64,000 nucleotides of DNA from Candidatus Cloacimonadota bacterium (GCA_020532515.1 JAJBAY010000003.1:1-64000), one strand, 5' to 3'. Counted from the first letter of the stretch, positions 1 through 64,000 are shown. Notes: a model not told the origin generated them from the sequence alone. Program-made: numbers and translations.

Positions 1-361
1 ATATATGCTTAATCCGTTCTCTTACAGTCGTTTATGAATATGTAGTTTTCATAATACTTGTCTTTTAATGCCGAGAAATAGGCCGAAAATACCTGTTTTT
101 GCCCTGGGGGTGGTAAAGTCGGGTTATATGTTAACTTGTTTAGGACGGCACAGATGGCTTCAGCCCATTTGTTGTCGTGTAGATGCCGTGGAGATAAGAG
201 GATTTATTCCTACTATCTCCACGGCATCTACACGACAGGCTATCCGGGAAGGCTACTGTATGTCTCGGGACGAAAAAGCTAATAAAAGCTAAATACACTT
301 ATAATAAAATGGGGAATTATGGATAAGCTTGGACCGAAAGAACGCAGAAAACACGCCAAGC
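1..361. other. Intergenic region at the left edge
   Basis: I find no convincing gene here. A 74-codon open frame at 68-292 runs straight through the long palindrome at 173-237, and its product is compositionally odd, so I do not call it. The region holds that palindrome. It also holds a 9-bp inverted repeat (TAAGCTTGG at 324-332 and CCAAGCTTA at 356-364) whose right arm includes the stop codon of the glycosyltransferase gene; it could act as a weak terminator for that operon. Confidence 0.6.
173..237. repeat. Long perfect palindrome, dispersed repeat family A, copy 1
   Basis: Two perfectly complementary 24-base arms (173-196 and 214-237) flank a 17-base loop containing AGAGGATTTATTCC. The arm core GATGCCGTGGAGAT and the same loop core recur in inverted orientation at 57175-57233. 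It lies beyond the 3' end of the minus-strand operon that stops at 362. As RNA it would form a very stable hairpin on either strand. A REP- or MITE-like intergenic element is the simplest reading. Confidence 0.85.
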
Positions 362-1555
362 TTAGCTATCTGCACCACCTTGCAGAGTTTCCAGCAATCT
401 CTTGCAATGCCGCTCCCAGCTAAAGTCTTCCAAGCGTTTATAGGCTCTGGCGGTCAATTGGTTCGCCAGCTCCACACTCTGTAGAACGCTGGACATGGCT
501 TTGGCGATATCTCTGGGGCGGGTGGGATCGAAGGTCAGGACTGCGTTTTTGCCGATTTCCGGCAGGGAAGAAGTATTTGAACAAACAACCGGCACTCCGG
601 AGGCAAAGGCTTCCAGCAGGGGGATGCCATAGACTTCATGAAGGGAAGGAAGTACATACAGGGAAGCGTGTTTGTAGAGGCCAGCCAGATCCGGGCTATC
701 TACATAGCCAGGGAAATGTATCTGCCTTTTGCAGTCGAGCTTATTCCAATGTTTCATCACCTGCTCTCCCCCATTTATTATTTCTCCGACGCAGACCAAT
801 TCATATTGATCCCCCACGGTTTGTACTAATTTTTGATAGGCAGCCAGGAGCTTTAGGTGGTTGCGCACGGGATCTCCGATGCGGGAGACGTAGAGGATGT
901 ATTTACCCTTGAGGTCGAATTTCGTTTTGAGTTCACTAAGCTCGGTTGGGTTTTCCAGGCTTGCAGGATCGTAGCCGTTGTAATTTACCCGAATGCGGTT
1001 TCCCGGGACACCAAAAAGCCGGCGCAGATCGTTTTTGGTACTTTCACTGGTGGCATAGATGATTGGGGCTTTGTGCAGATAGCGGCCCATCATGAATTTG
1101 AGATAAAGCAGGCGGAAGAGATCATGCTTATGGCTGAGGGAGAACTGGGGTAGAATGTGAAAAGTGAGGACAGTATGGGGAGGATAGTGCGCAAAAAGGC
1201 GGCGGTTTCCTGCCGGTAAAAACACAAGATCATAGCGTTTGAAGCCCGGCCAGCAAGGGAGGATATAGAGATGGAAGAGAGTGGAGAGGACAGGTTTCTT
1301 GAGCGATTCCGGGATTTCAATAAAGTGCAAATTGGCATGCTGAAGAGGAAATTCTGTCCGGTCTGAGGGATGGATGAGCAGGGTAACCTGGTGGTCTTTC
1401 AGGAGCTCTGTGGTGGTGGCTACTATATAGTGCAAGATTCCGGAATGGCCTGAGCCCAGGATCAGAGCGCTGATGATAATTTTCTTCTGCTTTGGCAGGC
1501 GATCCAGAGCTGGGGCATGGCGGTTAAATAGCTGGAAAAACTTTTTGAATTTCAT
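362..1555 (-). CDS. Glycosyltransferase family 4 (GT-B) protein
   Basis: The 397-residue product looks like a cytoplasmic GT-B glycosyltransferase using a nucleotide sugar to build a surface glycan; the acceptor is not predictable. The C-terminal half carries the family-1/4 landmarks: YILYVSRIGDPVRNHLKLLAAY opens the donor domain in two overlapping stretches, then IHFPGYVDSPDLAGLYKHAS and the donor-site segment PSLHEVYGIPLLEAFASG with its E-x7-E-like pattern. The start has GAGG five bases upstream. It is the last gene of the long minus-strand run, 18 bases after folA. Its link to the lipid-transport genes upstream is positional only. A role in lipopolysaccharide or glycolipid synthesis would fit the neighbourhood but is inferred. 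Confidence 0.9.
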   Translation of the reverse strand: MKFKKFFQLFNRHAPALDRLPKQKKIIISALILGSGHSGILHYIVATTTELLKDHQVTLLIHPSDRTEFPLQHANLHFIEIPESLKKPVLSTLFHLYILPCWPGFKRYDLVFLPAGNRRLFAHYPPHTVLTFHILPQFSLSHKHDLFRLLYLKFMMGRYLHKAPIIYATSESTKNDLRRLFGVPGNRIRVNYNGYDPASLENPTELSELKTKFDLKGKYILYVSRIGDPVRNHLKLLAAYQKLVQTVGDQYELVCVGEIINGGEQVMKHWNKLDCKRQIHFPGYVDSPDLAGLYKHASLYVLPSLHEVYGIPLLEAFASGVPVVCSNTSSLPEIGKNAVLTFDPTRPRDIAKAMSSVLQSVELANQLTARAYKRLEDFSWERHCKRLLETLQGGADS

Positions 1556-1573
1556 TGAAACCTCACTGTTTCT

Positions 1574-2044
1574 TTACTTTCTCTTATATTTGCAAAACCT
1601 CAGTTTATACCCGCTTTTAGTATCAGCCTCTTGACATTCTTCCTCGTGCCAGAGCTGCCAATCTAGCTCAGGAAACTTGCGATCTCCATCTATCTCTGCC
1701 TCGATGTGAGTGATATACAGTTCATCCACTAAGGGCAAAGCCTGTTCAAAGATAGCTGCTCCGCCGATGATAAAGGCATCTGGCTCCGCTGCGATGGCTT
1801 CTGCCAGACTATGATAAACTACCAGGTCTTTCCCGGCAAAAGATTCATCACGGCTCAGCACGATGTTCTTGCGGTTTGGCAAAGCCCTGCCTATGGAGAG
1901 ATAGGTCTTACGGCCCATTATGATGCTATGGCCGGTAGTTATTCTTTTAAAATGAGCCAGGTCTTCAGGGATATGCCAGGGCATTTGATTGTCTTTGCCG
2001 ATCACACGGCCCTGCGTCATGGCTACGATGATTTTCAGGCTCAA
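1574..2044 (-). CDS. folA: Dihydrofolate reductase
   Basis: This cytoplasmic enzyme reduces 7,8-dihydrofolate to tetrahydrofolate with NADPH. The 156-residue length is normal for bacterial DHFR. Landmarks are present in order: IIVAMTQGRVIGKDNQMPWH at the N-terminus (substrate site and Met20-type loop), EDLAHFK with the acidic residue at the catalytic Asp27 position, IIMGRKTYLSIGRALPNRKN (NADPH-binding loop), and FIIGGAAIFEQAL (second cofactor loop). The start codon overlaps the mlaF stop by four bases (ATGA), so translation is probably coupled to the lipid-transport operon, an unexpected partner. No thymidylate synthase gene lies beside it. Confidence 0.97.
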   Translation of the reverse strand: MSLKIIVAMTQGRVIGKDNQMPWHIPEDLAHFKRITTGHSIIMGRKTYLSIGRALPNRKNIVLSRDESFAGKDLVVYHSLAEAIAAEPDAFIIGGAAIFEQALPLVDELYITHIEAEIDGDRKFPELDWQLWHEEECQEADTKSGYKLRFCKYKRK

Positions 2045-2787
2045 AACTGACCCAATTTAAAGAACGTATCTATTTCTGGGATTCCAGCAGACTTGGCTTC
2101 ATCCAAAGTTCCATAAAAAAGCATCTTGCCGGCATCCAGGAAAATGATCTTATCGGCAATGCGATGGATGGAGGCAAGCTCATGGGTCACGATCACGATA
2201 GTCATCCCGAGCTGCTTTTTGAGGCTCAGAATCAGCTCATCCAAAGACGCTGAGGTAAGGGGATCCAAGCCTGCTGAAGGCTCATCACAAAAAAGGATTT
2301 CGGGATCCATCGCCAAAGCTCTGGCCAAAGCGGCTCGTTTCTTCATGCCCCCGGAAAGCTCTGATGGGAACATGTGGATAGCCTCTGCCAAGCCTACCAG
2401 AGCAAGCTTGACGCGGATAATCCGGTCTCTAATTTTGGCGGGAAGCTTGGTGTGCATCTCCAGAGGAATTGAGACATTCTCATAGATCGAGATGGAATTC
2501 AGCAGAGCCCCACTTTGAAAGAGCATACCGGTTTTCTTGAGCACATCGTTAAACTCCTTTTCTTCCATGGTAAGGACATCCTCGCCCCAAAACTTGACAC
2601 TGCCGGCTGCGGGTTCATAGAGCCGCAGCATGTTTTTGAGCAAAGTGGTTTTTCCACAACCGCTACCGCCCAGGATAACTGTGATCTCTTCGGGATAGAT
2701 ATCCACGCTGATATCTGACAAAACTGTCTTAGTACCATATTTGGCGACCATATTGCGGATTTCGATGACAGGCTTTTGAGCTTTCAT
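2041..2787 (-). CDS. mlaF: MCE/Mla-type ABC transporter ATP-binding protein
   Basis: The cytoplasmic ATPase of an MCE-type lipid transporter, expected to pair with the MlaE-like permease just upstream. The 248-residue chain has Walker A GGSGCGKTTLL near residue 40, the Q-loop region MLFQSGALLNS typical of MlaF-like ATPases, the signature LSGGMKKRAALARA, Walker B EILFCDEPSAGLDP and an H-loop IVTHELASI. MKKR instead of QRQR after the signature is usual for the Mkl/MlaF group. It overlaps both neighbours by four bases (mlaE upstream, folA downstream). Phospholipid transport between the membranes is the family role; direction and substrate here are unknown. Confidence 0.95.
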   Translation of the reverse strand: MKAQKPVIEIRNMVAKYGTKTVLSDISVDIYPEEITVILGGSGCGKTTLLKNMLRLYEPAAGSVKFWGEDVLTMEEKEFNDVLKKTGMLFQSGALLNSISIYENVSIPLEMHTKLPAKIRDRIIRVKLALVGLAEAIHMFPSELSGGMKKRAALARALAMDPEILFCDEPSAGLDPLTSASLDELILSLKKQLGMTIVIVTHELASIHRIADKIIFLDAGKMLFYGTLDEAKSAGIPEIDTFFKLGQF

Positions 2788-3863
2788 AAGTATAACAAAC
2801 TAAATACCGCATCAAACAAGATAACGGCAAAGATGGAGCTAACCACAGCGGCGGTGGTGGCTTTCCCTACTCCTTCGGCTCCGCCTTTTACTTGGAAACC
2901 GTAGTGGGCACCGATGATCACAATAGTCCAGGCAAACCAGATACTCTTGCTAAAGGTTACGATAAGGTCTTTGATGGCAATAATATCAATAGCGCGGCTG
3001 AAAAAAGTATTGGGTGCAATATCGAGCATACCAATGGCGATAAAGGCACCGCCTAAGATACTGACTATGATGCTGAACATCACCAAGAGCGGCATTACGA
3101 TGGTGATGGCATGAAATTTGGGTACCACTACATAAGCGATGGGATTGAGCGCCATCATTTTCAAAGCGTCAATTTCCTCTGTGACTTCCATGGTGGCAAT
3201 CTCAGAGGCAATCGCACTACCGCTGCGGCCAGCAACTATAATGGCTGTGATGAGCGGTGCCATTTCCCGAACCATGGTAATGGACAGAAGGTCTGCTATA
3301 AAAACATTGGCACCAAAATTCTTGAGCTGTACGCCGGATTGCAAGGCCAGGATAAAGCCAATGATCAGAGAAAGCAAGGCTACGATGGGCAGAGCCTCTG
3401 AGCCAAGCTGCGCCGCCTGTTGAGCCAGCGAACCCCGGCGTTGCTCCTTACGGTTAAATAGAGCCACTCCACTATAATAAAAGATCTCAGCAGCCAGGGT
3501 GAGTGCCTTTACCAGTTCATTGTAGGCATTTAAGAGACTATCGCCTGCTTGCTCAAAAAAGCCCATTTTGGGAGGTTCATCCACCAAGGGCAGATCAAGG
3601 GTGCTGTAAGTATCTATCATAGCCTGGATAGGAGGCGGCACTTTAGCGAAAATCTGCTGCTTTGAGTCCTGGGTCAGTTCCTGATGCACCTCATCCAAAA
3701 AAGCCACACCGGCACTGTCTATCATGGTGAGCTCTCCCAGGTCGATAGAACTGACGGTTTCTCCCTTCAACAGCCTGCTGAGCTCTTGGGCAGCATCAGG
3801 CACTGTAAGATTATTCAGTTCACCTGTGAAGCTCAGGACATCGCTGGTTAATTCTACTTGCAT
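2784..3863 (-). CDS. mlaE: MlaE-family permease with N-terminal STAS domain
   Basis: Inner-membrane permease of the MCE transporter. Residues 1 to about 95 form a STAS-like domain (SSIDLGELTMIDSAGVAFLD, the MlaB-type fold); in E. coli this is the separate MlaB protein. After a linker the MlaE permease follows, with several hydrophobic segments and the conserved REMAPLITAIIVAGRSGSAI and EIATMEVTEEIDALKMM motifs. I place the start at 3863, where ATGA overlaps the stop of the upstream lipoprotein gene; an ATG 16 codons earlier would lie inside that gene. Protein length is 359 residues. The four-base overlap with mlaF downstream supports one transport unit. Confidence 0.94.
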   Translation of the reverse strand: MQVELTSDVLSFTGELNNLTVPDAAQELSRLLKGETVSSIDLGELTMIDSAGVAFLDEVHQELTQDSKQQIFAKVPPPIQAMIDTYSTLDLPLVDEPPKMGFFEQAGDSLLNAYNELVKALTLAAEIFYYSGVALFNRKEQRRGSLAQQAAQLGSEALPIVALLSLIIGFILALQSGVQLKNFGANVFIADLLSITMVREMAPLITAIIVAGRSGSAIASEIATMEVTEEIDALKMMALNPIAYVVVPKFHAITIVMPLLVMFSIIVSILGGAFIAIGMLDIAPNTFFSRAIDIIAIKDLIVTFSKSIWFAWTIVIIGAHYGFQVKGGAEGVGKATTAAVVSSIFAVILFDAVFSLLYL

Positions 3864-6025
3864 CAGTAAAACAGGCTCATTCTCAGATATGCACTGTAGT
3901 TGTATGACCACCAGTCCCTGATTGCTTCATTATATTGAAAGTTCAGGCCAGCATCCAATGAGATATTGCGGTATAGGCGGATGTTGATGCGGTTTTCATT
4001 ATCCAAGCTCGGTGTCATAACGCCGTCACTAAAGGTAAAGAGAGCATCGAAAGTAGAATTGATTGAAAGGAAATTGAAGATATTCACCGCGGAAAAAATC
4101 AAAGTACTTTCTATGCCCCGGTCAAAGCGGTCTTCAGCTTCTGTAAAAACATCGTAGCTAAGGCTATCAATAATTACAGAGCCGGCAGAGCTCAAAGTCT
4201 TACGGTTGAGATCTTGAACCCAGCCATAACCAGTGCGCAGACTCACCCAGGTTTTGGGGTTGAAAGCAATCCGGTAGGTAAGCCCCGTTCCTTCTTTGAG
4301 CCGCAGAGGAAACAGCGCAATCTTGGTGCGGATCTTGGCTTGATCCAAGGCCCTGTCTATCTCAATGCCTTCGCTATCATACACTATATAGTTCTTGGTA
4401 TCCGAAAAATACGTATATTCGTCCCAAAAATGGGTGTTCAGATCTGCCCTTCCATAAAAGGCGAGGTTGTTGAAAAACCTTTTTTCCTTTCTCCAAGGAT
4501 ACAGTAGGAGAGTATTCTTCAGGGAATAATTATCCTTATTGATACGGAAATCTTCGTTATCTATGGTGTAGTTTGCCCCTATGTCATAGATACTGCGCAT
4601 GTTGTAATGAAAGGGACGAAATTCATGATCGATGGTGTTATCAAACTGTCCTGCCAGATTCAAGGCAAAGGTAGGATTTTTCTCGTCCACCTCGTTATTT
4701 GAAGCCACATTGATATTAGCATGGATGGCGCCTTTATGGAATTTCACTTGCCCTACTCCCAGCTCGTCGGCCAGGATGCCAGCTCCAATCAAGTTATTAC
4801 TCGCACCAGCGGCGGTATCCACGATCACTGTCAAGACCGGGCTTTCACCTTCGATGAGGCTCACAGTGATAAAGTCTCTGAGGGAGCTCCAGGAATTCCC
4901 CCCCAAGGTAACCATGTAATTCCCTGCCGGCAAGATCCATAACCCTTCTTCGATGCCGTGTTCATCTTCGCCCAAGCTGATACCAGTGCCTACCTTGGTA
5001 TATCCGTAATCATCTTCATTTTTTATCCACAAATCATAGATCATGCGTACTCTGGTCTGGCCATCGTCCAAAATGCGCACCCGCAGCTCACTCCAGGTTC
5101 TTTCCACGACAGACCGCATTCTGGGAAATATCTCCACAGTGGCCTTGATGTCCTCATTATATCCAGTGATAATTCTATAGCGTCCCGGTTTCAGCAGATG
5201 CGGAACGTTGTATTCCCCGGTAGCTTCGCTAATCTTTGTATTCAGACTATCCACACCTTCAATCCGATACGGCAATTCGCTGGACATCGGTGCTTTGGTG
5301 CTCAGTAGCAATTCTCCAAAAAGTTTATGCGTCTCCTGGTCCTCCAATTGCTGGAAATAAACTCGCTCCGGTGCACTCATATCACTGGTAAAATCCTTTT
5401 GGCCGGGAATGATAGGCCGTCCGGCAAAATGCATGATGCAAAGTGCTGCAAAAGCATTGGTTTCAGCCATGATCATTTCGTTGAAGAGCTGCACCAGATA
5501 GATATTGGAATCATCCGTGAGCTCTCGATAATGTCCATTGCGATGGGATAGTATCGTTCTCTCACTGGTGCTATCTCGCAAGGTAAATTCCATGCGCAGA
5601 AAGGCACGCGGATTTACCCCCTCTATCTTTTCGATGTTTAAGATCGAGGTTTCCAGATAATAATTTGGGTCTGCCGCCGTAGCATCACGGTACACATTCC
5701 CAAAGATATTATAAGCTCTCAGTCTATCCGCTACGATATTGGGAACGGAATCTGACAGGCGATTTGCCCAAAGATCGTCACGCATAAAGCGCACTTGGGA
5801 GAAGCTCTCTTTGGCCACGATTTGGTTGCGGTTGTAGATACGATTCACGCGGCTGTTCATCACATACAGGCTTTTCCCGTTGGAAACTTCCATTTTTAGT
5901 TCAGGGTTTTCTGTAGATTTCTGATAATCTAACACATAGTAATTCGTTTGCCGTTCCACTTTCCCAAAACACCCACTGAGTGCCAGGGTAATGATTCCAA
6001 GACAGATAAGGTAAAAGCGTTTCAT
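3863..6025 (-). CDS. PqiC-like lipoprotein fused to a probable outer-membrane beta-barrel
   Basis: About 720 residues. The N-terminus is a lipoprotein signal (MKRFYLICLG..., lipobox ALSGC). Residues about 24-205 resemble the ABC-type transport auxiliary lipoprotein family (PqiC): NYYVLDY, then DDLWANRLSDSVPNIVADRL and PNYYLETSILNIEKIEG. Residues about 250-400 look like beta-sandwich repeats (LLKPGRYRIITGYNED, ILPAGNYMVTLGG). The final 300 residues alternate polar and aromatic residues and end in RMSLFY, as outer-membrane barrels do. I choose the ATG at 6025, seven bases after GAGGA; an ATG two codons earlier is too close to it. The gene sits between the MCE protein and the permease, so an outer-membrane port for the transporter is the likely role. 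I know no described protein with this full arrangement; the barrel is inferred from composition only. Confidence 0.8.
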   Translation of the reverse strand: MKRFYLICLGIITLALSGCFGKVERQTNYYVLDYQKSTENPELKMEVSNGKSLYVMNSRVNRIYNRNQIVAKESFSQVRFMRDDLWANRLSDSVPNIVADRLRAYNIFGNVYRDATAADPNYYLETSILNIEKIEGVNPRAFLRMEFTLRDSTSERTILSHRNGHYRELTDDSNIYLVQLFNEMIMAETNAFAALCIMHFAGRPIIPGQKDFTSDMSAPERVYFQQLEDQETHKLFGELLLSTKAPMSSELPYRIEGVDSLNTKISEATGEYNVPHLLKPGRYRIITGYNEDIKATVEIFPRMRSVVERTWSELRVRILDDGQTRVRMIYDLWIKNEDDYGYTKVGTGISLGEDEHGIEEGLWILPAGNYMVTLGGNSWSSLRDFITVSLIEGESPVLTVIVDTAAGASNNLIGAGILADELGVGQVKFHKGAIHANINVASNNEVDEKNPTFALNLAGQFDNTIDHEFRPFHYNMRSIYDIGANYTIDNEDFRINKDNYSLKNTLLLYPWRKEKRFFNNLAFYGRADLNTHFWDEYTYFSDTKNYIVYDSEGIEIDRALDQAKIRTKIALFPLRLKEGTGLTYRIAFNPKTWVSLRTGYGWVQDLNRKTLSSAGSVIIDSLSYDVFTEAEDRFDRGIESTLIFSAVNIFNFLSINSTFDALFTFSDGVMTPSLDNENRINIRLYRNISLDAGLNFQYNEAIRDWWSYNYSAYLRMSLFY

Positions 6026-6041
6026 AATCATATCCTCTTAA

Positions 6042-7241
6042 TCAATTTCCCCTGATTAAAACAGCGGGGTTATCCACGATTTGACGGGAAAAGTCGTTGA
6101 GATTTGCAGAAGCATCGCGCATATTTTCCATGATTTCGGCAAGATCATCCTGCGAGCGCAATACAGTTCTATTTAAGGTATTTATCAACACACCAGTGCG
6201 CTGAACTGTTACGCCCAGATTACCAACCATATCTTTTAAGTTTGCATCGGCCAATTGTCCTGCCAGGATATCAAGATTGGACATCATGGAACCGAATTCA
6301 TCAGAACCTATAACCTTATTGATCGAATCAAGGGAGTTGTTGATAGTCTGGCTGACGTAGGCTATTTCTTTTGTGGTATCCAGCACCAGAGCATTGGTAT
6401 TTTCACCAATGGTGTTGATGTGAAATCTGGTATCCTGGACCAGGTAAGTGGTCTGTTCGGAAATCTGATCGATATTGTCATTGAGGTTTCGGGTAATCAT
6501 TACCAGTTCATCATTCAAGGTTTTGGTTAGCAGCTCCAAAGAACTCACGGTAGTGACATTCAAAGAATCGATTGCGTTCACGGCAGATGCGCTGATCTCA
6601 TCTATATTCTTGCTGAGACCGGTAGTCATATCTGCAACATTATTCGCTATTTTGCTGATCGCATCCAGGGTGCCTGCCAGATTTGATCTGGTTCCTTCCA
6701 GGATGAGTCCGGTTTGCTCCAAGATCTTGGAGATGTGTCTCTGATTTTCATCATTGGTGAGCTTGCCAATATTGGCAGCTATAAGTTCTACCTGTTCCAC
6801 AATAGTCATGGCGCGCTCGGAGATATCGTCTATCAAGGTGGAGCCTGATCTGATCTGGCTGCCGGGGGCCATGTTTTTGGCCTCATTAGTTCCGCCCTTG
6901 ATCTCCACAGCTTTTATGCCGGTGAGCAGCGCAGTACTGAGTACAGCCTCTGTATCTACTTTGATCGGAGTTCCGGGTTCAATATCTATCTTGACGATCA
7001 CTTTATTCACATTTTTAGGATCGATTTTGACCTCAGCTACCCGGCCTACCTTGATGCCCTGGTAGTTTACGATTCCGCCCACCTGCAATCCACTCACAGG
7101 ATAGTCTATAAATTCAATATAATAGGAATCCCATTTCTGGGTAAGCTTATTTCCAGCCACAGCGGCAGCAAAGATCAAAACAAGCACGGCCCCCGCCACC
7201 AAGAATACTCCCAGGCGAATTTTAGTAGCTTTTGATACCAT
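6042..7241 (-). CDS. MCE (MlaD-like) substrate-binding protein
   Basis: The periplasmic, membrane-anchored substrate-binding subunit of an MCE transporter. Residues about 8-30 are a signal anchor (LGVFLVAGAVLVLIFAAAVA). One MCE domain follows at about 38-120 (SGLQVGGIVNYQGIKVGRV, IEPGTPIKVDTEAVL, LTGIKAVEIKGG). The remaining 250 residues are rich in I, L, N, D and T with heptad-like spacing, suggesting a long helical needle as in single-MCE proteins such as PqiB/YebT relatives or actinobacterial Mce. At 399 residues it is much longer than E. coli MlaD (183). It is 10-16 bases upstream of the lipoprotein-barrel gene, and mlaE and mlaF follow. Confidence 0.93.
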   Translation of the reverse strand: MVSKATKIRLGVFLVAGAVLVLIFAAAVAGNKLTQKWDSYYIEFIDYPVSGLQVGGIVNYQGIKVGRVAEVKIDPKNVNKVIVKIDIEPGTPIKVDTEAVLSTALLTGIKAVEIKGGTNEAKNMAPGSQIRSGSTLIDDISERAMTIVEQVELIAANIGKLTNDENQRHISKILEQTGLILEGTRSNLAGTLDAISKIANNVADMTTGLSKNIDEISASAVNAIDSLNVTTVSSLELLTKTLNDELVMITRNLNDNIDQISEQTTYLVQDTRFHINTIGENTNALVLDTTKEIAYVSQTINNSLDSINKVIGSDEFGSMMSNLDILAGQLADANLKDMVGNLGVTVQRTGVLINTLNRTVLRSQDDLAEIMENMRDASANLNDFSRQIVDNPAVLIRGN

Positions 7242-7252
7242 CTCTGCTCTCC

Positions 7253-8614
7253 TTATTCATAGATTAAATCACCGGTGATCAGGCGATTGCTAATTTTTAC
7301 CGGATTCAAGGCCTTGATATTCACCCGGCCATCACAGACCACGTCTGTGCCAAAGCTTACGTCTCCCTCAATCTTGAGTTCCTTGCATCCTGAAAGCGAA
7401 GGTGGAGCTTCAAAGCGTTTTTGCATTTGCTCGATATTGCCATAGTATCTGGGGTCCAGCTCGATATAAGGCGGCTTGGACATGCCATGCTTCAGCCTGA
7501 TCTGATATTGGTCGTTGAGCTCGTAGGCATCTGACCAAACGCTGAGCAGATCATCGGTTTTCTTGACCGGTGAAAATCTCTGCCGGGGCACTATCACGGC
7601 CCTGGCTCCGGTAAAAGAGCTGATTGCCGCGCCCATGGCGGTTTCCAATTGATATACTTTGCTCCCGTCCACCTCTTTGGGGTTCACGATCAAGGGCAGC
7701 AGCATCAGGCCATCATTGGTAATAAGATGCCATTCCAGAGCTTTGAGATCGATCCAGAGATTGTTGGTATTGAAATATCTGTATTTGTTGATATCCTGAA
7801 AAGCTTCAAGATCTTCAGCCGGACATTGGGCGATTTCACGCAAGAGCAATTGGCCGCTGGTATCCTGGGCCAGATGTCCACCTTTTTTATCCATCTCGCT
7901 GCGTTCACATACTTCCATCAGGAAAGGAATATCATGCTTTTCCATGTAGGCAGCAATAGATGTATCTACCGTAGCACCAAGGTTATCAGAATTCGACACA
8001 AAGGCATAGCGATATCCTTTGGCGATCAGCTTTTCCAAAATTCCGGAGGTGGAAATAGCGGTATAGATGTCTCCATGTCCCGGGGGATTCCAACGTTGAT
8101 CCTTGTCTTTGTGGGTAAAAACAGAGAGGTCTTCCTGCAAGATGCGGGGAAATTTGTTTTGCATAAAGCTGATCGGCAGATCTTGCCTGGACAGATCAGG
8201 GTATTTATTTAAGTATGCCAAAGTATCCTTTTCAGTTGCGAAACTGTTCATGAACATAAGCTGGATATCATAGCCACTTTCGGATCTTAAAGCCAGAATA
8301 TGACGGGTGATGATGTCCAGGAAATTCATGTTTCCTTTTACGGGTAAAAGGGATTTGGCTTTGGAAAGCCCCATGCTGGTGCCCAGGCCGCCATTGAGTT
8401 TGATCACAGCAATTTTGCGCAGAAGTTCGGTGCTGCCCTTAGCCTCAAGCTCCTCAAAGTGGATTACAGCTTCAGAGCTGGGTGCTTTGATAGTGCTCTC
8501 CGGGATCTGGCCGCTACTGCCTTTTTGTAAAGCTTCATAATACGCAGAAAACGTACGAATCACCATGTCTGACAATCCCTCTGCCTTCATCGCGCGAACA
8601 AACTGGTTAAGCAT
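7253..8614 (-). CDS. UTP--glucose-1-phosphate uridylyltransferase-like protein (UDPGP family)
   Basis: A cytoplasmic nucleotidyltransferase, probably making UDP-glucose or a related UDP-sugar from UTP and the sugar 1-phosphate. The 453 residues match the eukaryotic-type UDPGP family, not bacterial GalU. The nucleotide-binding motif KLNGGLGTSMGLSKAKSLL lies at about residue 72, FMNSFATEKDT at 125, NPPGHGDIYTAI at 175 and FVSNSDNLGATVD at 205; the C-terminus has a left-handed-helix-like segment (CKELKIEGDVSFGTDVVCDG). The sugar is not certain: UDP-GlcNAc pyrophosphorylases share this fold, but the GGLGT-x-MG form fits UGPase. It lies 11 bases from both hutU and the MCE gene and may feed the glycosyltransferases in the region. 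Confidence 0.9.
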   Translation of the reverse strand: MLNQFVRAMKAEGLSDMVIRTFSAYYEALQKGSSGQIPESTIKAPSSEAVIHFEELEAKGSTELLRKIAVIKLNGGLGTSMGLSKAKSLLPVKGNMNFLDIITRHILALRSESGYDIQLMFMNSFATEKDTLAYLNKYPDLSRQDLPISFMQNKFPRILQEDLSVFTHKDKDQRWNPPGHGDIYTAISTSGILEKLIAKGYRYAFVSNSDNLGATVDTSIAAYMEKHDIPFLMEVCERSEMDKKGGHLAQDTSGQLLLREIAQCPAEDLEAFQDINKYRYFNTNNLWIDLKALEWHLITNDGLMLLPLIVNPKEVDGSKVYQLETAMGAAISSFTGARAVIVPRQRFSPVKKTDDLLSVWSDAYELNDQYQIRLKHGMSKPPYIELDPRYYGNIEQMQKRFEAPPSLSGCKELKIEGDVSFGTDVVCDGRVNIKALNPVKISNRLITGDLIYE

Positions 8615-8625
8615 AATTCCTTCCT

Positions 8626-10614
8626 TTAGATCAGGCTGTCTAAATATTCGTCATCGGCAGGTTCTGGAAGGGTGATAGCCCCTTCTTCCCCATGCTTTTG
8701 GTTCCATAAGGCTGAAGTGCTGATCGCTCCGCTATTGCGAGCCCAGGCACGTCTGGCTACGCCACCCATCACATCCCAGGATAAAGCGCTTTTGATCACT
8801 TCATCCATACGTTTACTGCCATCCAGTACGATGCCATTGCCGCCATTGATGCTACGACCAATGCCCACTCCCCCACCATTGGAAAGTACTACCAGACTCA
8901 TGCCACGGGCTACATTGCCAGCGAAACACTGAGTGGCGGTATCTGCCATTACATTGCTACCGTCATAGATATTGGCAGTCTCACGGAAAGGCGAATCCGT
9001 GCCGGAAGTATCGTGATGGTCCCGGCCCAGCATCACCGGACCAATCTCTTGTTTGCGGATCATTTCGTTAAATTTTAAGGCAAGGCGTACGCGCCCTTCT
9101 TCATCGGCATACAGGATTCTGGCTTTGGTGCCCACTACGAGGGCGTTCTCCTCTGCTGTGCTGATCCAATGATGATTGTCCCGGTCCATGGAATTGCGGG
9201 AAGGGTCTATCAGAGCGCAGGCAGCCTGGTCTGTAGCCCTGAGATCGCTATCCTTGCGGGAAAGGCAGACCCAGCGGAACGGACCATAGCCGTAATCAAA
9301 GCACATCGGCCCCATGATATCTTCTACATAAGAAGGCCAGATGAAGCCATCATTGGTGCTGATCTTGTCTTTGGCGATGTCTTTCACGCCTGCATCAAAG
9401 ACAGAGGTCATGAAGCTATTGCCATAATCCCAAAAGCGGCTACCTTTGTCCGTGAGCGATTTCAGGACATTGAAATGACGCCTCAGCGAGGTATCCACTA
9501 ATTGTTTAAACTTCGGTAAATCCTCTGCCAGGACTATACGTCCTTCTGCAAAACCTATTCCAGCCGGAGTATAACCGCCTTCATATACAGCATGACATGA
9601 GGTTTGGTCGCTAATTAATTCTGCTTTAATGTTATTGTCGTCGATATATTCCAGTAAATCTACTATATTACCATGATAGCCAATGGAAAGAGCTTTTCCA
9701 CTGATGCGTGCTTCATCCACCCATTTGAAGATTTCAGGCAGATTAGCCGAAACCCGGGAAACCCAGCCCTGCGAATGTCTGGTTTTGATGCGTGAATCAT
9801 CCACTTCGGCAATAATGCCTATGCCACCAGCGATTTCCACGGCCTTTGCTTGCGCGCCGCTCATACCACCCAGACCGGAGGAGACAAAAAGCACTCCGGA
9901 TAAATCCTTATCTACAGGAATGCCCAGGTATTTGCGACCTGCGTTCAACAAAGTGATATAGGTGCCATGCACGATGCCCTGAGGCCCGATGTACATCCAG
10001 CCTCCGGCGGTCATTTGGCCATAATTTGCCACACCCAAAGCGGTGAGACGCTTAAAATCATCAGGATTGTCCCACTTGCCGATCACCAAGCCATTGGTAG
10101 AGATCACTCTTGGTGCCTGTGGACTTGAGGGAAATAGTCCCACGGGATGGCCGCTGGCCACCACCAGGGTCTGTTCATCTGTCATTACTTCCAGATATTT
10201 CTTAATTAGTCTGTACTGCATCCAGTTTTGACAAACCTGTCCGGTTTCTCCATAGGTCACGAGCTCGTAAGGATACAGTGCGATCTCAAAATCCAGATTG
10301 TTATCGATCATCACCTGCATGGCTTTGGCAGCGGTGATGCCTTTGTATTCATCAATGGGCTTGCCGCTGAGCTTGCCTTCTGGGCGCCAGCGATAGCCAT
10401 AGATGCGCCCCATAGTCCTCAGTTCAGTCAAGAATTCCGCAGCAACTTCCTTATGTAACTCACTGGGAATATAACGCAAAGCATTCTTCAAAGCTTGCTT
10501 GATTTCTGTCTTGTTTAGGGTCAATCCTCGATTGGGAGCCCGGCGAATACCTTGCTCAAAAACAGGATCAGGCGGGAGCACAGCATCCAGCTTAACTTGA
10601 AAATGGTTAGACAT
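8626..10614 (-). CDS. hutU: Urocanate hydratase
   Basis: Catalyses the second step of histidine degradation, urocanate plus water to imidazolonepropionate, using tightly bound NAD+ as electrophile. Landmarks: TAGGWMYIGPQGIVHGTY and the cofactor site SSGLGGMSGAQAKAVE, the active-site region MCFDYGYGPFRWV (Cys and Tyr near the catalytic position), GRDHHDTSGTDSPFRET, and the Gly-rich loop SNGGGVGIGRSINGG. At 662 residues it is the long form, nearer vertebrate UROC1 (about 676) than the 555-residue proteobacterial enzyme. Its start overlaps the cyuA stop by eight bases. The partner genes hutH, hutI and hutG/ftcD are not in the window, so the pathway must be scattered or partial. Confidence 0.96.
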   Translation of the reverse strand: MSNHFQVKLDAVLPPDPVFEQGIRRAPNRGLTLNKTEIKQALKNALRYIPSELHKEVAAEFLTELRTMGRIYGYRWRPEGKLSGKPIDEYKGITAAKAMQVMIDNNLDFEIALYPYELVTYGETGQVCQNWMQYRLIKKYLEVMTDEQTLVVASGHPVGLFPSSPQAPRVISTNGLVIGKWDNPDDFKRLTALGVANYGQMTAGGWMYIGPQGIVHGTYITLLNAGRKYLGIPVDKDLSGVLFVSSGLGGMSGAQAKAVEIAGGIGIIAEVDDSRIKTRHSQGWVSRVSANLPEIFKWVDEARISGKALSIGYHGNIVDLLEYIDDNNIKAELISDQTSCHAVYEGGYTPAGIGFAEGRIVLAEDLPKFKQLVDTSLRRHFNVLKSLTDKGSRFWDYGNSFMTSVFDAGVKDIAKDKISTNDGFIWPSYVEDIMGPMCFDYGYGPFRWVCLSRKDSDLRATDQAACALIDPSRNSMDRDNHHWISTAEENALVVGTKARILYADEEGRVRLALKFNEMIRKQEIGPVMLGRDHHDTSGTDSPFRETANIYDGSNVMADTATQCFAGNVARGMSLVVLSNGGGVGIGRSINGGNGIVLDGSKRMDEVIKSALSWDVMGGVARRAWARNSGAISTSALWNQKHGEEGAITLPEPADDEYLDSLI

Positions 10615-11902
10615 GTTTGGCCTCTTTATTGTTCTTTTTATTCATTATTATATTGAGTATAGCCTGGTCTGTATCTTGCAGACCGATTTTGATGTAATCT
10701 GCCAGATTGTTGATAGTCTCATCGATATCGTCTGTGATTATGCCATCCTGCGAAGAAATGCAAGTACCCATGTTTGCCAGGAGAGCTGCCTGCACTGCTG
10801 CGGAGGTATTGGTGGCTACCTTCAGAGAGCAGCCGCCTTTGGCACCATCGCATAGCATGCCGGTAGTATTGCCGATCATGTTTTTGATGGCAGATTCTAC
10901 CTTAAGATAGTCTCCACCCAAAAGCAGAACGATGCCAGATGCCGCTCCGGCAGAGGCCGAAAGACATCCGCACAAGCTGGATAGCGGGCCAATCTTCTCT
11001 TTGATATGCACAGTCACCAGATGCCCCAGAGCCAGGGCGCGCAGCAATTGCTCATGGCTGCAGCCCAGCTTTTCCACTGTGGCAATGATGGGCAGAGTGA
11101 TGGAAAGTCCCTGGTTTCCACTGCCGGTATTGGACATCACCGGTAAATTGCAACCGCTCATCCGGGCATCGGTAGCAGCAGCAGTGAGAGCCATGGCCCA
11201 ATGGTGAATGTCATCACCCAAAAGTCCCTGCTCCATCTGTTGCAGAATCATCTTGCCCACAGACATACCCATCTCATCGCTGAGCCCATATTCAGCTATT
11301 TTGCGGTTTAAAGTTTCGCCCAGATCAATTTGCAAAAGGGATTCATAATCCACCTGAGTGCAAAAATCATAATAATCCTGAAGTCGAAACTTTGAGGCTG
11401 AAATGAGTTTGGGAGCATTTCCTTCGCCTATAGTTTGACACTTCAATACTTCATCATCCAGTTCCAATAGGTACAGCCAGGAGTGACGCCAGCGGATGAT
11501 CGCGCGGCTTTTGTGCTGCCCATCTGACAAGATAGCCTCAACGTAAACTTTATCATCATCGGGATTGATTCCAATCTCAAGACCCGCTGCCAATCTCTTG
11601 CCAGCCTCTAATTGTGCTGGGCTGAAGTCTTCGAGAACTTCCAATTGCTTTTCTGGTGTAGCACACACAGCGCCAAGGGCTGCGGCGATTTCGAGGCCGA
11701 TGAGACCTGTATTTGGAATGCCCACCCCCATACCGTTTTTATATATGGCGGGGCTTACCTTCACCTGGATATCTGTGATGGGTCCGGGCAGTATGCTGGC
11801 AGCGTATGCTGTGGCCAAAGCAACAGCCGCGGGCTCCGTGCACCCAAGTGATGGAACGACTTCCTGCTTCAGCAAGGCCAAAATCTCTGAAAATTGTCGC
11901 AT
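10607..11902 (-). CDS. cyuA: L-cysteine desulfidase / serine dehydratase alpha-like protein (UPF0597, CyuA)
   Basis: The 431-residue protein belongs to the UPF0597 (YhaM/CyuA) family, oxygen-sensitive [4Fe-4S] enzymes that break L-cysteine to pyruvate, ammonia and sulfide. Cysteines sit where iron-sulfur ligands are expected: SLGCTEPAAVALA near residue 20, GPLSSLCGCLSASAG near 325 and MLCDGAKGGCSLKVATNT near 365. A serine dehydratase role is possible, since the domains share a fold. It is the first gene of the long minus-strand run; a TTGACA hexamer at 11955-11960 is about 55 bases upstream. Overlap with hutU suggests co-regulated amino-acid catabolism, consistent with an amino-acid-fermenting organism. 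Confidence 0.9.
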   Translation of the reverse strand: MRQFSEILALLKQEVVPSLGCTEPAAVALATAYAASILPGPITDIQVKVSPAIYKNGMGVGIPNTGLIGLEIAAALGAVCATPEKQLEVLEDFSPAQLEAGKRLAAGLEIGINPDDDKVYVEAILSDGQHKSRAIIRWRHSWLYLLELDDEVLKCQTIGEGNAPKLISASKFRLQDYYDFCTQVDYESLLQIDLGETLNRKIAEYGLSDEMGMSVGKMILQQMEQGLLGDDIHHWAMALTAAATDARMSGCNLPVMSNTGSGNQGLSITLPIIATVEKLGCSHEQLLRALALGHLVTVHIKEKIGPLSSLCGCLSASAGAASGIVLLLGGDYLKVESAIKNMIGNTTGMLCDGAKGGCSLKVATNTSAAVQAALLANMGTCISSQDGIITDDIDETINNLADYIKIGLQDTDQAILNIIMNKKNNKEAKHV

Positions 11903-12246
11903 ATTAATCCTATCTATAAGTACTTTATTATTATTTCTCAGGCTATCGAATTCCTGTCAAGTGAAAACTGAAGTTCGTGAAATCTTCTCAAAAAAAGCAC
12001 AAGCAAAAAGTAAGCCTATAGCTCACTTGTTCCCTTGATTCGCTTTTAATATAGCTTCGACTCGAACTCACTCGTGCCTTCGAGTGAGTTCGAGTCTAAA
12101 GTGAGTTTAATCCGAATTAAAACAACGGGCAAGGACTGGGATCTCAGCAGAGGTAAAACTAGGGTTACTGCATCAAAGGCATATCTCAAGCGCGTGAACT
12201 GAAGCATTGCCAAAGCACTACGCCGGTTCTAGCCCATAAAGTTTAT
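11903..12246. other. Intergenic region upstream of cyuA
   Basis: No gene is visible in these 344 bases. On the minus strand a TTGACA hexamer (11960 to 11955) is a likely -35 box for the cyuA operon; the -10 is not clear. The family B palindrome occupies 12059-12096. The rest shows no obvious riboswitch or terminator. The palindrome also lies downstream of the oxidoreductase gene (stop at 12247) and could end that transcript, although no T-run follows it. Confidence 0.6.
12059..12096. repeat. Palindrome, dispersed repeat family B, copy 1
   Basis: Perfect 16-base arms, GACTCGAACTCACTCG (12059-12074) and its complement (12081-12096), flank a six-base loop. The outer GACTCGA...TCGAGTC core recurs at 25094-25131 and 41351-41392 with compensated differences in the arms. 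All three copies are intergenic. No T-run follows, so it is not a standard terminator. Confidence 0.85.
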
Positions 12247-13275
12247 TTACAGTGGCAGAGAAATCCTTTTACCGGTCTTGGCGGAGCGGTAAATGGCTTG
12301 AATGATTTCCACCGACTTCCGGCCATCGCGTCCATCTGTAGAAGGAACTGCACGCCCCAGCAGGGTGTCAACCACATTACGATAATAGGGGTTATGACCA
12401 AAGCCGTAGATGTTCGGAGGAGTATAGTTCGTATCCAGGGCGATGCGGTCGTCATCGTCATACTCTTCAAATTCCCACTTCTCTATTTTATTCACAGCTA
12501 CCCCGCCCACTTTCACTGTTCCTTTTTCACCGATGATGGTGATGGAACCTTCGAAGTTTTTGGGATAGGTAAGCATGGTCACGTTTATTGAAGCGATGAT
12601 GCCATTACGGAAATGAATGATGGCGCTTCCGGTATCTTCGGCTTCTATGTTTCTGGCCATGGTGGCGGTGTAAGCTGAAACGCTTTCCACATTGCCCAGA
12701 AGCCAGTACATGGCATCCACATAGTGGCTGGCCTGATTCATATAGGCTCCGCCATCAAATTCCCAGGTTCCGCGCCATTTTTCTTGATCATAGTAAGCTT
12801 GGGGACGCTGCCAGAAGACATTCGCCTGAGCCATATAGATACGGCCAAAGCGGTTTTTATCCACGGCTTTCTTGAGCAATTGCATAGTGCTGTTCAGGCG
12901 GTTTTGCTTTACTACAAAGAGATGTACATGATTGTCGTCACAGGCTTTGATCAGCCTGTCTGCGGCGGCTATATTGATTGCCATGGGCTTTTCTGTGAGC
13001 ACATGCACACCGGCATTGGCTACATCTACCCCATGCTCTGGATGCATGCCAGATGGGGTACAAATGGAAACTAAATCAAGCTCTTCTTTAGCGAGCATTT
13101 CGTGATGGTCTGTATAGACCTTGGTAATGCCGCGTTCTTCGGCCACCAGCTCTGCTTTCGCAGGGATTGTGTCACATACTGCCACAAATTCTGCATCTGG
13201 TATCTGGGATACTGCATCTAGATGGTTTTTGGCTATCCGGCCACAACCAATGAGACCAATTCTTACTTTTTCCAT
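12247..13275 (-). CDS. Gfo/Idh/MocA-family NAD(P)-dependent sugar oxidoreductase
   Basis: A 342-residue cytoplasmic dehydrogenase, Rossmann fold first: IGLIGCGRIAKNHLDAV is the GxGxxA nucleotide-binding loop, and VLTEKPMAI carries the conserved EKP of the family. The C-terminal half is the alpha/beta GFO_IDH_MocA_C domain, with GGAYMNQASHYVDAMYWLLG containing the usual catalytic H-x3-D pattern. Family members nearest in style oxidise UDP-N-acetylhexosamines or their uronic acids at C3 (WbpB-like). Its place at the end of a glycosyltransferase/flippase run fits synthesis of an unusual surface sugar, but the substrate is inferred. The gap to the upstream glycosyltransferase is 11 bases. Confidence 0.88.
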   Translation of the reverse strand: MEKVRIGLIGCGRIAKNHLDAVSQIPDAEFVAVCDTIPAKAELVAEERGITKVYTDHHEMLAKEELDLVSICTPSGMHPEHGVDVANAGVHVLTEKPMAINIAAADRLIKACDDNHVHLFVVKQNRLNSTMQLLKKAVDKNRFGRIYMAQANVFWQRPQAYYDQEKWRGTWEFDGGAYMNQASHYVDAMYWLLGNVESVSAYTATMARNIEAEDTGSAIIHFRNGIIASINVTMLTYPKNFEGSITIIGEKGTVKVGGVAVNKIEKWEFEEYDDDDRIALDTNYTPPNIYGFGHNPYYRNVVDTLLGRAVPSTDGRDGRKSVEIIQAIYRSAKTGKRISLPL

Positions 13276-13286
13276 AAAGGAATCTC

Positions 13287-14465
13287 CTATCTTAAACTCA
13301 TTATATGATTTATCCGTTCTGCGATAAGCTCTGTCACCGCATCACGTGAATATTTCTTTCTTACCAAAGCCTGACCGGATTTGCCAATCTGCGCCAGGGA
13401 CTCAGGATTTTCTATCAGTTGTTCTACTTTCTGTACAAAGGCATAATTATCTGCAGCGACCAGCAGCTCCACCTCATCATTGGCGTCCAGGCTGCTTGCC
13501 ACATTGGGCGTGGTAATCACGGGAAGGCCGCAAGCCATAGCTTCCAAAGCTTTATTTTGGATGCCTGCACTAAAATACATCGGTGCGATAAAGATATCAC
13601 TGGCCATCAGCTCAGCGTAAAGATCTTCTACATAGCCCAGTACTGTGGTATGATTGACATTATCCAAAGCCTTGACTTCTGCAGAGGGTTCTGCGCCTAC
13701 GATGAAGAATTTCAAGAGAGGATATTTCTTGATCAGCGCGGGCATGATCTTTTTACAGACGTTCTGCGCAGCCATAATATTGTGGGGAACGCTCATGTTG
13801 CCGGTGAAGATAAGGCGCCAGGCAAATTCATGTTCTTGTAATACCTCAGGTATCCTCACTTGATTTGGCATGAGCACACTGCGGTGATGGTTTTTGAGCC
13901 CCAGATGCGCGATATCTACCGGTGAGATCACCCAGTTTTCGCTGAAGTGGTCTGCCACCTGGATTTCATAATCAGAGGTTCGCTTTGCCTCCACAGTAAA
14001 AAAGAGTTTTCGCAAACCTTTCAGATGCTCGAGGCGGCGGGTGTACTCCAAAGAGATGCAATCCGTATAATCAAGAATTACATTGGAAGCCCGCGCCAGA
14101 TCTGCATAAGGCACCATCCGGATTAGATGACAATATACCAAGTCATATTCATTCTCTGCCAGCAAATTTGTCAGCAGATTCTTCAGCTTGGGGTTTTGAT
14201 AATAGGCCACCTGAAAGGGAAGCTTACGAAATATGTTTTTAAGCATATTCCTCATCGCCTGAAAGAGACCGTGCTCTACAAACCGGACCTCGGGAATTTC
14301 TTCTTGCATCACTTTCATGGCCTGCTTATCGGTATGGCTGTTTACCAACGACACCAAGGTCAGCTCTCCCAAAGAGGCTAATTGTCGCATCAGAAATAGG
14401 GTACGAACCTTGTCTCCGCGGTCTGGCGGATAGGGTATGCGTGAGGTCAGAAATAGGATCTTCAA
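13287..14465 (-). CDS. Glycosyltransferase family 4, EpsH1/PEP-CTERM-associated type
   Basis: The 392-residue GT-B enzyme opens with ILFLTSRIPYPPDRGDKVRT, typical of the sugar transferases often annotated as PEP-CTERM/EpsH1-associated (TIGR03087-like). The donor domain shows IFTGNMSVPHNIMAA, FFIVGAEPS, VLGYVEDLYAELMASDIFIAP and GIQNKALEAMACGLPVITT. I place the start at the TTG at 14465: AGGTGG lies ten bases upstream and the open frame before it overlaps the preceding gene's stop. The longer frame from 14528 would add 21 uncharged-poor residues with no family match. It belongs to the polysaccharide run between the double glycosyltransferase and the oxidoreductase. Acceptor and sugar are unknown. 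Confidence 0.86.
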   Translation of the reverse strand: MKILFLTSRIPYPPDRGDKVRTLFLMRQLASLGELTLVSLVNSHTDKQAMKVMQEEIPEVRFVEHGLFQAMRNMLKNIFRKLPFQVAYYQNPKLKNLLTNLLAENEYDLVYCHLIRMVPYADLARASNVILDYTDCISLEYTRRLEHLKGLRKLFFTVEAKRTSDYEIQVADHFSENWVISPVDIAHLGLKNHHRSVLMPNQVRIPEVLQEHEFAWRLIFTGNMSVPHNIMAAQNVCKKIMPALIKKYPLLKFFIVGAEPSAEVKALDNVNHTTVLGYVEDLYAELMASDIFIAPMYFSAGIQNKALEAMACGLPVITTPNVASSLDANDEVELLVAADNYAFVQKVEQLIENPESLAQIGKSGQALVRKKYSRDAVTELIAERINHIMSLR

Positions 14466-14476
14466 GTAATTACCAC

Positions 14477-16714
14477 CTATAAAAGTTCTTGAAAAAGCTT
14501 TAGATATCTTTTCTTTTCGCTCTCCCAAGACAGCTCTTGGGTTACCAATCTCTTGCCTTCAGCGCCCATCTGAGCGAGTTTATCGGGCTCTGATAAAAGT
14601 TTCGTCAGGACATCTTGAATCAAAGATACATCACTAGGGTCTATATATAGGCCTGCTACTGCTCTGTCAAGTAATTTCCTGTTTGCAGGCAAATCCGAAA
14701 CCAGTATTGGCAGACCGGCTGCCATGTATTCGAACATCTTGGTGGAAAGTGAATACAGATGATTGGGACTGTGGTCAAAAAGAACCACACCCAATGCGCA
14801 ATCAGAAAAGATGTCTGCAGCCTGTTCACGATTGACATATCCGTACTCTATTACTTTGCTGAATCCAGCCAAGGCAGCCAGCTCATCTCGAAACTCTTTG
14901 GGCTCATAATTTCCCGCCAAATGAAATGTGCAGTCTACGTTTTCAATGGCTTTTACGATCTGCCCTATCCCCCGCTCTCTGGTGATGTTTCCTATATAGC
15001 AGATATTGCGACTGCGGTAGCGGCTTGGATCTGCTGAGATATCCTTCCATTCAGCCAAAATTGGGTAATTGTGCACAATGGGGACGGAGCTGAATTGCTC
15101 TGCGATATGTTCGGTGGCAGCGATAGAGGCGTTCAAAGTCTTTACTGCCCAGTTCTCCAGCTTACGGATCACAAAAGATAGCAGTTTGCCTGCCAGCGGC
15201 GAGAGGTATTCCTTGTGCAAAAACATCTCCGGATAGCATTCGTGGATGTCATAGACCACAGGTTTGCGACTGATGTGTTTGAGCAAAATAGCCATGGGAA
15301 TCAGCTCCGGATCATGAATCTGGTAAGCATCTGCAGGGATATACCTCGCTCTATGCAGGATTTGCCAGGGAGCCAGGAGAAAGCGCTTTTTGCGGCTGGT
15401 AAAAGCCCCGATATCATGAATGATTACACCAGATTTACGCTCGTGCCGGCCTCCATCAGCTACTACGAGATGTACTTTGTAACCTTCTTCAATAAGGCTG
15501 AGGCACTGTTTGTAAAAAACTCTTACATCACTTCTTACATGCACCGAGCTGAGATGACAGATGCACTTGTCTTGTTTGGGTTTAGGATATTCTGCCAGAG
15601 TCTGTGCCACCACATTCTCAAGAGAATAATTCTCTATTACATAATCCCGCAAGAGCTTGGGATCATAGTGGTTTTGTCTCAATTCCGTGATGCCCTCTGC
15701 CAAGGCCTTGGCATCATGCGGAGCTACCAAAACTCCAAGCTCTGGCTTTAAGATATGCTCGCTACCACCGTTATATGTGGCTACCACTGGGATTCCTACT
15801 GCCAAAGCTTCTACCACCACGATGCCAAAGCTTTCGATAAAGCTAGGATGCACCAGAGCATCGTGATTTAGCAGTAGCTGAGCCACTTCGCCAGGGGTCT
15901 TCTCACCCAAAAATTCCACCTGTTTAGAAATGCCATATTCACTACAAAGGCTCTTTAGCTGCTCACGGTAGATACCATCCCCTACGATGCTAAGCCGGAT
16001 ATCGGGATCTGCTAAGAGCTCTATGGCTTTAAGAAGTACATGCACACCTTTATGCTCCACCAGATAGCCAATGTAGATAAGCTTGTTTATGCTTTTGGCG
16101 GGCTGGGATATAGGCTGAAAGAGGGTGGGATCTATGCCATTGGGGATTACCCGAAGGTTAGTAAGGGTAGGAGATGCTTCTAAGATAATCTTGCGGGTAT
16201 GTTCTGATACCGCAATCACCTTAAAAGCATCACGATAGGCCTTCAGCATCTGTTCCCGCAGCTTTTTATTAGCCAATAGATCTTTTAAGACAGCCTGATG
16301 TTCGGTAATGATATATGGGATGCCCAGTTTTTGTGCCAAGAGCCGTGTGGCGACCCCATCTGGCATGGCAAAGTTTGCATGTAATAAATCTATCCTTCCC
16401 CCGCGCATCAATCTTTTAAGCAAAGGTAGCACACAAAGATACTCGATATAGGGGACCCATGGCCTTAGCAGGTTTCGCGGCAACAGCACAAAGCGGGGAT
16501 GGTAAACTGTAAGCTCACGTAAACCCAGACTTATGGTGCGTTTCAAAGGCACTTTCAGCTTTTTGCCTCGCCTGAGTCCCAAGCCCAGGGGCACCGGAGC
16601 GATCACCTCCAGCTCTACATTCTCGGGATAAAACCCTATGTTTTTGAGAACGAAATTACCCTTGTTCGGCTCTACTGGATTGGGGAAAATACTATTGATA
16701 AAGATCACTCGCAT
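14477..16714 (-). CDS. Double glycosyltransferase: two GT4 enzymes fused in one chain
   Basis: A 745-residue protein with two complete GT-B units in series. Unit 1 (about 1-375) begins MRVIFINSIFPNPVEPNKG and has IIGY-type donor-domain start KLIYIGYLVEHKGVHVLLKA, LSIVGDG and HPSFIESFGIVVVEALAVG. Unit 2 (about 380-745) begins CHLSSVHVRSDVRVFYKQC, then VYDIHECYPEMF, NICYIGNITRERGIGQIVKA, FHLAGNYEPKEF and LSTKMFEYMAAGLPILVS. A fusion lets two successive sugars be added by one enzyme. It starts two bases after the flippase stop and is followed by the next glycosyltransferase after 11 bases. The unfused forms are common; this fused pair is less so. I see no frameshift at the junction, so it is a true single frame. 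Confidence 0.9.
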   Translation of the reverse strand: MRVIFINSIFPNPVEPNKGNFVLKNIGFYPENVELEVIAPVPLGLGLRRGKKLKVPLKRTISLGLRELTVYHPRFVLLPRNLLRPWVPYIEYLCVLPLLKRLMRGGRIDLLHANFAMPDGVATRLLAQKLGIPYIITEHQAVLKDLLANKKLREQMLKAYRDAFKVIAVSEHTRKIILEASPTLTNLRVIPNGIDPTLFQPISQPAKSINKLIYIGYLVEHKGVHVLLKAIELLADPDIRLSIVGDGIYREQLKSLCSEYGISKQVEFLGEKTPGEVAQLLLNHDALVHPSFIESFGIVVVEALAVGIPVVATYNGGSEHILKPELGVLVAPHDAKALAEGITELRQNHYDPKLLRDYVIENYSLENVVAQTLAEYPKPKQDKCICHLSSVHVRSDVRVFYKQCLSLIEEGYKVHLVVADGGRHERKSGVIIHDIGAFTSRKKRFLLAPWQILHRARYIPADAYQIHDPELIPMAILLKHISRKPVVYDIHECYPEMFLHKEYLSPLAGKLLSFVIRKLENWAVKTLNASIAATEHIAEQFSSVPIVHNYPILAEWKDISADPSRYRSRNICYIGNITRERGIGQIVKAIENVDCTFHLAGNYEPKEFRDELAALAGFSKVIEYGYVNREQAADIFSDCALGVVLFDHSPNHLYSLSTKMFEYMAAGLPILVSDLPANRKLLDRAVAGLYIDPSDVSLIQDVLTKLLSEPDKLAQMGAEGKRLVTQELSWESEKKRYLKLFQELL

Positions 16715-16716
16715 GT

Positions 16717-18036
16717 TTAACCTCGTAGTTTTGCAAATAAAGAACCCAGCATAAGGCTCATATCCTGGATATCACTTTTGCGGATGATAAGATCAGTTAC
16801 TTTTTGCTCACGATGGGTGCAAAAGTACCAAGTCATCAGCATTGCCAACCAGAGCAGATATACGATAGACGATGATATGGCTGCTCCGATATAACCAAAT
16901 TTGGGGATCATTATAAAGCTCATTATCACCTTTATCAGAGCTCCCACGGCCGGTGCAATAATGGTGAAGACAGGAAAGCCCTTGCTCCATAAAAAGGTAT
17001 TGAAGAGCGAGCCCAGAGTAAGCCCAAAGATGGCTGGGATGAGATAGATGAAAGCTTTGTACGCACCGATGTATTCTGATGTGTACATAAAAGAGATGAT
17101 AAAGTGTCCAAAGAGGAGCATTCCTGTGATGCAAACCAAATTAAACACGATCATAAGCACAAATATTTTACGTAGTATGGCCAGAGAGGCGCTGTCATCA
17201 TTCAGGGCAGCGAACTTATTGAGCAAGACCACGCCGATCATATTGCTCGTCACATTGATGATATCGATGAAGTTGATCGCCAGAGTATATACTCCAAGCT
17301 GAGCGAAGCTGCCCAGCCGCTTCAGGATCAAAATATCAGCCCGGGTCATCATAATCGCCATATATTCACTGAGAAAGGCTTTGAATCCCAAAGAGTAGGA
17401 ACGCTTCACCAAAGGGAAATCCCAATGGAAATGGAAGTCTATTTTGCGCACAATGCGCTGGTGAAATACGAGGCTGATAGCGATCATTACACAGACATTG
17501 AGCAGGTAACTGCCCTGCATACGCAAGTGGACGGGGAATAGCCAGAATAGAGGCAGCAAGAGCAGCATAAAGACCACAGTAGGCAGAGTAAGCAGCAGCG
17601 CGTAGTCCTTAATATTGTTCATTCCGATGGATATGACTTTCTGACGGTTATGCAATTGGAACACTGCTATGTATATACTCAAAGCCAGTATCACCAAAGC
17701 AGGATACTGATTATCTCCCAATATCCTGCTGGAGAAAAGCTGAAATACTGCTATCGAAACCAGCATGCTGATGCCAAAGAAGACCAGAGACAGGCTGTAC
17801 AAGGCAGAGGGATCCGCCTTATCACGCTGCAAGGAATACATCAGAGATTTTGATACACCCAGATCCAGCAGCAGCCAGACTACAGAGTTCACGGTAAACA
17901 GATATACGTACTGCCCCCTGAGCTCAGGTCCCAAGAAACGGGCCAGATACCAATTTGCCACAAAAGAGGCCAGCATCGTGATAGCCTGCGAACCTGTGGT
18001 ATAGGCAATGTTACGCTTTAAGTTTATTTCGCTCAT
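16717..18036 (-). CDS. Polysaccharide flippase (Wzx/MATE-like, oligosaccharide flippase family)
   Basis: A 439-residue polytopic membrane protein with about 12 hydrophobic segments. The N-terminus YTTGSQAITMLASFVANWYL followed by ARFLGPELRGQY is the classic opening of the polysaccharide transporter family. It should flip lipid-linked oligosaccharide across the inner membrane. It overlaps the end of the upstream EamA gene by 26 bases and is followed by the double glycosyltransferase after two bases, so the glycan assembly genes and the flippase are co-transcribed. No Wzy polymerase or O-antigen ligase is recognisable in the window. Confidence 0.92.
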   Translation of the reverse strand: MSEINLKRNIAYTTGSQAITMLASFVANWYLARFLGPELRGQYVYLFTVNSVVWLLLDLGVSKSLMYSLQRDKADPSALYSLSLVFFGISMLVSIAVFQLFSSRILGDNQYPALVILALSIYIAVFQLHNRQKVISIGMNNIKDYALLLTLPTVVFMLLLLPLFWLFPVHLRMQGSYLLNVCVMIAISLVFHQRIVRKIDFHFHWDFPLVKRSYSLGFKAFLSEYMAIMMTRADILILKRLGSFAQLGVYTLAINFIDIINVTSNMIGVVLLNKFAALNDDSASLAILRKIFVLMIVFNLVCITGMLLFGHFIISFMYTSEYIGAYKAFIYLIPAIFGLTLGSLFNTFLWSKGFPVFTIIAPAVGALIKVIMSFIMIPKFGYIGAAISSSIVYLLWLAMLMTWYFCTHREQKVTDLIIRKSDIQDMSLMLGSLFAKLRG

Positions 18037-18919
18037 AGAGGTCTATCCAGAACCTTCTACTAAGTGCCACCATAATCAGAATGATGCCGCCAATTTGCCA
18101 TGCACTGAGCTGCTCTGATAAAAAGAAATAAGCCAGGAGTGTGGCCAGGGCCGGTTTTAAAAAGAAGTAAAAAGATGCTCTGGAAGCGCTAAGCTCCTTC
18201 ATGGCTTCAAAATAGAGTATATATGCCAATCCAGTGATAATGACTCCGAGATAGAGCAAAAGCCAGATATTATGCCAACTGGGATCAAAGCTCATGCTCT
18301 TGCCAATGATCAAGTTTATGGCGCTGAGGACTATGCCTCCAATCAGGAAAGACACGGAATTTGTAATGAGATTGCCATACTGACTAACTGCCCATTTGGT
18401 AAGCACCGTATATAAGGCAAAGGTGACTCCAGCCAAAATGGCAAAGACTATGCCCAGGGGCAGATTGACAAAGTTCTGTTGAAAGAGTTCCTTTTCTCCC
18501 AGGATGATGATGCTGAGACCTACCAGTCCCACGAAGAGGCTATAGATTTGAAACTTGCTAAGCTTTTCCTTCAGCAAAACCAAGGCAAAGAGGCTCACGA
18601 ACAGAGGATTCATGCTCACTATTACCGCAACCAGGGAGGCTTTGCCATAATAAATAGCCCATTGTAAAAGCAGCATACTGATTACGACATTCAGGATTCC
18701 CAAAAGGCCGAGTTTCAGTATGCTGCTAACAGTTAGTTTTATCTTATTCTGAGTCCAGTTCCTGACTGCGAATGGTGCGATACAGGCTCCTCCGATCAGA
18801 AACCGCCAAGCAGTAATGGCAAAAGGCGAGATGCCTTCTCCCAAAAGCTTGCCAGCGAGTTCCAAGGTGGACCATATACATATCGCTACCAGACAGTACA
18901 GGTGACTCTTGAGTTTCAA
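18011..18919 (-). CDS. EamA/DMT-family transporter
   Basis: A 302-residue inner-membrane protein with ten hydrophobic helices in two EamA repeats (CIWSTLELAGKLLGEGISPF, AWRFLIGGACIAPFA in the first; FAILAGVTFALYTVLTKWAV in the second). The family exports small metabolites; substrate cannot be read from sequence. It appears to start with TTG at 18919, one base after the stop of the secreted protein gene, so translation is probably coupled; no strong Shine-Dalgarno sequence is visible. Its 3' end overlaps the flippase gene. A role in supplying or exporting a sugar-lipid precursor would fit the neighbours but is speculation. Confidence 0.87.
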   Translation of the reverse strand: MKLKSHLYCLVAICIWSTLELAGKLLGEGISPFAITAWRFLIGGACIAPFAVRNWTQNKIKLTVSSILKLGLLGILNVVISMLLLQWAIYYGKASLVAVIVSMNPLFVSLFALVLLKEKLSKFQIYSLFVGLVGLSIIILGEKELFQQNFVNLPLGIVFAILAGVTFALYTVLTKWAVSQYGNLITNSVSFLIGGIVLSAINLIIGKSMSFDPSWHNIWLLLYLGVIITGLAYILYFEAMKELSASRASFYFFLKPALATLLAYFFLSEQLSAWQIGGIILIMVALSRRFWIDLYERNKLKA

Positions 18920-18920
18920 A

Positions 18921-20606
18921 TTACTTCATCAAGACCATTTTCTTGGTGGAGCTGTAAGATCCGGATTTTAAACGGAAGAAATATACGCCGCTGGATACAG
19001 CTTTTCCGCTGTCGTCCATGCCGTTCCAATGCAGGTTGTTGATTCCCTGACTTGCTTGAACTGCATAGCTCTTCACGATTTGACCTTTTTGGTTATAGAT
19101 AGTCACATCGGCAGGGGCGGCTACTTCCATCTGGAACTGGATAGTTGTTTCCGGATTGAAAGGATTGGGATAGTTCCCGATCAGGCTTACCTGAGCCGGT
19201 GACAAGGTGGGGTCTTCGTTTGAGACGACGGGGTTGAAATCTGCCAGCATACGTGGGGTAATCTGGGCTGTGCTTTGGAAGTGACTGATAAGGCCCATAA
19301 CGCTGAATTGACCAGTATGCATGGGAGTATTGATATAATCCACATCGTAGAAGCCAGTACGTAAAGACATGGCACCTGTAGCGTCAGATATGGCGTAGGT
19401 CACGGCAGGATTGGTGGTATAGTTCCCACTGGGACTATCAAAGCTCACGCCATTGATATACACCAAGCGGGATTGATAATGGTTTACACCGATATCAGAA
19501 TTCAGCTGTGCTATGGTGAGGGTGGGAATATACATGTTGTTTCCACTGGATACTGCAGGACCTGGGTCAGCAGTAGGCAGGAATTGCAGTGTTTCAAAGT
19601 ACATGTTCAGCTTACCGGTGAGACCAGCGATGGCATCACCGATCTGATAATTGGAGGTAATCACACCGGGTACGTCATCGATTAGGATGGCTGCTCCACT
19701 ATCTTGTACATATTTCTGATGGCGGTTGTTTTGCTTGAAGGTGAGTATTACGTTGCCTGGGATGTGATACACAGTGTTATTATCCGGGTTCTGTTGCCAT
19801 AGCTCGCTAAGGTTTTGAACATAGACATAAAATCCATACTCAGCAATCACAACTGCACTGGGTTCAAATCCCGCAGCAAAAGCTCTGGCTTTAAGTGTGG
19901 TGGGAGAGCTGATATGAACCGGAGCAGTATAGGGAGTAGAGGATTGGCTCGGCTGGCTGCCATCAAGAGTGTAATAAATGCTGGCGCCTGCAGTAGTAGT
20001 GGTGATTGTTACATCGAGAGCAGATCCATAGTGTCCAGCCGGAGGATTAAAGGTAGGATTAGCCACAAATTGCTGGCCACTACCATAGGCAGTCCAGGTG
20101 ATATTGTCTATAGTTACCTGACGATTTACATTGTCGCCCTGAATATTGCGTATTTCCATGGTGAAGTCACCGGGAACATTTACGCCGTTTACCACGAAAT
20201 TACGAATAGTGGGGTCTGCGCCTGAAGTGCCACCAAAGGTTTCAGAATCTGCCACCCAGATATTATTGATATACAGGGCAAGCTGGCGATCTCCCACAGA
20301 TGTGTAGGCCTTGCGCATTTGAACTGAGAAATTGCCAATGCCATTGGGAATGGGTCCTGATACGATCCTGCTGGGGACTGCACTACGGCGTAGTATCATG
20401 CCATGGCCATCAATGGAATTGTCATTGTCTCCAGCTACAGAACCAGTTACGTGAAAATAGTTCCAGGTTACTCCACCATCGCCGACGAAGCTTCCATCGA
20501 CGTAGTTGGTGCCAGTGTAATCAAAATTGGTGAATGTTTCGAGGCCTTGTCCCCAAACAGCTACCGCTGCGACAAGGCATATGCTTAAAATGAGCATTTT
20601 TTTCAT
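18921..20606 (-). CDS. Secreted protein with chitobiase-like domain and C-terminal sorting tail
   Basis: A 561-residue exported protein. Residues 1-19 are a signal peptide (MKKMLILSICLVAAVAVWG). About 20-175 is a beta-rich region of lectin-like style. About 180-265 matches the CHB_HEX_C-type domain (YYTLDGSQPSQSSTPYTAPV, LKARAFAAGFEPS). About 270-465 looks like a DUF5689/OB-fold region (YIPTLTIAQLN, VYINGVSFDSPSGNY). The tail has NYPNPFNPETTIQFQM, GMDDSGKAVSSGVYFFRL and KKMVLMK, the FlgD-like/type-A sorting domain of T9SS cargo and related FCB proteins. The start has GGAGG four bases upstream. Surface display is likely; no enzymatic motif was found. It precedes the polysaccharide genes directly. 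Confidence 0.87.
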   Translation of the reverse strand: MKKMLILSICLVAAVAVWGQGLETFTNFDYTGTNYVDGSFVGDGGVTWNYFHVTGSVAGDNDNSIDGHGMILRRSAVPSRIVSGPIPNGIGNFSVQMRKAYTSVGDRQLALYINNIWVADSETFGGTSGADPTIRNFVVNGVNVPGDFTMEIRNIQGDNVNRQVTIDNITWTAYGSGQQFVANPTFNPPAGHYGSALDVTITTTTAGASIYYTLDGSQPSQSSTPYTAPVHISSPTTLKARAFAAGFEPSAVVIAEYGFYVYVQNLSELWQQNPDNNTVYHIPGNVILTFKQNNRHQKYVQDSGAAILIDDVPGVITSNYQIGDAIAGLTGKLNMYFETLQFLPTADPGPAVSSGNNMYIPTLTIAQLNSDIGVNHYQSRLVYINGVSFDSPSGNYTTNPAVTYAISDATGAMSLRTGFYDVDYINTPMHTGQFSVMGLISHFQSTAQITPRMLADFNPVVSNEDPTLSPAQVSLIGNYPNPFNPETTIQFQMEVAAPADVTIYNQKGQIVKSYAVQASQGINNLHWNGMDDSGKAVSSGVYFFRLKSGSYSSTKKMVLMK

Positions 20607-20661
20607 AATTCCTCCATGAAATTACGCAGGTTTTCTTCTTCTTTCCAGTTAAATATCGAAA

Positions 20662-21468
20662 TTAACGTAGCCAGGCTTTCCCTAATACCGCCAAAGCAGC
20701 ATACAGGAAACTTCCTGCCAGCAATATACTATCCGTTCTATCTAACATGCCCCCATGTCCCGGAATCAGACGGGAGCTATCTTTCACATTACAAAACCTC
20801 TTAAGCATGGATTCCAGGAGGTCTCCTAACTGGCCAACAATGCCCGCTGCAACGGCAACAAGTACCAAATGCAGCATGGGTATCGCTGAGAATCCACTCA
20901 CATACAATATAAACAATATCATGACTGGTGCAAGGCCTCCGGCAATGAAGCCTTCACGACTTTTTTTGGGGCTAATCGGCGTAATATTGCGCTTTTTGCC
21001 GAAGCGCATGCCAACAAAGTAAGCCACTGTATCCACTATCCAGATCATCAGAATTAAGGCAAGTAAAATCTTCTTTACAGGATGGTACCAGCCGATTTTC
21101 ACAATCATAGCAGGAAACAGGGCCGTGTAGATCAGCCCAAATATTACGGTAAACATCCTGGGTACACTGCTATTGGTATCCCATTTAATAAGGGAATGTA
21201 GCACAGCCAAAAAGATCGCCAACCACAAAATGGCAGATTCCAAAGCAGGATAAAAAACCCAGCCACTATACAGCAGGGGCATCAGCAGGATCCAAATCCA
21301 GGAAATGTTCTGCCCTGCTTGATTCATCATGGATCTGTATTCCTGAGCGCCTAAAATACTTACCACCAGAAACATCAGATACAAGGGTATCCCTTCATAA
21401 AACAAGGCCAATAGCAAGCCCGGTATAAAGATTACAGACACCAATACCCGCTTGTTGAGTTCGTTCAT
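20662..21468 (-). CDS. cdsA: Phosphatidate cytidylyltransferase
   Basis: Integral membrane enzyme that makes CDP-diacylglycerol from phosphatidate and CTP, the branch point of phospholipid synthesis. The 268 residues have seven or eight hydrophobic segments. The family signature is near the C-terminus: GQLGDLLESMLKRFCNVKDS then SRLIPGHGGMLDRTDSILLA, with the conserved Asp residues and the K-D-S pattern. ISPKKSREGFIAG is the usual ISPKKT-type cytoplasmic loop. Four-base overlap with uppS upstream gives the widely conserved uppS-cdsA order. The usual downstream genes (dxr, rseP, bamA) are absent here. Confidence 0.97.
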   Translation of the reverse strand: MNELNKRVLVSVIFIPGLLLALFYEGIPLYLMFLVVSILGAQEYRSMMNQAGQNISWIWILLMPLLYSGWVFYPALESAILWLAIFLAVLHSLIKWDTNSSVPRMFTVIFGLIYTALFPAMIVKIGWYHPVKKILLALILMIWIVDTVAYFVGMRFGKKRNITPISPKKSREGFIAGGLAPVMILFILYVSGFSAIPMLHLVLVAVAAGIVGQLGDLLESMLKRFCNVKDSSRLIPGHGGMLDRTDSILLAGSFLYAALAVLGKAWLR

Positions 21469-22193
21469 TTGCCAAGACCTCCATAGCGACGATTACGCTG
21501 TTGATATTCCTGCAGAGCTTTGATCATCTCCACCTTATCAAAATCTGGCCACATGACTTCGGTGACATAGATTTCAGAATAGGCAGCTTGCCAGAGCAAA
21601 AAGTTTGAGAGCCGCTTTTCTCCGCTGCTGCGGATAATGAGATCTGGATCCGGCTGCTCTTTGGTCCAAAGATAATGACCAAAATTATCAGGTGTAAGAG
21701 ACAAAATCTCTTCTGGTTTGAGCTTTTTAATAGCTTCAATAATCTCCAGTCGACCACCGTAATTAAAGGCGATATTGACCACCATGCCCGTGTTTTGATG
21801 AGTCTTAGCAGCCACAGCTCTGATTTCTGCCAAATATTCCGGATCCAAATTGATTTCAGAGCCGATAAACTGCACATAGATATTTTGTTCGTTCAATTCC
21901 GGGATCTCTTTGATCAGTCTTTCTCGGAGCAGCTTCAGTAGACCCTGTACCTCATCTTCAGGCCGGTTCCAATTTTCGGTGGAAAAGGCATAAAAGGTGA
22001 GATACTCAAGCTTTAATTCCACTCCCAATTCCACTACTTGCCGGATTGATTTGGCTCCAGCGCTATGTCCATACAAACGGGGACGATTGTGCTGCTTTGC
22101 CCAGCGGCCATTGCCATCCATAATGATGCCCACATGGCGGGGCAGACGGCTCATATCCAAATCGGGCAGGAGCAACTTATAATCCTTAGCCAT
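21465..22193 (-). CDS. uppS: Isoprenyl transferase (undecaprenyl diphosphate synthase)
   Basis: Condenses isopentenyl diphosphate onto farnesyl diphosphate to give the C55 carrier lipid for peptidoglycan and polysaccharide assembly. The 242 residues show every landmark: HVGIIMDGNGRWAKQ (catalytic Asp, P-loop), GHSAGAKSIRQVV, YLTFYAFSTENWNRP, and RSSGEKRLSNFLLWQAAYSE followed by WPDF. Cytoplasmic, peripheral to the membrane. The start overlaps the prfB stop by eight bases and its own stop overlaps cdsA. The product serves the flippase-linked glycan genes nearby, though that is a general cellular role. Confidence 0.98.
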   Translation of the reverse strand: MAKDYKLLLPDLDMSRLPRHVGIIMDGNGRWAKQHNRPRLYGHSAGAKSIRQVVELGVELKLEYLTFYAFSTENWNRPEDEVQGLLKLLRERLIKEIPELNEQNIYVQFIGSEINLDPEYLAEIRAVAAKTHQNTGMVVNIAFNYGGRLEIIEAIKKLKPEEILSLTPDNFGHYLWTKEQPDPDLIIRSSGEKRLSNFLLWQAAYSEIYVTEVMWPDFDKVEMIKALQEYQQRNRRYGGLGK

Positions 22194-23301
22194 TCATCCT
22201 CGACTTTGCGGTCATTTTGAGCCAGGCATAGATAAAGGGGTCCAGTTCGCCATCCATCACCTTATCCACCTGACCGATTACGTGATTTGTCCGCAGGTCT
22301 TTCACCTGTTGATAGGGTTGGAATACATAAGAACGAATCTGATTTCCCCAGCCGATTTCAGTCTTGGAGGCCTCGCTGCTCTTTTTTTCTTGTTCGCGCT
22401 GTTCCTCAAAATGCTGATACAACCTGCTTTTCAGGATAGCCATGGCCTTATCCCGGTTTTGGATTTGAGAGCGCTCATTTTGACAGCTAACCACTATGTT
22501 CGTAGGAAGATGGGTGATGCGCACCGCAGAATCCGTGGTATTTACATGCTGTCCACCTGCACCGCTGGATCTGTATGTATCTATTTTTAGGTCTTTGGTA
22601 TCTATTTCGATCTCTATGTCATCGTCTATTTCCGGGTAAACAAACACAGAGGCAAATGAAGTCTGTCGTTTGCCCTGAGCATTAAAAGGACTAATGCGAA
22701 CCAGCCGGTGGATGCCGATCTCGCTTTTAAGCTTACCAAAGGCCAGATTTCCAGCAATCTCAATGGTGGCGCTTTTGATGCCCGCCTCTTCTCCAGACAG
22801 GCTGTCTATCACATTGAAAGTATAACCGCTATTTTCTGCCCAACGCATATACATGCGCATCAACATCTGAGCCCAATCCTGTGCTTCAGTGCCTCCGGCT
22901 CCGGCATGGATGGTAAAGATAGCATCATTGTGATCATATTTCTCATTGAGCAAGACTTCTATCTCTGCTTTTTCCACAAATAGGACTATTGGAGCCAAAG
23001 CCTGTATAGCCTCCTCAAACAGCTCTTCTGTAAATTCTTCATCCAAGAAGGTGATATATGTCTCCAGCTCATCTCTGGTGGCCTCAAGGCGCTCTATATG
23101 AGCAATCTCATCCCTGATTTGCGCCATTTTCTTGCTTATTTTTCGGGCTTGATCCTGATCATTCCAAAAACCGGGCGTATTCATTTCAGCTTCCAAGGAT
23201 TTTACTTCCTGGCTCTTTTGCTGCAAATCCATCAGCTTAAGTATCTCAGTTATCTTATCTATCAAATCGTTGGCTTCGTTTTTGAAATCAATATATTCCA
23301 T
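22186..23301 (-). CDS. prfB: Peptide chain release factor 2, single uninterrupted frame
   Basis: Recognises UGA and UAA codons and triggers peptide release. Helical domain 1 is followed by the anchor SPF motif (RISPFNAQGKRQTSF), the catalytic loop SSGAGGQHVNTTDSAVRITH with GGQ, and CQNERSQIQNRDKAM. I choose the ATG at 23301 (MEYIDFKNEAND), with AAAGG upstream, giving 371 residues; the longer frame adds residues with no family match. Most bacterial prfB genes need a +1 frameshift at CUU-UGA near codon 25. Here that site aligns with CTG-ATG-GAT and the frame is continuous, so this autoregulation is absent. First gene of the prfB-uppS-cdsA operon. Confidence 0.96.
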   Translation of the reverse strand: MEYIDFKNEANDLIDKITEILKLMDLQQKSQEVKSLEAEMNTPGFWNDQDQARKISKKMAQIRDEIAHIERLEATRDELETYITFLDEEFTEELFEEAIQALAPIVLFVEKAEIEVLLNEKYDHNDAIFTIHAGAGGTEAQDWAQMLMRMYMRWAENSGYTFNVIDSLSGEEAGIKSATIEIAGNLAFGKLKSEIGIHRLVRISPFNAQGKRQTSFASVFVYPEIDDDIEIEIDTKDLKIDTYRSSGAGGQHVNTTDSAVRITHLPTNIVVSCQNERSQIQNRDKAMAILKSRLYQHFEEQREQEKKSSEASKTEIGWGNQIRSYVFQPYQQVKDLRTNHVIGQVDKVMDGELDPFIYAWLKMTAKSRMNG

Positions 23302-23605
23302 GGGCTTTCCTTTCTTAAAACACTTAATGTACAATGTCATGCATGAGGTGCTTTTGTCAAGACCAAATTTTAGGCTATGCTGCATGCGACAAGCTCAAAC
23401 TACATATTTGAGCAGAATCCGAGCCATCGTTGTTTTCAGGAAGCTCAACAGTTTCTTATTGCAGCTATCCTTATAGTCCCTCGACATAAGCAGTCTGATA
23501 AGTTATTTTGATTATTTTCAATTTCCCCAAAATTCCTATTAGCAAAAACTGATTGTCTGACTATATTATCTAAAAAACAGCTATAATATAATAAGGATTC
23601 TGAAA
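23302..23605. other. Divergent intergenic region between prfB and the outer-membrane protein gene
   Basis: No gene is visible. On the minus strand TTGACA (23360 to 23355) is a likely -35 box for prfB. A small inverted repeat, GCTCAAA (23393-23399) and TTTGAGC (23407-23413), lies just upstream of it and could be an operator. For the rightward gene an AAGGA ribosome site is present about ten bases before 23606; TATAAT-like sequences at 23563-23587 are present but their spacing to the start is too short to assign one promoter with confidence. Confidence 0.5.
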
Positions 23606-24193
23606 ATGAAAAAACTCACCTTACTCATCATCATTATCATGAGTGCTCTTCTCTTAGAAGCCCGAGTGATGGGGCAATTTGGTATTGGCCTTGATTTGAA
23701 TGGAAAACAGTCGTTTTCCAATGCACTATTCAGCCACGACAGCGATGTAAAGACTGGAGTATCTCTCTATGGAGAAGCATTAATGAGCCAAAGCATAGTT
23801 CTTGGAGATCTTCTTTTCGGGGGTGGACTCGAATATCAGTTACCCAGAGAATTGGATAAGGTCAATGAGGACTTACGTACGCGTAAAATTTCTTCCTTAC
23901 CCATGTATCTCACTGGAAAGTTCGTCTTAAATTCGGTGATTCTATCCCCGGAACTAATCGTTCGCTTGGGTTATGATATTCCCATTACTCAAGACAATTT
24001 CAATTACACTGATGTCAATGGTGGTTTGTATTGGGCGATGGGAGCAGGGATTGGGTTCAAGCCTCTTGTTTTACAATTAATGTATAAAAGCAGTCAAAAC
24101 TCTTTTAGCTGGAAGGATGATATTGATCTACCAAACCTCAAAGCAACCAGCACAAATTCCCAGTTGAGTATACAATTGGGAATAAGATTGTAA
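23606..24193 (+). CDS. Small outer-membrane beta-barrel-like protein
   Basis: A 195-residue exported protein. Residues 1-20 are a signal peptide (MKKLTLLIIIIMSALLLEAR). The rest is made of alternating strands such as FGIGLDLNGKQSF, SLYGEALMSQSIV, LFGGGLEYQLP, GLYWAMGAGIGFKPLVLQLM and a final strand SQLSIQLGIRL, the pattern of an eight-stranded porin-like barrel (OmpW/OprG- or OmpA-barrel size). Function unknown. It is the first of three rightward small genes; the CsbD-like gene follows after 35-47 bases. AAGGA precedes the start. Confidence 0.75.
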   Translation: MKKLTLLIIIIMSALLLEARVMGQFGIGLDLNGKQSFSNALFSHDSDVKTGVSLYGEALMSQSIVLGDLLFGGGLEYQLPRELDKVNEDLRTRKISSLPMYLTGKFVLNSVILSPELIVRLGYDIPITQDNFNYTDVNGGLYWAMGAGIGFKPLVLQLMYKSSQNSFSWKDDIDLPNLKATSTNSQLSIQLGIRL

Positions 24194-24228
24194 TCAAATC
24201 AGTCAACGAAAAACTCATTCACTAACCG

Positions 24229-24426
24229 ATGGAGGTTAATATAAATAAGCTCAGTATCAAAGGCGATTGGAAAATTATAGCTGGCAAGCTGAAACAGCAA
24301 TATGCCAATTTGACGGATGATGATCTTCTCTTTGTAGAAGGCAAAGAAGAAGAACTACTAGGAAGATTGCAAAAGAAAATCGGAAAAACCAAAGAAGAAA
24401 TCCGGGACGAAATATCGAAATTCTGA
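24229..24426 (+). CDS. CsbD/YjbJ-like stress protein
   Basis: A protein of about 61-65 residues of the CsbD family, small hydrophilic helical proteins induced by general stress in other bacteria; molecular role unknown. Family pattern seen: GDWKIIAGKLKQQYANLTDD, then LFVEGKEEELLGRLQ and KKIGKTKEEIRDE, aligning well with E. coli YjbJ. Start is uncertain. The ATG at 24229 has no upstream ribosome site, while GGAGG (24231-24235) lies inside the frame, five bases before an ATA codon at 24241. The residues from that ATA (INKLSIKG) line up with the family start MNKDEAGG, so initiation at AUA is possible. Confidence 0.85.
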   Translation: MEVNINKLSIKGDWKIIAGKLKQQYANLTDDDLLFVEGKEEELLGRLQKKIGKTKEEIRDEISKF

Positions 24427-24517
24427 CAGTTTACAAGCCAGGCAGCTTGAGAATGTCATTTACCGAAAGGTGCACTGTGCACCAAGGAAACAACAATCAA
24501 ACAAACATGGAGAACAC

Positions 24518-24940
24518 ATGAATATAGTAAAAACAAGTATCCTTATTCTGATGGTGGCCATACTGCTTGCCTGGACTCTGGGCTGCAAGAAAAACAACGA
24601 CAAAGAACTTGCTGAAGCCCAATTGATCGAAGCGAACAAAGCCGCTGCCGAAATGGAATGGCAGACTTTTAAAGCCGAACAGGAAGCTAAAATAGCTGCC
24701 AATGAACTGATAGTTGCTGATTACAAAGCCAAGATGACTAATTCCAAGGGCAAGCTTTTAGCAGCCTATGACAAGAAAGTCGAAGAACTGGAATTAAAGA
24801 ACAAAGAACTGAAAACCAAGCTCGATAACTACACAGATGAAGGCAAAGACTCCTGGGAAAAGTTTAAGAGTGAATTTAACCGGGACATCAGTGAATTAGG
24901 CGAAGCTCTGAAAAACTTCGGCGTCGATAACAAAAAATAG
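24518..24940 (+). CDS. Small coiled-coil lipoprotein
   Basis: A 140-residue lipoprotein. The signal (MNIVKTSILILMVAILLAW) ends in the lipobox TLGC; the mature protein starts CKKNNDK. From there on it is almost entirely charged helix with heptad spacing (EANKAAAEMEWQTFKAEQEA, AYDKKVEELELKNKELKTKL), so it probably forms a periplasmic coiled coil. I use the ATG at 24518 because GGAG sits six bases upstream and the lipobox then falls at residue 23; the longer frame from 24470 has no ribosome site. I do not recognise a family. Its neighbours (barrel protein, CsbD) suggest envelope stress. Confidence 0.8.
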   Translation: MNIVKTSILILMVAILLAWTLGCKKNNDKELAEAQLIEANKAAAEMEWQTFKAEQEAKIAANELIVADYKAKMTNSKGKLLAAYDKKVEELELKNKELKTKLDNYTDEGKDSWEKFKSEFNRDISELGEALKNFGVDNKK

Positions 24941-24976
24941 AACTTATCACCTTTCTAACTTAGCCATAAGTATAGT

Positions 24977-25005
24977 ATGCCTCCTCAGCAATGTGGAGGC
25001 ATTTA
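24977..25005 (+). terminator. Probable rho-independent terminator of the lipoprotein gene
   Basis: ATGCCTCC (24977-24984) and GGAGGCAT (24995-25002) form a perfect 8-bp stem with a ten-base loop, followed by TTTAT. It is 36 bases after the lipoprotein stop codon at 24940. Confidence 0.65.
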
Positions 25006-25093
25006 TCCAGTTCAATTAGATTTTCTTGCCTTTTGATGCTGCCTCTGGCATCGCATTTTCCCTTAGGCTTTGACTCAAGTTTCCTTTGCCTTT

Positions 25094-25131
25094 GACTCGA
25101 GATGACTCGAGCCCTCGAGTGAATTCGAGTC
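25094..25131. repeat. Palindrome, dispersed repeat family B, copy 2
   Basis: Arms of 18 bases at 25094-25111 and 25114-25131. The outer seven pairs GACTCGA/TCGAGTC and inner seven pairs ACTCGAG/CTCGAGT match perfectly; four central positions form an internal bulge. It lies between two convergent genes. The outer core is the same as in the copies at 12059 and 41351. Confidence 0.8.
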
Positions 25132-25198
25132 GAAACTGGGTTAGACACAAGTCCAAGGCCTAAGGAAGCTGGGGGTTTTGCCCCAGAATGCCAGGACC

Positions 25199-25795
25199 CT
25201 AAAAATCCCTCTCTATGTCTGCCATAGCCTTCCTAAAAGAAATTTCCGCCTCCGGAATCTCAGCTTTGCTTCTCACATATATGGGATCAGAATACACCAC
25301 CTTTATCCGGGCAAAGGGTTTGGGAAAGCGAAATTTATCCCAAGAATTGAAAATCCACTCTCTATTGGAATCGCAGGCCACGGCTACGATCGGGATTTTT
25401 GCCAAAAGCGCGATATAAAAGAGTCCTGGATTGATCGTACCCACTGGCCCCCTGGGACCATCGGGGGTGATAGCCACAGGGATGGTTTTGGCATAGCGCA
25501 GCATTTCTTTCAAAGCCTGAGAGCCCTGTCTGCTACTGGATCCTCTCACCACGGCATAACCCATCCTGGCACTCGGCCCGGCGATCAATTCACCATCTTT
25601 TGAGGCAGATACCATCACTGCCATAGGATCCCCAATTCTGAGCAGGCCCAAATAGATCTGATTGCGATGCCAAAAGGCATATACCACAGGCTCACAATCG
25701 GGTTGATTTTTGACCTCAAATCTGAGCGTGGCTTTGATGAGGCGCAAGAGCCAGCAGGCAAGTGTATTATAGATGGGTCGCCAGAACTCAGCCAT
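25199..25795 (-). CDS. DUF374 family acyltransferase (lysophospholipid acyltransferase-like)
   Basis: A 198-residue protein of the DUF374 family, related to LPLAT/PlsC acyltransferases. It likely acylates a lipid A precursor or lysolipid at the inner membrane. Seen: VYAFWHRNQIYLGLLR, where the WHRN segment replaces the HxxxxD box of other LPLATs, then SASKDGELIAG and GYAVVRGSSSRQGSQALKEM, then ITPDGPRGPVGTINPGLFYIA. The start overlaps the lpxB stop by eight bases. Coupling with lpxB supports a role in making lipid A, as a late acyltransferase in place of LpxL/M; that is inferred from context. Confidence 0.9.
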   Translation of the reverse strand: MAEFWRPIYNTLACWLLRLIKATLRFEVKNQPDCEPVVYAFWHRNQIYLGLLRIGDPMAVMVSASKDGELIAGPSARMGYAVVRGSSSRQGSQALKEMLRYAKTIPVAITPDGPRGPVGTINPGLFYIALLAKIPIVAVACDSNREWIFNSWDKFRFPKPFARIKVVYSDPIYVRSKAEIPEAEISFRKAMADIERDF

Positions 25796-26933
25796 AGGTA
25801 ATCAGCATCTGCGCGATGATTTTGGGCACTTCCACACTGGGCTTTTTGTCGCTCAACATGCTCTTCAGTTTTCTTAGTTCGAGCAAGATCACTTCTCGTC
25901 TGGGGCTGCCAGGCAGAATTTCTGATAGTTTAGCGTTGATGTTGTGGATGTTCATGTTATGTTGCACGAGCTCTGGCAGCACGTCATTGTCGAGGATGAT
26001 ATTGGGTAAGCCTATGCGGGAAAGCCGGATCAAGTGCTTTCCAATAAGATAAGACAAGAAATTGGCCTGGTAACAGATCACACAAGGGGTGCCGATATAA
26101 GCAGCCTCCAAAGTAACCGTCCCAGAAGTGCAGACCAAGGCATCACAGTGCTTCATCATATCGTAATTGTAGCCATCAATGATATTAAGATTCGGCATTC
26201 CAGTACCAGATACCATGTCCATAAAAAGTTGGTGATTAACCCCGTGGGATTTTGAGATGAGGATTTCGTATTTGTCCTGATCCCACATTTTGGCTGCCTT
26301 CAGGAAAGTGGGCAGCATCTTCTTGGCTTCGCTATTGCGGCTACCAGGGAAGAAGCCCAGCCACTTTTTGCCTGCATTCAGATGAAAGAACCTGGCAAAA
26401 GCATCCCGATCCATCTTGTGTTCGATCTCTTCTGCGATGGGGTGCCCCACATAAGTGCAAGCAATATTATGAATGCTGAGTAGTTCTTCCTCAAAGGGCA
26501 GGATGCAGGCTGCGTGCTTTACACTGGCCTTGATCTTGAAGACCCGCTCGTGTTTCCAAGCCCAAAATTGTGGAACTATATAGTATAAGACCGGAATGCG
26601 ATATTCATCCGCCAGATGTGCTATGCGCAGATTCAGCCCGGGATAATCCGCCAGGATCACCAGATCAGGCTTTGCCTCGTCAAAGAGTCTCTTGATCCTT
26701 TGTTCCACCTTGAGAAAGAAGCCAAGATGCTGCAGTACCTCTACAAATCCCATCACCGCAAAACGATCGAAGGGAAAGAGAGGTTTCAGGCCCTGAGCCT
26801 GCATTTTAGGACCGCCTATACCCAGATGTTGATAGCGTTTGCCATCTTTTGCCAAAGCCTTCATGATCAGTTCGCAATGCAAATCGCCACTGCTTTCGCC
26901 AGCCAGCCAAAAGATAGTGATTAATTTGTCCAT
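25788..26933 (-). CDS. lpxB: Lipid-A-disaccharide synthase
   Basis: Joins UDP-2,3-diacylglucosamine and lipid X to form the lipid A disaccharide; a peripheral GT-B (GT19) enzyme. At 381 residues it has normal length. Landmarks: FWLAGESSGDLHCELIMKAL at the N-terminus, the PKMQAQGLKPLFPFDRFAVM segment with GFVEVL, FIAPYP-like YYIVPQFWAWKHERVFKI, FPGSRNSEAKKMLPTFLKA and CTSGTVTLEAAYIGTP. I choose the ATG at 26933, whose ATGA overlaps the stop of the COG2426 gene and where the family N-terminus begins; the longer frame runs through that gene. Lipid A confirms an LPS-bearing outer membrane. Confidence 0.97.
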   Translation of the reverse strand: MDKLITIFWLAGESSGDLHCELIMKALAKDGKRYQHLGIGGPKMQAQGLKPLFPFDRFAVMGFVEVLQHLGFFLKVEQRIKRLFDEAKPDLVILADYPGLNLRIAHLADEYRIPVLYYIVPQFWAWKHERVFKIKASVKHAACILPFEEELLSIHNIACTYVGHPIAEEIEHKMDRDAFARFFHLNAGKKWLGFFPGSRNSEAKKMLPTFLKAAKMWDQDKYEILISKSHGVNHQLFMDMVSGTGMPNLNIIDGYNYDMMKHCDALVCTSGTVTLEAAYIGTPCVICYQANFLSYLIGKHLIRLSRIGLPNIILDNDVLPELVQHNMNIHNINAKLSEILPGSPRREVILLELRKLKSMLSDKKPSVEVPKIIAQMLITYG

Positions 26934-27505
26934 CAATGCACCGCCAGCTTTCCCATCAAGGATAAAGGAGTTACAATCGCGCTGGCCGCTATCACGCCCA
27001 ACAGGATATATAGCATAGACTTCCAAAAACTGATGCCAAAGATTCTGGAGGCCAAAGCGCCAGTCCAGCCGCCTGTTCCGGGCAGTGGAATACCCACAAA
27101 AGTGATGAGCCCGATGGCTTCGTAACGCTCAATAGCCTTCCCTTTCCGGCGGGTACGCGTAAAAAGCCAGGAGGTGAATCTTGCACCGATGGGAACCTTG
27201 CTGATCAGTTTGAAAAACCATTCGACGAAAAGCAGTATAAAGGGGATTGGAATCATGTTTCCCAAAATAGAGAGAATTGCCGCCTCCAACCAGGGGATTT
27301 TGAACAGCAGAATGGCTACCGGGATCGATCCTCTGAGCTCGATAAGTGGCAGCATCGAGATAATGAGCACAATCAGCCGTGGGCTGAGACCTTTGTCTGT
27401 AAGCCAATTCACAGTACTGTCTGCAAATGAAGATGCATGTAAGCCAGATATGGCAATCATCAAAAGCAGAGTAAGGCAAATGGTCTTTGTTATTTTATGA
27501 TTCAA
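26933..27505 (-). CDS. COG2426 / small multidrug export-like membrane protein
   Basis: A polytopic protein matching the Sm_multidrug_ex (COG2426) family: LPLIELRGSIPVAILLFKIP, ILGNMIPIPFILLFVEWF, GLITFVGIPLPGTGGWTGAL and SFWKSMLYILLGVIAAS. The original export role for this family is weakly supported; I would call it a membrane protein of unknown function. The best start is TTG at 27505, six bases after GGAG (27513-27516), giving about 190 residues and a signal-like N-terminus NHKITKTICLTLLLMIAISG. An ATG at 27529 is possible but has no ribosome site. TTGACA at 27567-27562 lies upstream. First gene of the lpxB operon. Confidence 0.85.
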   Translation of the reverse strand: MNHKITKTICLTLLLMIAISGLHASSFADSTVNWLTDKGLSPRLIVLIISMLPLIELRGSIPVAILLFKIPWLEAAILSILGNMIPIPFILLFVEWFFKLISKVPIGARFTSWLFTRTRRKGKAIERYEAIGLITFVGIPLPGTGGWTGALASRIFGISFWKSMLYILLGVIAASAIVTPLSLMGKLAVH

Positions 27506-27561
27506 ATTCAAACTCCTATATGCGTGCATGATGCGGTATCTTTTACAAAAAGGCTGAATTT

Positions 27562-27567
27562 TGTCAA
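27562..27567 (-). promoter_or_regulatory. -35 hexamer upstream of the lpxB operon
   Basis: TTGACA on the minus strand, followed after 16 bases by TAAAAG as a weak -10. It lies about 57 bases before the chosen TTG start at 27505. Confidence 0.5.
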
Positions 27568-27672
27568 TCACAAAAAAAGAAACCTCTAAATAAAGCTTGA
27601 CGAAATCTGCCTTCTCATGCTCCTTGAAAAAAAGCCAATTTGTATAATAATATATAGCATATAGGAGATTAC

Positions 27673-30600
27673 ATGAAAAAAGCAATCCTTATGATCGGGA
27701 TGCTGGCAATACTCGTTGCTCTTCCCGCTTTCATTTCAGAGACCGCTTCGCTGGAAAAATTCCTCATAGGTAGCGAAGAGAATTGCGCTTATGATAATTG
27801 GATTTCTCATATTGCAGAAGGTATAGCATCTCCAAACTACAACCTTTATGCGCCTTTCGACAGACAAACCAACGGTTTTGGTGACTATCACACACCCTCC
27901 ACTTCCGAGCTGAATCAATGGGGCTATATCGTCGATCTCTTCCTGGCAGGTTTGCTCGATCAAGCTCAAGCTGCCGTGACACAGGCAGGCTTCCCCTATC
28001 AGGTGGTGGAATTCAACGATACCGATACAGGCCGGACTTTTTATATGCTTCGGGAAATCCCGAACTGGACCCATTATGACGATAATGGCACTATAGATAC
28101 CTATGATGATGAGCATGGCGCTTTTGACTACGCTTGGGGATTGTACATCTACAACCCAGAGAGTAATCGTCCGATCATCGTAACAGCACCCCATCCCACA
28201 GATGACTTTCCCACCACCATCATGAGCTACGATGCCTTCACCCTTTGGGATGCTTCTTTTCTAATAATTTCAGGCACAGGTCGTGAAGTGCGTTGGACGA
28301 ATGTGGGATCTTACACAAATGCAAAATCCTTGAGTGACCCCACCAGGGTACCCAACCATCCCTTTAATATAGCTTACAAAAGATTTGCCGACAAAATCCG
28401 CCTTGATTTTGGCCGCCGGGAGTTTTCTGCGCAAATCCACTCTTATGATTGGAATCGACATGTGGGCTACACAGATACTCAGCTATCTGCCGGAAATACC
28501 AGTTTCTGCCCCAATCTCCCCATTCGTGATCTAAGCAGCATGAAAAATGATCTGATCAATAAGGGAGATCATCTGATGATCCCGGCAAATACCATAGGCA
28601 CTCATAAAGACGTGTTTTTAAACCAATATTATGCGGTAAATTACAGCATCCATGATTTCACTTTCTCCGATGGCGAAGTGGAATACCCAGTAAATGGTGA
28701 GATTGATCTGCCCGGATATGCCCAAAGCCAGCAGTCTATTTACACCCTGACCGGCTGGAATGATTATGATGTCTTTGATCCTTGGTTCCATATTGAAATG
28801 GATGAACTGCCCAATGCCTATGACGAGACCGAGAATAACTATAAATGGTTCTACGGTTGGGACGCAGACGAAGGCAGATGGGATTTTGATAATCTCTACA
28901 CCAATTTCAGACAGTATTATGGACGCTGGGTGATCGACCTGGAAAGCCTTCTGGATGATATGTTTACTATGAATGATGGCCTTGTACCACCTGCTCCGGA
29001 TAATCTACATGTGATTAATTCATCCATGTATTATGTGACTCTGGGTTGGGACAAGAGCGATGCCTATGACTTTGACAGTTATGAAGTGCTCTATGGCACA
29101 GAGCCCATCACTGGAGATAACTATCAAATCTTTGACCGGAATAATGACCCCAAACTCGCTTCTCAGGCCTTCGAAACCATCAATGTAACGGGCCTCAATA
29201 ACAATTTTAGCTATTACTTCAAAATCCGTGCCCGTGACAAAAATGGTAACTTCTCTTTTGTGTCCAATGAGGTCACTACCGCTCCAGCCCCAGCCAATGT
29301 GACAAACTTTATGGCGCATGGCATGAGCTCTTCGGTGCGATTGTATTGGACTATAGGTACACAAAGCGGAGTGCAAGGCTACAATATCTACCGCAAAACA
29401 GTGGATTCCGCTTGGGAAATGATCGATACTTATTCGGCTAATCCCGTACTCGTAGGCGGAAATTACAGCTATGAATATTGGGATTTTAGCTCTCCCAATG
29501 GCGTGCATTACACCTATCGCATCAGCATGGTAGATGCCAATAACATCGAGCATATCCACAACGTTCCGCAATCAGCTTCTGCAGAATTGGTTCATGATCT
29601 ACAGATCGCAAATGCCAGTGGCACCCTCACGGATCTCATCTCGTTTGGACAAAATCCTTATGCTTCAGACGATCCGGATACTTACTGGGATACAGCAAAA
29701 GGAAATCCAAGCGGTAATTACGTTTGGCTGGCTTTTTGGCAACCCTACTGGGGACAAAATGGCACCCATTTGGGCCGCGAGGTCAAAGCAGGCTACGATC
29801 TATCCACCGATCTTAAAACCTGGAACCTGCGTGTGCGCTCCAGCCAATATAATGTTCCACTCTATCTTTCTGTGCCCACGACGGGACATAGAGCTGAAAA
29901 GATCTATGTTTACGACACAGGCACTGGTATTTGGCACGACCTGCAGAGTGGTCCCTATCAGTTTACGGTGAGCAATTCCAATGCCCGCACCATGACTCTG
30001 TATTGGGGCAATCTCCAGCCTGCAGTAAATTACGGATTTAAGGACAACCAAATCTATCAGGGAGGAAACACGGTCAATTTCGCCTGGAGCAATATCAATC
30101 CTTTCTTGATAGATCATCTGAATCTGTACCTCAAAAACGCCAGTGATTCTTTGGCTATATTTACGAACATCCCCTCCAATACGTCCAACTATAGCTATAT
30201 CATCCCGCAGGCTATAGATATGCCCGAAAGCAAGGCTTACCTGGAAGTGGTGGCCACAGATGGGCTGCGCAAGATTTATGCTTCTCCATACACCTTTTCC
30301 ATCGTGCCCAGAATGAATTTGCTCTACAACGAACCCGGGTGGCAAACAAAGAGCAATCCCTTCCCACAGAGCAGCTTCACCATTGATAATATCTTTGGAG
30401 CTGGGGCCTTGGGCTATGTTTATGGTCAGGATTGGATAGCTTATAATGAATATGTCCATGGACTGGGGTATTTTGTAAAAGCCACAGATGCAGTGTTTCA
30501 AAGCACACTCTCAGACGTTATAGCTACCGCTACCGAAGTGGAAATCGAGCCGGGTTGGAACTTCGTGGCGAATCCACATCTGTGCTACTATGATATCTCT

Positions 30601-31569
30601 TCCTTGCATTTTATGGTCAACAACAGCCTCTTTGAATTCTCTGAGCTGATCAACCATAAAATGATCTCCAGTGCAATATATGTCTATCGAGATGGTGCTT
30701 ACCAACTCGTCAATCGGATTGAGCCTTATGAATCCTTCTTTATCAAGAGCTATGCAAGCCCTGGGAATAACGTCGTCTTGAAGCTCTATCCATTTTATGA
30801 TGCACCTCAGATTCAACCGCCAGCTCCCAAATGGGCCATCACCCTGAAAGCCATGAATGTTGAAACCGATATGGATTGGATCACTATTGGCTCCAGCCCG
30901 ATAGCCACCGATGGCTACGATTTCAGGATTGATCTGCCTGCAGCACCCAGCAAACCGGTAAGCCCTGCCACCACCTTATCCCTATTGGCACCGGATTTGG
31001 TCTCCTTCTTTGATGAACACCTAAAACAGGATTTTCGCAAGAATTTCTCTGATACTGAGGCTTCTAAGGAGTTTGAATTTGTCCTGAATACCGATGGTAC
31101 AGGAACCATGGAGTTTGAAAGCCTCTTTAGTGCTGTGCCAGATGGCTGGACAGTGAGATTCTATCTGGATGACTTTGCCCATACTCTGGTGGATGGTGGC
31201 GAATTCACTGTAGATCTGCCAGCAGCGGGTAATTACACTGGCAGCATTGTGATTTACAACTATGCAGTCAGCAATAGTGATCTTGTCCAGAGCCCTTTGA
31301 GCAAGATCAAAGTCTATCCCAATCCATTCAATCCCACGGTTACCATTGCCTTTGACACCCCCGCAGCGATGGACTGCAGCGTGGAGATCTATAACCTTCG
31401 GGGACAGAGGGTAAATACCATTCATAAAGGAACCTTGGGCTCCGGGAATCATAAGTTACTCTGGCATGGAACAGACCTGCATGGACGTGTCGTGGCCAGT
31501 GGAGTCTATTTTGCCCGGATCAAAACGCCCCATTCTACTAAAAGCATCAAAATGCTGCTCATGAAATAG
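27673..31569 (+). CDS. Large secreted protein with fibronectin type III-like domains and sorting tail
   Basis: A 1298-residue exported protein. The signal peptide is MKKAILMIGMLAILVALPAF. About 25-430 is a globular domain I cannot name; it contains PIIVTAPHPTDDFPTT and FSAQIHSYDWNRH, whose His and Asp residues recall metal-dependent hydrolases. Two fibronectin type III-like domains follow at about 437-640 (PPAPDNLHVINSSMYYVTLG, RLYWTIGTQSGVQGYNIYRK). About 640-1210 is beta-rich and includes a GWNFVANPHLCYYD segment seen in FCB cell-surface proteins. The tail has VYPNPFNPTVTIAFD, NLRGQRV, GVYFARIKT and KSIKMLLMK, the type-A sorting domain. AGGAG precedes the ATG. Monocistronic, ended by the hairpin at 31596. 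Confidence 0.88.
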   Translation: MKKAILMIGMLAILVALPAFISETASLEKFLIGSEENCAYDNWISHIAEGIASPNYNLYAPFDRQTNGFGDYHTPSTSELNQWGYIVDLFLAGLLDQAQAAVTQAGFPYQVVEFNDTDTGRTFYMLREIPNWTHYDDNGTIDTYDDEHGAFDYAWGLYIYNPESNRPIIVTAPHPTDDFPTTIMSYDAFTLWDASFLIISGTGREVRWTNVGSYTNAKSLSDPTRVPNHPFNIAYKRFADKIRLDFGRREFSAQIHSYDWNRHVGYTDTQLSAGNTSFCPNLPIRDLSSMKNDLINKGDHLMIPANTIGTHKDVFLNQYYAVNYSIHDFTFSDGEVEYPVNGEIDLPGYAQSQQSIYTLTGWNDYDVFDPWFHIEMDELPNAYDETENNYKWFYGWDADEGRWDFDNLYTNFRQYYGRWVIDLESLLDDMFTMNDGLVPPAPDNLHVINSSMYYVTLGWDKSDAYDFDSYEVLYGTEPITGDNYQIFDRNNDPKLASQAFETINVTGLNNNFSYYFKIRARDKNGNFSFVSNEVTTAPAPANVTNFMAHGMSSSVRLYWTIGTQSGVQGYNIYRKTVDSAWEMIDTYSANPVLVGGNYSYEYWDFSSPNGVHYTYRISMVDANNIEHIHNVPQSASAELVHDLQIANASGTLTDLISFGQNPYASDDPDTYWDTAKGNPSGNYVWLAFWQPYWGQNGTHLGREVKAGYDLSTDLKTWNLRVRSSQYNVPLYLSVPTTGHRAEKIYVYDTGTGIWHDLQSGPYQFTVSNSNARTMTLYWGNLQPAVNYGFKDNQIYQGGNTVNFAWSNINPFLIDHLNLYLKNASDSLAIFTNIPSNTSNYSYIIPQAIDMPESKAYLEVVATDGLRKIYASPYTFSIVPRMNLLYNEPGWQTKSNPFPQSSFTIDNIFGAGALGYVYGQDWIAYNEYVHGLGYFVKATDAVFQSTLSDVIATATEVEIEPGWNFVANPHLCYYDISSLHFMVNNSLFEFSELINHKMISSAIYVYRDGAYQLVNRIEPYESFFIKSYASPGNNVVLKLYPFYDAPQIQPPAPKWAITLKAMNVETDMDWITIGSSPIATDGYDFRIDLPAAPSKPVSPATTLSLLAPDLVSFFDEHLKQDFRKNFSDTEASKEFEFVLNTDGTGTMEFESLFSAVPDGWTVRFYLDDFAHTLVDGGEFTVDLPAAGNYTGSIVIYNYAVSNSDLVQSPLSKIKVYPNPFNPTVTIAFDTPAAMDCSVEIYNLRGQRVNTIHKGTLGSGNHKLLWHGTDLHGRVVASGVYFARIKTPHSTKSIKMLLMK

Positions 31570-31595
31570 CCTGAAGCTTTAGGGTAAAAATAGTT

Positions 31596-31628
31596 AGAGC
31601 CGCATGCCATCTGGCATGCGGCTCTAAA
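31596..31628. terminator. Hairpin terminator between convergent genes
   Basis: A perfect 13-bp stem, AGAGCCGCATGCC (31596-31608) with GGCATGCGGCTCT (31613-31625), and loop ATCT. It sits 26 bases after the large secreted protein gene and 27 bases beyond the 3' end of the pilin-like gene on the other strand, so it can serve both. T-runs are short, but stem length makes it convincing. Confidence 0.75.
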
Positions 31629-31652
31629 CTTTTAAGCTCTAAGCTTTAGGTA

Positions 31653-32186
31653 CTAATTCTGCGGTAACCATTCATCCCGGATAGTCGGTTTGCGATCCGG
31701 AGAGGGGTCTTCCACTTTGTAGCTGCGCTCGGAAAGTATATAAATTACCTTGATTCCAGCTTTGCCAAATTCTTCCTTTGTTATAGTGATGAAACCAAAG
31801 TTCTCGGTATCATACTTGATCATAAAGTCATCGGTTTCGATAAACAATTCACCTTCGGCATTGCTGTTGATGGCATAATCATCGGTTGCGGTGAGATTCA
31901 GCTGACCAAAATCAAAGGGGTAATCACCAAAATCATCTGTTCTTTTGAATTCTTCAGCAGCATCAATGGCAGTTTGCAAGACCGGCAGGATGGCTTCGAA
32001 TTTATTCTTTGCCATACCTTCCGCTTTTTTATCCAACTTAAGCTGTTTCATGCCAAAGATAAAGACAAAGACCAAGCCGACCAGCAGCAGGATCAAGATT
32101 AATTCAACGAGACTTACCTTGTGTTTAATCGCCACAGCAGGCACGTCATTAGTCTTATTCTGTGTATTCTTTTGTGTTTCAGACAT
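31653..32186 (-). CDS. Membrane-anchored protein with a pilin-like N-terminal helix
   Basis: A 177-residue protein I do not recognise. A hydrophilic leader of about 23 residues is followed by KVSLVELILILLLVGLVFVF, closely resembling the methylated N-terminal helix of type IV pilins and pseudopilins (F/S-x-L-x-E at +5). The residue before the expected cleavage point is Lys, not Gly, so a prepilin peptidase may not process it. About 45-75 continues as helix (KAEGMAKNKFEAILPVLQTA), like a pseudopilin shaft. The rest is a small alpha/beta domain ending in DRKPTIRDEWLPQN. TTGACA at 32247-32242 lies upstream. No other pilus gene is present, so this may be a minor pseudopilin-like or unrelated anchor protein. 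Confidence 0.7.
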   Translation of the reverse strand: MSETQKNTQNKTNDVPAVAIKHKVSLVELILILLLVGLVFVFIFGMKQLKLDKKAEGMAKNKFEAILPVLQTAIDAAEEFKRTDDFGDYPFDFGQLNLTATDDYAINSNAEGELFIETDDFMIKYDTENFGFITITKEEFGKAGIKVIYILSERSYKVEDPSPDRKPTIRDEWLPQN

Positions 32187-32241
32187 TATTATCTCCCAAG
32201 AAATTCTTCATTGCATCCATAGTTTTTAAGCTTTCTATTTT

Positions 32242-32247
32242 TGTCAA
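32242..32247 (-). promoter_or_regulatory. -35 hexamer upstream of the pilin-like gene
   Basis: TTGACA on the minus strand followed after 17 bases by AACTAT, a weak -10. It lies about 56 bases before the start at 32186, and GGGAGA lies six bases before that start. Confidence 0.5.
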
Positions 32248-32333
32248 ACCTTTTTATCTGTATTCCGTGATTATGGGCTTCCGAGCAGCATCTTATCGCA
32301 AAGCCAGAGAGGGATTGTCTGCATTCGGGATAA

Positions 32334-34109
32334 TCATTGGAAATCATATCTCTGTGGACGTCTTCCCGTAAATCCTTCTAGGTTTACCGGGCTTTTGAGC
32401 CTGAGCTCCACGCCAAAACCCGGCTTGGATTTGAAGTCTTGCTCAATGCTAAAAAATAGTTCGATAAAATCCCAAATCAAACTGGGATTGCGCAATCTGA
32501 GTCCGAGGCCCTGAGAAAAGAGGCTGCGGTTCTTATCCGTTTCCAGCCGGTCATCTTTCATGAAGGCCATATCAGCAAATGCAAAAGTCGTGATTTGAAA
32601 ACCAAACAGGGATAATGGCAAAGACAGGTCTTCTTCCAGGCTGGTATAAATCAGGTCTGTTCCACTCAAATCCCTATTGCTCCGGTACACTGGATTGGTT
32701 TTAAGACTGATGCTTTGGGTTTCCAGAATTCTTCGGCTGCGGATGTACCTTGCGCTTACAAAACTGCGTGCTTTTATCCGTCCCAAGTTTGTCGTCTGCG
32801 AGATATACAGTGGTTCCAGAACGAATACCCCCTCTTCTACCCTGCCATCGGCCCAGAAACCTTCCAGTGCAGACTTTAAATAGATGTACTGGTCATCACC
32901 CGGGAAAATGGAGAATGATCCATGGAGGCCTGAAAATGGCCTTGTCTTGTATTCTCCAATATCCACTCCACTATACAGCTCAAAAAGGAATCCTACCGGA
33001 AGATGGTCATTATCCAAGAAAGAGCTGACCCTGGGCATATAGAGATATACGGATTGAGTTAAGGCTACAGCCCCCAACGCAAAGAAAGATTCCTGCCAGG
33101 GCATGCCGGTTTCCACATTTGAAGAAGGGCGCTTGGGATACCAGTCCCGATTTACGGAAAGAGCGGCATAAGCATAACGAGGATAGTCAAAATAATCAAA
33201 ATTGCGGGCGATCCAAGCACCTGATTCCATTTTATTTACTGAAACGCTGTCTTTTGGGGGAGAGATGCTCATTGTCTTAAACTCACTGCCGCCAGAGTAT
33301 CTGAATAATGGATAGATAAAGGGACGTTGAACCTTGAGTTCCACCAGCCTTTGACCTGGCAGATCGGCCCAGTGTATATTGCCCTGAGTAAAGCTGCCCA
33401 GGACATTGGAATTCGTAAAAGAACTCTCCCAACCGATTGTTGTCTGGTTCTCTGAGTCTATATGCCAAGTATTCTGCGTGGAATGCCCCGTTCCTAACAG
33501 GTTTCTATCGAAAATCCCGATACTAAACTTGTCCTTGCTCACATAGCTTCCGCTGAGTTTGAGGAAGAACTTCTCGCGAGTATATACATTGATCTCGATC
33601 TCATTATTCTCTGTGTACACAATCTCAAATTCAATCTCAGAGAACAAAGCCTGATCATATAGGTATTGAAGGTTGCTGATCAGGTATTCAGGATTCAGGC
33701 TATCTCCTTCTGTAAAGAAAAGCTGCTCCCGGATCCTGCGTTCTCTGGTCTTGGGATGCAGAGTGTTGCCCAAGCGGACTAGACCTCTAAGTGGTTTTAG
33801 TGAGCCTTGGGGCTTTTTGAACACATCTTTTGGAATGATATTGATCTTGGCGATTCTTAGGCCCCGATACGGTTCAAAATCCTCAACATTTTCTGAAAAT
33901 TGGCCTTTATTATCCTCAGTTCTAAAGAGTAAGGGATACATCCGGTGCAGCAGCCTATTCTCGTGAATTATTTGCTGAAGATTGCCTCCCATGCTTGTAT
34001 CATCCATATTTAAAAGGCTATCCGGTGGGCTACTTTCTTCTGCACCCAAAAAAGCTATGGCACAACAAGCTGCCAGAATGAGGCACAGTCCCAGGTATCT
34101 GACGTTCAT
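32334..34109 (-). CDS. Omp85-like outer-membrane protein with one POTRA-like domain
   Basis: About 591 residues. Signal peptide MNVRYLGLCLILAACCAIAF. Around residues 75-175 is a POTRA-like unit: FTEGDSLNPEYLISNLQYL then YDQALFSEIEFEIVYTEN and EINVYTREKF, the usual F-x-EG...LF pattern. From about 180 to the end it is barrel-like strands (FSIGIFDRNLLGTGHSTQNT is the typical first-strand motif of Omp85 and TamA proteins). A role in outer-membrane protein insertion or transport is likely; with a single POTRA it is closer to TamA/patatin-type than BamA. I prefer the ATG at 34109 because the ATG at 34121 abuts the AGG ribosome site. TamB is encoded at 57-61 kb, far from here. Confidence 0.85.
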   Translation of the reverse strand: MNVRYLGLCLILAACCAIAFLGAEESSPPDSLLNMDDTSMGGNLQQIIHENRLLHRMYPLLFRTEDNKGQFSENVEDFEPYRGLRIAKINIIPKDVFKKPQGSLKPLRGLVRLGNTLHPKTRERRIREQLFFTEGDSLNPEYLISNLQYLYDQALFSEIEFEIVYTENNEIEINVYTREKFFLKLSGSYVSKDKFSIGIFDRNLLGTGHSTQNTWHIDSENQTTIGWESSFTNSNVLGSFTQGNIHWADLPGQRLVELKVQRPFIYPLFRYSGGSEFKTMSISPPKDSVSVNKMESGAWIARNFDYFDYPRYAYAALSVNRDWYPKRPSSNVETGMPWQESFFALGAVALTQSVYLYMPRVSSFLDNDHLPVGFLFELYSGVDIGEYKTRPFSGLHGSFSIFPGDDQYIYLKSALEGFWADGRVEEGVFVLEPLYISQTTNLGRIKARSFVSARYIRSRRILETQSISLKTNPVYRSNRDLSGTDLIYTSLEEDLSLPLSLFGFQITTFAFADMAFMKDDRLETDKNRSLFSQGLGLRLRNPSLIWDFIELFFSIEQDFKSKPGFGVELRLKSPVNLEGFTGRRPQRYDFQ

Positions 34110-34131
34110 GTTCTCATTCATCCTAAATAAA

Positions 34132-34157
34132 TGCCCGCCAGAAAGTTCCAGCGGGCA
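34132..34157 (-). terminator. Hairpin after the phosphoglycerate dehydrogenase gene
   Basis: TGCCCGC (34132-34138) and GCGGGCA (34151-34157) form a 7-bp GC-rich stem with a 12-base loop. On the minus strand it is followed by TTTATTTA, consistent with a moderate terminator 40 bases after the serA-like stop at 34197. Confidence 0.55.
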
Positions 34158-34196
34158 AGTTTAGTGTCATCTATATCACCATTCAAGAGGCGCTAT

Positions 34197-35117
34197 TTAG
34201 TTTACCTTAAAGGTCTTGTCGCCTTTTTCCAGATAGCCAATGATCTGTTTGGCGGCAGCGATGCCGGCGTTCACATTGGCTTCTGCGGTCTGAGCTCCCA
34301 TCTTTTTGGGTGTGCAAAAGATGCGATCAGCAAATTGCTCATTGATCTTATCCAGATTGTCCGGAGCCACGTCACTCACATAACGGAAGCCCTTCTTTTC
34401 GGCAAAGGCTTTGAGCAAGCCATCTTCATCAATCACTTCTTTACGGGCGGTATTTACCAGAGTTGCGCCCTCAGGAAGCAAGGAAAGCAGATCCCAATTA
34501 ATGGATTTCTTAGTTTCGGAATTAGCCGGAATGTGCAGAGACACGTAATCACCGGTTTTGAAGATATCTTCAATCTTAGTCAGCGGTTTCACCTTGTCTT
34601 TGGTCATGATGTCAGCGGAGATATAAGGATCATAGGCAAAGATCTCCATACCGATTCCCTGAGCCATTCTGGCGACGAGACGGGCAATGTGTCCATATCC
34701 AAAAAGAACCAGCTTTTTACCGGCCAGTTCTCCCCCGCTCTTACCGTTGAATTTTCCGCGTGTCAGGTAAATCATCATACCGATGGCCAATTCGGCCACA
34801 GCATTTGAATTCTGACCGGGTGTGTTCATTACCACCACGTCATGAACGGTGGCACTTTTGAGATCCACGTTGTCATAACCGGCTCCGGCGCGAACCACTA
34901 TTTTCAGTTTCTTGGCAGCGTTCAGCACCTCTTCGGTTACTTTGTCACTACGTATGATCAGTGCATCCACATCTGCTACTGCTTCGTGAAAGGCACTCGG
35001 GTCGGTATAAGACTCCAAAAACTTGTAGTCATACTTAGCCGCTTCAAATTCGGCTTTGATCTTTGCGGCTGCTTCAGCGGCAAAGGGTTTTTCTGTGGCA
35101 ATAAGGACTTTTGGCAT
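34197..35117 (-). CDS. serA: D-3-phosphoglycerate dehydrogenase, short form with Lys in place of catalytic His
   Basis: A 306-residue NAD-dependent 2-hydroxyacid dehydrogenase, probably oxidising 3-phosphoglycerate in serine synthesis. Seen: VVRAGAGYDNVDLKSATVHD, the GYGHIARLVARMAQG dinucleotide loop, and LVNTARKEVIDEDGLL with catalytic Arg and Glu. The usual TPHIGAQT is TPKKMGAQT, so the catalytic His is Lys. Established knowledge: short PGDHs without regulatory domains (type III) include a Lys form (type IIIK, as described for Entamoeba), so this is likely active. No ACT or ASB domain is present. A serC or serB gene is not adjacent. GGAGG precedes the ATG at 35117. Confidence 0.9.
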   Translation of the reverse strand: MPKVLIATEKPFAAEAAAKIKAEFEAAKYDYKFLESYTDPSAFHEAVADVDALIIRSDKVTEEVLNAAKKLKIVVRAGAGYDNVDLKSATVHDVVVMNTPGQNSNAVAELAIGMMIYLTRGKFNGKSGGELAGKKLVLFGYGHIARLVARMAQGIGMEIFAYDPYISADIMTKDKVKPLTKIEDIFKTGDYVSLHIPANSETKKSINWDLLSLLPEGATLVNTARKEVIDEDGLLKAFAEKKGFRYVSDVAPDNLDKINEQFADRIFCTPKKMGAQTAEANVNAGIAAAKQIIGYLEKGDKTFKVN

Positions 35118-35192
35118 GTTAAGCCTCCATGTTTTATTTTGTATTTCTAATAAATATATTAGCTTTATTGCTTGTAAAGCAAAGCTCAGATT

Positions 35193-36293
35193 CTAATCTC
35201 CCAAAGATATTCCCAGTCCCCGCGCTGTTTTTATCAGAGGGCCTTGGAGGTTTACCAGGTTATAATCTTTGATCGCGTCACTGATCAATACTGCTTCGAT
35301 ATTGGGGTGACGATAGGATACCATATGTCCCCATTTATTCTCTAAAGCCAGTTCAAAGGCTTTTACGCCGAATTGGGCTGCCAAAATGCGATCGAAGGCA
35401 TTGGGGGATCCCCCTCGTTGCAGATGTCCCAAGATGGTTTCGCGAATCTCGAGCGGACAGCCGGCTTCGCTAAGCTCAGCAGATAGTCTCAGCGCGGCTC
35501 CGCCGAGCTTGATTTTCATCGCACCAGGGGTATCGTTCTCGGAATATGACATACCTTTATCGATGGGAAAAGCTCCTTCAGCGATCACGATGTTTGCAAA
35601 GCCACGACCTCTATTGTCCAGTCGTTCGCGTATAGCAGTCATTATTTTATCGATGCTATAAGGTATCTCAGGGATCAGGCACACCTCTGCCCCACCTGCA
35701 ATAGCAGCATGAAGCGCAATCCAGCCCGCGTAGCGTCCCATCACTTCCAGGATCAAAACCCGATGATGGCTGGCGGCCGTAGTAACCAGTTTATCCACAG
35801 CATCTGTCGCTGCATCCACTGCGGTCTGAAAACCGAAGGTAAAATCCGTGTCCGAAAGATCGTTATCGATGGTTTTAGGTATTCCGATTATCGGACAACC
35901 CATCTCAAACAGCTTTTGCGAAATACGCTGCGAGCCATCTCCTCCGATATTGATCACGGCATCTATATTTTGATAACGCAGACGATCTATAAAATCCTGT
36001 CCGCGGTCCACTGTAGTCCAATTTCCTTGGGCATCCTTCACCGGCCAGGCAAAGGGTCCGCCCTTGTTTGTCGTGCCCAGGATGGTGCCACCTCGCACAT
36101 GAATACCGGCTACTTTTTCCGGGGTAAGCTCCATCAAACGCATGGGGTCCCACAGAACGCCATCAAATGCATCTATAGAACCTAATATTTCCCATTCCTG
36201 TTCCTGCGATGCACGTCTGACTATTGCCCTTATCACTGCATTGAGGCCAGGGCAATCGCCTCCACCTGTGGCAATTAAAAGTCTTTTTCTCAT
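35193..36293 (-). CDS. pfkA: 6-phosphofructokinase (PfkA superfamily, hybrid donor-site residues)
   Basis: Phosphorylates fructose 6-phosphate in glycolysis. The 366-residue product has LIATGGGDCPGLNAVIRAIV, the donor motif INIGGDGSQRIS, the catalytic loop PKTIDNDLSDTDFTFGFQTA, and EVMGRYAGWIALHAAI. In this superfamily Gly at the GGDG position favours ATP and Asp favours pyrophosphate, while Lys in PKTIDND is typical of pyrophosphate enzymes. Here Gly and Lys occur together, as in some ATP-using enzymes of the long/PPi-derived lineage, so ATP is likely but not certain. Start ATG at 36293 is eight bases after GGGGG; a GTG at 36302 is too close to it. TTGACA lies at 36351-36346. Confidence 0.93.
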   Translation of the reverse strand: MRKRLLIATGGGDCPGLNAVIRAIVRRASQEQEWEILGSIDAFDGVLWDPMRLMELTPEKVAGIHVRGGTILGTTNKGGPFAWPVKDAQGNWTTVDRGQDFIDRLRYQNIDAVINIGGDGSQRISQKLFEMGCPIIGIPKTIDNDLSDTDFTFGFQTAVDAATDAVDKLVTTAASHHRVLILEVMGRYAGWIALHAAIAGGAEVCLIPEIPYSIDKIMTAIRERLDNRGRGFANIVIAEGAFPIDKGMSYSENDTPGAMKIKLGGAALRLSAELSEAGCPLEIRETILGHLQRGGSPNAFDRILAAQFGVKAFELALENKWGHMVSYRHPNIEAVLISDAIKDYNLVNLQGPLIKTARGLGISLGD

Positions 36294-36345
36294 CAATCTC
36301 ACCCCCTTAGCGGTTAAAAATCAGTTTCCTAAACTCAGGCTATTT

Positions 36346-36351
36346 TGTCAA
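36346..36351 (-). promoter_or_regulatory. -35 hexamer upstream of pfkA
   Basis: TTGACA on the minus strand, about 53 bases before the pfkA ATG. The -10 after 17 bases (GAAACT) is poor, as at several other promoters here. Confidence 0.45.
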
Positions 36352-36436
36352 GCAAATACGCTTTATGCATTTTTTTCTTGATCTTGCCTGATGATCGGAC
36401 TATCATCTGCTCTTTCACTTTGAACTACGGCAAAGT

Positions 36437-37741
36437 TTATAAATCATCTTGGCTAGTACTCTGGCAGGAAAGATTATCAATGATATCCACGCTTTTGTAC
36501 TTTATCCTATGGTAGTCTCTGAAACTCATGAAGGAGGCAGTCGCCAAAAACCCCGCAGCCACGATGAATACAGATTCAATACTGACCAGCCTGAGCAGCG
36601 CAAAGCCTAAGACAGGAGCCATCAGACCTCTTACTCCCGAAAGAGTAACATGCACACTCTGATACATTGCCGCATCCTGGGTTCCGGCAAAGAAGATGGA
36701 GGACATATTCCAAGCCATATTCACTCCTGTCATTGCCACACCAAAAATGCTGTAAGCCAAGAAGACGATAGCTACAGCAATCGCGGATTCTCCCGCCCAG
36801 ATCGAAGAAAGCACAAATAGTAAGGGAAAGACCATCAACAAGGCAAAGCTGAAGCCGATATACTTGAGAGGATGCATTTTGTCGTGCAGCTTGCCTAAAA
36901 CTGGCGAAAGCAAGAGCATACCGATCTGGGACAGAATGCCTTTGGCCATGAAGTTATTGGTATAGCTGAGCTGAAGTTTATCCACCATATAGATAGGGAT
37001 GATCGGTTGCATCATGATAAATCCCATGCCATACAAAGTGAAGCTGCGCTCAAAACAAGCAAAAGGTTTATTCTCTTTGAGCAGAGTACGGGTGCGGAGT
37101 ATGGGATCCAGAAAGACATCCCGCAGCCTGATCTTCGGTTTTCGCAGCCCTATGTCGATTAGAGGCTGATTTATCTTGATCCTGGAAAGCAGGAAACAAC
37201 TGATAAAACCAGCGGCACCTGTGATGGCCAGGATCCAGCGAAAGCTATTCTCACTGTTATCCAAAAGTCTTCCTGCCACATAGGTCAAAGCTATGGAGAC
37301 CCCTACTCCGATGCTGAGCGCGTAGCCAAACACCCATGCTCTGCGCTTATCCCTGATATTCTTCTGATAGATCGTGTTTTGAGCGGGAATGAGCAGCGAG
37401 TTTGCCGAAAACATCATACCCATAATCACCAGATACTCATTCATCGTGGTCAGCCAGATGGCATAGACTAACACCAGACGGCCAAACACACCGGCTAAAA
37501 GAAAGTAGCGGGATTTGTGGCGGGAACGCTCAAACAGTCTTCCCCACCAGATCGACAGGAAGTTTGAAATCGGTGAAATCATGGTCATCAACATGAGTTG
37601 CCAATCTTGGGCAAGCAGAGCCTTGCGGGCTATGATATCCTGCGTTTGTCCCAAGGACTGGATCGCGCCATTGAAGACGGCCGCTACCATGAGCAGGAGC
37701 ACCGTATGGCGTACTGAGGGATTTAATTCCTTAAATTTCAT
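36437..37741 (-). CDS. Major facilitator superfamily transporter
   Basis: A 434-residue inner-membrane protein with about 12 hydrophobic segments in two halves separated by a cytoplasmic loop (SRIKINQPLIDIGLRKPKIR). The first loop has SIWWGRLFERSRHKSRY, a variant of the MFS loop 2-3 motif (G-R-x-x-D/E-R-x-x-R/K). Substrate is unknown. It stands alone: pfkA lies upstream in coordinate terms but is transcribed separately from TTGACA at 36351, while its own TTGACA (37782-37777) overlaps the T-run of the groEL terminator. Membership in drug or sugar efflux groups cannot be decided from sequence alone. Confidence 0.85.
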   Translation of the reverse strand: MKFKELNPSVRHTVLLLMVAAVFNGAIQSLGQTQDIIARKALLAQDWQLMLMTMISPISNFLSIWWGRLFERSRHKSRYFLLAGVFGRLVLVYAIWLTTMNEYLVIMGMMFSANSLLIPAQNTIYQKNIRDKRRAWVFGYALSIGVGVSIALTYVAGRLLDNSENSFRWILAITGAAGFISCFLLSRIKINQPLIDIGLRKPKIRLRDVFLDPILRTRTLLKENKPFACFERSFTLYGMGFIMMQPIIPIYMVDKLQLSYTNNFMAKGILSQIGMLLLSPVLGKLHDKMHPLKYIGFSFALLMVFPLLFVLSSIWAGESAIAVAIVFLAYSIFGVAMTGVNMAWNMSSIFFAGTQDAAMYQSVHVTLSGVRGLMAPVLGFALLRLVSIESVFIVAAGFLATASFMSFRDYHRIKYKSVDIIDNLSCQSTSQDDL

Positions 37742-37776
37742 GTTTATCTGTACATGAATTCCCTGTCACCGTTTTT

Positions 37777-37782
37777 TGTCAA
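37777..37782 (-). promoter_or_regulatory. -35 hexamer upstream of the MFS gene
   Basis: TTGACA on the minus strand, immediately downstream of the groEL terminator hairpin and about 40 bases before the MFS start at 37741. A clear -10 is not visible. Confidence 0.4.
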
Positions 37783-37812
37783 ATGCAAAAAGCCTCCCTT
37801 CGCAGGGAGGCT
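37783..37812 (-). terminator. Rho-independent terminator of groEL
   Basis: AGCCTCCCT (37791-37799) and AGGGAGGCT (37804-37812) form a 9-bp stem with loop TCGC. On the minus strand it is followed by a run of T residues (TTTTTGCATTT). It lies 27 bases after the groEL stop. Confidence 0.85.
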
Positions 37813-37838
37813 TCGCATTTATATTGTATATTTGTTCT

Positions 37839-39570
<1,732 letters not shown>

Positions 39571-39886
39571 GAGCAAATTTAATTTTCTGCTTTGTTTGCT
39601 CAGATTTGCTGGTTTTCACGAGATTTAGTTCGATTTTTGTCTCTCATAGCGGGCAGATGGCTTGGATATGTACGTCATACTGATAAACCCATATACAAAT
39701 TGCCTTACCTAAGCTCAAAACAGCGATCGTCAGCCATTTGCAAATATCAGTGAGCCAATTTGCAGATTTGACCGACTCTTTATAGCAATCGTGTTTTATT
39801 TCATTTGACATTCCTTTGAGTCTTAAAAAACGTGGACTCAAACTGAAATGATCATATATGTTGCATTTTTACTTAAAGGATAAAAG
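39571..39886. other. Divergent intergenic region between groEL and the L,D-transpeptidase gene
   Basis: No gene is visible. For the rightward gene there is TTGACA at 39805-39810 and, over the expected -10 region, an 8-bp inverted repeat TTTGAGTC (39815-39822) and GACTCAAA (39835-39842) with a 12-base spacer, which could be an operator. Two imperfect direct copies of AGCCATTTGCAAAT / AGCCAATTTGCAGAT lie near 39732-39766. AAAGGA precedes the ATG at 39887. Confidence 0.45.
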
Positions 39887-40606
39887 ATGAAAAGCCTAAA
39901 ATTGAGACGTTTACGTAACCGTAAGAGCCATAGAGTTTCCTGCCTGATTCTTTTTTTCGCTGTGATTCTTGTCAGCGGGTTTATTGTTAATTTGAGCCTG
40001 AGACACAAGAAAAAAGCTCCCGAATCACAGCCCACAATAGTGCAGGTGCAGGATAGCACGAACGTGATTGCCCCAAACTCGCCGGTCAAGACTGCTCCAG
40101 CTCTATCAGACAGCGTAGTCCGCAAAGCTCCAGACCCTGCTCGCATCAAGAAAGCACGCATGATCACCAAGGGAGATTATCTGCTGATCGAGAAGAGTCG
40201 TCACCTTTTACATCATTACCGCGATGGGGTGCTTATGACAAGCTACAGTGTGGCCTTGGGCAAAAATCCGAATGACAAGACCAAAGTAGGCGATAACGCC
40301 ACTCCCGAAGGGCACTTTGAGGTGAATTACATCAAGGATTCCAGTGCTTGGGAACATGATTTTGGCGATGGCAAGGGATTGGTTAAAGATGCTTATGGTC
40401 CTTTCTTTATTGCCCTCTACACTGGTGCCAAAGGTTCATTTTCAGGCAAGACCTGGCGGGGAATCGGCATACACGGCACTCACAAACCGTCCTCTATTGG
40501 CAGCAATGAATCCGAAGGCTGTATTCGCCTGCACAACGCTGAACTGCTGGAACTGAAAGCAGCTATCGAGGGCAAAGGCAATGTCCCTGTGGACATCATT
40601 AAATAG
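39887..40606 (+). CDS. L,D-transpeptidase (YkuD family), membrane-anchored
   Basis: A 239-residue periplasmic enzyme that probably forms 3-3 peptidoglycan cross-links or attaches proteins to peptidoglycan. A basic N-terminus and one helix (about 19-37, CLILFFAVILVSGFIVNLSL) anchor it in the inner membrane. A Pro/Ser-rich linker follows. The YkuD domain runs about 95-239: YLLIEKSRHLLHHYRDG, VGDNATPEGHFEVN, GIGIHGTHKPSSIGSNESEG and the catalytic CIRLHN with Cys near residue 212 and the required upstream His in IHGTH. No LysM or other binding domain is present. It is followed by a small membrane-protein gene after 91 bases. Confidence 0.93.
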   Translation: MKSLKLRRLRNRKSHRVSCLILFFAVILVSGFIVNLSLRHKKKAPESQPTIVQVQDSTNVIAPNSPVKTAPALSDSVVRKAPDPARIKKARMITKGDYLLIEKSRHLLHHYRDGVLMTSYSVALGKNPNDKTKVGDNATPEGHFEVNYIKDSSAWEHDFGDGKGLVKDAYGPFFIALYTGAKGSFSGKTWRGIGIHGTHKPSSIGSNESEGCIRLHNAELLELKAAIEGKGNVPVDIIK

Positions 40607-40697
40607 GATATATGAGTTTGAATACCCGCAATTCCCAAAAGATCAAGATGAAAAATCTGGCTGGTGCCTGGTGCACCTAAATATTTAGGGAGAAGAA

Positions 40698-40889
40698 ATG
40701 AATCAGAATGTACTCGCTATAGTGGAATGGATTATCATGGCAGCAGCGCTATACCTGCTCTTCCCTGCATTAGGATGGGGCGGGCTGGTGGGCCTATTTT
40801 TAGCCTTTGTAGGCTTTGAGATGCATCTGATCTGGCACCGTAGAGACAGAGAGACCAAGGCTGCACGCAAGAAGTCAATTGAGAATTGA
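40698..40889 (+). CDS. Small two-helix membrane protein of unknown function
   Basis: 63 residues, with a good ribosome site (GGGAGAAG) before the ATG. Two hydrophobic stretches (VEWIIMAAALYLLFPAL, GWGGLVGLFLAFVGFEM) are followed by a basic tail (WHRRDRETKAARKK), so it probably sits in the inner membrane with its C-terminus in the cytoplasm. I recognise no family. The reading frame lacks an alternative gene on the other strand. It lies between the L,D-transpeptidase and the DsrE gene, all rightward. Confidence 0.65.
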   Translation: MNQNVLAIVEWIIMAAALYLLFPALGWGGLVGLFLAFVGFEMHLIWHRRDRETKAARKKSIEN

Positions 40890-40949
40890 AAATGGATAAT
40901 TCCGGAGGGAATTGACAATAGCTAATGAATTAAGAACAAGGAGTAAATA

Positions 40950-41306
40950 ATGAAAGTGCTTATCGTCTTCAACCGCGAACCCTATGATAATACCGATGTC
41001 ACCTGGAATGGCCTGCGTCTGGCCGAAACCCTCAGAGGAAAAGGCCATGAACTGAGAATATTTCTCATGAACGACTCTGTGGATATGGCCCGTGACGTCT
41101 GCAAACCGCCGGAAGGCTACGATCAGGACCTCTCGCAAATGCTCAAAGACCTCATCGCCAAAGGAGTTTCCGTGAAGGTATGCGGTACTTGCATGGCCCG
41201 TTGCGGTATCTATAAAAACCACCCCTATTTTGAAGGTGCTGCAAAATCCACTATGGCAGAGCTTGCCGATTGGGTGGTGGATAGTGATAAAGTATTGACC
41301 TTTTGA
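40950..41306 (+). CDS. DsrE/DsrF-like sulfurtransferase-family protein
   Basis: A 118-residue cytoplasmic protein with the DsrE fold: VLIVFNREPYDNTDVTWNGL at the N-terminus, IFLMNDSVDMA in the second strand and KVCGTCMARCGI, three Cys at the site where DsrE and TusD carry the active Cys. Family members relay sulfur as persulfide or bind small thiol partners. No dsr, tus or rhodanese gene is adjacent, so the partner is unknown. AAGGAG lies eight bases before the ATG. The family is broad; sulfur transfer is an inference, but the Cys cluster supports it. Confidence 0.87.
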   Translation: MKVLIVFNREPYDNTDVTWNGLRLAETLRGKGHELRIFLMNDSVDMARDVCKPPEGYDQDLSQMLKDLIAKGVSVKVCGTCMARCGIYKNHPYFEGAAKSTMAELADWVVDSDKVLTF

Positions 41307-41350
41307 AGCATGTTTCTTGCTCCAGCCTTGAACTCGTCTTTAATTCAGGA

Positions 41351-41392
41351 TCGACTCGAGATGACTTGGGATTTCGAGTCATCTCGAGTCGA
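41351..41392. repeat. Palindrome, dispersed repeat family B, copy 3
   Basis: Perfect 16-base arms, TCGACTCGAGATGACT (41351-41366) and its complement (41377-41392), with a ten-base loop. Shares the GACTCGA core with the copies at 12059 and 25094, and GACTCGAGATGACT also matches the left arm of the 25094 copy exactly. Confidence 0.85.
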
Positions 41393-41500
41393 AGGCGTAT
41401 TGGAATCAACTTGAACCCAAGAGGACTGTTCGAGAGCATAGATAAGATAGCAAGGTTTTCGTATTATTATGACAATGTTGAATGCTTACAAGCTTTTCCC

Positions 41501-41529
41501 TTGACACCTTGCTCCCATTCTCCAGTTTA
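41501..41529 (+). promoter_or_regulatory. Probable promoter of the FHA-ABC operon
   Basis: TTGACA (41501-41506), a 17-base spacer, then AGTTTA (41524-41529) as a weak -10. It is the only good -35 match between the palindrome and the operon start at 41614. Confidence 0.5.
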
Positions 41530-41613
41530 GTAAAAAAGTTTCAATGCCATGTTTGAGAGAGTTTTATCGATGTATTCTGCTAATAATGTCACTGGCCTCT
41601 TTGGAGAAACTCA

Positions 41614-44600
41614 ATGCTAAGAACACCCACGTATATGCGTGAGAATCAGGAGCGCCTAAAAAAGACCATAGATATGGTCACGCGGCTTTATGTCTATAAC
41701 CTCAAAGGTGATGATATCACTGCCAGTGAGACGGACATCCTGTATTCACTTCTTACCAATCTTTTTGCGCAAGTCGATGTCTCCTGGGAATCTTATGTAA
41801 AGCAGATCATGGAAAGCGAATATGATATCGAGGAAGTCCTGAGATTTCTGGATCGACATCTCTCGCTATTTGATAAAATCCGGCTCCTCCAATCTCTGGT
41901 GATCATGGCGCGCACCGAAGCAGATTTTGACATCTCAGAGCTCACGGAAATCATGCATTTCAGCAAGCAGCTCAATATATCTTCTGAAGTCTTTTTGCCG
42001 TTGATAGACCATCTTGAGCATCATCGCTCCGGACTGGTAAGCATTCCCTGCCGTCATCATCTGAGTCACCTCAAACATTCCGTATTTTCGGATTATGTGG
42101 TCTTTGGCTCGGGCACTGGCACAGATATAGCGTTCCGTAGTGAGCGGCTAAGCTCTTATGAATGCGCGATCTTTGCCATCGATAAATACTTTTTCGTGAG
42201 CATCCCCTCCAGTTCCTCAGCACTGATCTCTTCCCAGGTGCCGGAACGTAATTCCATCATTTTGCTTTCGGATGATGCCGTGCTCTCTTTGGGTGGGAGA
42301 AACTATTCTCATAGTTGCCTGGAAAATCTGTATGCGCTGCGTGATGAAAGTGATGTAATAGCCTTTCGTAAGAGTAGCTATGACTTTACCGTGTACAAGG
42401 AACGCAATAGCTTCAGTATTTTGGTGGGTAGCGGAGTGGTGTCTTTGAATGGCCGGGAGATCCCTCATAACCGCCGTCATGAAGTGTTTTTTGATGACAC
42501 TATGCAGATCAAAGGCTACGCACCTTTCCATCTGGTGATGGTAATCGAAAACCGGGGCAGCATCGGGGTGGATGATTACGTCCCTAAAAGGCTGTACATC
42601 TATCTGGAAAAGGGCTATTTTTCCATCAGTCGTGAGGATAGCGAAAACAGCATTGCCTTGATCGAGCTCAGGGGGCAGACCTATCATGTGCTTCCGCCCA
42701 AAAAGGGCTACAGCATATACGTAAATCGTAAGGTGGTAAAGGAAGCCACACCCATTGCCTTGAATTCGGATATTCTCACCATCGAAAAACGCAATTACCG
42801 GATCAATAATTTCTTTGACCTCATCGAGACTCCCTTTGAGATGCAAAAGCTTTCTGTGGTGGATATCAAACACTTCTTCAGGGATGGCAAGCTCGCCCTG
42901 GATTCTGTCTCTTTTGAAGTGGAAAAAGGTCAGCTCGTGGCGATCCTGGGACAAAGCGGCTGCGGAAAATCCACCCTCACCAATGTGCTCGCCACCGAAA
43001 TTACACCCACCTATGGACAGATCCTGATCGACGGCAAACCCATCCATTCGAACCTCAATTACTACCTGGAATACCTGGCCTATGTGCCACAGCAGGACAT
43101 GCTTTACCCCAATCTCAGCGTATATGAAAACCTGTATTTCCGTCTGCGCCTCAGAATGCCCAAATTGCAGAAATCTGTGATCGAACAGAAGGTAAATAAC
43201 ATCCTTTTTCATGTGAAGCTGAACCACCACCACGATACCATAGTGGGAGAAAGCAGTGCCAAAAACCTCTCCGGCGGAGAACGCAAACGTCTGAATATCG
43301 CGCTGGAACTGCTCTTTGAGCCTACCATCATCATCTGCGACGAACCCACCAGCGGTCTATCCTTTAATGACGCAGAGCAGATCATCGGCATTTTGTCCAA
43401 GCTCTGCGAACAGGGCAAGATCGTGATCATCACCATCCATCAGCCCAATAGCAGCATCTATCGCAAGTTTGACCGGGTAATGATGATGGATATGGGAGGC
43501 AGAGTAGCATTTTATGGCACACCCAATGAGAGCTTTGCCTATTTTGATGAAGAACTGCAATTGCTGAGCAATAATAAGACCGAGATAGAGACCAAACGGC
43601 ACCTAAAGACTTCGGATTACTTTTACGATGTCATCACCTATCCAGAATATGACGCTCAGGGCCAACCGGTGTACGAACAATTGCAAAAACAGGTGCAGGC
43701 CAAACGCATGTTTACCCCGGAATACTGGAGGGATAAATTCAAGCGGAAGATGCTGTTTGAGATGATTCAAAGCGATGCTTTCGAAACCAGCGTTGCCATC
43801 CCCAGTTCAAAGCGCAGACGCAAACCCATGGGGCTCAAAAGCTATGTCTTAAGCCTTCTGACCTTCATCTCGCGTAGCTTCAAAATGAAGTTCCGCGGCC
43901 GCACGAATCAGATTATCACCTTTATCGAAGCACCCCTGCTGGCACTGATCATCGCCTTTATCTTGCGGCACACCACCAGCGCCAGCTATTCTTATCATGA
44001 CAATAACAATATCTTTATTTATATCTTCGTCTCCCTCATCGCCTTTATTTTTTTGGGGATGTCAAATAGCATCGAAGAGATCCTCGGCGAACGCAGGATC
44101 GTGCTCAGAGAGCGCCTCATGAATCTGAAGATGAGCAGCTACCTGCTCTCAAAGATCATCACGCTCTGCTTTTTCGGATTTGTCCAAGCCGTACTTTATC
44201 AGGCTATTGCAGCATTGATATTGGGCGTCAAGGGTCTGGGCCTCAGCAGCATCCTCTATTTCTTTTTGGCTTCCATGGTGGGCAATTCCATCGGGCTCTT
44301 GTGTTCTGCCTTCATCAAAGAAAACCGCGTGATCATCAATCTGCTACCCTTGATTTTGATCCCGCAAATTATCTTTGGTGGTGCAGTAATAGAATTTGAA
44401 CGTATGAACCGCAATCTCACACTATGGCAGAGGCATCCAATTCCGGAAGTGGTGCAGGCTATCCCCTCGCGTTGGCTCTTTGAGGGACTCACCACAGCTT
44501 ATGCCAAAAACACCAAGTTTCACCGTGCTCTGCGCAAAATAGAAAAAAAGGAATTGACATATTTACAGGATTACAGGAATGCTGCAATCACTAGTAAGGA

Positions 44601-44877
44601 ATTCCAAAAGCGGCGTGCAGAGGTGTATTATGCCAAAACCGCTATCGCCGAAAAATGGGACCCGAATGAGATCGTGAATAGCTATCTAAATTCTGCTGTG
44701 AGCATGATGGATGGCAAGGTAATGAATACAGAACGCAATGAATTTATGTCCAGTTACAAGATTTGGGGTACGAGATCTCTACGTACCTGGAATTTTAATG
44801 CCCTGGTGATTTTGCTTTTTGCCTTTGTGCTGAATCTGATCACTTGGATAAAACTAAAAGTCTATTTCAAGGAATAA
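41614..44877 (+). CDS. TerB-like / FHA-like / ABC ATPase / ABC-2 permease fusion protein
   Basis: A 1087-residue half-transporter. About 1-145 is all-helical and resembles TerB-type domains (VIMARTEADFDISELTEIMH). About 150-400 looks like FHA-type beta-sandwiches (LYIYLEKGYFSISREDSENS, YSIYVNRKVVKEATPIAL), so it may read phosphoserine/threonine. The ATPase spans about 415-640: Walker A LGQSGCGKSTL near 444, signature NLSGGERKRLNIALELL near 551, Walker B IIIICDEPTSGLSF near 572, H-loop ITIHQPNSS near 607. The order ATPase then permease and the SGGERKR form are of the ABCG/White type. About 750-1087 is an ABC-2 permease with six helices. It heads an eight-gene run. Related FHA-ABC fusions exist in cyanobacteria and others; substrate is unknown. 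The TerB and FHA calls rest on pattern only. Confidence 0.87.
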   Translation: MLRTPTYMRENQERLKKTIDMVTRLYVYNLKGDDITASETDILYSLLTNLFAQVDVSWESYVKQIMESEYDIEEVLRFLDRHLSLFDKIRLLQSLVIMARTEADFDISELTEIMHFSKQLNISSEVFLPLIDHLEHHRSGLVSIPCRHHLSHLKHSVFSDYVVFGSGTGTDIAFRSERLSSYECAIFAIDKYFFVSIPSSSSALISSQVPERNSIILLSDDAVLSLGGRNYSHSCLENLYALRDESDVIAFRKSSYDFTVYKERNSFSILVGSGVVSLNGREIPHNRRHEVFFDDTMQIKGYAPFHLVMVIENRGSIGVDDYVPKRLYIYLEKGYFSISREDSENSIALIELRGQTYHVLPPKKGYSIYVNRKVVKEATPIALNSDILTIEKRNYRINNFFDLIETPFEMQKLSVVDIKHFFRDGKLALDSVSFEVEKGQLVAILGQSGCGKSTLTNVLATEITPTYGQILIDGKPIHSNLNYYLEYLAYVPQQDMLYPNLSVYENLYFRLRLRMPKLQKSVIEQKVNNILFHVKLNHHHDTIVGESSAKNLSGGERKRLNIALELLFEPTIIICDEPTSGLSFNDAEQIIGILSKLCEQGKIVIITIHQPNSSIYRKFDRVMMMDMGGRVAFYGTPNESFAYFDEELQLLSNNKTEIETKRHLKTSDYFYDVITYPEYDAQGQPVYEQLQKQVQAKRMFTPEYWRDKFKRKMLFEMIQSDAFETSVAIPSSKRRRKPMGLKSYVLSLLTFISRSFKMKFRGRTNQIITFIEAPLLALIIAFILRHTTSASYSYHDNNNIFIYIFVSLIAFIFLGMSNSIEEILGERRIVLRERLMNLKMSSYLLSKIITLCFFGFVQAVLYQAIAALILGVKGLGLSSILYFFLASMVGNSIGLLCSAFIKENRVIINLLPLILIPQIIFGGAVIEFERMNRNLTLWQRHPIPEVVQAIPSRWLFEGLTTAYAKNTKFHRALRKIEKKELTYLQDYRNAAITSKEFQKRRAEVYYAKTAIAEKWDPNEIVNSYLNSAVSMMDGKVMNTERNEFMSSYKIWGTRSLRTWNFNALVILLFAFVLNLITWIKLKVYFKE

Positions 44878-44890
44878 AGGAGTAACAATT

Positions 44891-45688
44891 ATGAAGACTA
44901 AAATAGTCATCGCAATGGTGTTGATTATGGTGCTGAGCTTGGTAGCCTGTAAGAAAAAGGCACCGCAAGTTCCCAGTGAAGAGCTCATAGAGCAGGCAAT
45001 TACCTTTGCCCCTCTGCCTTCTTTCAAAGAAGTATATGTAGCGCTGGATCAGGTGCAGGTAAAAGACATCTCTGCAGCTGTGCCTGCCAAAATCTACAAA
45101 ACCAAACAGGAAGAAGTGCGTAACGCCTTTTCCCTTGGTCTATTAACTGCTGATGCCGTATTGGCAGCAAAGGGCCGCAACAAGAATAAACTCAGCGAGA
45201 TTTCAGCTTCCATGATGAACCTCACCTCACTGCTGGCTCTGGAATCAGAAGTTAATCGTTTGGGCGATCAGATGAAGAAAATGATCGAAAAAGAAGAGTG
45301 GGAAGAACTGGATAAAGCCCTCGATTTTCACAAAGGTGACGTAGAAAGTAAGCTTTGGGAACAAGAGAACTTTGATAATTATACTCTGATGCTTTTGGGT
45401 GGATGGATCGAAGCCGCAAACCGCGTGGCTTGGTTGATTCATCAAGACTACAATGCCGAGAGAACCACGGTGCTGGCCCAAAAGGGAACCTTCAACAGCC
45501 TCGTTCTCAATATGCAGCAGATCACCACTCCTCATATCGTGGAACAAGAAGCATTTGGGGAGTCCCTCAAGCTTTTAAAAGAAGTAAAGGCTATCATAGA
45601 CAACGATCAAAACCGCACATATACTAAGGATCAATTGAAACAGATCGTCACCAAGACGGATGAGATCAAAGCTGCTTTTCAAAAGTAA
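44891..45688 (+). CDS. Lipoprotein of unknown function in the FHA-ABC operon
   Basis: A 265-residue lipoprotein: signal MKTKIVIAMVLIMVLSLVAC with lipobox LVAC, then KKKAP. The mature part is mostly helical (FSLGLLTADAVLAAKGRNKN, SEVNRLGDQMKKMIEKEEWE, LLKEVKAIIDNDQNRTYTKD) and looks like a compact helical bundle. I recognise no named family. GGAG is nine bases before the ATG, 13 bases after the ABC gene. Basic residues right after Cys favour no particular membrane. As the second gene of the operon it is the natural periplasmic partner of the transporter. Confidence 0.8.
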   Translation: MKTKIVIAMVLIMVLSLVACKKKAPQVPSEELIEQAITFAPLPSFKEVYVALDQVQVKDISAAVPAKIYKTKQEEVRNAFSLGLLTADAVLAAKGRNKNKLSEISASMMNLTSLLALESEVNRLGDQMKKMIEKEEWEELDKALDFHKGDVESKLWEQENFDNYTLMLLGGWIEAANRVAWLIHQDYNAERTTVLAQKGTFNSLVLNMQQITTPHIVEQEAFGESLKLLKEVKAIIDNDQNRTYTKDQLKQIVTKTDEIKAAFQK

Positions 45689-45714
45689 GTAATGCCGGAA
45701 TACTTCAGATATTT

Positions 45715-45744
45715 CCCAAAACCGGAACTTAATCCGGTTTTGGG
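45715..45744 (+). other. Strong hairpin between genes 2 and 3 of the FHA-ABC operon
   Basis: CCCAAAACCGGA (45715-45726) and TCCGGTTTTGGG (45733-45744) form a perfect 12-bp stem with loop ACTTAA. No T-run follows, so it is not a clear terminator. It lies in a 124-base gap, the only large gap in the operon, and may act as a processing, stability or attenuation site. Confidence 0.7.
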
Positions 45745-45812
45745 GAAGGTCTATCCTACCCTATATACAAGACGACCCTATTCCCAAAACCCTTAGGATA
45801 AGGAGAGTACAG

Positions 45813-46910
45813 ATGCGTAAAACTCTGTTGTGTTTATTGTTTTCTATCCTGATCAGCCTGCTGATGGCAAATACCTTTTCCGCTGAGGACAGTCCCTGGG
45901 ACGATGGCAAATCCATTGACCTGAACTGGGAACTGAGCCCCATGGTGAAAAAGGTGGAAATCTGCAGGCAAAATGGTGATGAGCCAGTCCGAATATTGGT
46001 CACCTGTACAGACGCCACCGGGAGCTTCAGGGATAATGAACTCCAGCCCAATAATGAATATCACTATCAACTCAAAGCCTACTTCGAGGATGATGATCTC
46101 ACTTTGCGGGCCAGCGCTCAGACTCGTGAGCAATGGTTCTATATGGGTAAACTGGGTTTCTTGATCCTGCTCCTGCTCCTCTGTGCTGCTATCATCTATT
46201 ACATTCAGGCTGCCCGGCATGGAAAGGAATTCTTCATTCGCCGCATCGCAGGACTGGATAGCATGGAAGAAGCCATCGGACGTGCCACCGAAAAGGGCAA
46301 ACCCATCCTCTACGTACCAGGCATCAGCGATCTGGATGATATTCAGACCATTGCCAGCCTTACCATCCTCAGCCATTTGGCCGAAAGAGCCGCAGAATAT
46401 GATACTGAGATTATCGTGCCCTGCAGGTTCTCAATGGTGCTCTCTGCCGCCAAAGAAGTGGTGCGGGAAGCCTATATCAAAGTAGGAAGGCTGGATGCTT
46501 ACAAGCCGGACAATATCTTTTATCTTACCGACGACCAATTTGGCTTTGTCGCTGGAATAGATGGCATCATGCTGCGCAGAAAGCCTGCGGCAAACTTCTT
46601 TATGGGCTCCTTTTATGCAGAGTCTCTGATTCTAGCCGAAACTGGCTTTGCCACCGGTGCCATCCAAACTGCCGGTACCGCTCAGGCTCATCAATTGCCT
46701 TTCTTTGTAGTCACTTGTGATTATACTTTGATCGGTGAAGAGCTTTTTGCCGCCAGCGCTTATCTTTCCAAGGATCCTCAGCAGCTTGGCAGCCTCAAGG
46801 GGCATGATTTCGGCAAACTCCTCATCATCCTGCTTATCATCGTTGGTGTGATTCTGGAAATCATGGGCATCTCAAACCTCAAAGAATTTATCGTAGGAGC
46901 AATCTCATGA
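45813..46910 (+). CDS. DUF6754-like membrane protein with fibronectin-like N-terminus
   Basis: A 365-residue protein resembling the uncharacterised DUF6754 family. Signal peptide MRKTLLCLLFSILISLLMAN; about 28-108 is a fibronectin type III-like sandwich (IDLNWELSPMVKKVEIC, PNNEYHYQLKAYFEDDD); about 113-133 a transmembrane helix; about 145-330 a soluble alpha/beta domain (KPILYVPGISDLDDIQTIAS, AAEYDTEIIVPCRFSMVLSA, NFFMGSFYAESLILAETGFA, ATGAIQTAGTAQAHQLPFFV); about 335-358 a second helix. Topology suggests the sandwich is periplasmic and the alpha/beta domain cytoplasmic. Four-base overlap with the next gene. Function unknown; its fixed place beside the ABC fusion implies a shared complex. Confidence 0.82.
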   Translation: MRKTLLCLLFSILISLLMANTFSAEDSPWDDGKSIDLNWELSPMVKKVEICRQNGDEPVRILVTCTDATGSFRDNELQPNNEYHYQLKAYFEDDDLTLRASAQTREQWFYMGKLGFLILLLLLCAAIIYYIQAARHGKEFFIRRIAGLDSMEEAIGRATEKGKPILYVPGISDLDDIQTIASLTILSHLAERAAEYDTEIIVPCRFSMVLSAAKEVVREAYIKVGRLDAYKPDNIFYLTDDQFGFVAGIDGIMLRRKPAANFFMGSFYAESLILAETGFATGAIQTAGTAQAHQLPFFVVTCDYTLIGEELFAASAYLSKDPQQLGSLKGHDFGKLLIILLIIVGVILEIMGISNLKEFIVGAIS

Positions 46911-47605
46911 AAAGCACGGCACCACTTTTCTTCGCTTTCATAGTAGGCGTTATCGTTCTGCTCTCAGAATTTATCCCGCATAGTCCTTTCAACCAGATCG
47001 TCTCCACCCTGGAAGGCTGGTTCATGATTATCTCCGGTTTTGCCATCCTCTTGGGACAGATCAGCTTGATCAGGATGAATACGCACAAAATAGTACACAA
47101 GCTTGACAATTGGCAGTACCATCTGGCTGGGCTGATCAGTTTTGGGCTCATGCTCACACTTGGCCTTTTATGGGGCATGCAGGAAACTCCCGGCATCCTG
47201 GGAGATGCACCAGGGATCCAAGCCTGGCTGGGACAAAAGCCTTTTGATTATCTCTTTGATAATGCCTATTTGCCGCTTTCGGCCACTCTGTTTTCACTGC
47301 TGGCCTTCTTCATCGCCTCTGCGGCGTACAGAGCCTTTATCATCCGCGGGCTGGAATCAAATCTGCTCATGATCACTGCCATCATCGTCATCATTGGGCG
47401 CACCAGTATAGGCACCATGCTCACTGGCTGGCTGCCCGAAAATCTGCAATTCTGGCATTTCCCCAATCTAGCGGATTTCATCATGGAATTCCCCAATACC
47501 GCAGCCCAGAGAGCGATCCTCATCTCTGCAGGCTTAGGCATCGTGGGCAGTTCTCTCAGAATCATTCTGGGCATTGAACGCAGCTATCTGGGAGGCGACA
47601 AATGA
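46907..47605 (+). CDS. Polytopic membrane protein of the FHA-ABC operon (subunit 4)
   Basis: A 232-residue protein with about six hydrophobic helices: APLFFAFIVGVIVLLSEFIP, WFMIISGFAILLGQISLI, LAGLISFGLMLTLGLLWG, LPLSATLFSLLAFFIASAAY, LMITAIIVIIGR, AAQRAILISAGLGIVGSSLR. A short basic loop (RMNTHKIVHKLDNWQYH) faces the cytoplasm. The AYRAFIIRGLESNLLM segment recalls the way small membrane subunits of DUF6754 loci look, but I have no family name. Start and stop overlap both neighbours by four bases, so translation is coupled throughout. No enzyme motif is seen. Confidence 0.8.
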   Translation: MKSTAPLFFAFIVGVIVLLSEFIPHSPFNQIVSTLEGWFMIISGFAILLGQISLIRMNTHKIVHKLDNWQYHLAGLISFGLMLTLGLLWGMQETPGILGDAPGIQAWLGQKPFDYLFDNAYLPLSATLFSLLAFFIASAAYRAFIIRGLESNLLMITAIIVIIGRTSIGTMLTGWLPENLQFWHFPNLADFIMEFPNTAAQRAILISAGLGIVGSSLRIILGIERSYLGGDK

Positions 47606-48429
47606 AGCTTTCCGCTATGGTTGAACGCAGGATCATCTACCTGGTGCTTCTTGTAGCTGTAGCCCTTCCCCTCCTCTTCCCCATCGGTTGGAAGACCGAG
47701 GTTTCCGGATACACCCAGATGGCCTATGATCTCATCGAAAACACCCCCGAAGGTAAGGTAGTAATCATTTCCTTTGATTACGATCCTTCCACCATGACCG
47801 AGCTGCAACCTATGGGAGAAGCGATGATCGAGCACGCTTTCAAGCGCGATCAAAAGATCATCACTACAGCCCTGTGGCCGATGGGAGTGCAGATGGCTGA
47901 GCAAGCTTTTGACAAAGTGCTGCGGGATTATCCCGATAAAAAGCGGGGTGTGGACTATGTCAATCTGGGCTACAAGGTAGGCGGTATGGTTACCATCCAA
48001 GCCATGGGTAGAGATATGAAAGAGGTGTATCCCAAAGATACCAGAAATACTCCCTATGAAGAGATTCCCCTGCTTGCCAATACCAGACGCTTGAAAGATG
48101 TTGCCTGGGTGAGCTCACTCTCCAGCGGAGTGCCCGGCCTGAAGGAATGGATGATGGTGGCGCGGGATTCATACAACGTACCCGTTACCGGTGGATGCAC
48201 CGCAGTAAGTGCTCCCGGCTTCTTTCCTTATGTAAATGAGCAACGGCAGCTTACCGGCCTCTTGGGTGGACTCAAGGCCGCCAGTGAATATGAAAGTTTG
48301 ATCGGCAGATTGGGCACTGCTACTACCAAGATGGATGCCCAATCAGTGGCCCATCTATTGATTCTCATCTTTATCGCCCTGGGCAATATCAAAGTATTTG
48401 TCGCCAAGAGGAGGAAGAGCAATGATTAG
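47602..48429 (+). CDS. Membrane-anchored alpha/beta protein of the FHA-ABC operon (subunit 5)
   Basis: A 275-residue protein with an N-terminal helix (about 10-28, IIYLVLLVAVALPLLFPIG) and a C-terminal helix (about 248-266, HLLILIFIALGNIKVFVAK). Between them is a domain with alternating strands and helices: EGKVVIISFDYDPSTMTELQ, KIITTALWPMGVQMAEQAFD, VDYVNLGYKVGGMVTIQAM, DVAWVSSLSSGVPGLKEWM and TGGCTAVSAPGFFPYVNEQR. Given the hairpin topology it should face outward. The layout (GG-A/C-T...PFF, then a helix ending in GGL/SLKG) is loosely similar to the end of the DUF6754-like soluble domain. No known family was recognised. ATGA-type overlaps tie it to its neighbours. Confidence 0.8.
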   Translation: MKLSAMVERRIIYLVLLVAVALPLLFPIGWKTEVSGYTQMAYDLIENTPEGKVVIISFDYDPSTMTELQPMGEAMIEHAFKRDQKIITTALWPMGVQMAEQAFDKVLRDYPDKKRGVDYVNLGYKVGGMVTIQAMGRDMKEVYPKDTRNTPYEEIPLLANTRRLKDVAWVSSLSSGVPGLKEWMMVARDSYNVPVTGGCTAVSAPGFFPYVNEQRQLTGLLGGLKAASEYESLIGRLGTATTKMDAQSVAHLLILIFIALGNIKVFVAKRRKSND

Positions 48430-49060
48430 CATAATGAACACCTTTGGAATCTGGCTCGCCGCTTTCTTTACCCTGTGCATTTTCAGCTTTTTGTACAAGG
48501 ACAATCCCTTCTACAAGTTTGCCGAACAGGTCTTTGTTGGTCTCTCTGCTGCTTACTGGTTGGTATATATTATCTACTCGATCATGGTGCCGAATCTTTT
48601 TGCCAAGCTTGCTGATGATTTCTCGGGCAATATCATTTTACTCATCCCGGCTGCTTTGGGGCTGATGATGCTCATGCGCATCCATCCCAAAACGCAGTGG
48701 GTCAGCCGCTACCCCATCGCCATCATGGTGGGCACCACCGCCGGTATCTCCATGCTCCGGTATATGAAGAGCGATATCTTGCAACAGCTTACCGCCACCA
48801 TGATCAATCCCTTTGCCGCAGCTACCACCGCCGAAGTAATCGGAAATCTGCTGATGATTATCGGCACCATTTGTGGCGTGTACTTCTTTTACTTCAGCAA
48901 GAAACAGGAAGGCGTCTCCAAGGCTGTCTCCAAGGTTGGCATCTGGTTCCTGATGGTAAGCTTTGGCGCTACCTTCGGTTACACGGTGATGGCACGTATT
49001 TCGCTTTTGATCGGCCGTCTGGATTTTCTCTTGGGAGACTGGTTACACCTGATAAAATAA
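48422..49060 (+). CDS. Polytopic membrane protein of the FHA-ABC operon (subunit 6)
   Basis: About 212 residues with six or seven hydrophobic helices: NTFGIWLAAFFTLCIFSFLY, FVGLSAAYWLVYIIYSIMV, NIILLIPAALGLMMLMRI, YPIAIMVGTTAGISMLRYM, VIGNLLMIIGTICGVYFFYF, GIWFLMVSFGATFGYTVMAR. I choose the ATG at 48422, whose eight-base overlap with the previous stop continues the coupling; the open frame from 48398 starts inside that gene. DNPFYKFAEQVFVG looks like a conserved amphipathic loop. Family unknown. Together with subunits 3-5 it would form a membrane core around the ABC fusion. Confidence 0.8.
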   Translation: MISIMNTFGIWLAAFFTLCIFSFLYKDNPFYKFAEQVFVGLSAAYWLVYIIYSIMVPNLFAKLADDFSGNIILLIPAALGLMMLMRIHPKTQWVSRYPIAIMVGTTAGISMLRYMKSDILQQLTATMINPFAAATTAEVIGNLLMIIGTICGVYFFYFSKKQEGVSKAVSKVGIWFLMVSFGATFGYTVMARISLLIGRLDFLLGDWLHLIK

Positions 49061-49069
49061 GGAATTAAT

Positions 49070-50599
49070 ATGCTACAATTACACCAACGCTTTATAGAGA
49101 CAGCAAAGCGCTTTCCGCAGCGCATTGCCGTGTATGACAAATCCACCGGCGCAGATTACAGCTATGACAAGATGCTGATCGCCAGCCTGATCCTGAGTGG
49201 ACACATAGGCAAGATCAAGGGCAGATACATCGGCATCCTGCTTCCCACAGGCGTAGGCGCCATGCTCACCATCCTGGGGACCTTGATGAAGGGTAAAGTT
49301 CCAGTTATGATAAATTACGCCACCATGGCTATAGAAAATTGCCGATATGCCCGGGAGAAATGCCAGTTTAAGACCATTATCACCAGCAAACAACTCTTGA
49401 AAAAGCTGGGGCTCGAACCCATAGATCACATGATCTTTGTGGAGGATATCTTAGCGGGTGTGACCCTTGTGGCCAAGCTCAAAGCGGCTTTGACCTCCAA
49501 GCTGCCCTTTTCTGTGCTGAAAAACCTGGTGCATCATGGCGAGCTCTCAGAGATCTCCGTGATCCTTTTTACCAGCGGTAGCGAGAAAGAGCCCAAAGCT
49601 GTGCAGCTCTCACATCGCAATATTTTGCACAATGTAAATGCCTTCCCAAAAATGATCCATTTGGATGAAAATGATGTCTTTGCCTCCATCCTGCCGATGT
49701 TCCATGTTTTTGGACTCACGGTGGATTTCTGGCTGCCAACTCTGATCGGAGCCAGCATGGTGACCTATGCCAATCCCTTGGAATATGGTACAGTATGCGA
49801 TTATATCCGGGATTACAAGGTTACCTTTATCGCCGCTACTCCTGCCTTTTTCTATGGCTATCTGCAAAAGTCCAGCCCGGGAGATTTTGCCTCGGTGAAG
49901 ATCGCTATTGCTGGAGCAGATCGCCTTCCCGATAAAATCTACGAAGGATTCCTGGCCAAGCACAATCTCACAGTCTTGGAAGGCTATGGCACCACCGAAA
50001 CCAGTCCGGTAATCTCCACCTGCATCCACGGCCAGCACAAACATGGCTCTGTCGGGCTACCCATGCCCAATACCCAGGTGCGCATCGTTGACATTGATAC
50101 GGATAAAATCCTTGGGCCCAATCAAGAGGGGAAGATCCTGGTGAAAGGCGATCTGGTGATGGAGGGCTATCTCTACGATTTGGAACAAACCTCACTGCGC
50201 ATCAGAGGTGGTTGGTATGATACCGGTGATATCGGCCTCTTTGATAGCGATGGCTACCTTTATCACAAAGGACGCCTCAAACGCTTTGTGAAGGTGGGAG
50301 GTGAGATGGTATCCCTGGTGAAAGTGGAAGAGCTCCTCAGCGATCTTTTGCCCGATGATGTGATCTGTTGCGTGGTGGATGTTCCCCATCCCAGCAAAGG
50401 CGCCGATGTAGTGGCAGCAGTGACCACTGGAGATTTTGACATGCACAAAGTGCTCAAACAACTCAAAAAGGAGCTGCCTGCAATCGCCATCCCCAAACAG
50501 TTTCTGGTGATCAAAGACATCCCCATGATGGCCTCGGGAAAGGTAAATTTCCGCGAGATAGAGAAGATAGTTCGCGAACAAGGACATAAGAAACGCTGA
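49070..50599 (+). CDS. AMP-dependent acyl ligase resembling the acyl-ACP synthetase domain of Aas
   Basis: A 509-residue adenylate-forming enzyme. P-loop ILFTSGSEKEPKAVQLSHRN near residue 165, FHVFGLTVDFWLP, VLEGYGTTETSPVIS (A5 motif), GGWYDTGDIGLFDSDGYL (A7), GRLKRFVKVGGEMVSLVKVE (A8) and ASGKVNFREIEKI with the A10 Lys. The pattern SEKEPKAVQLSHRNI, MFHVFGLT and KVGGEMVSL is the style of the Aas acyl-[ACP] synthetase domain, which activates fatty acids for lysophospholipid reacylation. The acyltransferase half of Aas is absent. It starts nine bases after subunit 6 and its stop overlaps the next start, so it belongs to the operon and hints at a lipid substrate. Confidence 0.9.
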   Translation: MLQLHQRFIETAKRFPQRIAVYDKSTGADYSYDKMLIASLILSGHIGKIKGRYIGILLPTGVGAMLTILGTLMKGKVPVMINYATMAIENCRYAREKCQFKTIITSKQLLKKLGLEPIDHMIFVEDILAGVTLVAKLKAALTSKLPFSVLKNLVHHGELSEISVILFTSGSEKEPKAVQLSHRNILHNVNAFPKMIHLDENDVFASILPMFHVFGLTVDFWLPTLIGASMVTYANPLEYGTVCDYIRDYKVTFIAATPAFFYGYLQKSSPGDFASVKIAIAGADRLPDKIYEGFLAKHNLTVLEGYGTTETSPVISTCIHGQHKHGSVGLPMPNTQVRIVDIDTDKILGPNQEGKILVKGDLVMEGYLYDLEQTSLRIRGGWYDTGDIGLFDSDGYLYHKGRLKRFVKVGGEMVSLVKVEELLSDLLPDDVICCVVDVPHPSKGADVVAAVTTGDFDMHKVLKQLKKELPAIAIPKQFLVIKDIPMMASGKVNFREIEKIVREQGHKKR

Positions 50600-51273
50600 T
50601 GGATATCACTTCTATAATGCACCCAGACTATCAGCCTCTGTTGGTCAAGATCGCTGAGGTAGCAGCTCATGTCCACGCTTATGGCTGGGCTGAGGCCAAT
50701 GCCGGTAATCTCAGCATCGATGTAAGCAATATCGTGAAGAAGCATATTCCGACTCAAGAGAGATGGTTTATCGTTTCCCGCACAGGTAGCCGCTATCGGC
50801 AGACCGCTATCCGTCCCCATGACAATCTGCTCTTGATAAGCTGCAATGAAGATCAGGATACCTTCTTTCCCAAGGCTGCCAAGCCCACCAGTGAATGGAT
50901 CAGCCATCGCTGTCTGCAAATGGCAAACCCGTGCTTTTCGGTGATCCTGCACACCCATCCCGCTGAGATCATCGCCCTGGCATCTCTGCCCATCATGCAG
51001 CATCCGGAAGAGCTGTACCAGATGATGAGCTCTCTTTTGCCGGAGCTCCCTCTCTATTTGCCAGAAGGGGTAGCCATCTGTCCCCATCAGCCACCTGGTT
51101 CGCTTCAGCTTTGTCAGAGTAGCCAAAAGGCTTTGACGAACCAAAAGGCCTTAATCTGGAGTGGGCACGGCCTGCTTACCTTTGCCAACGATCTCGATGA
51201 AGCCTTGGATTACATGGAGATTATCGTCAAAGCGGCACGCATCTTCTTTTTGAAAGCAAGTTTACAGAGTTAA
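50599..51273 (+). CDS. Class II aldolase/adducin-like protein (RhaD-like)
   Basis: A 224-residue zinc aldolase-fold protein. Seen: GWAEANAGNLSID (phosphate-binding N-terminus), FIVSRTGSRYRQ, VILHTHPAEIIALAS with His118 and His120 as metal ligands and Glu123 at the catalytic position of rhamnulose-1-phosphate aldolase, and WSGHGLLTFA with the third His near 190. It is about 50 residues shorter than E. coli RhaD (274) but keeps all metal ligands. No rhamnose or fucose genes accompany it. Its start overlaps the ligase stop by one base. Substrate unknown; it may act as an aldolase or epimerase. Confidence 0.87.
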   Translation: MDITSIMHPDYQPLLVKIAEVAAHVHAYGWAEANAGNLSIDVSNIVKKHIPTQERWFIVSRTGSRYRQTAIRPHDNLLLISCNEDQDTFFPKAAKPTSEWISHRCLQMANPCFSVILHTHPAEIIALASLPIMQHPEELYQMMSSLLPELPLYLPEGVAICPHQPPGSLQLCQSSQKALTNQKALIWSGHGLLTFANDLDEALDYMEIIVKAARIFFLKASLQS

Positions 51274-51344
51274 TCTCCTAATCTGATTAACCAGCTTGTA
51301 TGCAAACATTTACTGCCAGCACAGCTACTGCTCCCGCGGGCATA

Positions 51345-51371
51345 TTAGCAGACTCCCGCACAGACTGCTAA
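51345..51371 (+). promoter_or_regulatory. CIRCE-like operator upstream of htpG
   Basis: TTAGCAGAC (51345-51353), nine bases, then GACTGCTAA (51363-51371). Arms pair at eight of nine positions and have the same length and spacing as the groEL CIRCE, one arm of which is also GACTGCTAA on its coding strand. It lies just before the TTGACA box at 51379, so HrcA control of htpG is plausible. Confidence 0.7.
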
Positions 51372-51378
51372 ATATCTC

Positions 51379-51406
51379 TTGACAATTATGCCCTCCTGAC
51401 TATCTT
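51379..51406 (+). promoter_or_regulatory. Promoter of htpG
   Basis: TTGACA (51379-51384), a 16-base spacer, then TATCTT (51401-51406). It lies 34 bases before the htpG start and next to the CIRCE-like repeat. Confidence 0.7.
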
Positions 51407-51439
51407 ATCGCTCAGAAACACATTAACAAAAAGGAGTTT

Positions 51440-53449
51440 ATGAGCATGGCTACTAAAAAGAAAAAAGAAACCGGGGAACTCAGTATCCATACTGAGAACA
51501 TCTTCCCCATCATAAAGAAATGGCTCTATTCCCAGCATGATATCTTCCTGAGGGAACTCGTCTCAAACGCTGTGGATGCTATCTCAAAACGTAAATATGC
51601 AGATCCTGATTTCAAGCAAGAAGACATGAAGATCGAGATCAAGCTGGATAAATCCAAGAAGACTCTCGAGATAATAGATACAGGGATCGGCATGACTGCC
51701 GACGAGATCAAGAAATACATCAATCAGATAGCATTCTCTGGTGCAGAGGACTTTGTGAACAAGTTCAAAGATGTGCAAAGCAATATCATCGGTCACTTTG
51801 GTCTGGGCTTTTATTCATCCTTCATGGTGTCGGACAAAGTCACCATAGATTCCCTCTCCATCGAAGAAGGCAGCAAACCGGCTTTTTGGGAGTGTGACGG
51901 CACCACCTCATACAGCATGGCCGTTGGCAAGCGCAAGGAAGTGGGCACCACCATCACCTTGTACTTCAATGAAGATTCCAAAGATTATGCCAAGGATGAG
52001 AAGATCAAAGAGATTCTGGAGCGCTACTGCAACTTCATGCCCTATCCCATCATGTTTGATGGCAAGCAGATCAACCAATTGGAAGCCTTGTGGAACCGCA
52101 TCCCTGCCGAGGTCAAAAGAGAAGAATACATCGAGTTTTACAAACAGGTCTTTCATGACTACCAGGATCCGGTTTTCTGGATTCATCTCAATGTAGATTT
52201 CCCCTTCAACCTCAAAGGAATCCTGTATTTCCCGAAATTGCGCAATGAACCTGAATTCTTCAAAGGCGAGGTCAAGCTCTTCTGCAACAACGTCTTTGTG
52301 GCAGACAATCTGGAAGACCTCATCCCTGAATTCTTACTCCTGCTCAAAGGCGGCATAGACATTCCGGATATCCCGCTCAACGTCTCTCGCAGCTTCTTGC
52401 AGAACGACGCCCAAGTGCAGAAGATCTCCAAATATATCATCAAGAAAGTGGCTGACAACTTCAACGCTACCTTCAAGGAAGATCGCAAGAAGTATGAAGA
52501 GTATTGGGAAGACATCCACACCTTTATCAAGTTCGGCATGCTCAAAGAAGACGACTTCTTCGAGGCCATGAAGGACATCGCTATCTTCAAATCCGCCAGT
52601 GGAGACTATCTCACAGTGGAGGAGTACAAACTGCGCAATGCGGCAAATTCCAAGGATGAAAGCACCAAAATCTGGTATGCAGCCAGCGAAGATACCCAGG
52701 TGAGCTATTTGAATTTGATGAAAGAGCAAGGCTTGGAAGTGATCTATCAGACCTCTCCTCTTGATATTCATCTGTATCAGAAATTGGAAGGCAAACTGGA
52801 GAAAGTGGAATTTATCCGCATAGATAGTGAAGTGAACGACCTTCTGGTAAATCAGGAAGACAGCAGCATTTCGGAAGCTGACCGCGAGCATCTTAAGAAA
52901 CTGTTTTACAATGCCCTGGGGCAGAAAGTGGAAGCTTCTTTCAGTAAAGAGAGCCTCAAAGACTACTTCAAAAAGTATCCTGAAGCCGCCACCCTACTCA
53001 CCAACTATCAAATCCAAAAGGGTGAACAGACCCTGATCAACCTGCTGGATCTGCCCGTAGAAGTAGTAGAAAAGCTGGGGACAAAGGCTATGGAAGACCT
53101 GCAGAATCATGCCTATACCGAACTCAAGATAGAAGTGAAGAACCTCAAAACCAAGGAGATTCCCGGCATCATCGTCTTCAGCGAATTTATGCGCCGTTGG
53201 CACGATATGGACATGTTTTCACGCATGGGTGGAGCTGGCGATATGCTAAAGAATCACTCTCTGGTGGTCAATACCGAAAACAAAGTGATCCAAAAGATCC
53301 TGAAGCTGGACAAAGCCGGCAAGAAAGAGAAAGTAGATACACTCTGCGCTTACATCCATGACCTGTCACTTTTGGAGCAAAAACCCTTCAGCGGAGAAGA
53401 GCTAAAAGGCTTTATCCAGAAGGCAAACAAGGTTCTGTCCTATATATAA
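51440..53449 (+). CDS. htpG: Chaperone HtpG (bacterial Hsp90)
   Basis: ATP-dependent cytosolic chaperone. GHKL ATPase motifs: ELVSNAVDAISKRKY (box N), IIDTGIGMTADEI (N1), NIIGHFGLGFYSSFMVSDKV (G2), GTTITLYFNE. The middle domain has IPLNVSRSFLQNDAQV with the catalytic Arg region (DIPDIPLNVSRSFLQ), and the C-terminal domain carries MRRWHDMDMFSRMGG. At 667-669 residues it is longer than E. coli HtpG (624), within the range for other phyla. The start may be the ATG at 51440 or the second at 51446, nine bases after GGAG and therefore better spaced. Heat-shock control is suggested by the operator upstream. Confidence 0.97.
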   Translation: MSMATKKKKETGELSIHTENIFPIIKKWLYSQHDIFLRELVSNAVDAISKRKYADPDFKQEDMKIEIKLDKSKKTLEIIDTGIGMTADEIKKYINQIAFSGAEDFVNKFKDVQSNIIGHFGLGFYSSFMVSDKVTIDSLSIEEGSKPAFWECDGTTSYSMAVGKRKEVGTTITLYFNEDSKDYAKDEKIKEILERYCNFMPYPIMFDGKQINQLEALWNRIPAEVKREEYIEFYKQVFHDYQDPVFWIHLNVDFPFNLKGILYFPKLRNEPEFFKGEVKLFCNNVFVADNLEDLIPEFLLLLKGGIDIPDIPLNVSRSFLQNDAQVQKISKYIIKKVADNFNATFKEDRKKYEEYWEDIHTFIKFGMLKEDDFFEAMKDIAIFKSASGDYLTVEEYKLRNAANSKDESTKIWYAASEDTQVSYLNLMKEQGLEVIYQTSPLDIHLYQKLEGKLEKVEFIRIDSEVNDLLVNQEDSSISEADREHLKKLFYNALGQKVEASFSKESLKDYFKKYPEAATLLTNYQIQKGEQTLINLLDLPVEVVEKLGTKAMEDLQNHAYTELKIEVKNLKTKEIPGIIVFSEFMRRWHDMDMFSRMGGAGDMLKNHSLVVNTENKVIQKILKLDKAGKKEKVDTLCAYIHDLSLLEQKPFSGEELKGFIQKANKVLSYI

Positions 53450-53471
53450 ATAGATTACCCAAGTTAAAGCT

Positions 53472-53499
53472 AAGCCTCAGACTATGTCTGGGGCTTTTG
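53472..53499 (+). terminator. Rho-independent terminator of htpG
   Basis: AAGCCTCAGAC (53472-53482) and GTCTGGGGCTT (53486-53496) form an 11-bp stem with one G-T pair and a three-base loop, followed by TTG. It is 22 bases after the htpG stop. Confidence 0.75.
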
Positions 53500-53544
53500 T
53501 GATCAAGCCGGAAAATGGGTAATTCCAGTTTATGCATTAAACAC

Positions 53545-53573
53545 TTGACATAAATCTGAGCCAAATTTATATT
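53545..53573 (+). promoter_or_regulatory. Promoter of the CPBP protease gene
   Basis: TTGACA (53545-53550), exactly 17 bases, then TATATT (53568-53573). The best-matching sigma70-type promoter in the window. GAGGAG lies just before the ATG at 53642. Confidence 0.85.
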
Positions 53574-53641
53574 TGTATTAAGTCGGTTTGTATCTTAGCG
53601 AAAGACTGGCCCCAGTAAATTCATCCAGTAGAGGAGTGATA

Positions 53642-55042
53642 ATGTTCAAAAGGCCATGGTTTTGGTTTGCTTTCGTTTTTCTGGCCATATTAGCAGTGCT
53701 GTTCAATCTGCGCTATGCAGATAAAGCCCTCAATATATTGAATATACAGATTAGCATGAGCCGCAAAGAATCCTTAGCGGAAGCGGTCAATCTTCACAAT
53801 CGCTTGGGAGTGAAGTTTGAAGGCTATCGCCAAGCGACAGTTTTCAATTCAGATAGTGAATTCCAGAACTACGTGGAATTGCGGGCCGGAGGCAAGCAGG
53901 CCTTTGAGAAAATACTCAGTTCTGATGATTATTATCCCTACTATTGGTATGTGCGTCATTTCAAAGAAGGCGAGGCCCGGGAATTGGTCTCTTATTTTTC
54001 ACCAGCAGGCAAGGTCATAGGATTCGAAGAAAAAGTGCCAGAATCTGAGCCTGGTAAAGCCTTATCCCGTTTGGAGGCCACTGCTCTGGCAGATTCGATA
54101 GCCCGCACCCAGTGGTCTGTAGCACTGGATCAATACACTCTCATCCAGGAAGCACAAGAAGCACGCCCCAATGGACGCATTGATCACACTTTTACCTATG
54201 AACATCGTGAACTGAAGTACAATGAAGCCTTGATCCGGCTGGAGCTTATCGTCACTGGAGACCGGCTGACCACCATCAGACCTTTTCACAAAATACCGGA
54301 GCAATTTAGCAAAGATTACGCAGCGATGCGTTCCTATAACGAGATCTTAGCTGGGATTGCCTCGGCGCTAATGCTGCTGCTGTATGGAATTGCTATGATA
54401 GTATGGCTTTTCTTGCTGCTCAGGCGCCGGCAATTGATCTGGAAGCCAGCTCTGATGTGGGCGATTCTGATCGGGATATTCATGTTTTTTGCCGGTCTGA
54501 ACTTCATTTCCTTCCAATGGTTGGGCTACGACACTTCCACATCTTCCAGCTCCTTCCTGACACAGCAGATTCTGCAAAACATCTTTCAGGGCTTACTGCT
54601 GGCCGCTATCTCTTTTATCACCTTCCTGGTAGCAGAAGCAGTTACCCGTGAAGCAATGCCCCAAGAGGTTCAGTTTTGGAAGAGCTTTTCCCGAGATACT
54701 GCACCCACCAAGAGTGTTTTGGGTAAAGTATTGGGGGGATATCTCTTTATGCCCATCGAGCTGGCTTATGTTATCGGTTTTTACTACTTCACCCAAAGCC
54801 GGTGGGGATGGTGGAGCCCAGCCAGTAGTTTTAGTGATCCCAATATCCTGGGTGCAGCGATGCCCTGGGTTACAGCCATTGGACAAGCTCTGCAGGCTGG
54901 ATTTTGGGAGGAAGCGATGTTTCGGGCGCTGCCTCTGGCCACTATGCTGATCATCGGCACCAAGCTGAATAAGAAGAAGCTTTTCCTGATCCTGGGGATT
55001 ATTCTGCAAGCCTTTATCTTCAGTGCCGCCCATGCTGGTTAA
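53642..55042 (+). pseudogene. CPBP intramembrane protease, first part up to an in-frame TAA
   Basis: 466 residues read from the ATG at 53642 (MFKRPWFWFAF), after GAGGAG; the frame is open from 53588 but without a ribosome site. One N-terminal helix, an extracytoplasmic domain at about 35-235 (PepSY-like style), then helices and the start of a CPBP protease domain (Abi/CAAX group). The glutamate motif WEEAMFR (Glu423, Glu424, Arg428) and the second motif IFSAAH (His464) are intact, but TAA at 55040-55042 stops translation three codons after His464. The third motif (HFSFD) is encoded only downstream in the same frame. The product alone would lack a complete active site. Sequencing error, recent nonsense mutation or readthrough are all possible. 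Confidence 0.8.
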
Positions 55043-57136
55043 GCCCAACAGCCTTTTTACGCCCGGATGGTAGAGCTATCCATCACCTCTGTGATCATGG
55101 CCTTCATCTATCTGCGTTTTGGCCTCTTGCCGGCTATTATCTGGCACTTTAGTTTCGATGCCCTGCTCATGAATTTGAGTTCTTTTGTCACCAAATCAGC
55201 AGACCTGATTCCAGACCGGATCATCTTCAGCATCTTTTTCCTGCTGCCGCTGCTCATCATCCTCTGGCGTAAAGCGCAGGCTACCATGGCAGGAGAAGCC
55301 AAATTTACTCTGGGTAATTGGCTGTTCAGGGGCTGGCAAGAAGTACCACAGAGCAGCTTGAATGCTGCCTGGAAGCCAGATGAACTTGTTAGTATTGAAC
55401 CTGCGCCCCAAGAAACGCAAGCTGAAATCCCGATTGTAGTCCCAGAAACACACAAAAGCTCTAAATCCGGCTACGCCTTCAAGCCTTGGATGGGAATATT
55501 CTTCTCGCTTGTGGTGCTGCTCGTCTTGATAGTTGGTTCCGGGCTCGATCGCAATACCTACCTGAAACAGGCGGTAAACGGAGTGGAGCAGACTTTTAAG
55601 CATGTCCGGCCCCGCTTGCAGATTTCCGCCGAGCAAGCGATCCAGTATGCGGATGAGGCTTTATTGCAGCAACTTGGCAAGGCTCTGCCTCCAGCATATA
55701 AAGCCTACCCAAATATTGAGCGCAGCGATCGAGATAAACGTCATTTTGTCCTGAAGCACAGTAGCTACGCCGCTTATGCGAAACTCAGGAATAAGTACAT
55801 TTATGAAGATGCCTGGCTGGTGAAATACAAGCGCTTCGAAGGCACTTTGCAAGAACGCACCGAGGAATACCATGTAATGCTGGACTCCGCTGGCAAATTG
55901 CTGGCAATCCAGCATCTCCTGTCCGAAGACACCGCTCTTCCCAGCCTGGATGAGGCGGCAGCCAGAGCTCGAGCCTTAGAGTGGGTGAACGCCCACGAAC
56001 CGGAGATACTTTTCCAGCTAAAAGAGATTTCCGTAGTGCCGAGCAAACTGCCAAACCGTACAGATTGGACATTCACCTGGAATGACACTTCAGATTACCT
56101 CTTGAAAAGCGGGCAGACCAGGCTGAAGATCGTAATTTCGGGAGATCAGATTGGGCAGGTATCACGCTTTGTCTTTATCCCAGAGGATGCCCAAAGACAG
56201 ATCGACCATTCTGCACAATTGACCTTTCCATATCAGCTCTTGACCACGGTCTTGAGCATGATGTTCGCGATTGCGGCTGTGATCTTTGCCGTGATCATGT
56301 GGAGCAAGGGAGAGTTTGATTGGAAGATTTTCCTGCTTATCCTGCTCATTATGTCGAGCCTGACTGTGGCCGTAGCTCTGGTTAATTGGCGCACCCAAGT
56401 GGGGGAATTCAATACATCTCAGCCCCTGGCCAATCAAAAGGTAGGCCTGATCATCGGTATCGTGCTGAAATCTGTGTTTTTAAGCGCAGCAGTTGCCCTG
56501 ATCAATGGTTGGGGAATCTGGTGGTTAAAGCATCGCACGGGGCTCAAAAACAAGGTATCGAATCAATCTGTAATATATGTGCCGGTCTTAGCTGTGCTGA
56601 TCTCCTTAGTTCTGACTAAGTTCAGAGGATGGGAGCTTGGCTTGCTCAAGCTGCCGAACCTGCAGCCTGCTTTGGCCCTTTGTCCTGGACTGCCGGTGTG
56701 GGAACAGATTATGTTTAAGTACTTTTTGTATTCTGGTCTGATCCTTTTTACTCTCTATCTGCTTGAACAAATCACCCAGAAAGGGAAAAAGCGGCGCTAT
56801 ATCGTGCCCATAGTCTGGCTATTTGCAGGCTTGGTGATTTCAGTAAGCCAAAACCTGCTGTATGCAGATCCCGAGTTCATCGCCAACACCCTGATCAACG
56901 GATTGATCTATGGCCTGGCCGGTTGGCTGATCTGGCACTATCAAGGCTTGCTGAGTGCCAAGCTCTGGATCTGGTGTTCCCTGATCCTGCTCTTGATCGC
57001 TCCTGCCCACGGAATCTATGCCAATGCTTTTGTAAATGCTACCCTGGCCTATGCACTCAGCTACCTGGGAGTTATAATGATAGTGCTTTTCCTGACCATG
57101 CGGCTTTGCAGAATACCTGGCAAAAGTATGGAATAG
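55043..57136 (+). pseudogene. CPBP intramembrane protease, remainder after the TAA, with a second degenerate copy
   Basis: Continues the same frame without a shift: 697 codons, of which the first ATG is at 55067 with no ribosome site. About 10-50 completes the first protease domain (LLPAIIWHFSFDALL, third motif His502 and Asp506 in whole-gene numbering). Then a cytoplasmic Pro/Glu-rich linker, one helix, a second extracytoplasmic domain (LQISAEQAIQYADEALLQQL, WLVKYKRFEGTLQERTEEYH) and a second membrane block. That block aligns with the first but has WEQIMFK for WEEAMFR and SVSQNLL for FSAAHAG, so its catalytic Glu, Arg and His are lost. The whole reads as an internally duplicated protease with an inactive second half. 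The convergent tamB gene follows after 185 bases. Confidence 0.75.
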
Positions 57137-57174
57137 CTCAGCCCAGACTATCCTACCTAATTCGATGCAGTATA

Positions 57175-57233
57175 GATGCCGTGGAGATGTCGTGGAGATG
57201 TCGTGGAATAAATCCTCTGATCTCCACGGTATC
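57175..57233. repeat. Dispersed repeat family A, copy 2, with an expanded 11-base unit
   Basis: Reverse-oriented relative of the palindrome at 173-237. The arms at 57175-57187 and 57221-57233 pair at 12 of 13 positions, and the loop again holds GGAATAAATCCTCT. One arm carries three tandem 11-base units (GATGCCGTGGA, then GATGTCGTGGA twice, 57175-57207), so it seems to have expanded by slippage. It lies between two convergent genes. Confidence 0.8.
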
Positions 57234-57321
57234 TTTAGCGTAAGCTATGCAGGTGGATCGCTGCGATTCACTGGATATGAAATACATTTCTTGAGCTCAG
57301 AGTATTGAGGTATAGGCTTGC

Positions 57322-60300
57322 TTAGAGTCCCCAGAATCTAAACGTGCGTTGCAACATGATCTCGTGGCTAAATCCTATTTCCTGGGGCGAATAGTTTAAG
57401 GTATAGCCCAGGCGATACTTCTTGGGCAAGACCAGGCGCAGACTGGCCTCGTGAGACAGGAGGAGCTTAGTCTTTTGTTGAAGGTCTGTAGCTTCCTGCA
57501 GCAGGATCTTATAATCCACAAACATGCGGTAACCGATGTACTTACTCATAGATAATGACAGATTGTTGAGCAGAATAGCTGAGGAAAATTGAGCGATATC
57601 GGAGCTAAAATTATTTATGTCAGTAAGCTCAGCCAAATGCGAAGGATCAGAAGAATACTCGGTGAAGATATTTTGGATAAAACCGGCATTGATGGAAAAT
57701 CCATCTAGTTTCAGATTGCGCCGGATCCAATTTTCCACAGGGAAGAAGAAGGGAGTGAGCACAGAGGCATTCAGATTCCCTCCGATGAGATCCAAAGCTT
57801 CGTCCTGCAATAGATTTTGCTTCTTATCGTCAGACATATCGTCCTTGTTCTGGTCGTATCTGAGGCGGGAAAGCACTTGCACGATACTTTGGTCTGAGGG
57901 ATTGTCACTGCCAAGATTGATCTGCAAACGGTCAAAAAAGCTTTTGTCATAATCTGAACTTGAGGTCACACTGAGAGTGATGGTGCTGCCATCGGGAGTG
58001 CGTTTGTAAAATTCACCACTTAAGCTGAGTATATCCTGTTGGTCGATCATATTTATCCCAATTTGATCCACTTGGAAGACAGTGCCAAAGAAATCAATAC
58101 TCCCGCGATCTGAAGTGATATTGGCCTCTTCCACTATAAAGCGGTTGCCATCATAAATCAGGTGAAAAAACCCTCCGGGATCGAGATAGAAATTTGTGGG
58201 GTATGTTACATAGCGCACATTCTCGCCGATGGTTACCATAAGATCCAGATTAAAAGGCAAGGGCACGGGGTCACGATCCGGCTTTTTTCCTGTGCCACGT
58301 ACAGACATGATCAGATTCAGCAGATTATCGGCTCCGGGGGGAAAGAGAATACTCAGGTTTGAGACAGTTGCATGTGCTTCAATCTTCATATCATCAAAGG
58401 GACCACGGATGGTGGCATAGCGGCTATTGATACCCTTTAAGGCAATATTAGTCAAGGTCTTGGGTGGGGCAATCACTGGAATAGTAGCCTGCATACCTGG
58501 CTTCTCGATCATGAGTCTCAGATAGCCAAGATCTATGAAAGCAAGCACAAAATGCTCCGCAGGATCCTCATCAAAGACATTGTTCATATAGAAACTGCCA
58601 TTACCCATATCAAATTCGCCTTTTTGGATGACGAAACGATTGTCGTCAAAGATTCCTTTGATTTCGATATTGCGCATAGGTTCTACCTGATCTTTGAGCA
58701 GCACGTAGCCGTCGTGGATATCAAGATCTCCAGAATATACCTTGAATTGGTAGTCTGAGGTGCCTATACTGAGCTTGAGATCGGATTTACCAGAAGATTC
58801 CACAACATAATTACTAAGCTTTTTTAGCCAAGGGAAAAGCTCGCCTGAAACTTCGATATCAAGGGTTTTGTCCCCTTCGAAAAATTGATTTTGGGTAAGG
58901 TTATAATCCAAAGCACCCTGCGCATGAGCTTCAAATAGATTCCGGGATTTTACATACAGGGAATCTATACTCAAGACTTGGCTTTGCTGCCTGGCTTTCA
59001 CTATGGCTCTCTCTACTCTAAAGTCGCCAATCTTCAGACTTTCAGCCAAAAGATCTGTGGCAAATTCGATATGCGGCTGTTTGCTGAGCAAGCTATCGGC
59101 TGTTACCTCCACCCAACCGCTAAAGCTACCTTCTCCAAGAGAATTGACCATGATATCCTGCATTTTCAGATCATGCATCACAGCCTGCAGAGAGAGCCGG
59201 GTATCGGACTTCAGGCTGCTCTCCCCTGCCAGACTCAAAAGCAGGTTGGTCCCAGATTTTACATCACCTGATATGGCGATATCATCCAGAAAGCCATCGA
59301 AAAACAGATTGAGATCAAGGGGAACAATGCTGATCAAATCAGCCTTTTGGAGATTGAGCCAGGCCTGAAGCTTTTGATCTTGTTCACGGTTGTATTTGGC
59401 AAATAAATTCAAGTCAGCAAATTCGGGAATCTTCAGCCTCAAATCAGGATAGAAGTCGGTTAGACGCTGCCAATCCAAATTAATCAAAGCCAGGTCAAAA
59501 TCCAGATCATGCCAATCCGCTACATTCACATTGCCAGAGAGGTTCAAAAAGTCCTCCAGCTTCAGATACCAGACCTTGAGCTGCTGATCCTGGTAATCCA
59601 TACTGAGGTCTATGTCCAGAGGCTGGCCTGCGAGCTGCCCATTTTCCGAGCTGAGTGTGGCGGTGATTTGCTTCGTTTTCAGATCAAATGAGCCCAGAAT
59701 GTCAAGGTCTCCGCTGTAATCATATTCACCGGTGAGAGCTGTATTCAGATTGCTTTTCAGCCAAATTCCATTGTCATGCATAATAGCGCTAAGGTGGCCT
59801 GATACGATCGGTGAGAGCAGATATATCTGCTTTTGCATATAGAGCTTTGCGATGTCTAATTCAGCAAAATCGGCATCGACAGAGATATGCTGGTCCAGGA
59901 TATCCCCCACGGCGGAAATCCTAAAGCCATTGTCGCTTTCTAAAATGGCATCAAACAATAGAGATCCATCGGCAGGACTCATCATGGCATAACCATTTAT
60001 GCCGTTTAGGCTGAGACTATCCAAAAGCAGGTCAAAATCGTAAATATTGGCCCTAAGCACAGGATAGGGCTTGATCAATACACCATCTACAGTAAGCCTG
60101 CCCGAAGCGGCCAGCAGACCCTCTTCACCTTCTATGCTATGGGTAACAAGTTCCGTGCTAAACTCCCTGGTCCGAGGCTGCAAAGCGGCAGAAAGCTGTA
60201 TTTGTTGATTTTCCCATCTGAGTGTGGCAGCAGACACTGTGGCTATATCATCCTTATATTGAGCCTTAAGATTTAGATCGTCAAAGCTCCAAGTCCCGTA

Positions 60301-61431
60301 CGCCAGACTTTGGGATTCTGCGTTTAAATCTATGATAGGGCCCTGGAAAGAGCCCGAAGCATCAAGATCAGCATACACTCTGCCGGTCAGAGATGGCATA
60401 ATATCTGCAAGGTCCACGATTAGGGAAGCACTGGAGCCATCTAAACGCAGATCCTTGGCCGCAGAGGCAGTGCTGGAGCCATCAAAGCGCAAGTATGGTG
60501 CAATGCCCTGTATTTTGAGTTCAGCCTTCAGAATGCTGTTTAAGGCCTTAGCTTCGTGAATACCTAGCTTGGCATTCTTATTGTCTGCCTCCAAGGTGAT
60601 CAAAGAGATGTTCAAAGGATATTGATCCAGTAGCAGGGCTGAAGTGCTGATGATCTTTGCCTCTGCTGCCAGATGAACTTCAGAGGAATCAGCCGGCTGG
60701 GAATATGAGGCATGAAGGTTTATTTCACTGCGGAAATTATCTATATCAGGATGGGCAACATATAAGGGGTTGAACTTTTCAATATCCACTTCGGCCAGGT
60801 CAATGCGCCCCTTGTCCAAAATCCCTTTAACAGATAGTTCCCCCCCAAAAGAAGTGCTGGCGCTGAGCTTCAGATCTGTCTGAGTGCCATTTGTTATGGA
60901 TATCTGGATATCTCTAAGGTTCTCTTCAATTTTGAGGTAGCCCTCCTGCTGTATATTCAGGAGTATAGAGACGTTCGCGTTGAGGGTTCCACCTTTCAGA
61001 CTCAGTTTATTAAAGAAAGGGGTGAGGTCAGGAATCTGGAAATGCTTTTTAGGCGGTTTATCTTCCTTGGGCTTTTGTACATAGTTGATTTGTATGTTGG
61101 GCTCCTGGATCTCGACGCTGGTAACTACGCCATCGAGTTTGAAACCGGAGAAGAGTAGCTTATAAAGATTGTAGCGCACACGCAGGCTTTTGCCCTTGAT
61201 GGTTATCAGGCTGTCATTAGTGGCAAAACTGATGTCCTGAGCAAAGATCTGTCGATCACTGATATGCAAATCCCCTAAAGTTAATTCAGATTTTGCCAGG
61301 CTCCCTATTTTATCTGTCAATAACTTACGGACAGCATCTCTTCCTCCCAGAGGATACCAGATGATGAAATATAATGCATTGATCAGCAGTAAGATCAAGA
61401 TCAGGATAAGGAACTTCTTAGGGCGACGCAT
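57322..61431 (-). CDS. tamB: TamB/DUF490-family translocation and assembly protein
   Basis: A 1369-residue AsmA/TamB-type protein, anchored in the inner membrane by one N-terminal helix (about 6-25, ILILILLLINALYFIIW) and spanning the periplasm. Most of it is repeating amphipathic beta-strands (for example LKIQGIAPYLRFDGSSTASA, LNLQKADLISIVPLDLNLFF), the lipid-groove architecture of this superfamily. The last 400 residues are the conserved TamB C-terminal domain (GSIDFFGTVFQVDQIGINM, DPSDQ-like NLGSDNPSDQSIVQVLSRL, LNASVLTPFFFPVENWIRRN and a final QRTFRFWGL). E. coli TamB is 1259 residues. Roles in the family are outer-membrane protein assembly and phospholipid transport. The gene is the last of the lolC/E-lolD operon, 11 bases after lolD. 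Confidence 0.93.
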   Translation of the reverse strand: MRRPKKFLILILILLLINALYFIIWYPLGGRDAVRKLLTDKIGSLAKSELTLGDLHISDRQIFAQDISFATNDSLITIKGKSLRVRYNLYKLLFSGFKLDGVVTSVEIQEPNIQINYVQKPKEDKPPKKHFQIPDLTPFFNKLSLKGGTLNANVSILLNIQQEGYLKIEENLRDIQISITNGTQTDLKLSASTSFGGELSVKGILDKGRIDLAEVDIEKFNPLYVAHPDIDNFRSEINLHASYSQPADSSEVHLAAEAKIISTSALLLDQYPLNISLITLEADNKNAKLGIHEAKALNSILKAELKIQGIAPYLRFDGSSTASAAKDLRLDGSSASLIVDLADIMPSLTGRVYADLDASGSFQGPIIDLNAESQSLAYGTWSFDDLNLKAQYKDDIATVSAATLRWENQQIQLSAALQPRTREFSTELVTHSIEGEEGLLAASGRLTVDGVLIKPYPVLRANIYDFDLLLDSLSLNGINGYAMMSPADGSLLFDAILESDNGFRISAVGDILDQHISVDADFAELDIAKLYMQKQIYLLSPIVSGHLSAIMHDNGIWLKSNLNTALTGEYDYSGDLDILGSFDLKTKQITATLSSENGQLAGQPLDIDLSMDYQDQQLKVWYLKLEDFLNLSGNVNVADWHDLDFDLALINLDWQRLTDFYPDLRLKIPEFADLNLFAKYNREQDQKLQAWLNLQKADLISIVPLDLNLFFDGFLDDIAISGDVKSGTNLLLSLAGESSLKSDTRLSLQAVMHDLKMQDIMVNSLGEGSFSGWVEVTADSLLSKQPHIEFATDLLAESLKIGDFRVERAIVKARQQSQVLSIDSLYVKSRNLFEAHAQGALDYNLTQNQFFEGDKTLDIEVSGELFPWLKKLSNYVVESSGKSDLKLSIGTSDYQFKVYSGDLDIHDGYVLLKDQVEPMRNIEIKGIFDDNRFVIQKGEFDMGNGSFYMNNVFDEDPAEHFVLAFIDLGYLRLMIEKPGMQATIPVIAPPKTLTNIALKGINSRYATIRGPFDDMKIEAHATVSNLSILFPPGADNLLNLIMSVRGTGKKPDRDPVPLPFNLDLMVTIGENVRYVTYPTNFYLDPGGFFHLIYDGNRFIVEEANITSDRGSIDFFGTVFQVDQIGINMIDQQDILSLSGEFYKRTPDGSTITLSVTSSSDYDKSFFDRLQINLGSDNPSDQSIVQVLSRLRYDQNKDDMSDDKKQNLLQDEALDLIGGNLNASVLTPFFFPVENWIRRNLKLDGFSINAGFIQNIFTEYSSDPSHLAELTDINNFSSDIAQFSSAILLNNLSLSMSKYIGYRMFVDYKILLQEATDLQQKTKLLLSHEASLRLVLPKKYRLGYTLNYSPQEIGFSHEIMLQRTFRFWGL

Positions 61432-61442
61432 GAGGGCGATCC

Positions 61443-62114
61443 TTAAGCAGGAATCAGTATCCCATTGACAAGTTCAAAAACTTGGTCTGCGGCTTGGGCA
61501 GCTTCGACGTCGTGAGTAACGATCACAAAAGTCTGCTTGAATTCACCTTTGTTCAAACTCAAAATCAAATCCCATACCTCTTTGCTGTGAGTAGGATCAA
61601 GATTTCCTGTAGGTTCATCTGCCAAGACCAGCTTGGGACTATTAGCCAGGGCCCGAGCCAGGCTCACGCGTTGCTGCTCTCCGCCAGAAAGTTGATTGGG
61701 GTAGCGCCTCAGACGCTCGGACAAGCCTAAGATGCTGAGCAGTTCTTGCGCTCTGGCCATGGCCTTAGCTTCGCTATGACCTGCGATCAAGAGGGGTAGC
61801 GCCACATTTTCAGTGGAGGTCAAATCTTCTATAAGATAGTGAAACTGGAATACAAAGCCCAAATCCCGGTTGCGAATCATTGGTGCCTCAGGACTTTTAG
61901 CCTCGATCGCCTTGCCACCCATTATTAGTTCACCAGAGTCCGGTGCATCAAGCAGGCCCATGATATGAAGCATCGTGCTTTTGCCACTGCCGGATTTTCC
62001 GGTGATGCAGATCAAATCTCCAGCTGCCACATCCAGACAGGCATCGGTGAGAACCTCGATGGTCTGATCACTATCTATATATGTCTTTTTCAAATGTTTT
62101 GCACTCAATATCAT
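61443..62114 (-). CDS. lolD: LolD-like ABC transporter ATP-binding protein
   Basis: ATPase that drives release of outer-membrane lipoproteins from the inner membrane with LolC/E. The 223 residues carry Walker [21 protein letters not shown], the Q-loop region [20 protein letters not shown] (the LolD/MacB style), the signature [20 protein letters not shown], Walker [14 protein letters not shown], and the H-loop IVTHDVEAA. MacB-type ATPases share these motifs, but the separate LolC/E-like permease and the outer-membrane context favour LolD. Ten bases separate it from the permease gene. Confidence 0.94.
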
Positions 62115-62124
62115 AATATGTCCT

Positions 62125-63339
62125 TTAATGCTTGTTCCTGATAACGTCTATAATCTGCATTTTCTCTATCTGCTTCAAGGGAAACATCACGCACAAAAAG
62201 ATCAAAAAGCTGGCGACAAGAAATACTACCAAAAGATTCGGAAATGTGATCCTCGCTCCCAGAGTATCAATGAAATATACGTCTCCCTTGAGATGGTAAA
62301 AAGTCTGTTTTTCGACAAACCAGGATAGCAAGGCCCCAAAGACCTGACCAATCAGAACTGCCATAATGGCAACAACCCCAACCCGAAGCGCAAAAAGGCG
62401 CTTGATCGAACGGGGACTGGCGCCCAAGGTTTTCAGCACTGCGATCTCTGATCTTTTTTCGATAATGATAGTGCTCACAGCGGAGATCACATTGATGCCA
62501 GCAATAAGCACCAGAAAGCTGAAAACGATGAATATCAGCCACTTCTCCATGGCTACCAGACGCAGCAAGCTTTCGGCATAAAGGTTCCAGGGAATGGCGA
62601 TGAATTCATGGCCCAGAATGTCGCTGTATTCACTTGCGAAAATACCGGCTTTATCGGCATCCTTGATCCTCAGCTCAAGCTTGCTATACCCCTGGGGCAA
62701 AAGTAGCAAAGCTCGGGCATCGCTTAAAGTGGAGATCACCAGGCTACGATCACTTTCATAATACCCAGAGCGGTAGATTGCGGCAATCTTATATCTATGT
62801 TGGGCAGTTTGAATACCCAGAGGAGTGATGCGGTCAAAGCGGGGGTAATTTAGCTCAATGCTGTCTCCGATGCTCAGCCCCAGCTCTTCAGCCAAGTAGT
62901 GACCTACGATCACTTCACCACTTTGCAGCTTGCCCTCTCCCCCACTTATATATTTCTGGTAGGGGAATTCCCGATCAAAATCATAAGCCCGAAGACTGAT
63001 AGCCCGGATCTTGTCTCCCTTTTGCCCCAGCAGAGGATGTTCCAGACTGGGAATGGCTGAAATAATCTCTGTCTTCTGGGAAAGCTGATTTATGATGGTT
63101 TCAGTATCCTGTTCTGAGATTAAGTCTCCGTAAGAAGATTGGATACCAATGTGGGCAAAACTATCCAGCAGCAGGCTTTTAAGATTTGATTCATAGCCCT
63201 GAAAAAGATTGAGGCCAGCCGAAAGAATCCCTACTGAGAGAATGATACCCAACACCATAAATACAAAAGCAAAGCGAAACAGATTCCGTTTTGGTGTTTT
63301 GAGATATCTTTTAACAAAGAAAAGCTCAAGCTTATCCAT
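62125..63339 (-). CDS. LolC/LolE-family lipoprotein-releasing permease
   Basis: A 404-residue inner-membrane permease with the four-helix LolC/E (FtsX/MacB) layout: helix 1 at about 22-45 (FAFVFMVLGIILSVGILSAG), a large periplasmic domain at about 46-270, and three helices at the C-terminus. Typical motifs: LELFFVKRYLKTPKRN at the N-terminus, VGHYLAEELGLSIGDSIELN in the periplasmic domain, SAVSTIIIEKRSEIAVLKTL and GASPRSIKRLFALRVGVVAI at the coupling loop. Only one LolC/E-type gene is present, so the complex is probably a homodimer as in organisms with LolF. It overlaps the glycosyltransferase stop by eight bases. Confidence 0.93.
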   Translation of the reverse strand: MDKLELFFVKRYLKTPKRNLFRFAFVFMVLGIILSVGILSAGLNLFQGYESNLKSLLLDSFAHIGIQSSYGDLISEQDTETIINQLSQKTEIISAIPSLEHPLLGQKGDKIRAISLRAYDFDREFPYQKYISGGEGKLQSGEVIVGHYLAEELGLSIGDSIELNYPRFDRITPLGIQTAQHRYKIAAIYRSGYYESDRSLVISTLSDARALLLLPQGYSKLELRIKDADKAGIFASEYSDILGHEFIAIPWNLYAESLLRLVAMEKWLIFIVFSFLVLIAGINVISAVSTIIIEKRSEIAVLKTLGASPRSIKRLFALRVGVVAIMAVLIGQVFGALLSWFVEKQTFYHLKGDVYFIDTLGARITFPNLLVVFLVASFLIFLCVMFPLKQIEKMQIIDVIRNKH

Positions 63340-64000
63340 CAGTATCCTTGGGTGGAATATTGAGGGTCGTTTCGATAGATAGTTGCAATTTATCAGCAGG
63401 CCCTATCCTGTTTATAATCAGCTCTGAGATCAAACCCAGTGAGACGAATTGCAAGCCTCCCAAGATCAGCAGCATACCCAAAAAGAGTAAGGGACGATTT
63501 GATAATGGTATCCCATAAAATATCTTCAATACCGCCAGATACAGCGTGATAATGCTGCCCAGGACGGTAGAGACAAGGCCAATGCGACCAAAGAGATACA
63601 GTGGGCTCTTGACATATTGAGTTACCATCTTTACGGTCAGCAGATCAAAGAAACCTCTGAGATAGCGCTCCATTCCGTATTTGCTCTTGCCAAATTGCCG
63701 GGCTCTGTGTGCTACCGCAATCTCCCCCACTTTAAAGCCCAACGCATGAGCCAAAGCCGGAATATAGCGGTGCATTTCACCATAGAGACTCAGTTCTTTC
63801 ACCAATTCTTTCCGGTAAGCCTTGAAGCCGCAATTGTAATCCTTGAGCTTGAGGTGAAAGGTGTGTGCGGTTACGCTATTAAAGAGCTTGGAAGGGATCC
63901 TTTTATGCAGAGGATCACGGCGCTTTTTCTTCCATCCGGAAACCAGATCATAGCCCTCCTCCAGCTTGGTCAAAAAAGCCGGAATTTCCACTGGATCATC
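63332..64000 (-). CDS. Glycosyltransferase family 2, polyprenol-phosphate type (5' end outside the window)
   Basis: The C-terminal 222 residues of a GT2 enzyme; the frame runs off the right edge at DDPVEIP, so the N-terminal donor domain is missing from view. The DDPVEIPAFLTKLEEGYDLV segment at the edge, then GWKKKRRDPLHKRIPSKLFN and NCGFKAYRKELV, is the pattern of dolichyl- or undecaprenyl-phosphate sugar transferases (DPM1/ArnC/GtrB type). Two helices follow near the C-terminus (SPLYLFGRIGLVSTVLGSII, LLFLGMLLILGGLQFVSLGL), as in GtrB. It probably charges a lipid carrier with a sugar. Co-transcribed with lolC/E by an eight-base overlap. Confidence 0.92.
   Translation of the reverse strand, partial: DDPVEIPAFLTKLEEGYDLVSGWKKKRRDPLHKRIPSKLFNSVTAHTFHLKLKDYNCGFKAYRKELVKELSLYGEMHRYIPALAHALGFKVGEIAVAHRARQFGKSKYGMERYLRGFFDLLTVKMVTQYVKSPLYLFGRIGLVSTVLGSIITLYLAVLKIFYGIPLSNRPLLFLGMLLILGGLQFVSLGLISELIINRIGPADKLQLSIETTLNIPPKDTDG

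Follow-up and report, generated by a model that had tools for sequence, protein, structure and literature searches.

Four overlapping membrane protein genes of a Candidatus Cloacimonadota genome, here designated C, D, E and F (45813-49060), are kept together in two bacterial phyla and, on balance, probably encode the membrane half of an inner-membrane machine that has seven components, is linked to an ATPase and acts on the envelope, the further components being the ATPase MutL, the barrel-sandwich-like protein BSH and the small protein S. Together the seven apparently constitute an undescribed system, as the openly accessible literature that was searched contains neither DUF6754 or PF20539, the domain of C, by name nor an account of the gene set. 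The gene set itself, its conservation, the co-occurrence of its parts and their domain content are established at the level of sequence. Found in nearly every sampled genome of the two phyla, also in duplicated and fused versions, the set is probably important to the cell, and S, BSH, D, E and F, five of the seven, reach no Pfam or NCBIfam cut-off in the copies scanned, with a sixth (C) assigned to a domain of unknown function. If the proposed reading holds, the GlmL/MutL ATPase family would extend from the repair of B12 enzymes to a membrane machine, and culturable Armatimonadota provide a place to test the system.

Gene content of the locus

The window, the whole stretch of 64,000 nucleotides that was analysed, corresponds to contig C119 in a draft genome of 2.33 Mb from Candidatus Cloacimonadota, a phylum within the FCB group to which the closest named relatives of the genome also belong. 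Eight open reading frames are present:

41614-44877, plus strand: A, 1087 amino acids, TerB-like helices, degenerate FHA-like beta region(s), ABCG-type ATPase and ABC-2 permease; lineage-specific, not part of the core
44891-45688, plus strand: B, 265 amino acids, predicted helical lipoprotein with the lipobox LSLVAC
45813-46910, plus strand: C, core, 365 amino acids, N-terminal signal, periplasmic FN3 domain, membrane helix, cytoplasmic DUF6754, C-terminal membrane helix (predicted topology)
46907-47605, plus strand: D, core, 232 amino acids, approximately 6 membrane helices, without known family
47602-48429, plus strand: E, core, 275 amino acids, membrane helix, Rossmann-like domain (predicted extracytoplasmic), membrane helix
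48422-49060, plus strand: F, core, 212 amino acids, approximately 5-6 membrane helices, without known family
49070-50599, plus strand: G, AMP-forming acyl ligase, similar to the Aas ligase
50599-51273, plus strand: H, class II aldolase, RhaD-like

The genes are co-directional, and their mostly overlapping or nearly touching arrangement, proposed in the original prediction, is confirmed by the spacing, with gaps of 13 bp between A and B, 124 bp between B and C and 9 bp between F and G, and overlaps of 4 bp for C/D and for D/E, 8 bp for E/F and 1 bp for G/H. The start of F is thereby taken as the ATG at 48422, the mechanically called frame beginning at a TTG at 48398. Conservation across two phyla rules out chance open reading frames.

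Several assignments made from the sequence of the window alone stand. Protein A is a half-transporter with an ABC ATPase (PF00005, E = 2.7e-34) followed by an ABC-2 permease (PF01061, E = 1.2e-19) in a single chain, with which ABCG5, ABCG8 and ABCG2 align over both parts; the signal and lipobox of B mark it as a lipoprotein; G is an AMP-forming ligase closest to the ligase half of Aas, an acyl-ACP ligase; and H is a class II aldolase, fused to a pyruvate-kinase barrel in one relative. Of the four membrane proteins expected to be without a recognised function, D, E and F do not rise above any Pfam or NCBIfam cut-off, but C, besides its FN3 domain, contains DUF6754 (PF20539, E = 1.1e-122, 408.6 bits against a gathering score of 27).

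Conservation of the gene neighbourhood

Neighbourhoods were compared for 32 loci of the family of the window and for 7 that represent other families in the same order, with counts using only loci that have enough flank to show the neighbour. Within the family, C is followed by D in 29 of 30 loci and by E and F in 30 of 30. B immediately precedes C in 31 of 31, H is present in 27 of 28, G in 22 of 28, and in 14 of 28 A adjoins B or the quartet. Outside the family, C has D, E and F beside it in 7/7 loci, and A, B, G and H in 0/7; one of these seven loci, L160, has an A-B pair close by that runs in the opposite direction. The order C-D-E-F is kept in essentially all intact loci examined in the two phyla, with the one exception of L072, and 40 further loci of Armatimonadota show the same D, E and F after C, save where contig ends or an inserted stretch interrupt them. 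As A, B, G and H are absent from the block outside the family and C-D-E-F persist, the unit is C-D-E-F, and the expected conserved and undescribed membrane protein set is retained as the basis of a new system. A, B, G and H were added in this lineage and perhaps concern lipid or surface cargo. A shared extra neighbour of C in other families of the Cloacimonadota was also considered and dropped as inconsistent (secreted, TonB, glycosyltransferase and other proteins); flanking genes vary between families, and no consistent cargo emerges from them.

A centre of the system in the TerB/FHA/ABC fusion, as initially conceived, does not agree with these counts. The membrane proteins are conserved with each other and with S, MutL and BSH, but not with the ABC fusion. 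Protein A is present in 29 of 40 relatives, outside the family of the window usually on another contig than the quartet, and was not found in genomes G013, G015, G018 and G020, all of which retain the quartet.

The composition of the block in the family of the window invites a reading as a lipid export system, in which G activates acyl chains, A exports the lipid and B together with C-D-E-F relays it through the periplasm. ABCG relatives transport lipids, G resembles the acyl-ACP ligase half of Aas, and many family loci hold A, B, G and H in one block with C-D-E-F. Outside the family, however, G, H, A and B are gone from the block and C-D-E-F remain, so that lipid export can be at most a local use of the core system and is improbable as its general function.

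Less probable still is a phosphothreonine-gated ABC transporter with membrane partners, the gating having been suggested from the FHA-like region of A. A precedent for the FHA-ABC-permease layout is Rv1747, the FHA I domain of which binds a phosphothreonine protein (PMC5549992). The FHA and TerB similarities of A are significant in orthologues, with FHA matched in 8 of 13 (best E = 9.1e-8) and TerB in 5 of 13 (best E = 4.3e-7), but not in the protein of the window, the FHA match of which is non-significant (E = 0.098) and which is absent from the TerB matches. The arginine after the conserved glycine is found in the FHA-like region of 1 of the 13 orthologues and the histidine of the S-x-x-H motif, replaced by glutamate or aspartate, in none, and the loss of these binding residues makes phospho-reading by A doubtful. 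A search for a serine/threonine kinase (PF00069), proposed as a check, gave three matches in the genome, on contigs C95, C138 and C2, and none on the window contig C119. Together with the absence or lack of linkage of A in half of the family loci and in all tested loci of other families, this argues against a gated transporter.

Distribution and copies of the core genes

DUF6754 occurs in 102 of 104 genomes of Cloacimonadota and in 181 of 201 genomes of Armatimonadota, the latter sampled as the phylum to which locus L061 belongs. It is absent from all 14 control genomes. A scan of named genomes with C detected close-range relatives in these two phyla only, two phyla being a lower bound, and plasmid and viral collections contained no relative of DUF6754 or BSH.

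Most Cloacimonadota of the family of the window possess three DUF6754 genes each. The other two encode proteins of mostly 900-1150 amino acids with FN3-type N-termini, and flank or precede a second set D'-E'-F'. In a tree of D, E and F combined, Cloacimonadota of the window type (I), Cloacimonadota of the second type (II) and Armatimonadota are separate, with a support of 100 for both groups of Cloacimonadota and a weak support of 67 for Armatimonadota as one group.

Partner proteins

In many loci of Armatimonadota, MutL and BSH are encoded directly before C. MutL, of approximately 600 amino acids, is an ASKHA ATPase of the GlmL/MutL family (PF13941, E down to 1e-132), and BSH, of approximately 375 amino acids, shows barrel-sandwich similarity (Biotin_lipoyl, best E = 2.4e-7; RnfC_N, E = 1.8e-4) and weak similarity to KOW and NQRA_N. 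The gene before mutL encodes S, a small helical protein of approximately 100 amino acids which is homologous between the two phyla (phmmer, E to about 1e-19), and a single operon S-MutL-BSH-C-D-E-F is often found in Armatimonadota. In Cloacimonadota, S-MutL-BSH forms an operon of its own at all 20 loci read, and MutL and BSH are located away from the quartet in most cases. These genomes also carry a MutL-BSH fusion of approximately 950-1080 amino acids, which in one genome, G026 (locus L068), adjoins the second, paralogous quartet. In the genome of the window, contig C102 carries S and MutL, C82 begins with BSH, and the fusion lies on C130.

S can also be associated with the membrane half. It directly precedes C-D-E-F in loci L107, L111-L121, L124, L130, L132 and L133, with BSH and MutL elsewhere in the genome in the members of this group that were checked, and locus L131 has the order S-C-D-E-F-MutL-BSH. 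This alternation of S between the two halves would be difficult to account for if the seven components did not all act together.

Co-occurrence points in the same direction. Among the 201 genomes of Armatimonadota, 180 possess both DUF6754 and BSH, 15 neither, 1 DUF6754 alone and 5 BSH alone (Fisher p = 1.5e-17, a value inflated by kinship and incomplete drafts). In three double-negative genomes that were checked MutL is missing too, and in three checked BSH-only genomes it is present. By gene content, the two halves are retained or lost together.

Structure, topology and conserved residues

The model of E (AF2, 29 sequences) is confident, with a pLDDT of 90.3 and a pTM of 0.85, and shows an alpha/beta Rossmann-like domain between two membrane helices. 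Comparison with the PDB by Foldseek yielded no match at E <= 0.001, and as TM-scores of <=0.35 reflect generic Rossmann-like similarity only, an identification of E from its fold was rejected. The model of C leads from the signal through the FN3 domain and a helix to an alpha/beta domain, which is modelled only in part, and ends in a further helix; it is poor at residues 241-304 (pLDDT below 50), and because the DUF6754 part is modelled poorly, Foldseek returned essentially FN3 alone. According to the positive-inside rule, DUF6754 would be cytoplasmic and the domain of E would be outside. Sequence profiles found no relative in the PDB for C-F, S and BSH, the sole weak link of C being to FN3.

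Residues conserved in more than 95% of rows in both phyla include, in window numbering, Q242, R255, E270, C302, D303 and K335 of C, E150 and E224 of D, E67 and Q216 of E, and R192 and R199 of F. C and E, and likewise D and F, look alike by eye, but profile-profile comparison of shallow as well as deeper alignments led to the rejection of homology for both pairs; C and D as well as E and F are likewise unrelated by profile comparison.

Proposed function

From these components we infer a physical complex, its topology, a coupling to ATP and a function in the envelope; the step driven by ATP is suggested by the way ASKHA proteins behave, and the role in the envelope by the FN3 and E domains in the periplasm. 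D and F would constitute the membrane core, with C displaying DUF6754 in the cytoplasm and FN3 in the periplasm, and E displaying its Rossmann-like domain in the periplasm. MutL, BSH and S would dock onto C from the cytoplasmic side, and the ATP cycle of MutL may drive the assembly, remodelling or transport of an envelope component. It is about an even call whether the seven proteins form an ancient machine of the inner membrane, driven by a GlmL-type ASKHA ATPase, with an envelope function that is carried out by a different apparatus in other bacteria.

A serious but distinctly less probable alternative is that C-D-E-F form a membrane-bound enzyme or ion-motive complex with BSH as a peripheral cytoplasmic subunit and MutL as a repair or reactivation chaperone, in the manner of GlmL with glutamate mutase. 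RnfC and NqrA are peripheral cytoplasmic subunits in Rnf and Nqr, and BSH weakly resembles their N-terminal domains as well as Biotin_lipoyl. The near-invariant cysteine, aspartate, glutamine, arginine, glutamate and lysine of C are such as an active site might have. MutL is of the GlmL family, and MutL/GlmL has been described as a reactivating chaperone (PMC4682846). On the other hand, the RnfC and NqrA matches of BSH are under curated cut-offs, its alignment has no invariant cysteine, and none of S, BSH and C-F has a ferredoxin, FMN or B12-binding domain that passed a cut-off.

Comparison with known systems

Neither the window nor the reference copies bring S, BSH, D, E or F above a Pfam or NCBIfam cut-off. 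The Pfam entry DUF6754, matched by C over the whole domain, is without function and without the partners D, E, F, S, MutL and BSH. PADLOC matched no defence model with C-F, S, BSH or MutL, only the ABC ATPase of A, and an anti-phage defence role, lacking support from this analysis, was rejected.

Like A, transporters of the Rv1747 type combine an FHA-like region with an ABC ATPase and a permease in a single polypeptide, but A adds TerB-like helices, its FHA residues are degenerate and it is without a kinase partner.

MutL belongs to the same ASKHA family as GlmL/MutL of glutamate mutase (PF13941, NF040745, TIGR01319) and a relative from the ornithine pathway (NF040744). Its scores stay below the NCBIfam cut-offs (232 of 475 bits for the GlmL equivalog; 219 of 600 and 165 of 204 bits), which therefore places it on a separate branch. 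Unlike GlmL of glutamate mutase, the MutL of this system is linked to membrane proteins. No mutase gene (GlmS, GlmE) was seen among the neighbours scanned. A point against the machine reading is the role of GlmL relatives, which serve a B12 enzyme as reactivating chaperones and are not membrane machines.

Rnf and Nqr likewise combine a peripheral barrel-sandwich protein, the N-terminus of RnfC or NqrA, with several integral membrane partners, but no Fe-S, FMN or NADH modules were found in the components of the present system and the BSH matches are sub-threshold. The platforms of type IV pili and type II secretion unite PilM or GspL with PilN/O or GspM/F. No secretion ATPase or pilin was seen in the loci, and no link to these platforms was found by sequence. 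The likeness is an analogy in the way of working only, a cytoplasmic ASKHA protein acting with small membrane partners.

Fused and enlarged versions of the partner and quartet genes

In Cloacimonadota, the window's own genome included, MutL (a GlmL-family ASKHA ATPase) and the barrel-sandwich protein BSH are joined in single proteins of about 950-1080 aa, of which that of L068 carries a CxxC...CxxC zinc-ribbon-like stretch at its N-terminus and is encoded next to a second DUF6754 quartet.

L068:3706-6879 (genome G026), MutL-BSH fusion protein
G000:C130:1286-4123 (window's own genome), MutL-BSH fusion protein

The paralogous set D'-E'-F' of Cloacimonadota is flanked or preceded by genes for giant DUF6754 proteins, about 975-1010 aa in size with long, FN3-type extracytoplasmic parts.

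L063:8792-11719, giant DUF6754 protein
L065:7583-10585 and L065:12922-15846, giant DUF6754 proteins
L067:3642-6677 and L067:9070-12003, giant DUF6754 proteins

At L059, a homologue of the class II aldolase H has a pyruvate-kinase barrel fused in front of it; H versions of similar length occur at L044, L054 and L055.

L059:14791-16506, PF00224 (pyruvate-kinase barrel, 5.5e-71) followed by Aldolase_II

Neighbouring genes

In some Armatimonadota lineages S-C-D-E-F, the small S gene and the quartet, is preceded by a protein of ~140-170 aa with weak similarity to bacterial PH domains. S-MutL-BSH of L137 lies directly downstream of a ComF-like gene, a place taken in most other Cloacimonadota loci by a gene of similar size.

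L107:9183-9650, L111:7624-8136 and L131:6450-6863, weakly bPH_6-like protein
L137:331-1050, ComF-like protein, combining a double zinc ribbon with a phosphoribosyltransferase

Near the A-H block of the window, as read from the sequence, are chaperone genes, one on each side, and upstream of A two further putative genes.

37839-39560, GroEL
39887-40606, putative L,D-transpeptidase-like protein
40950-41306, putative small DsrE-like protein
51440-53449, HtpG
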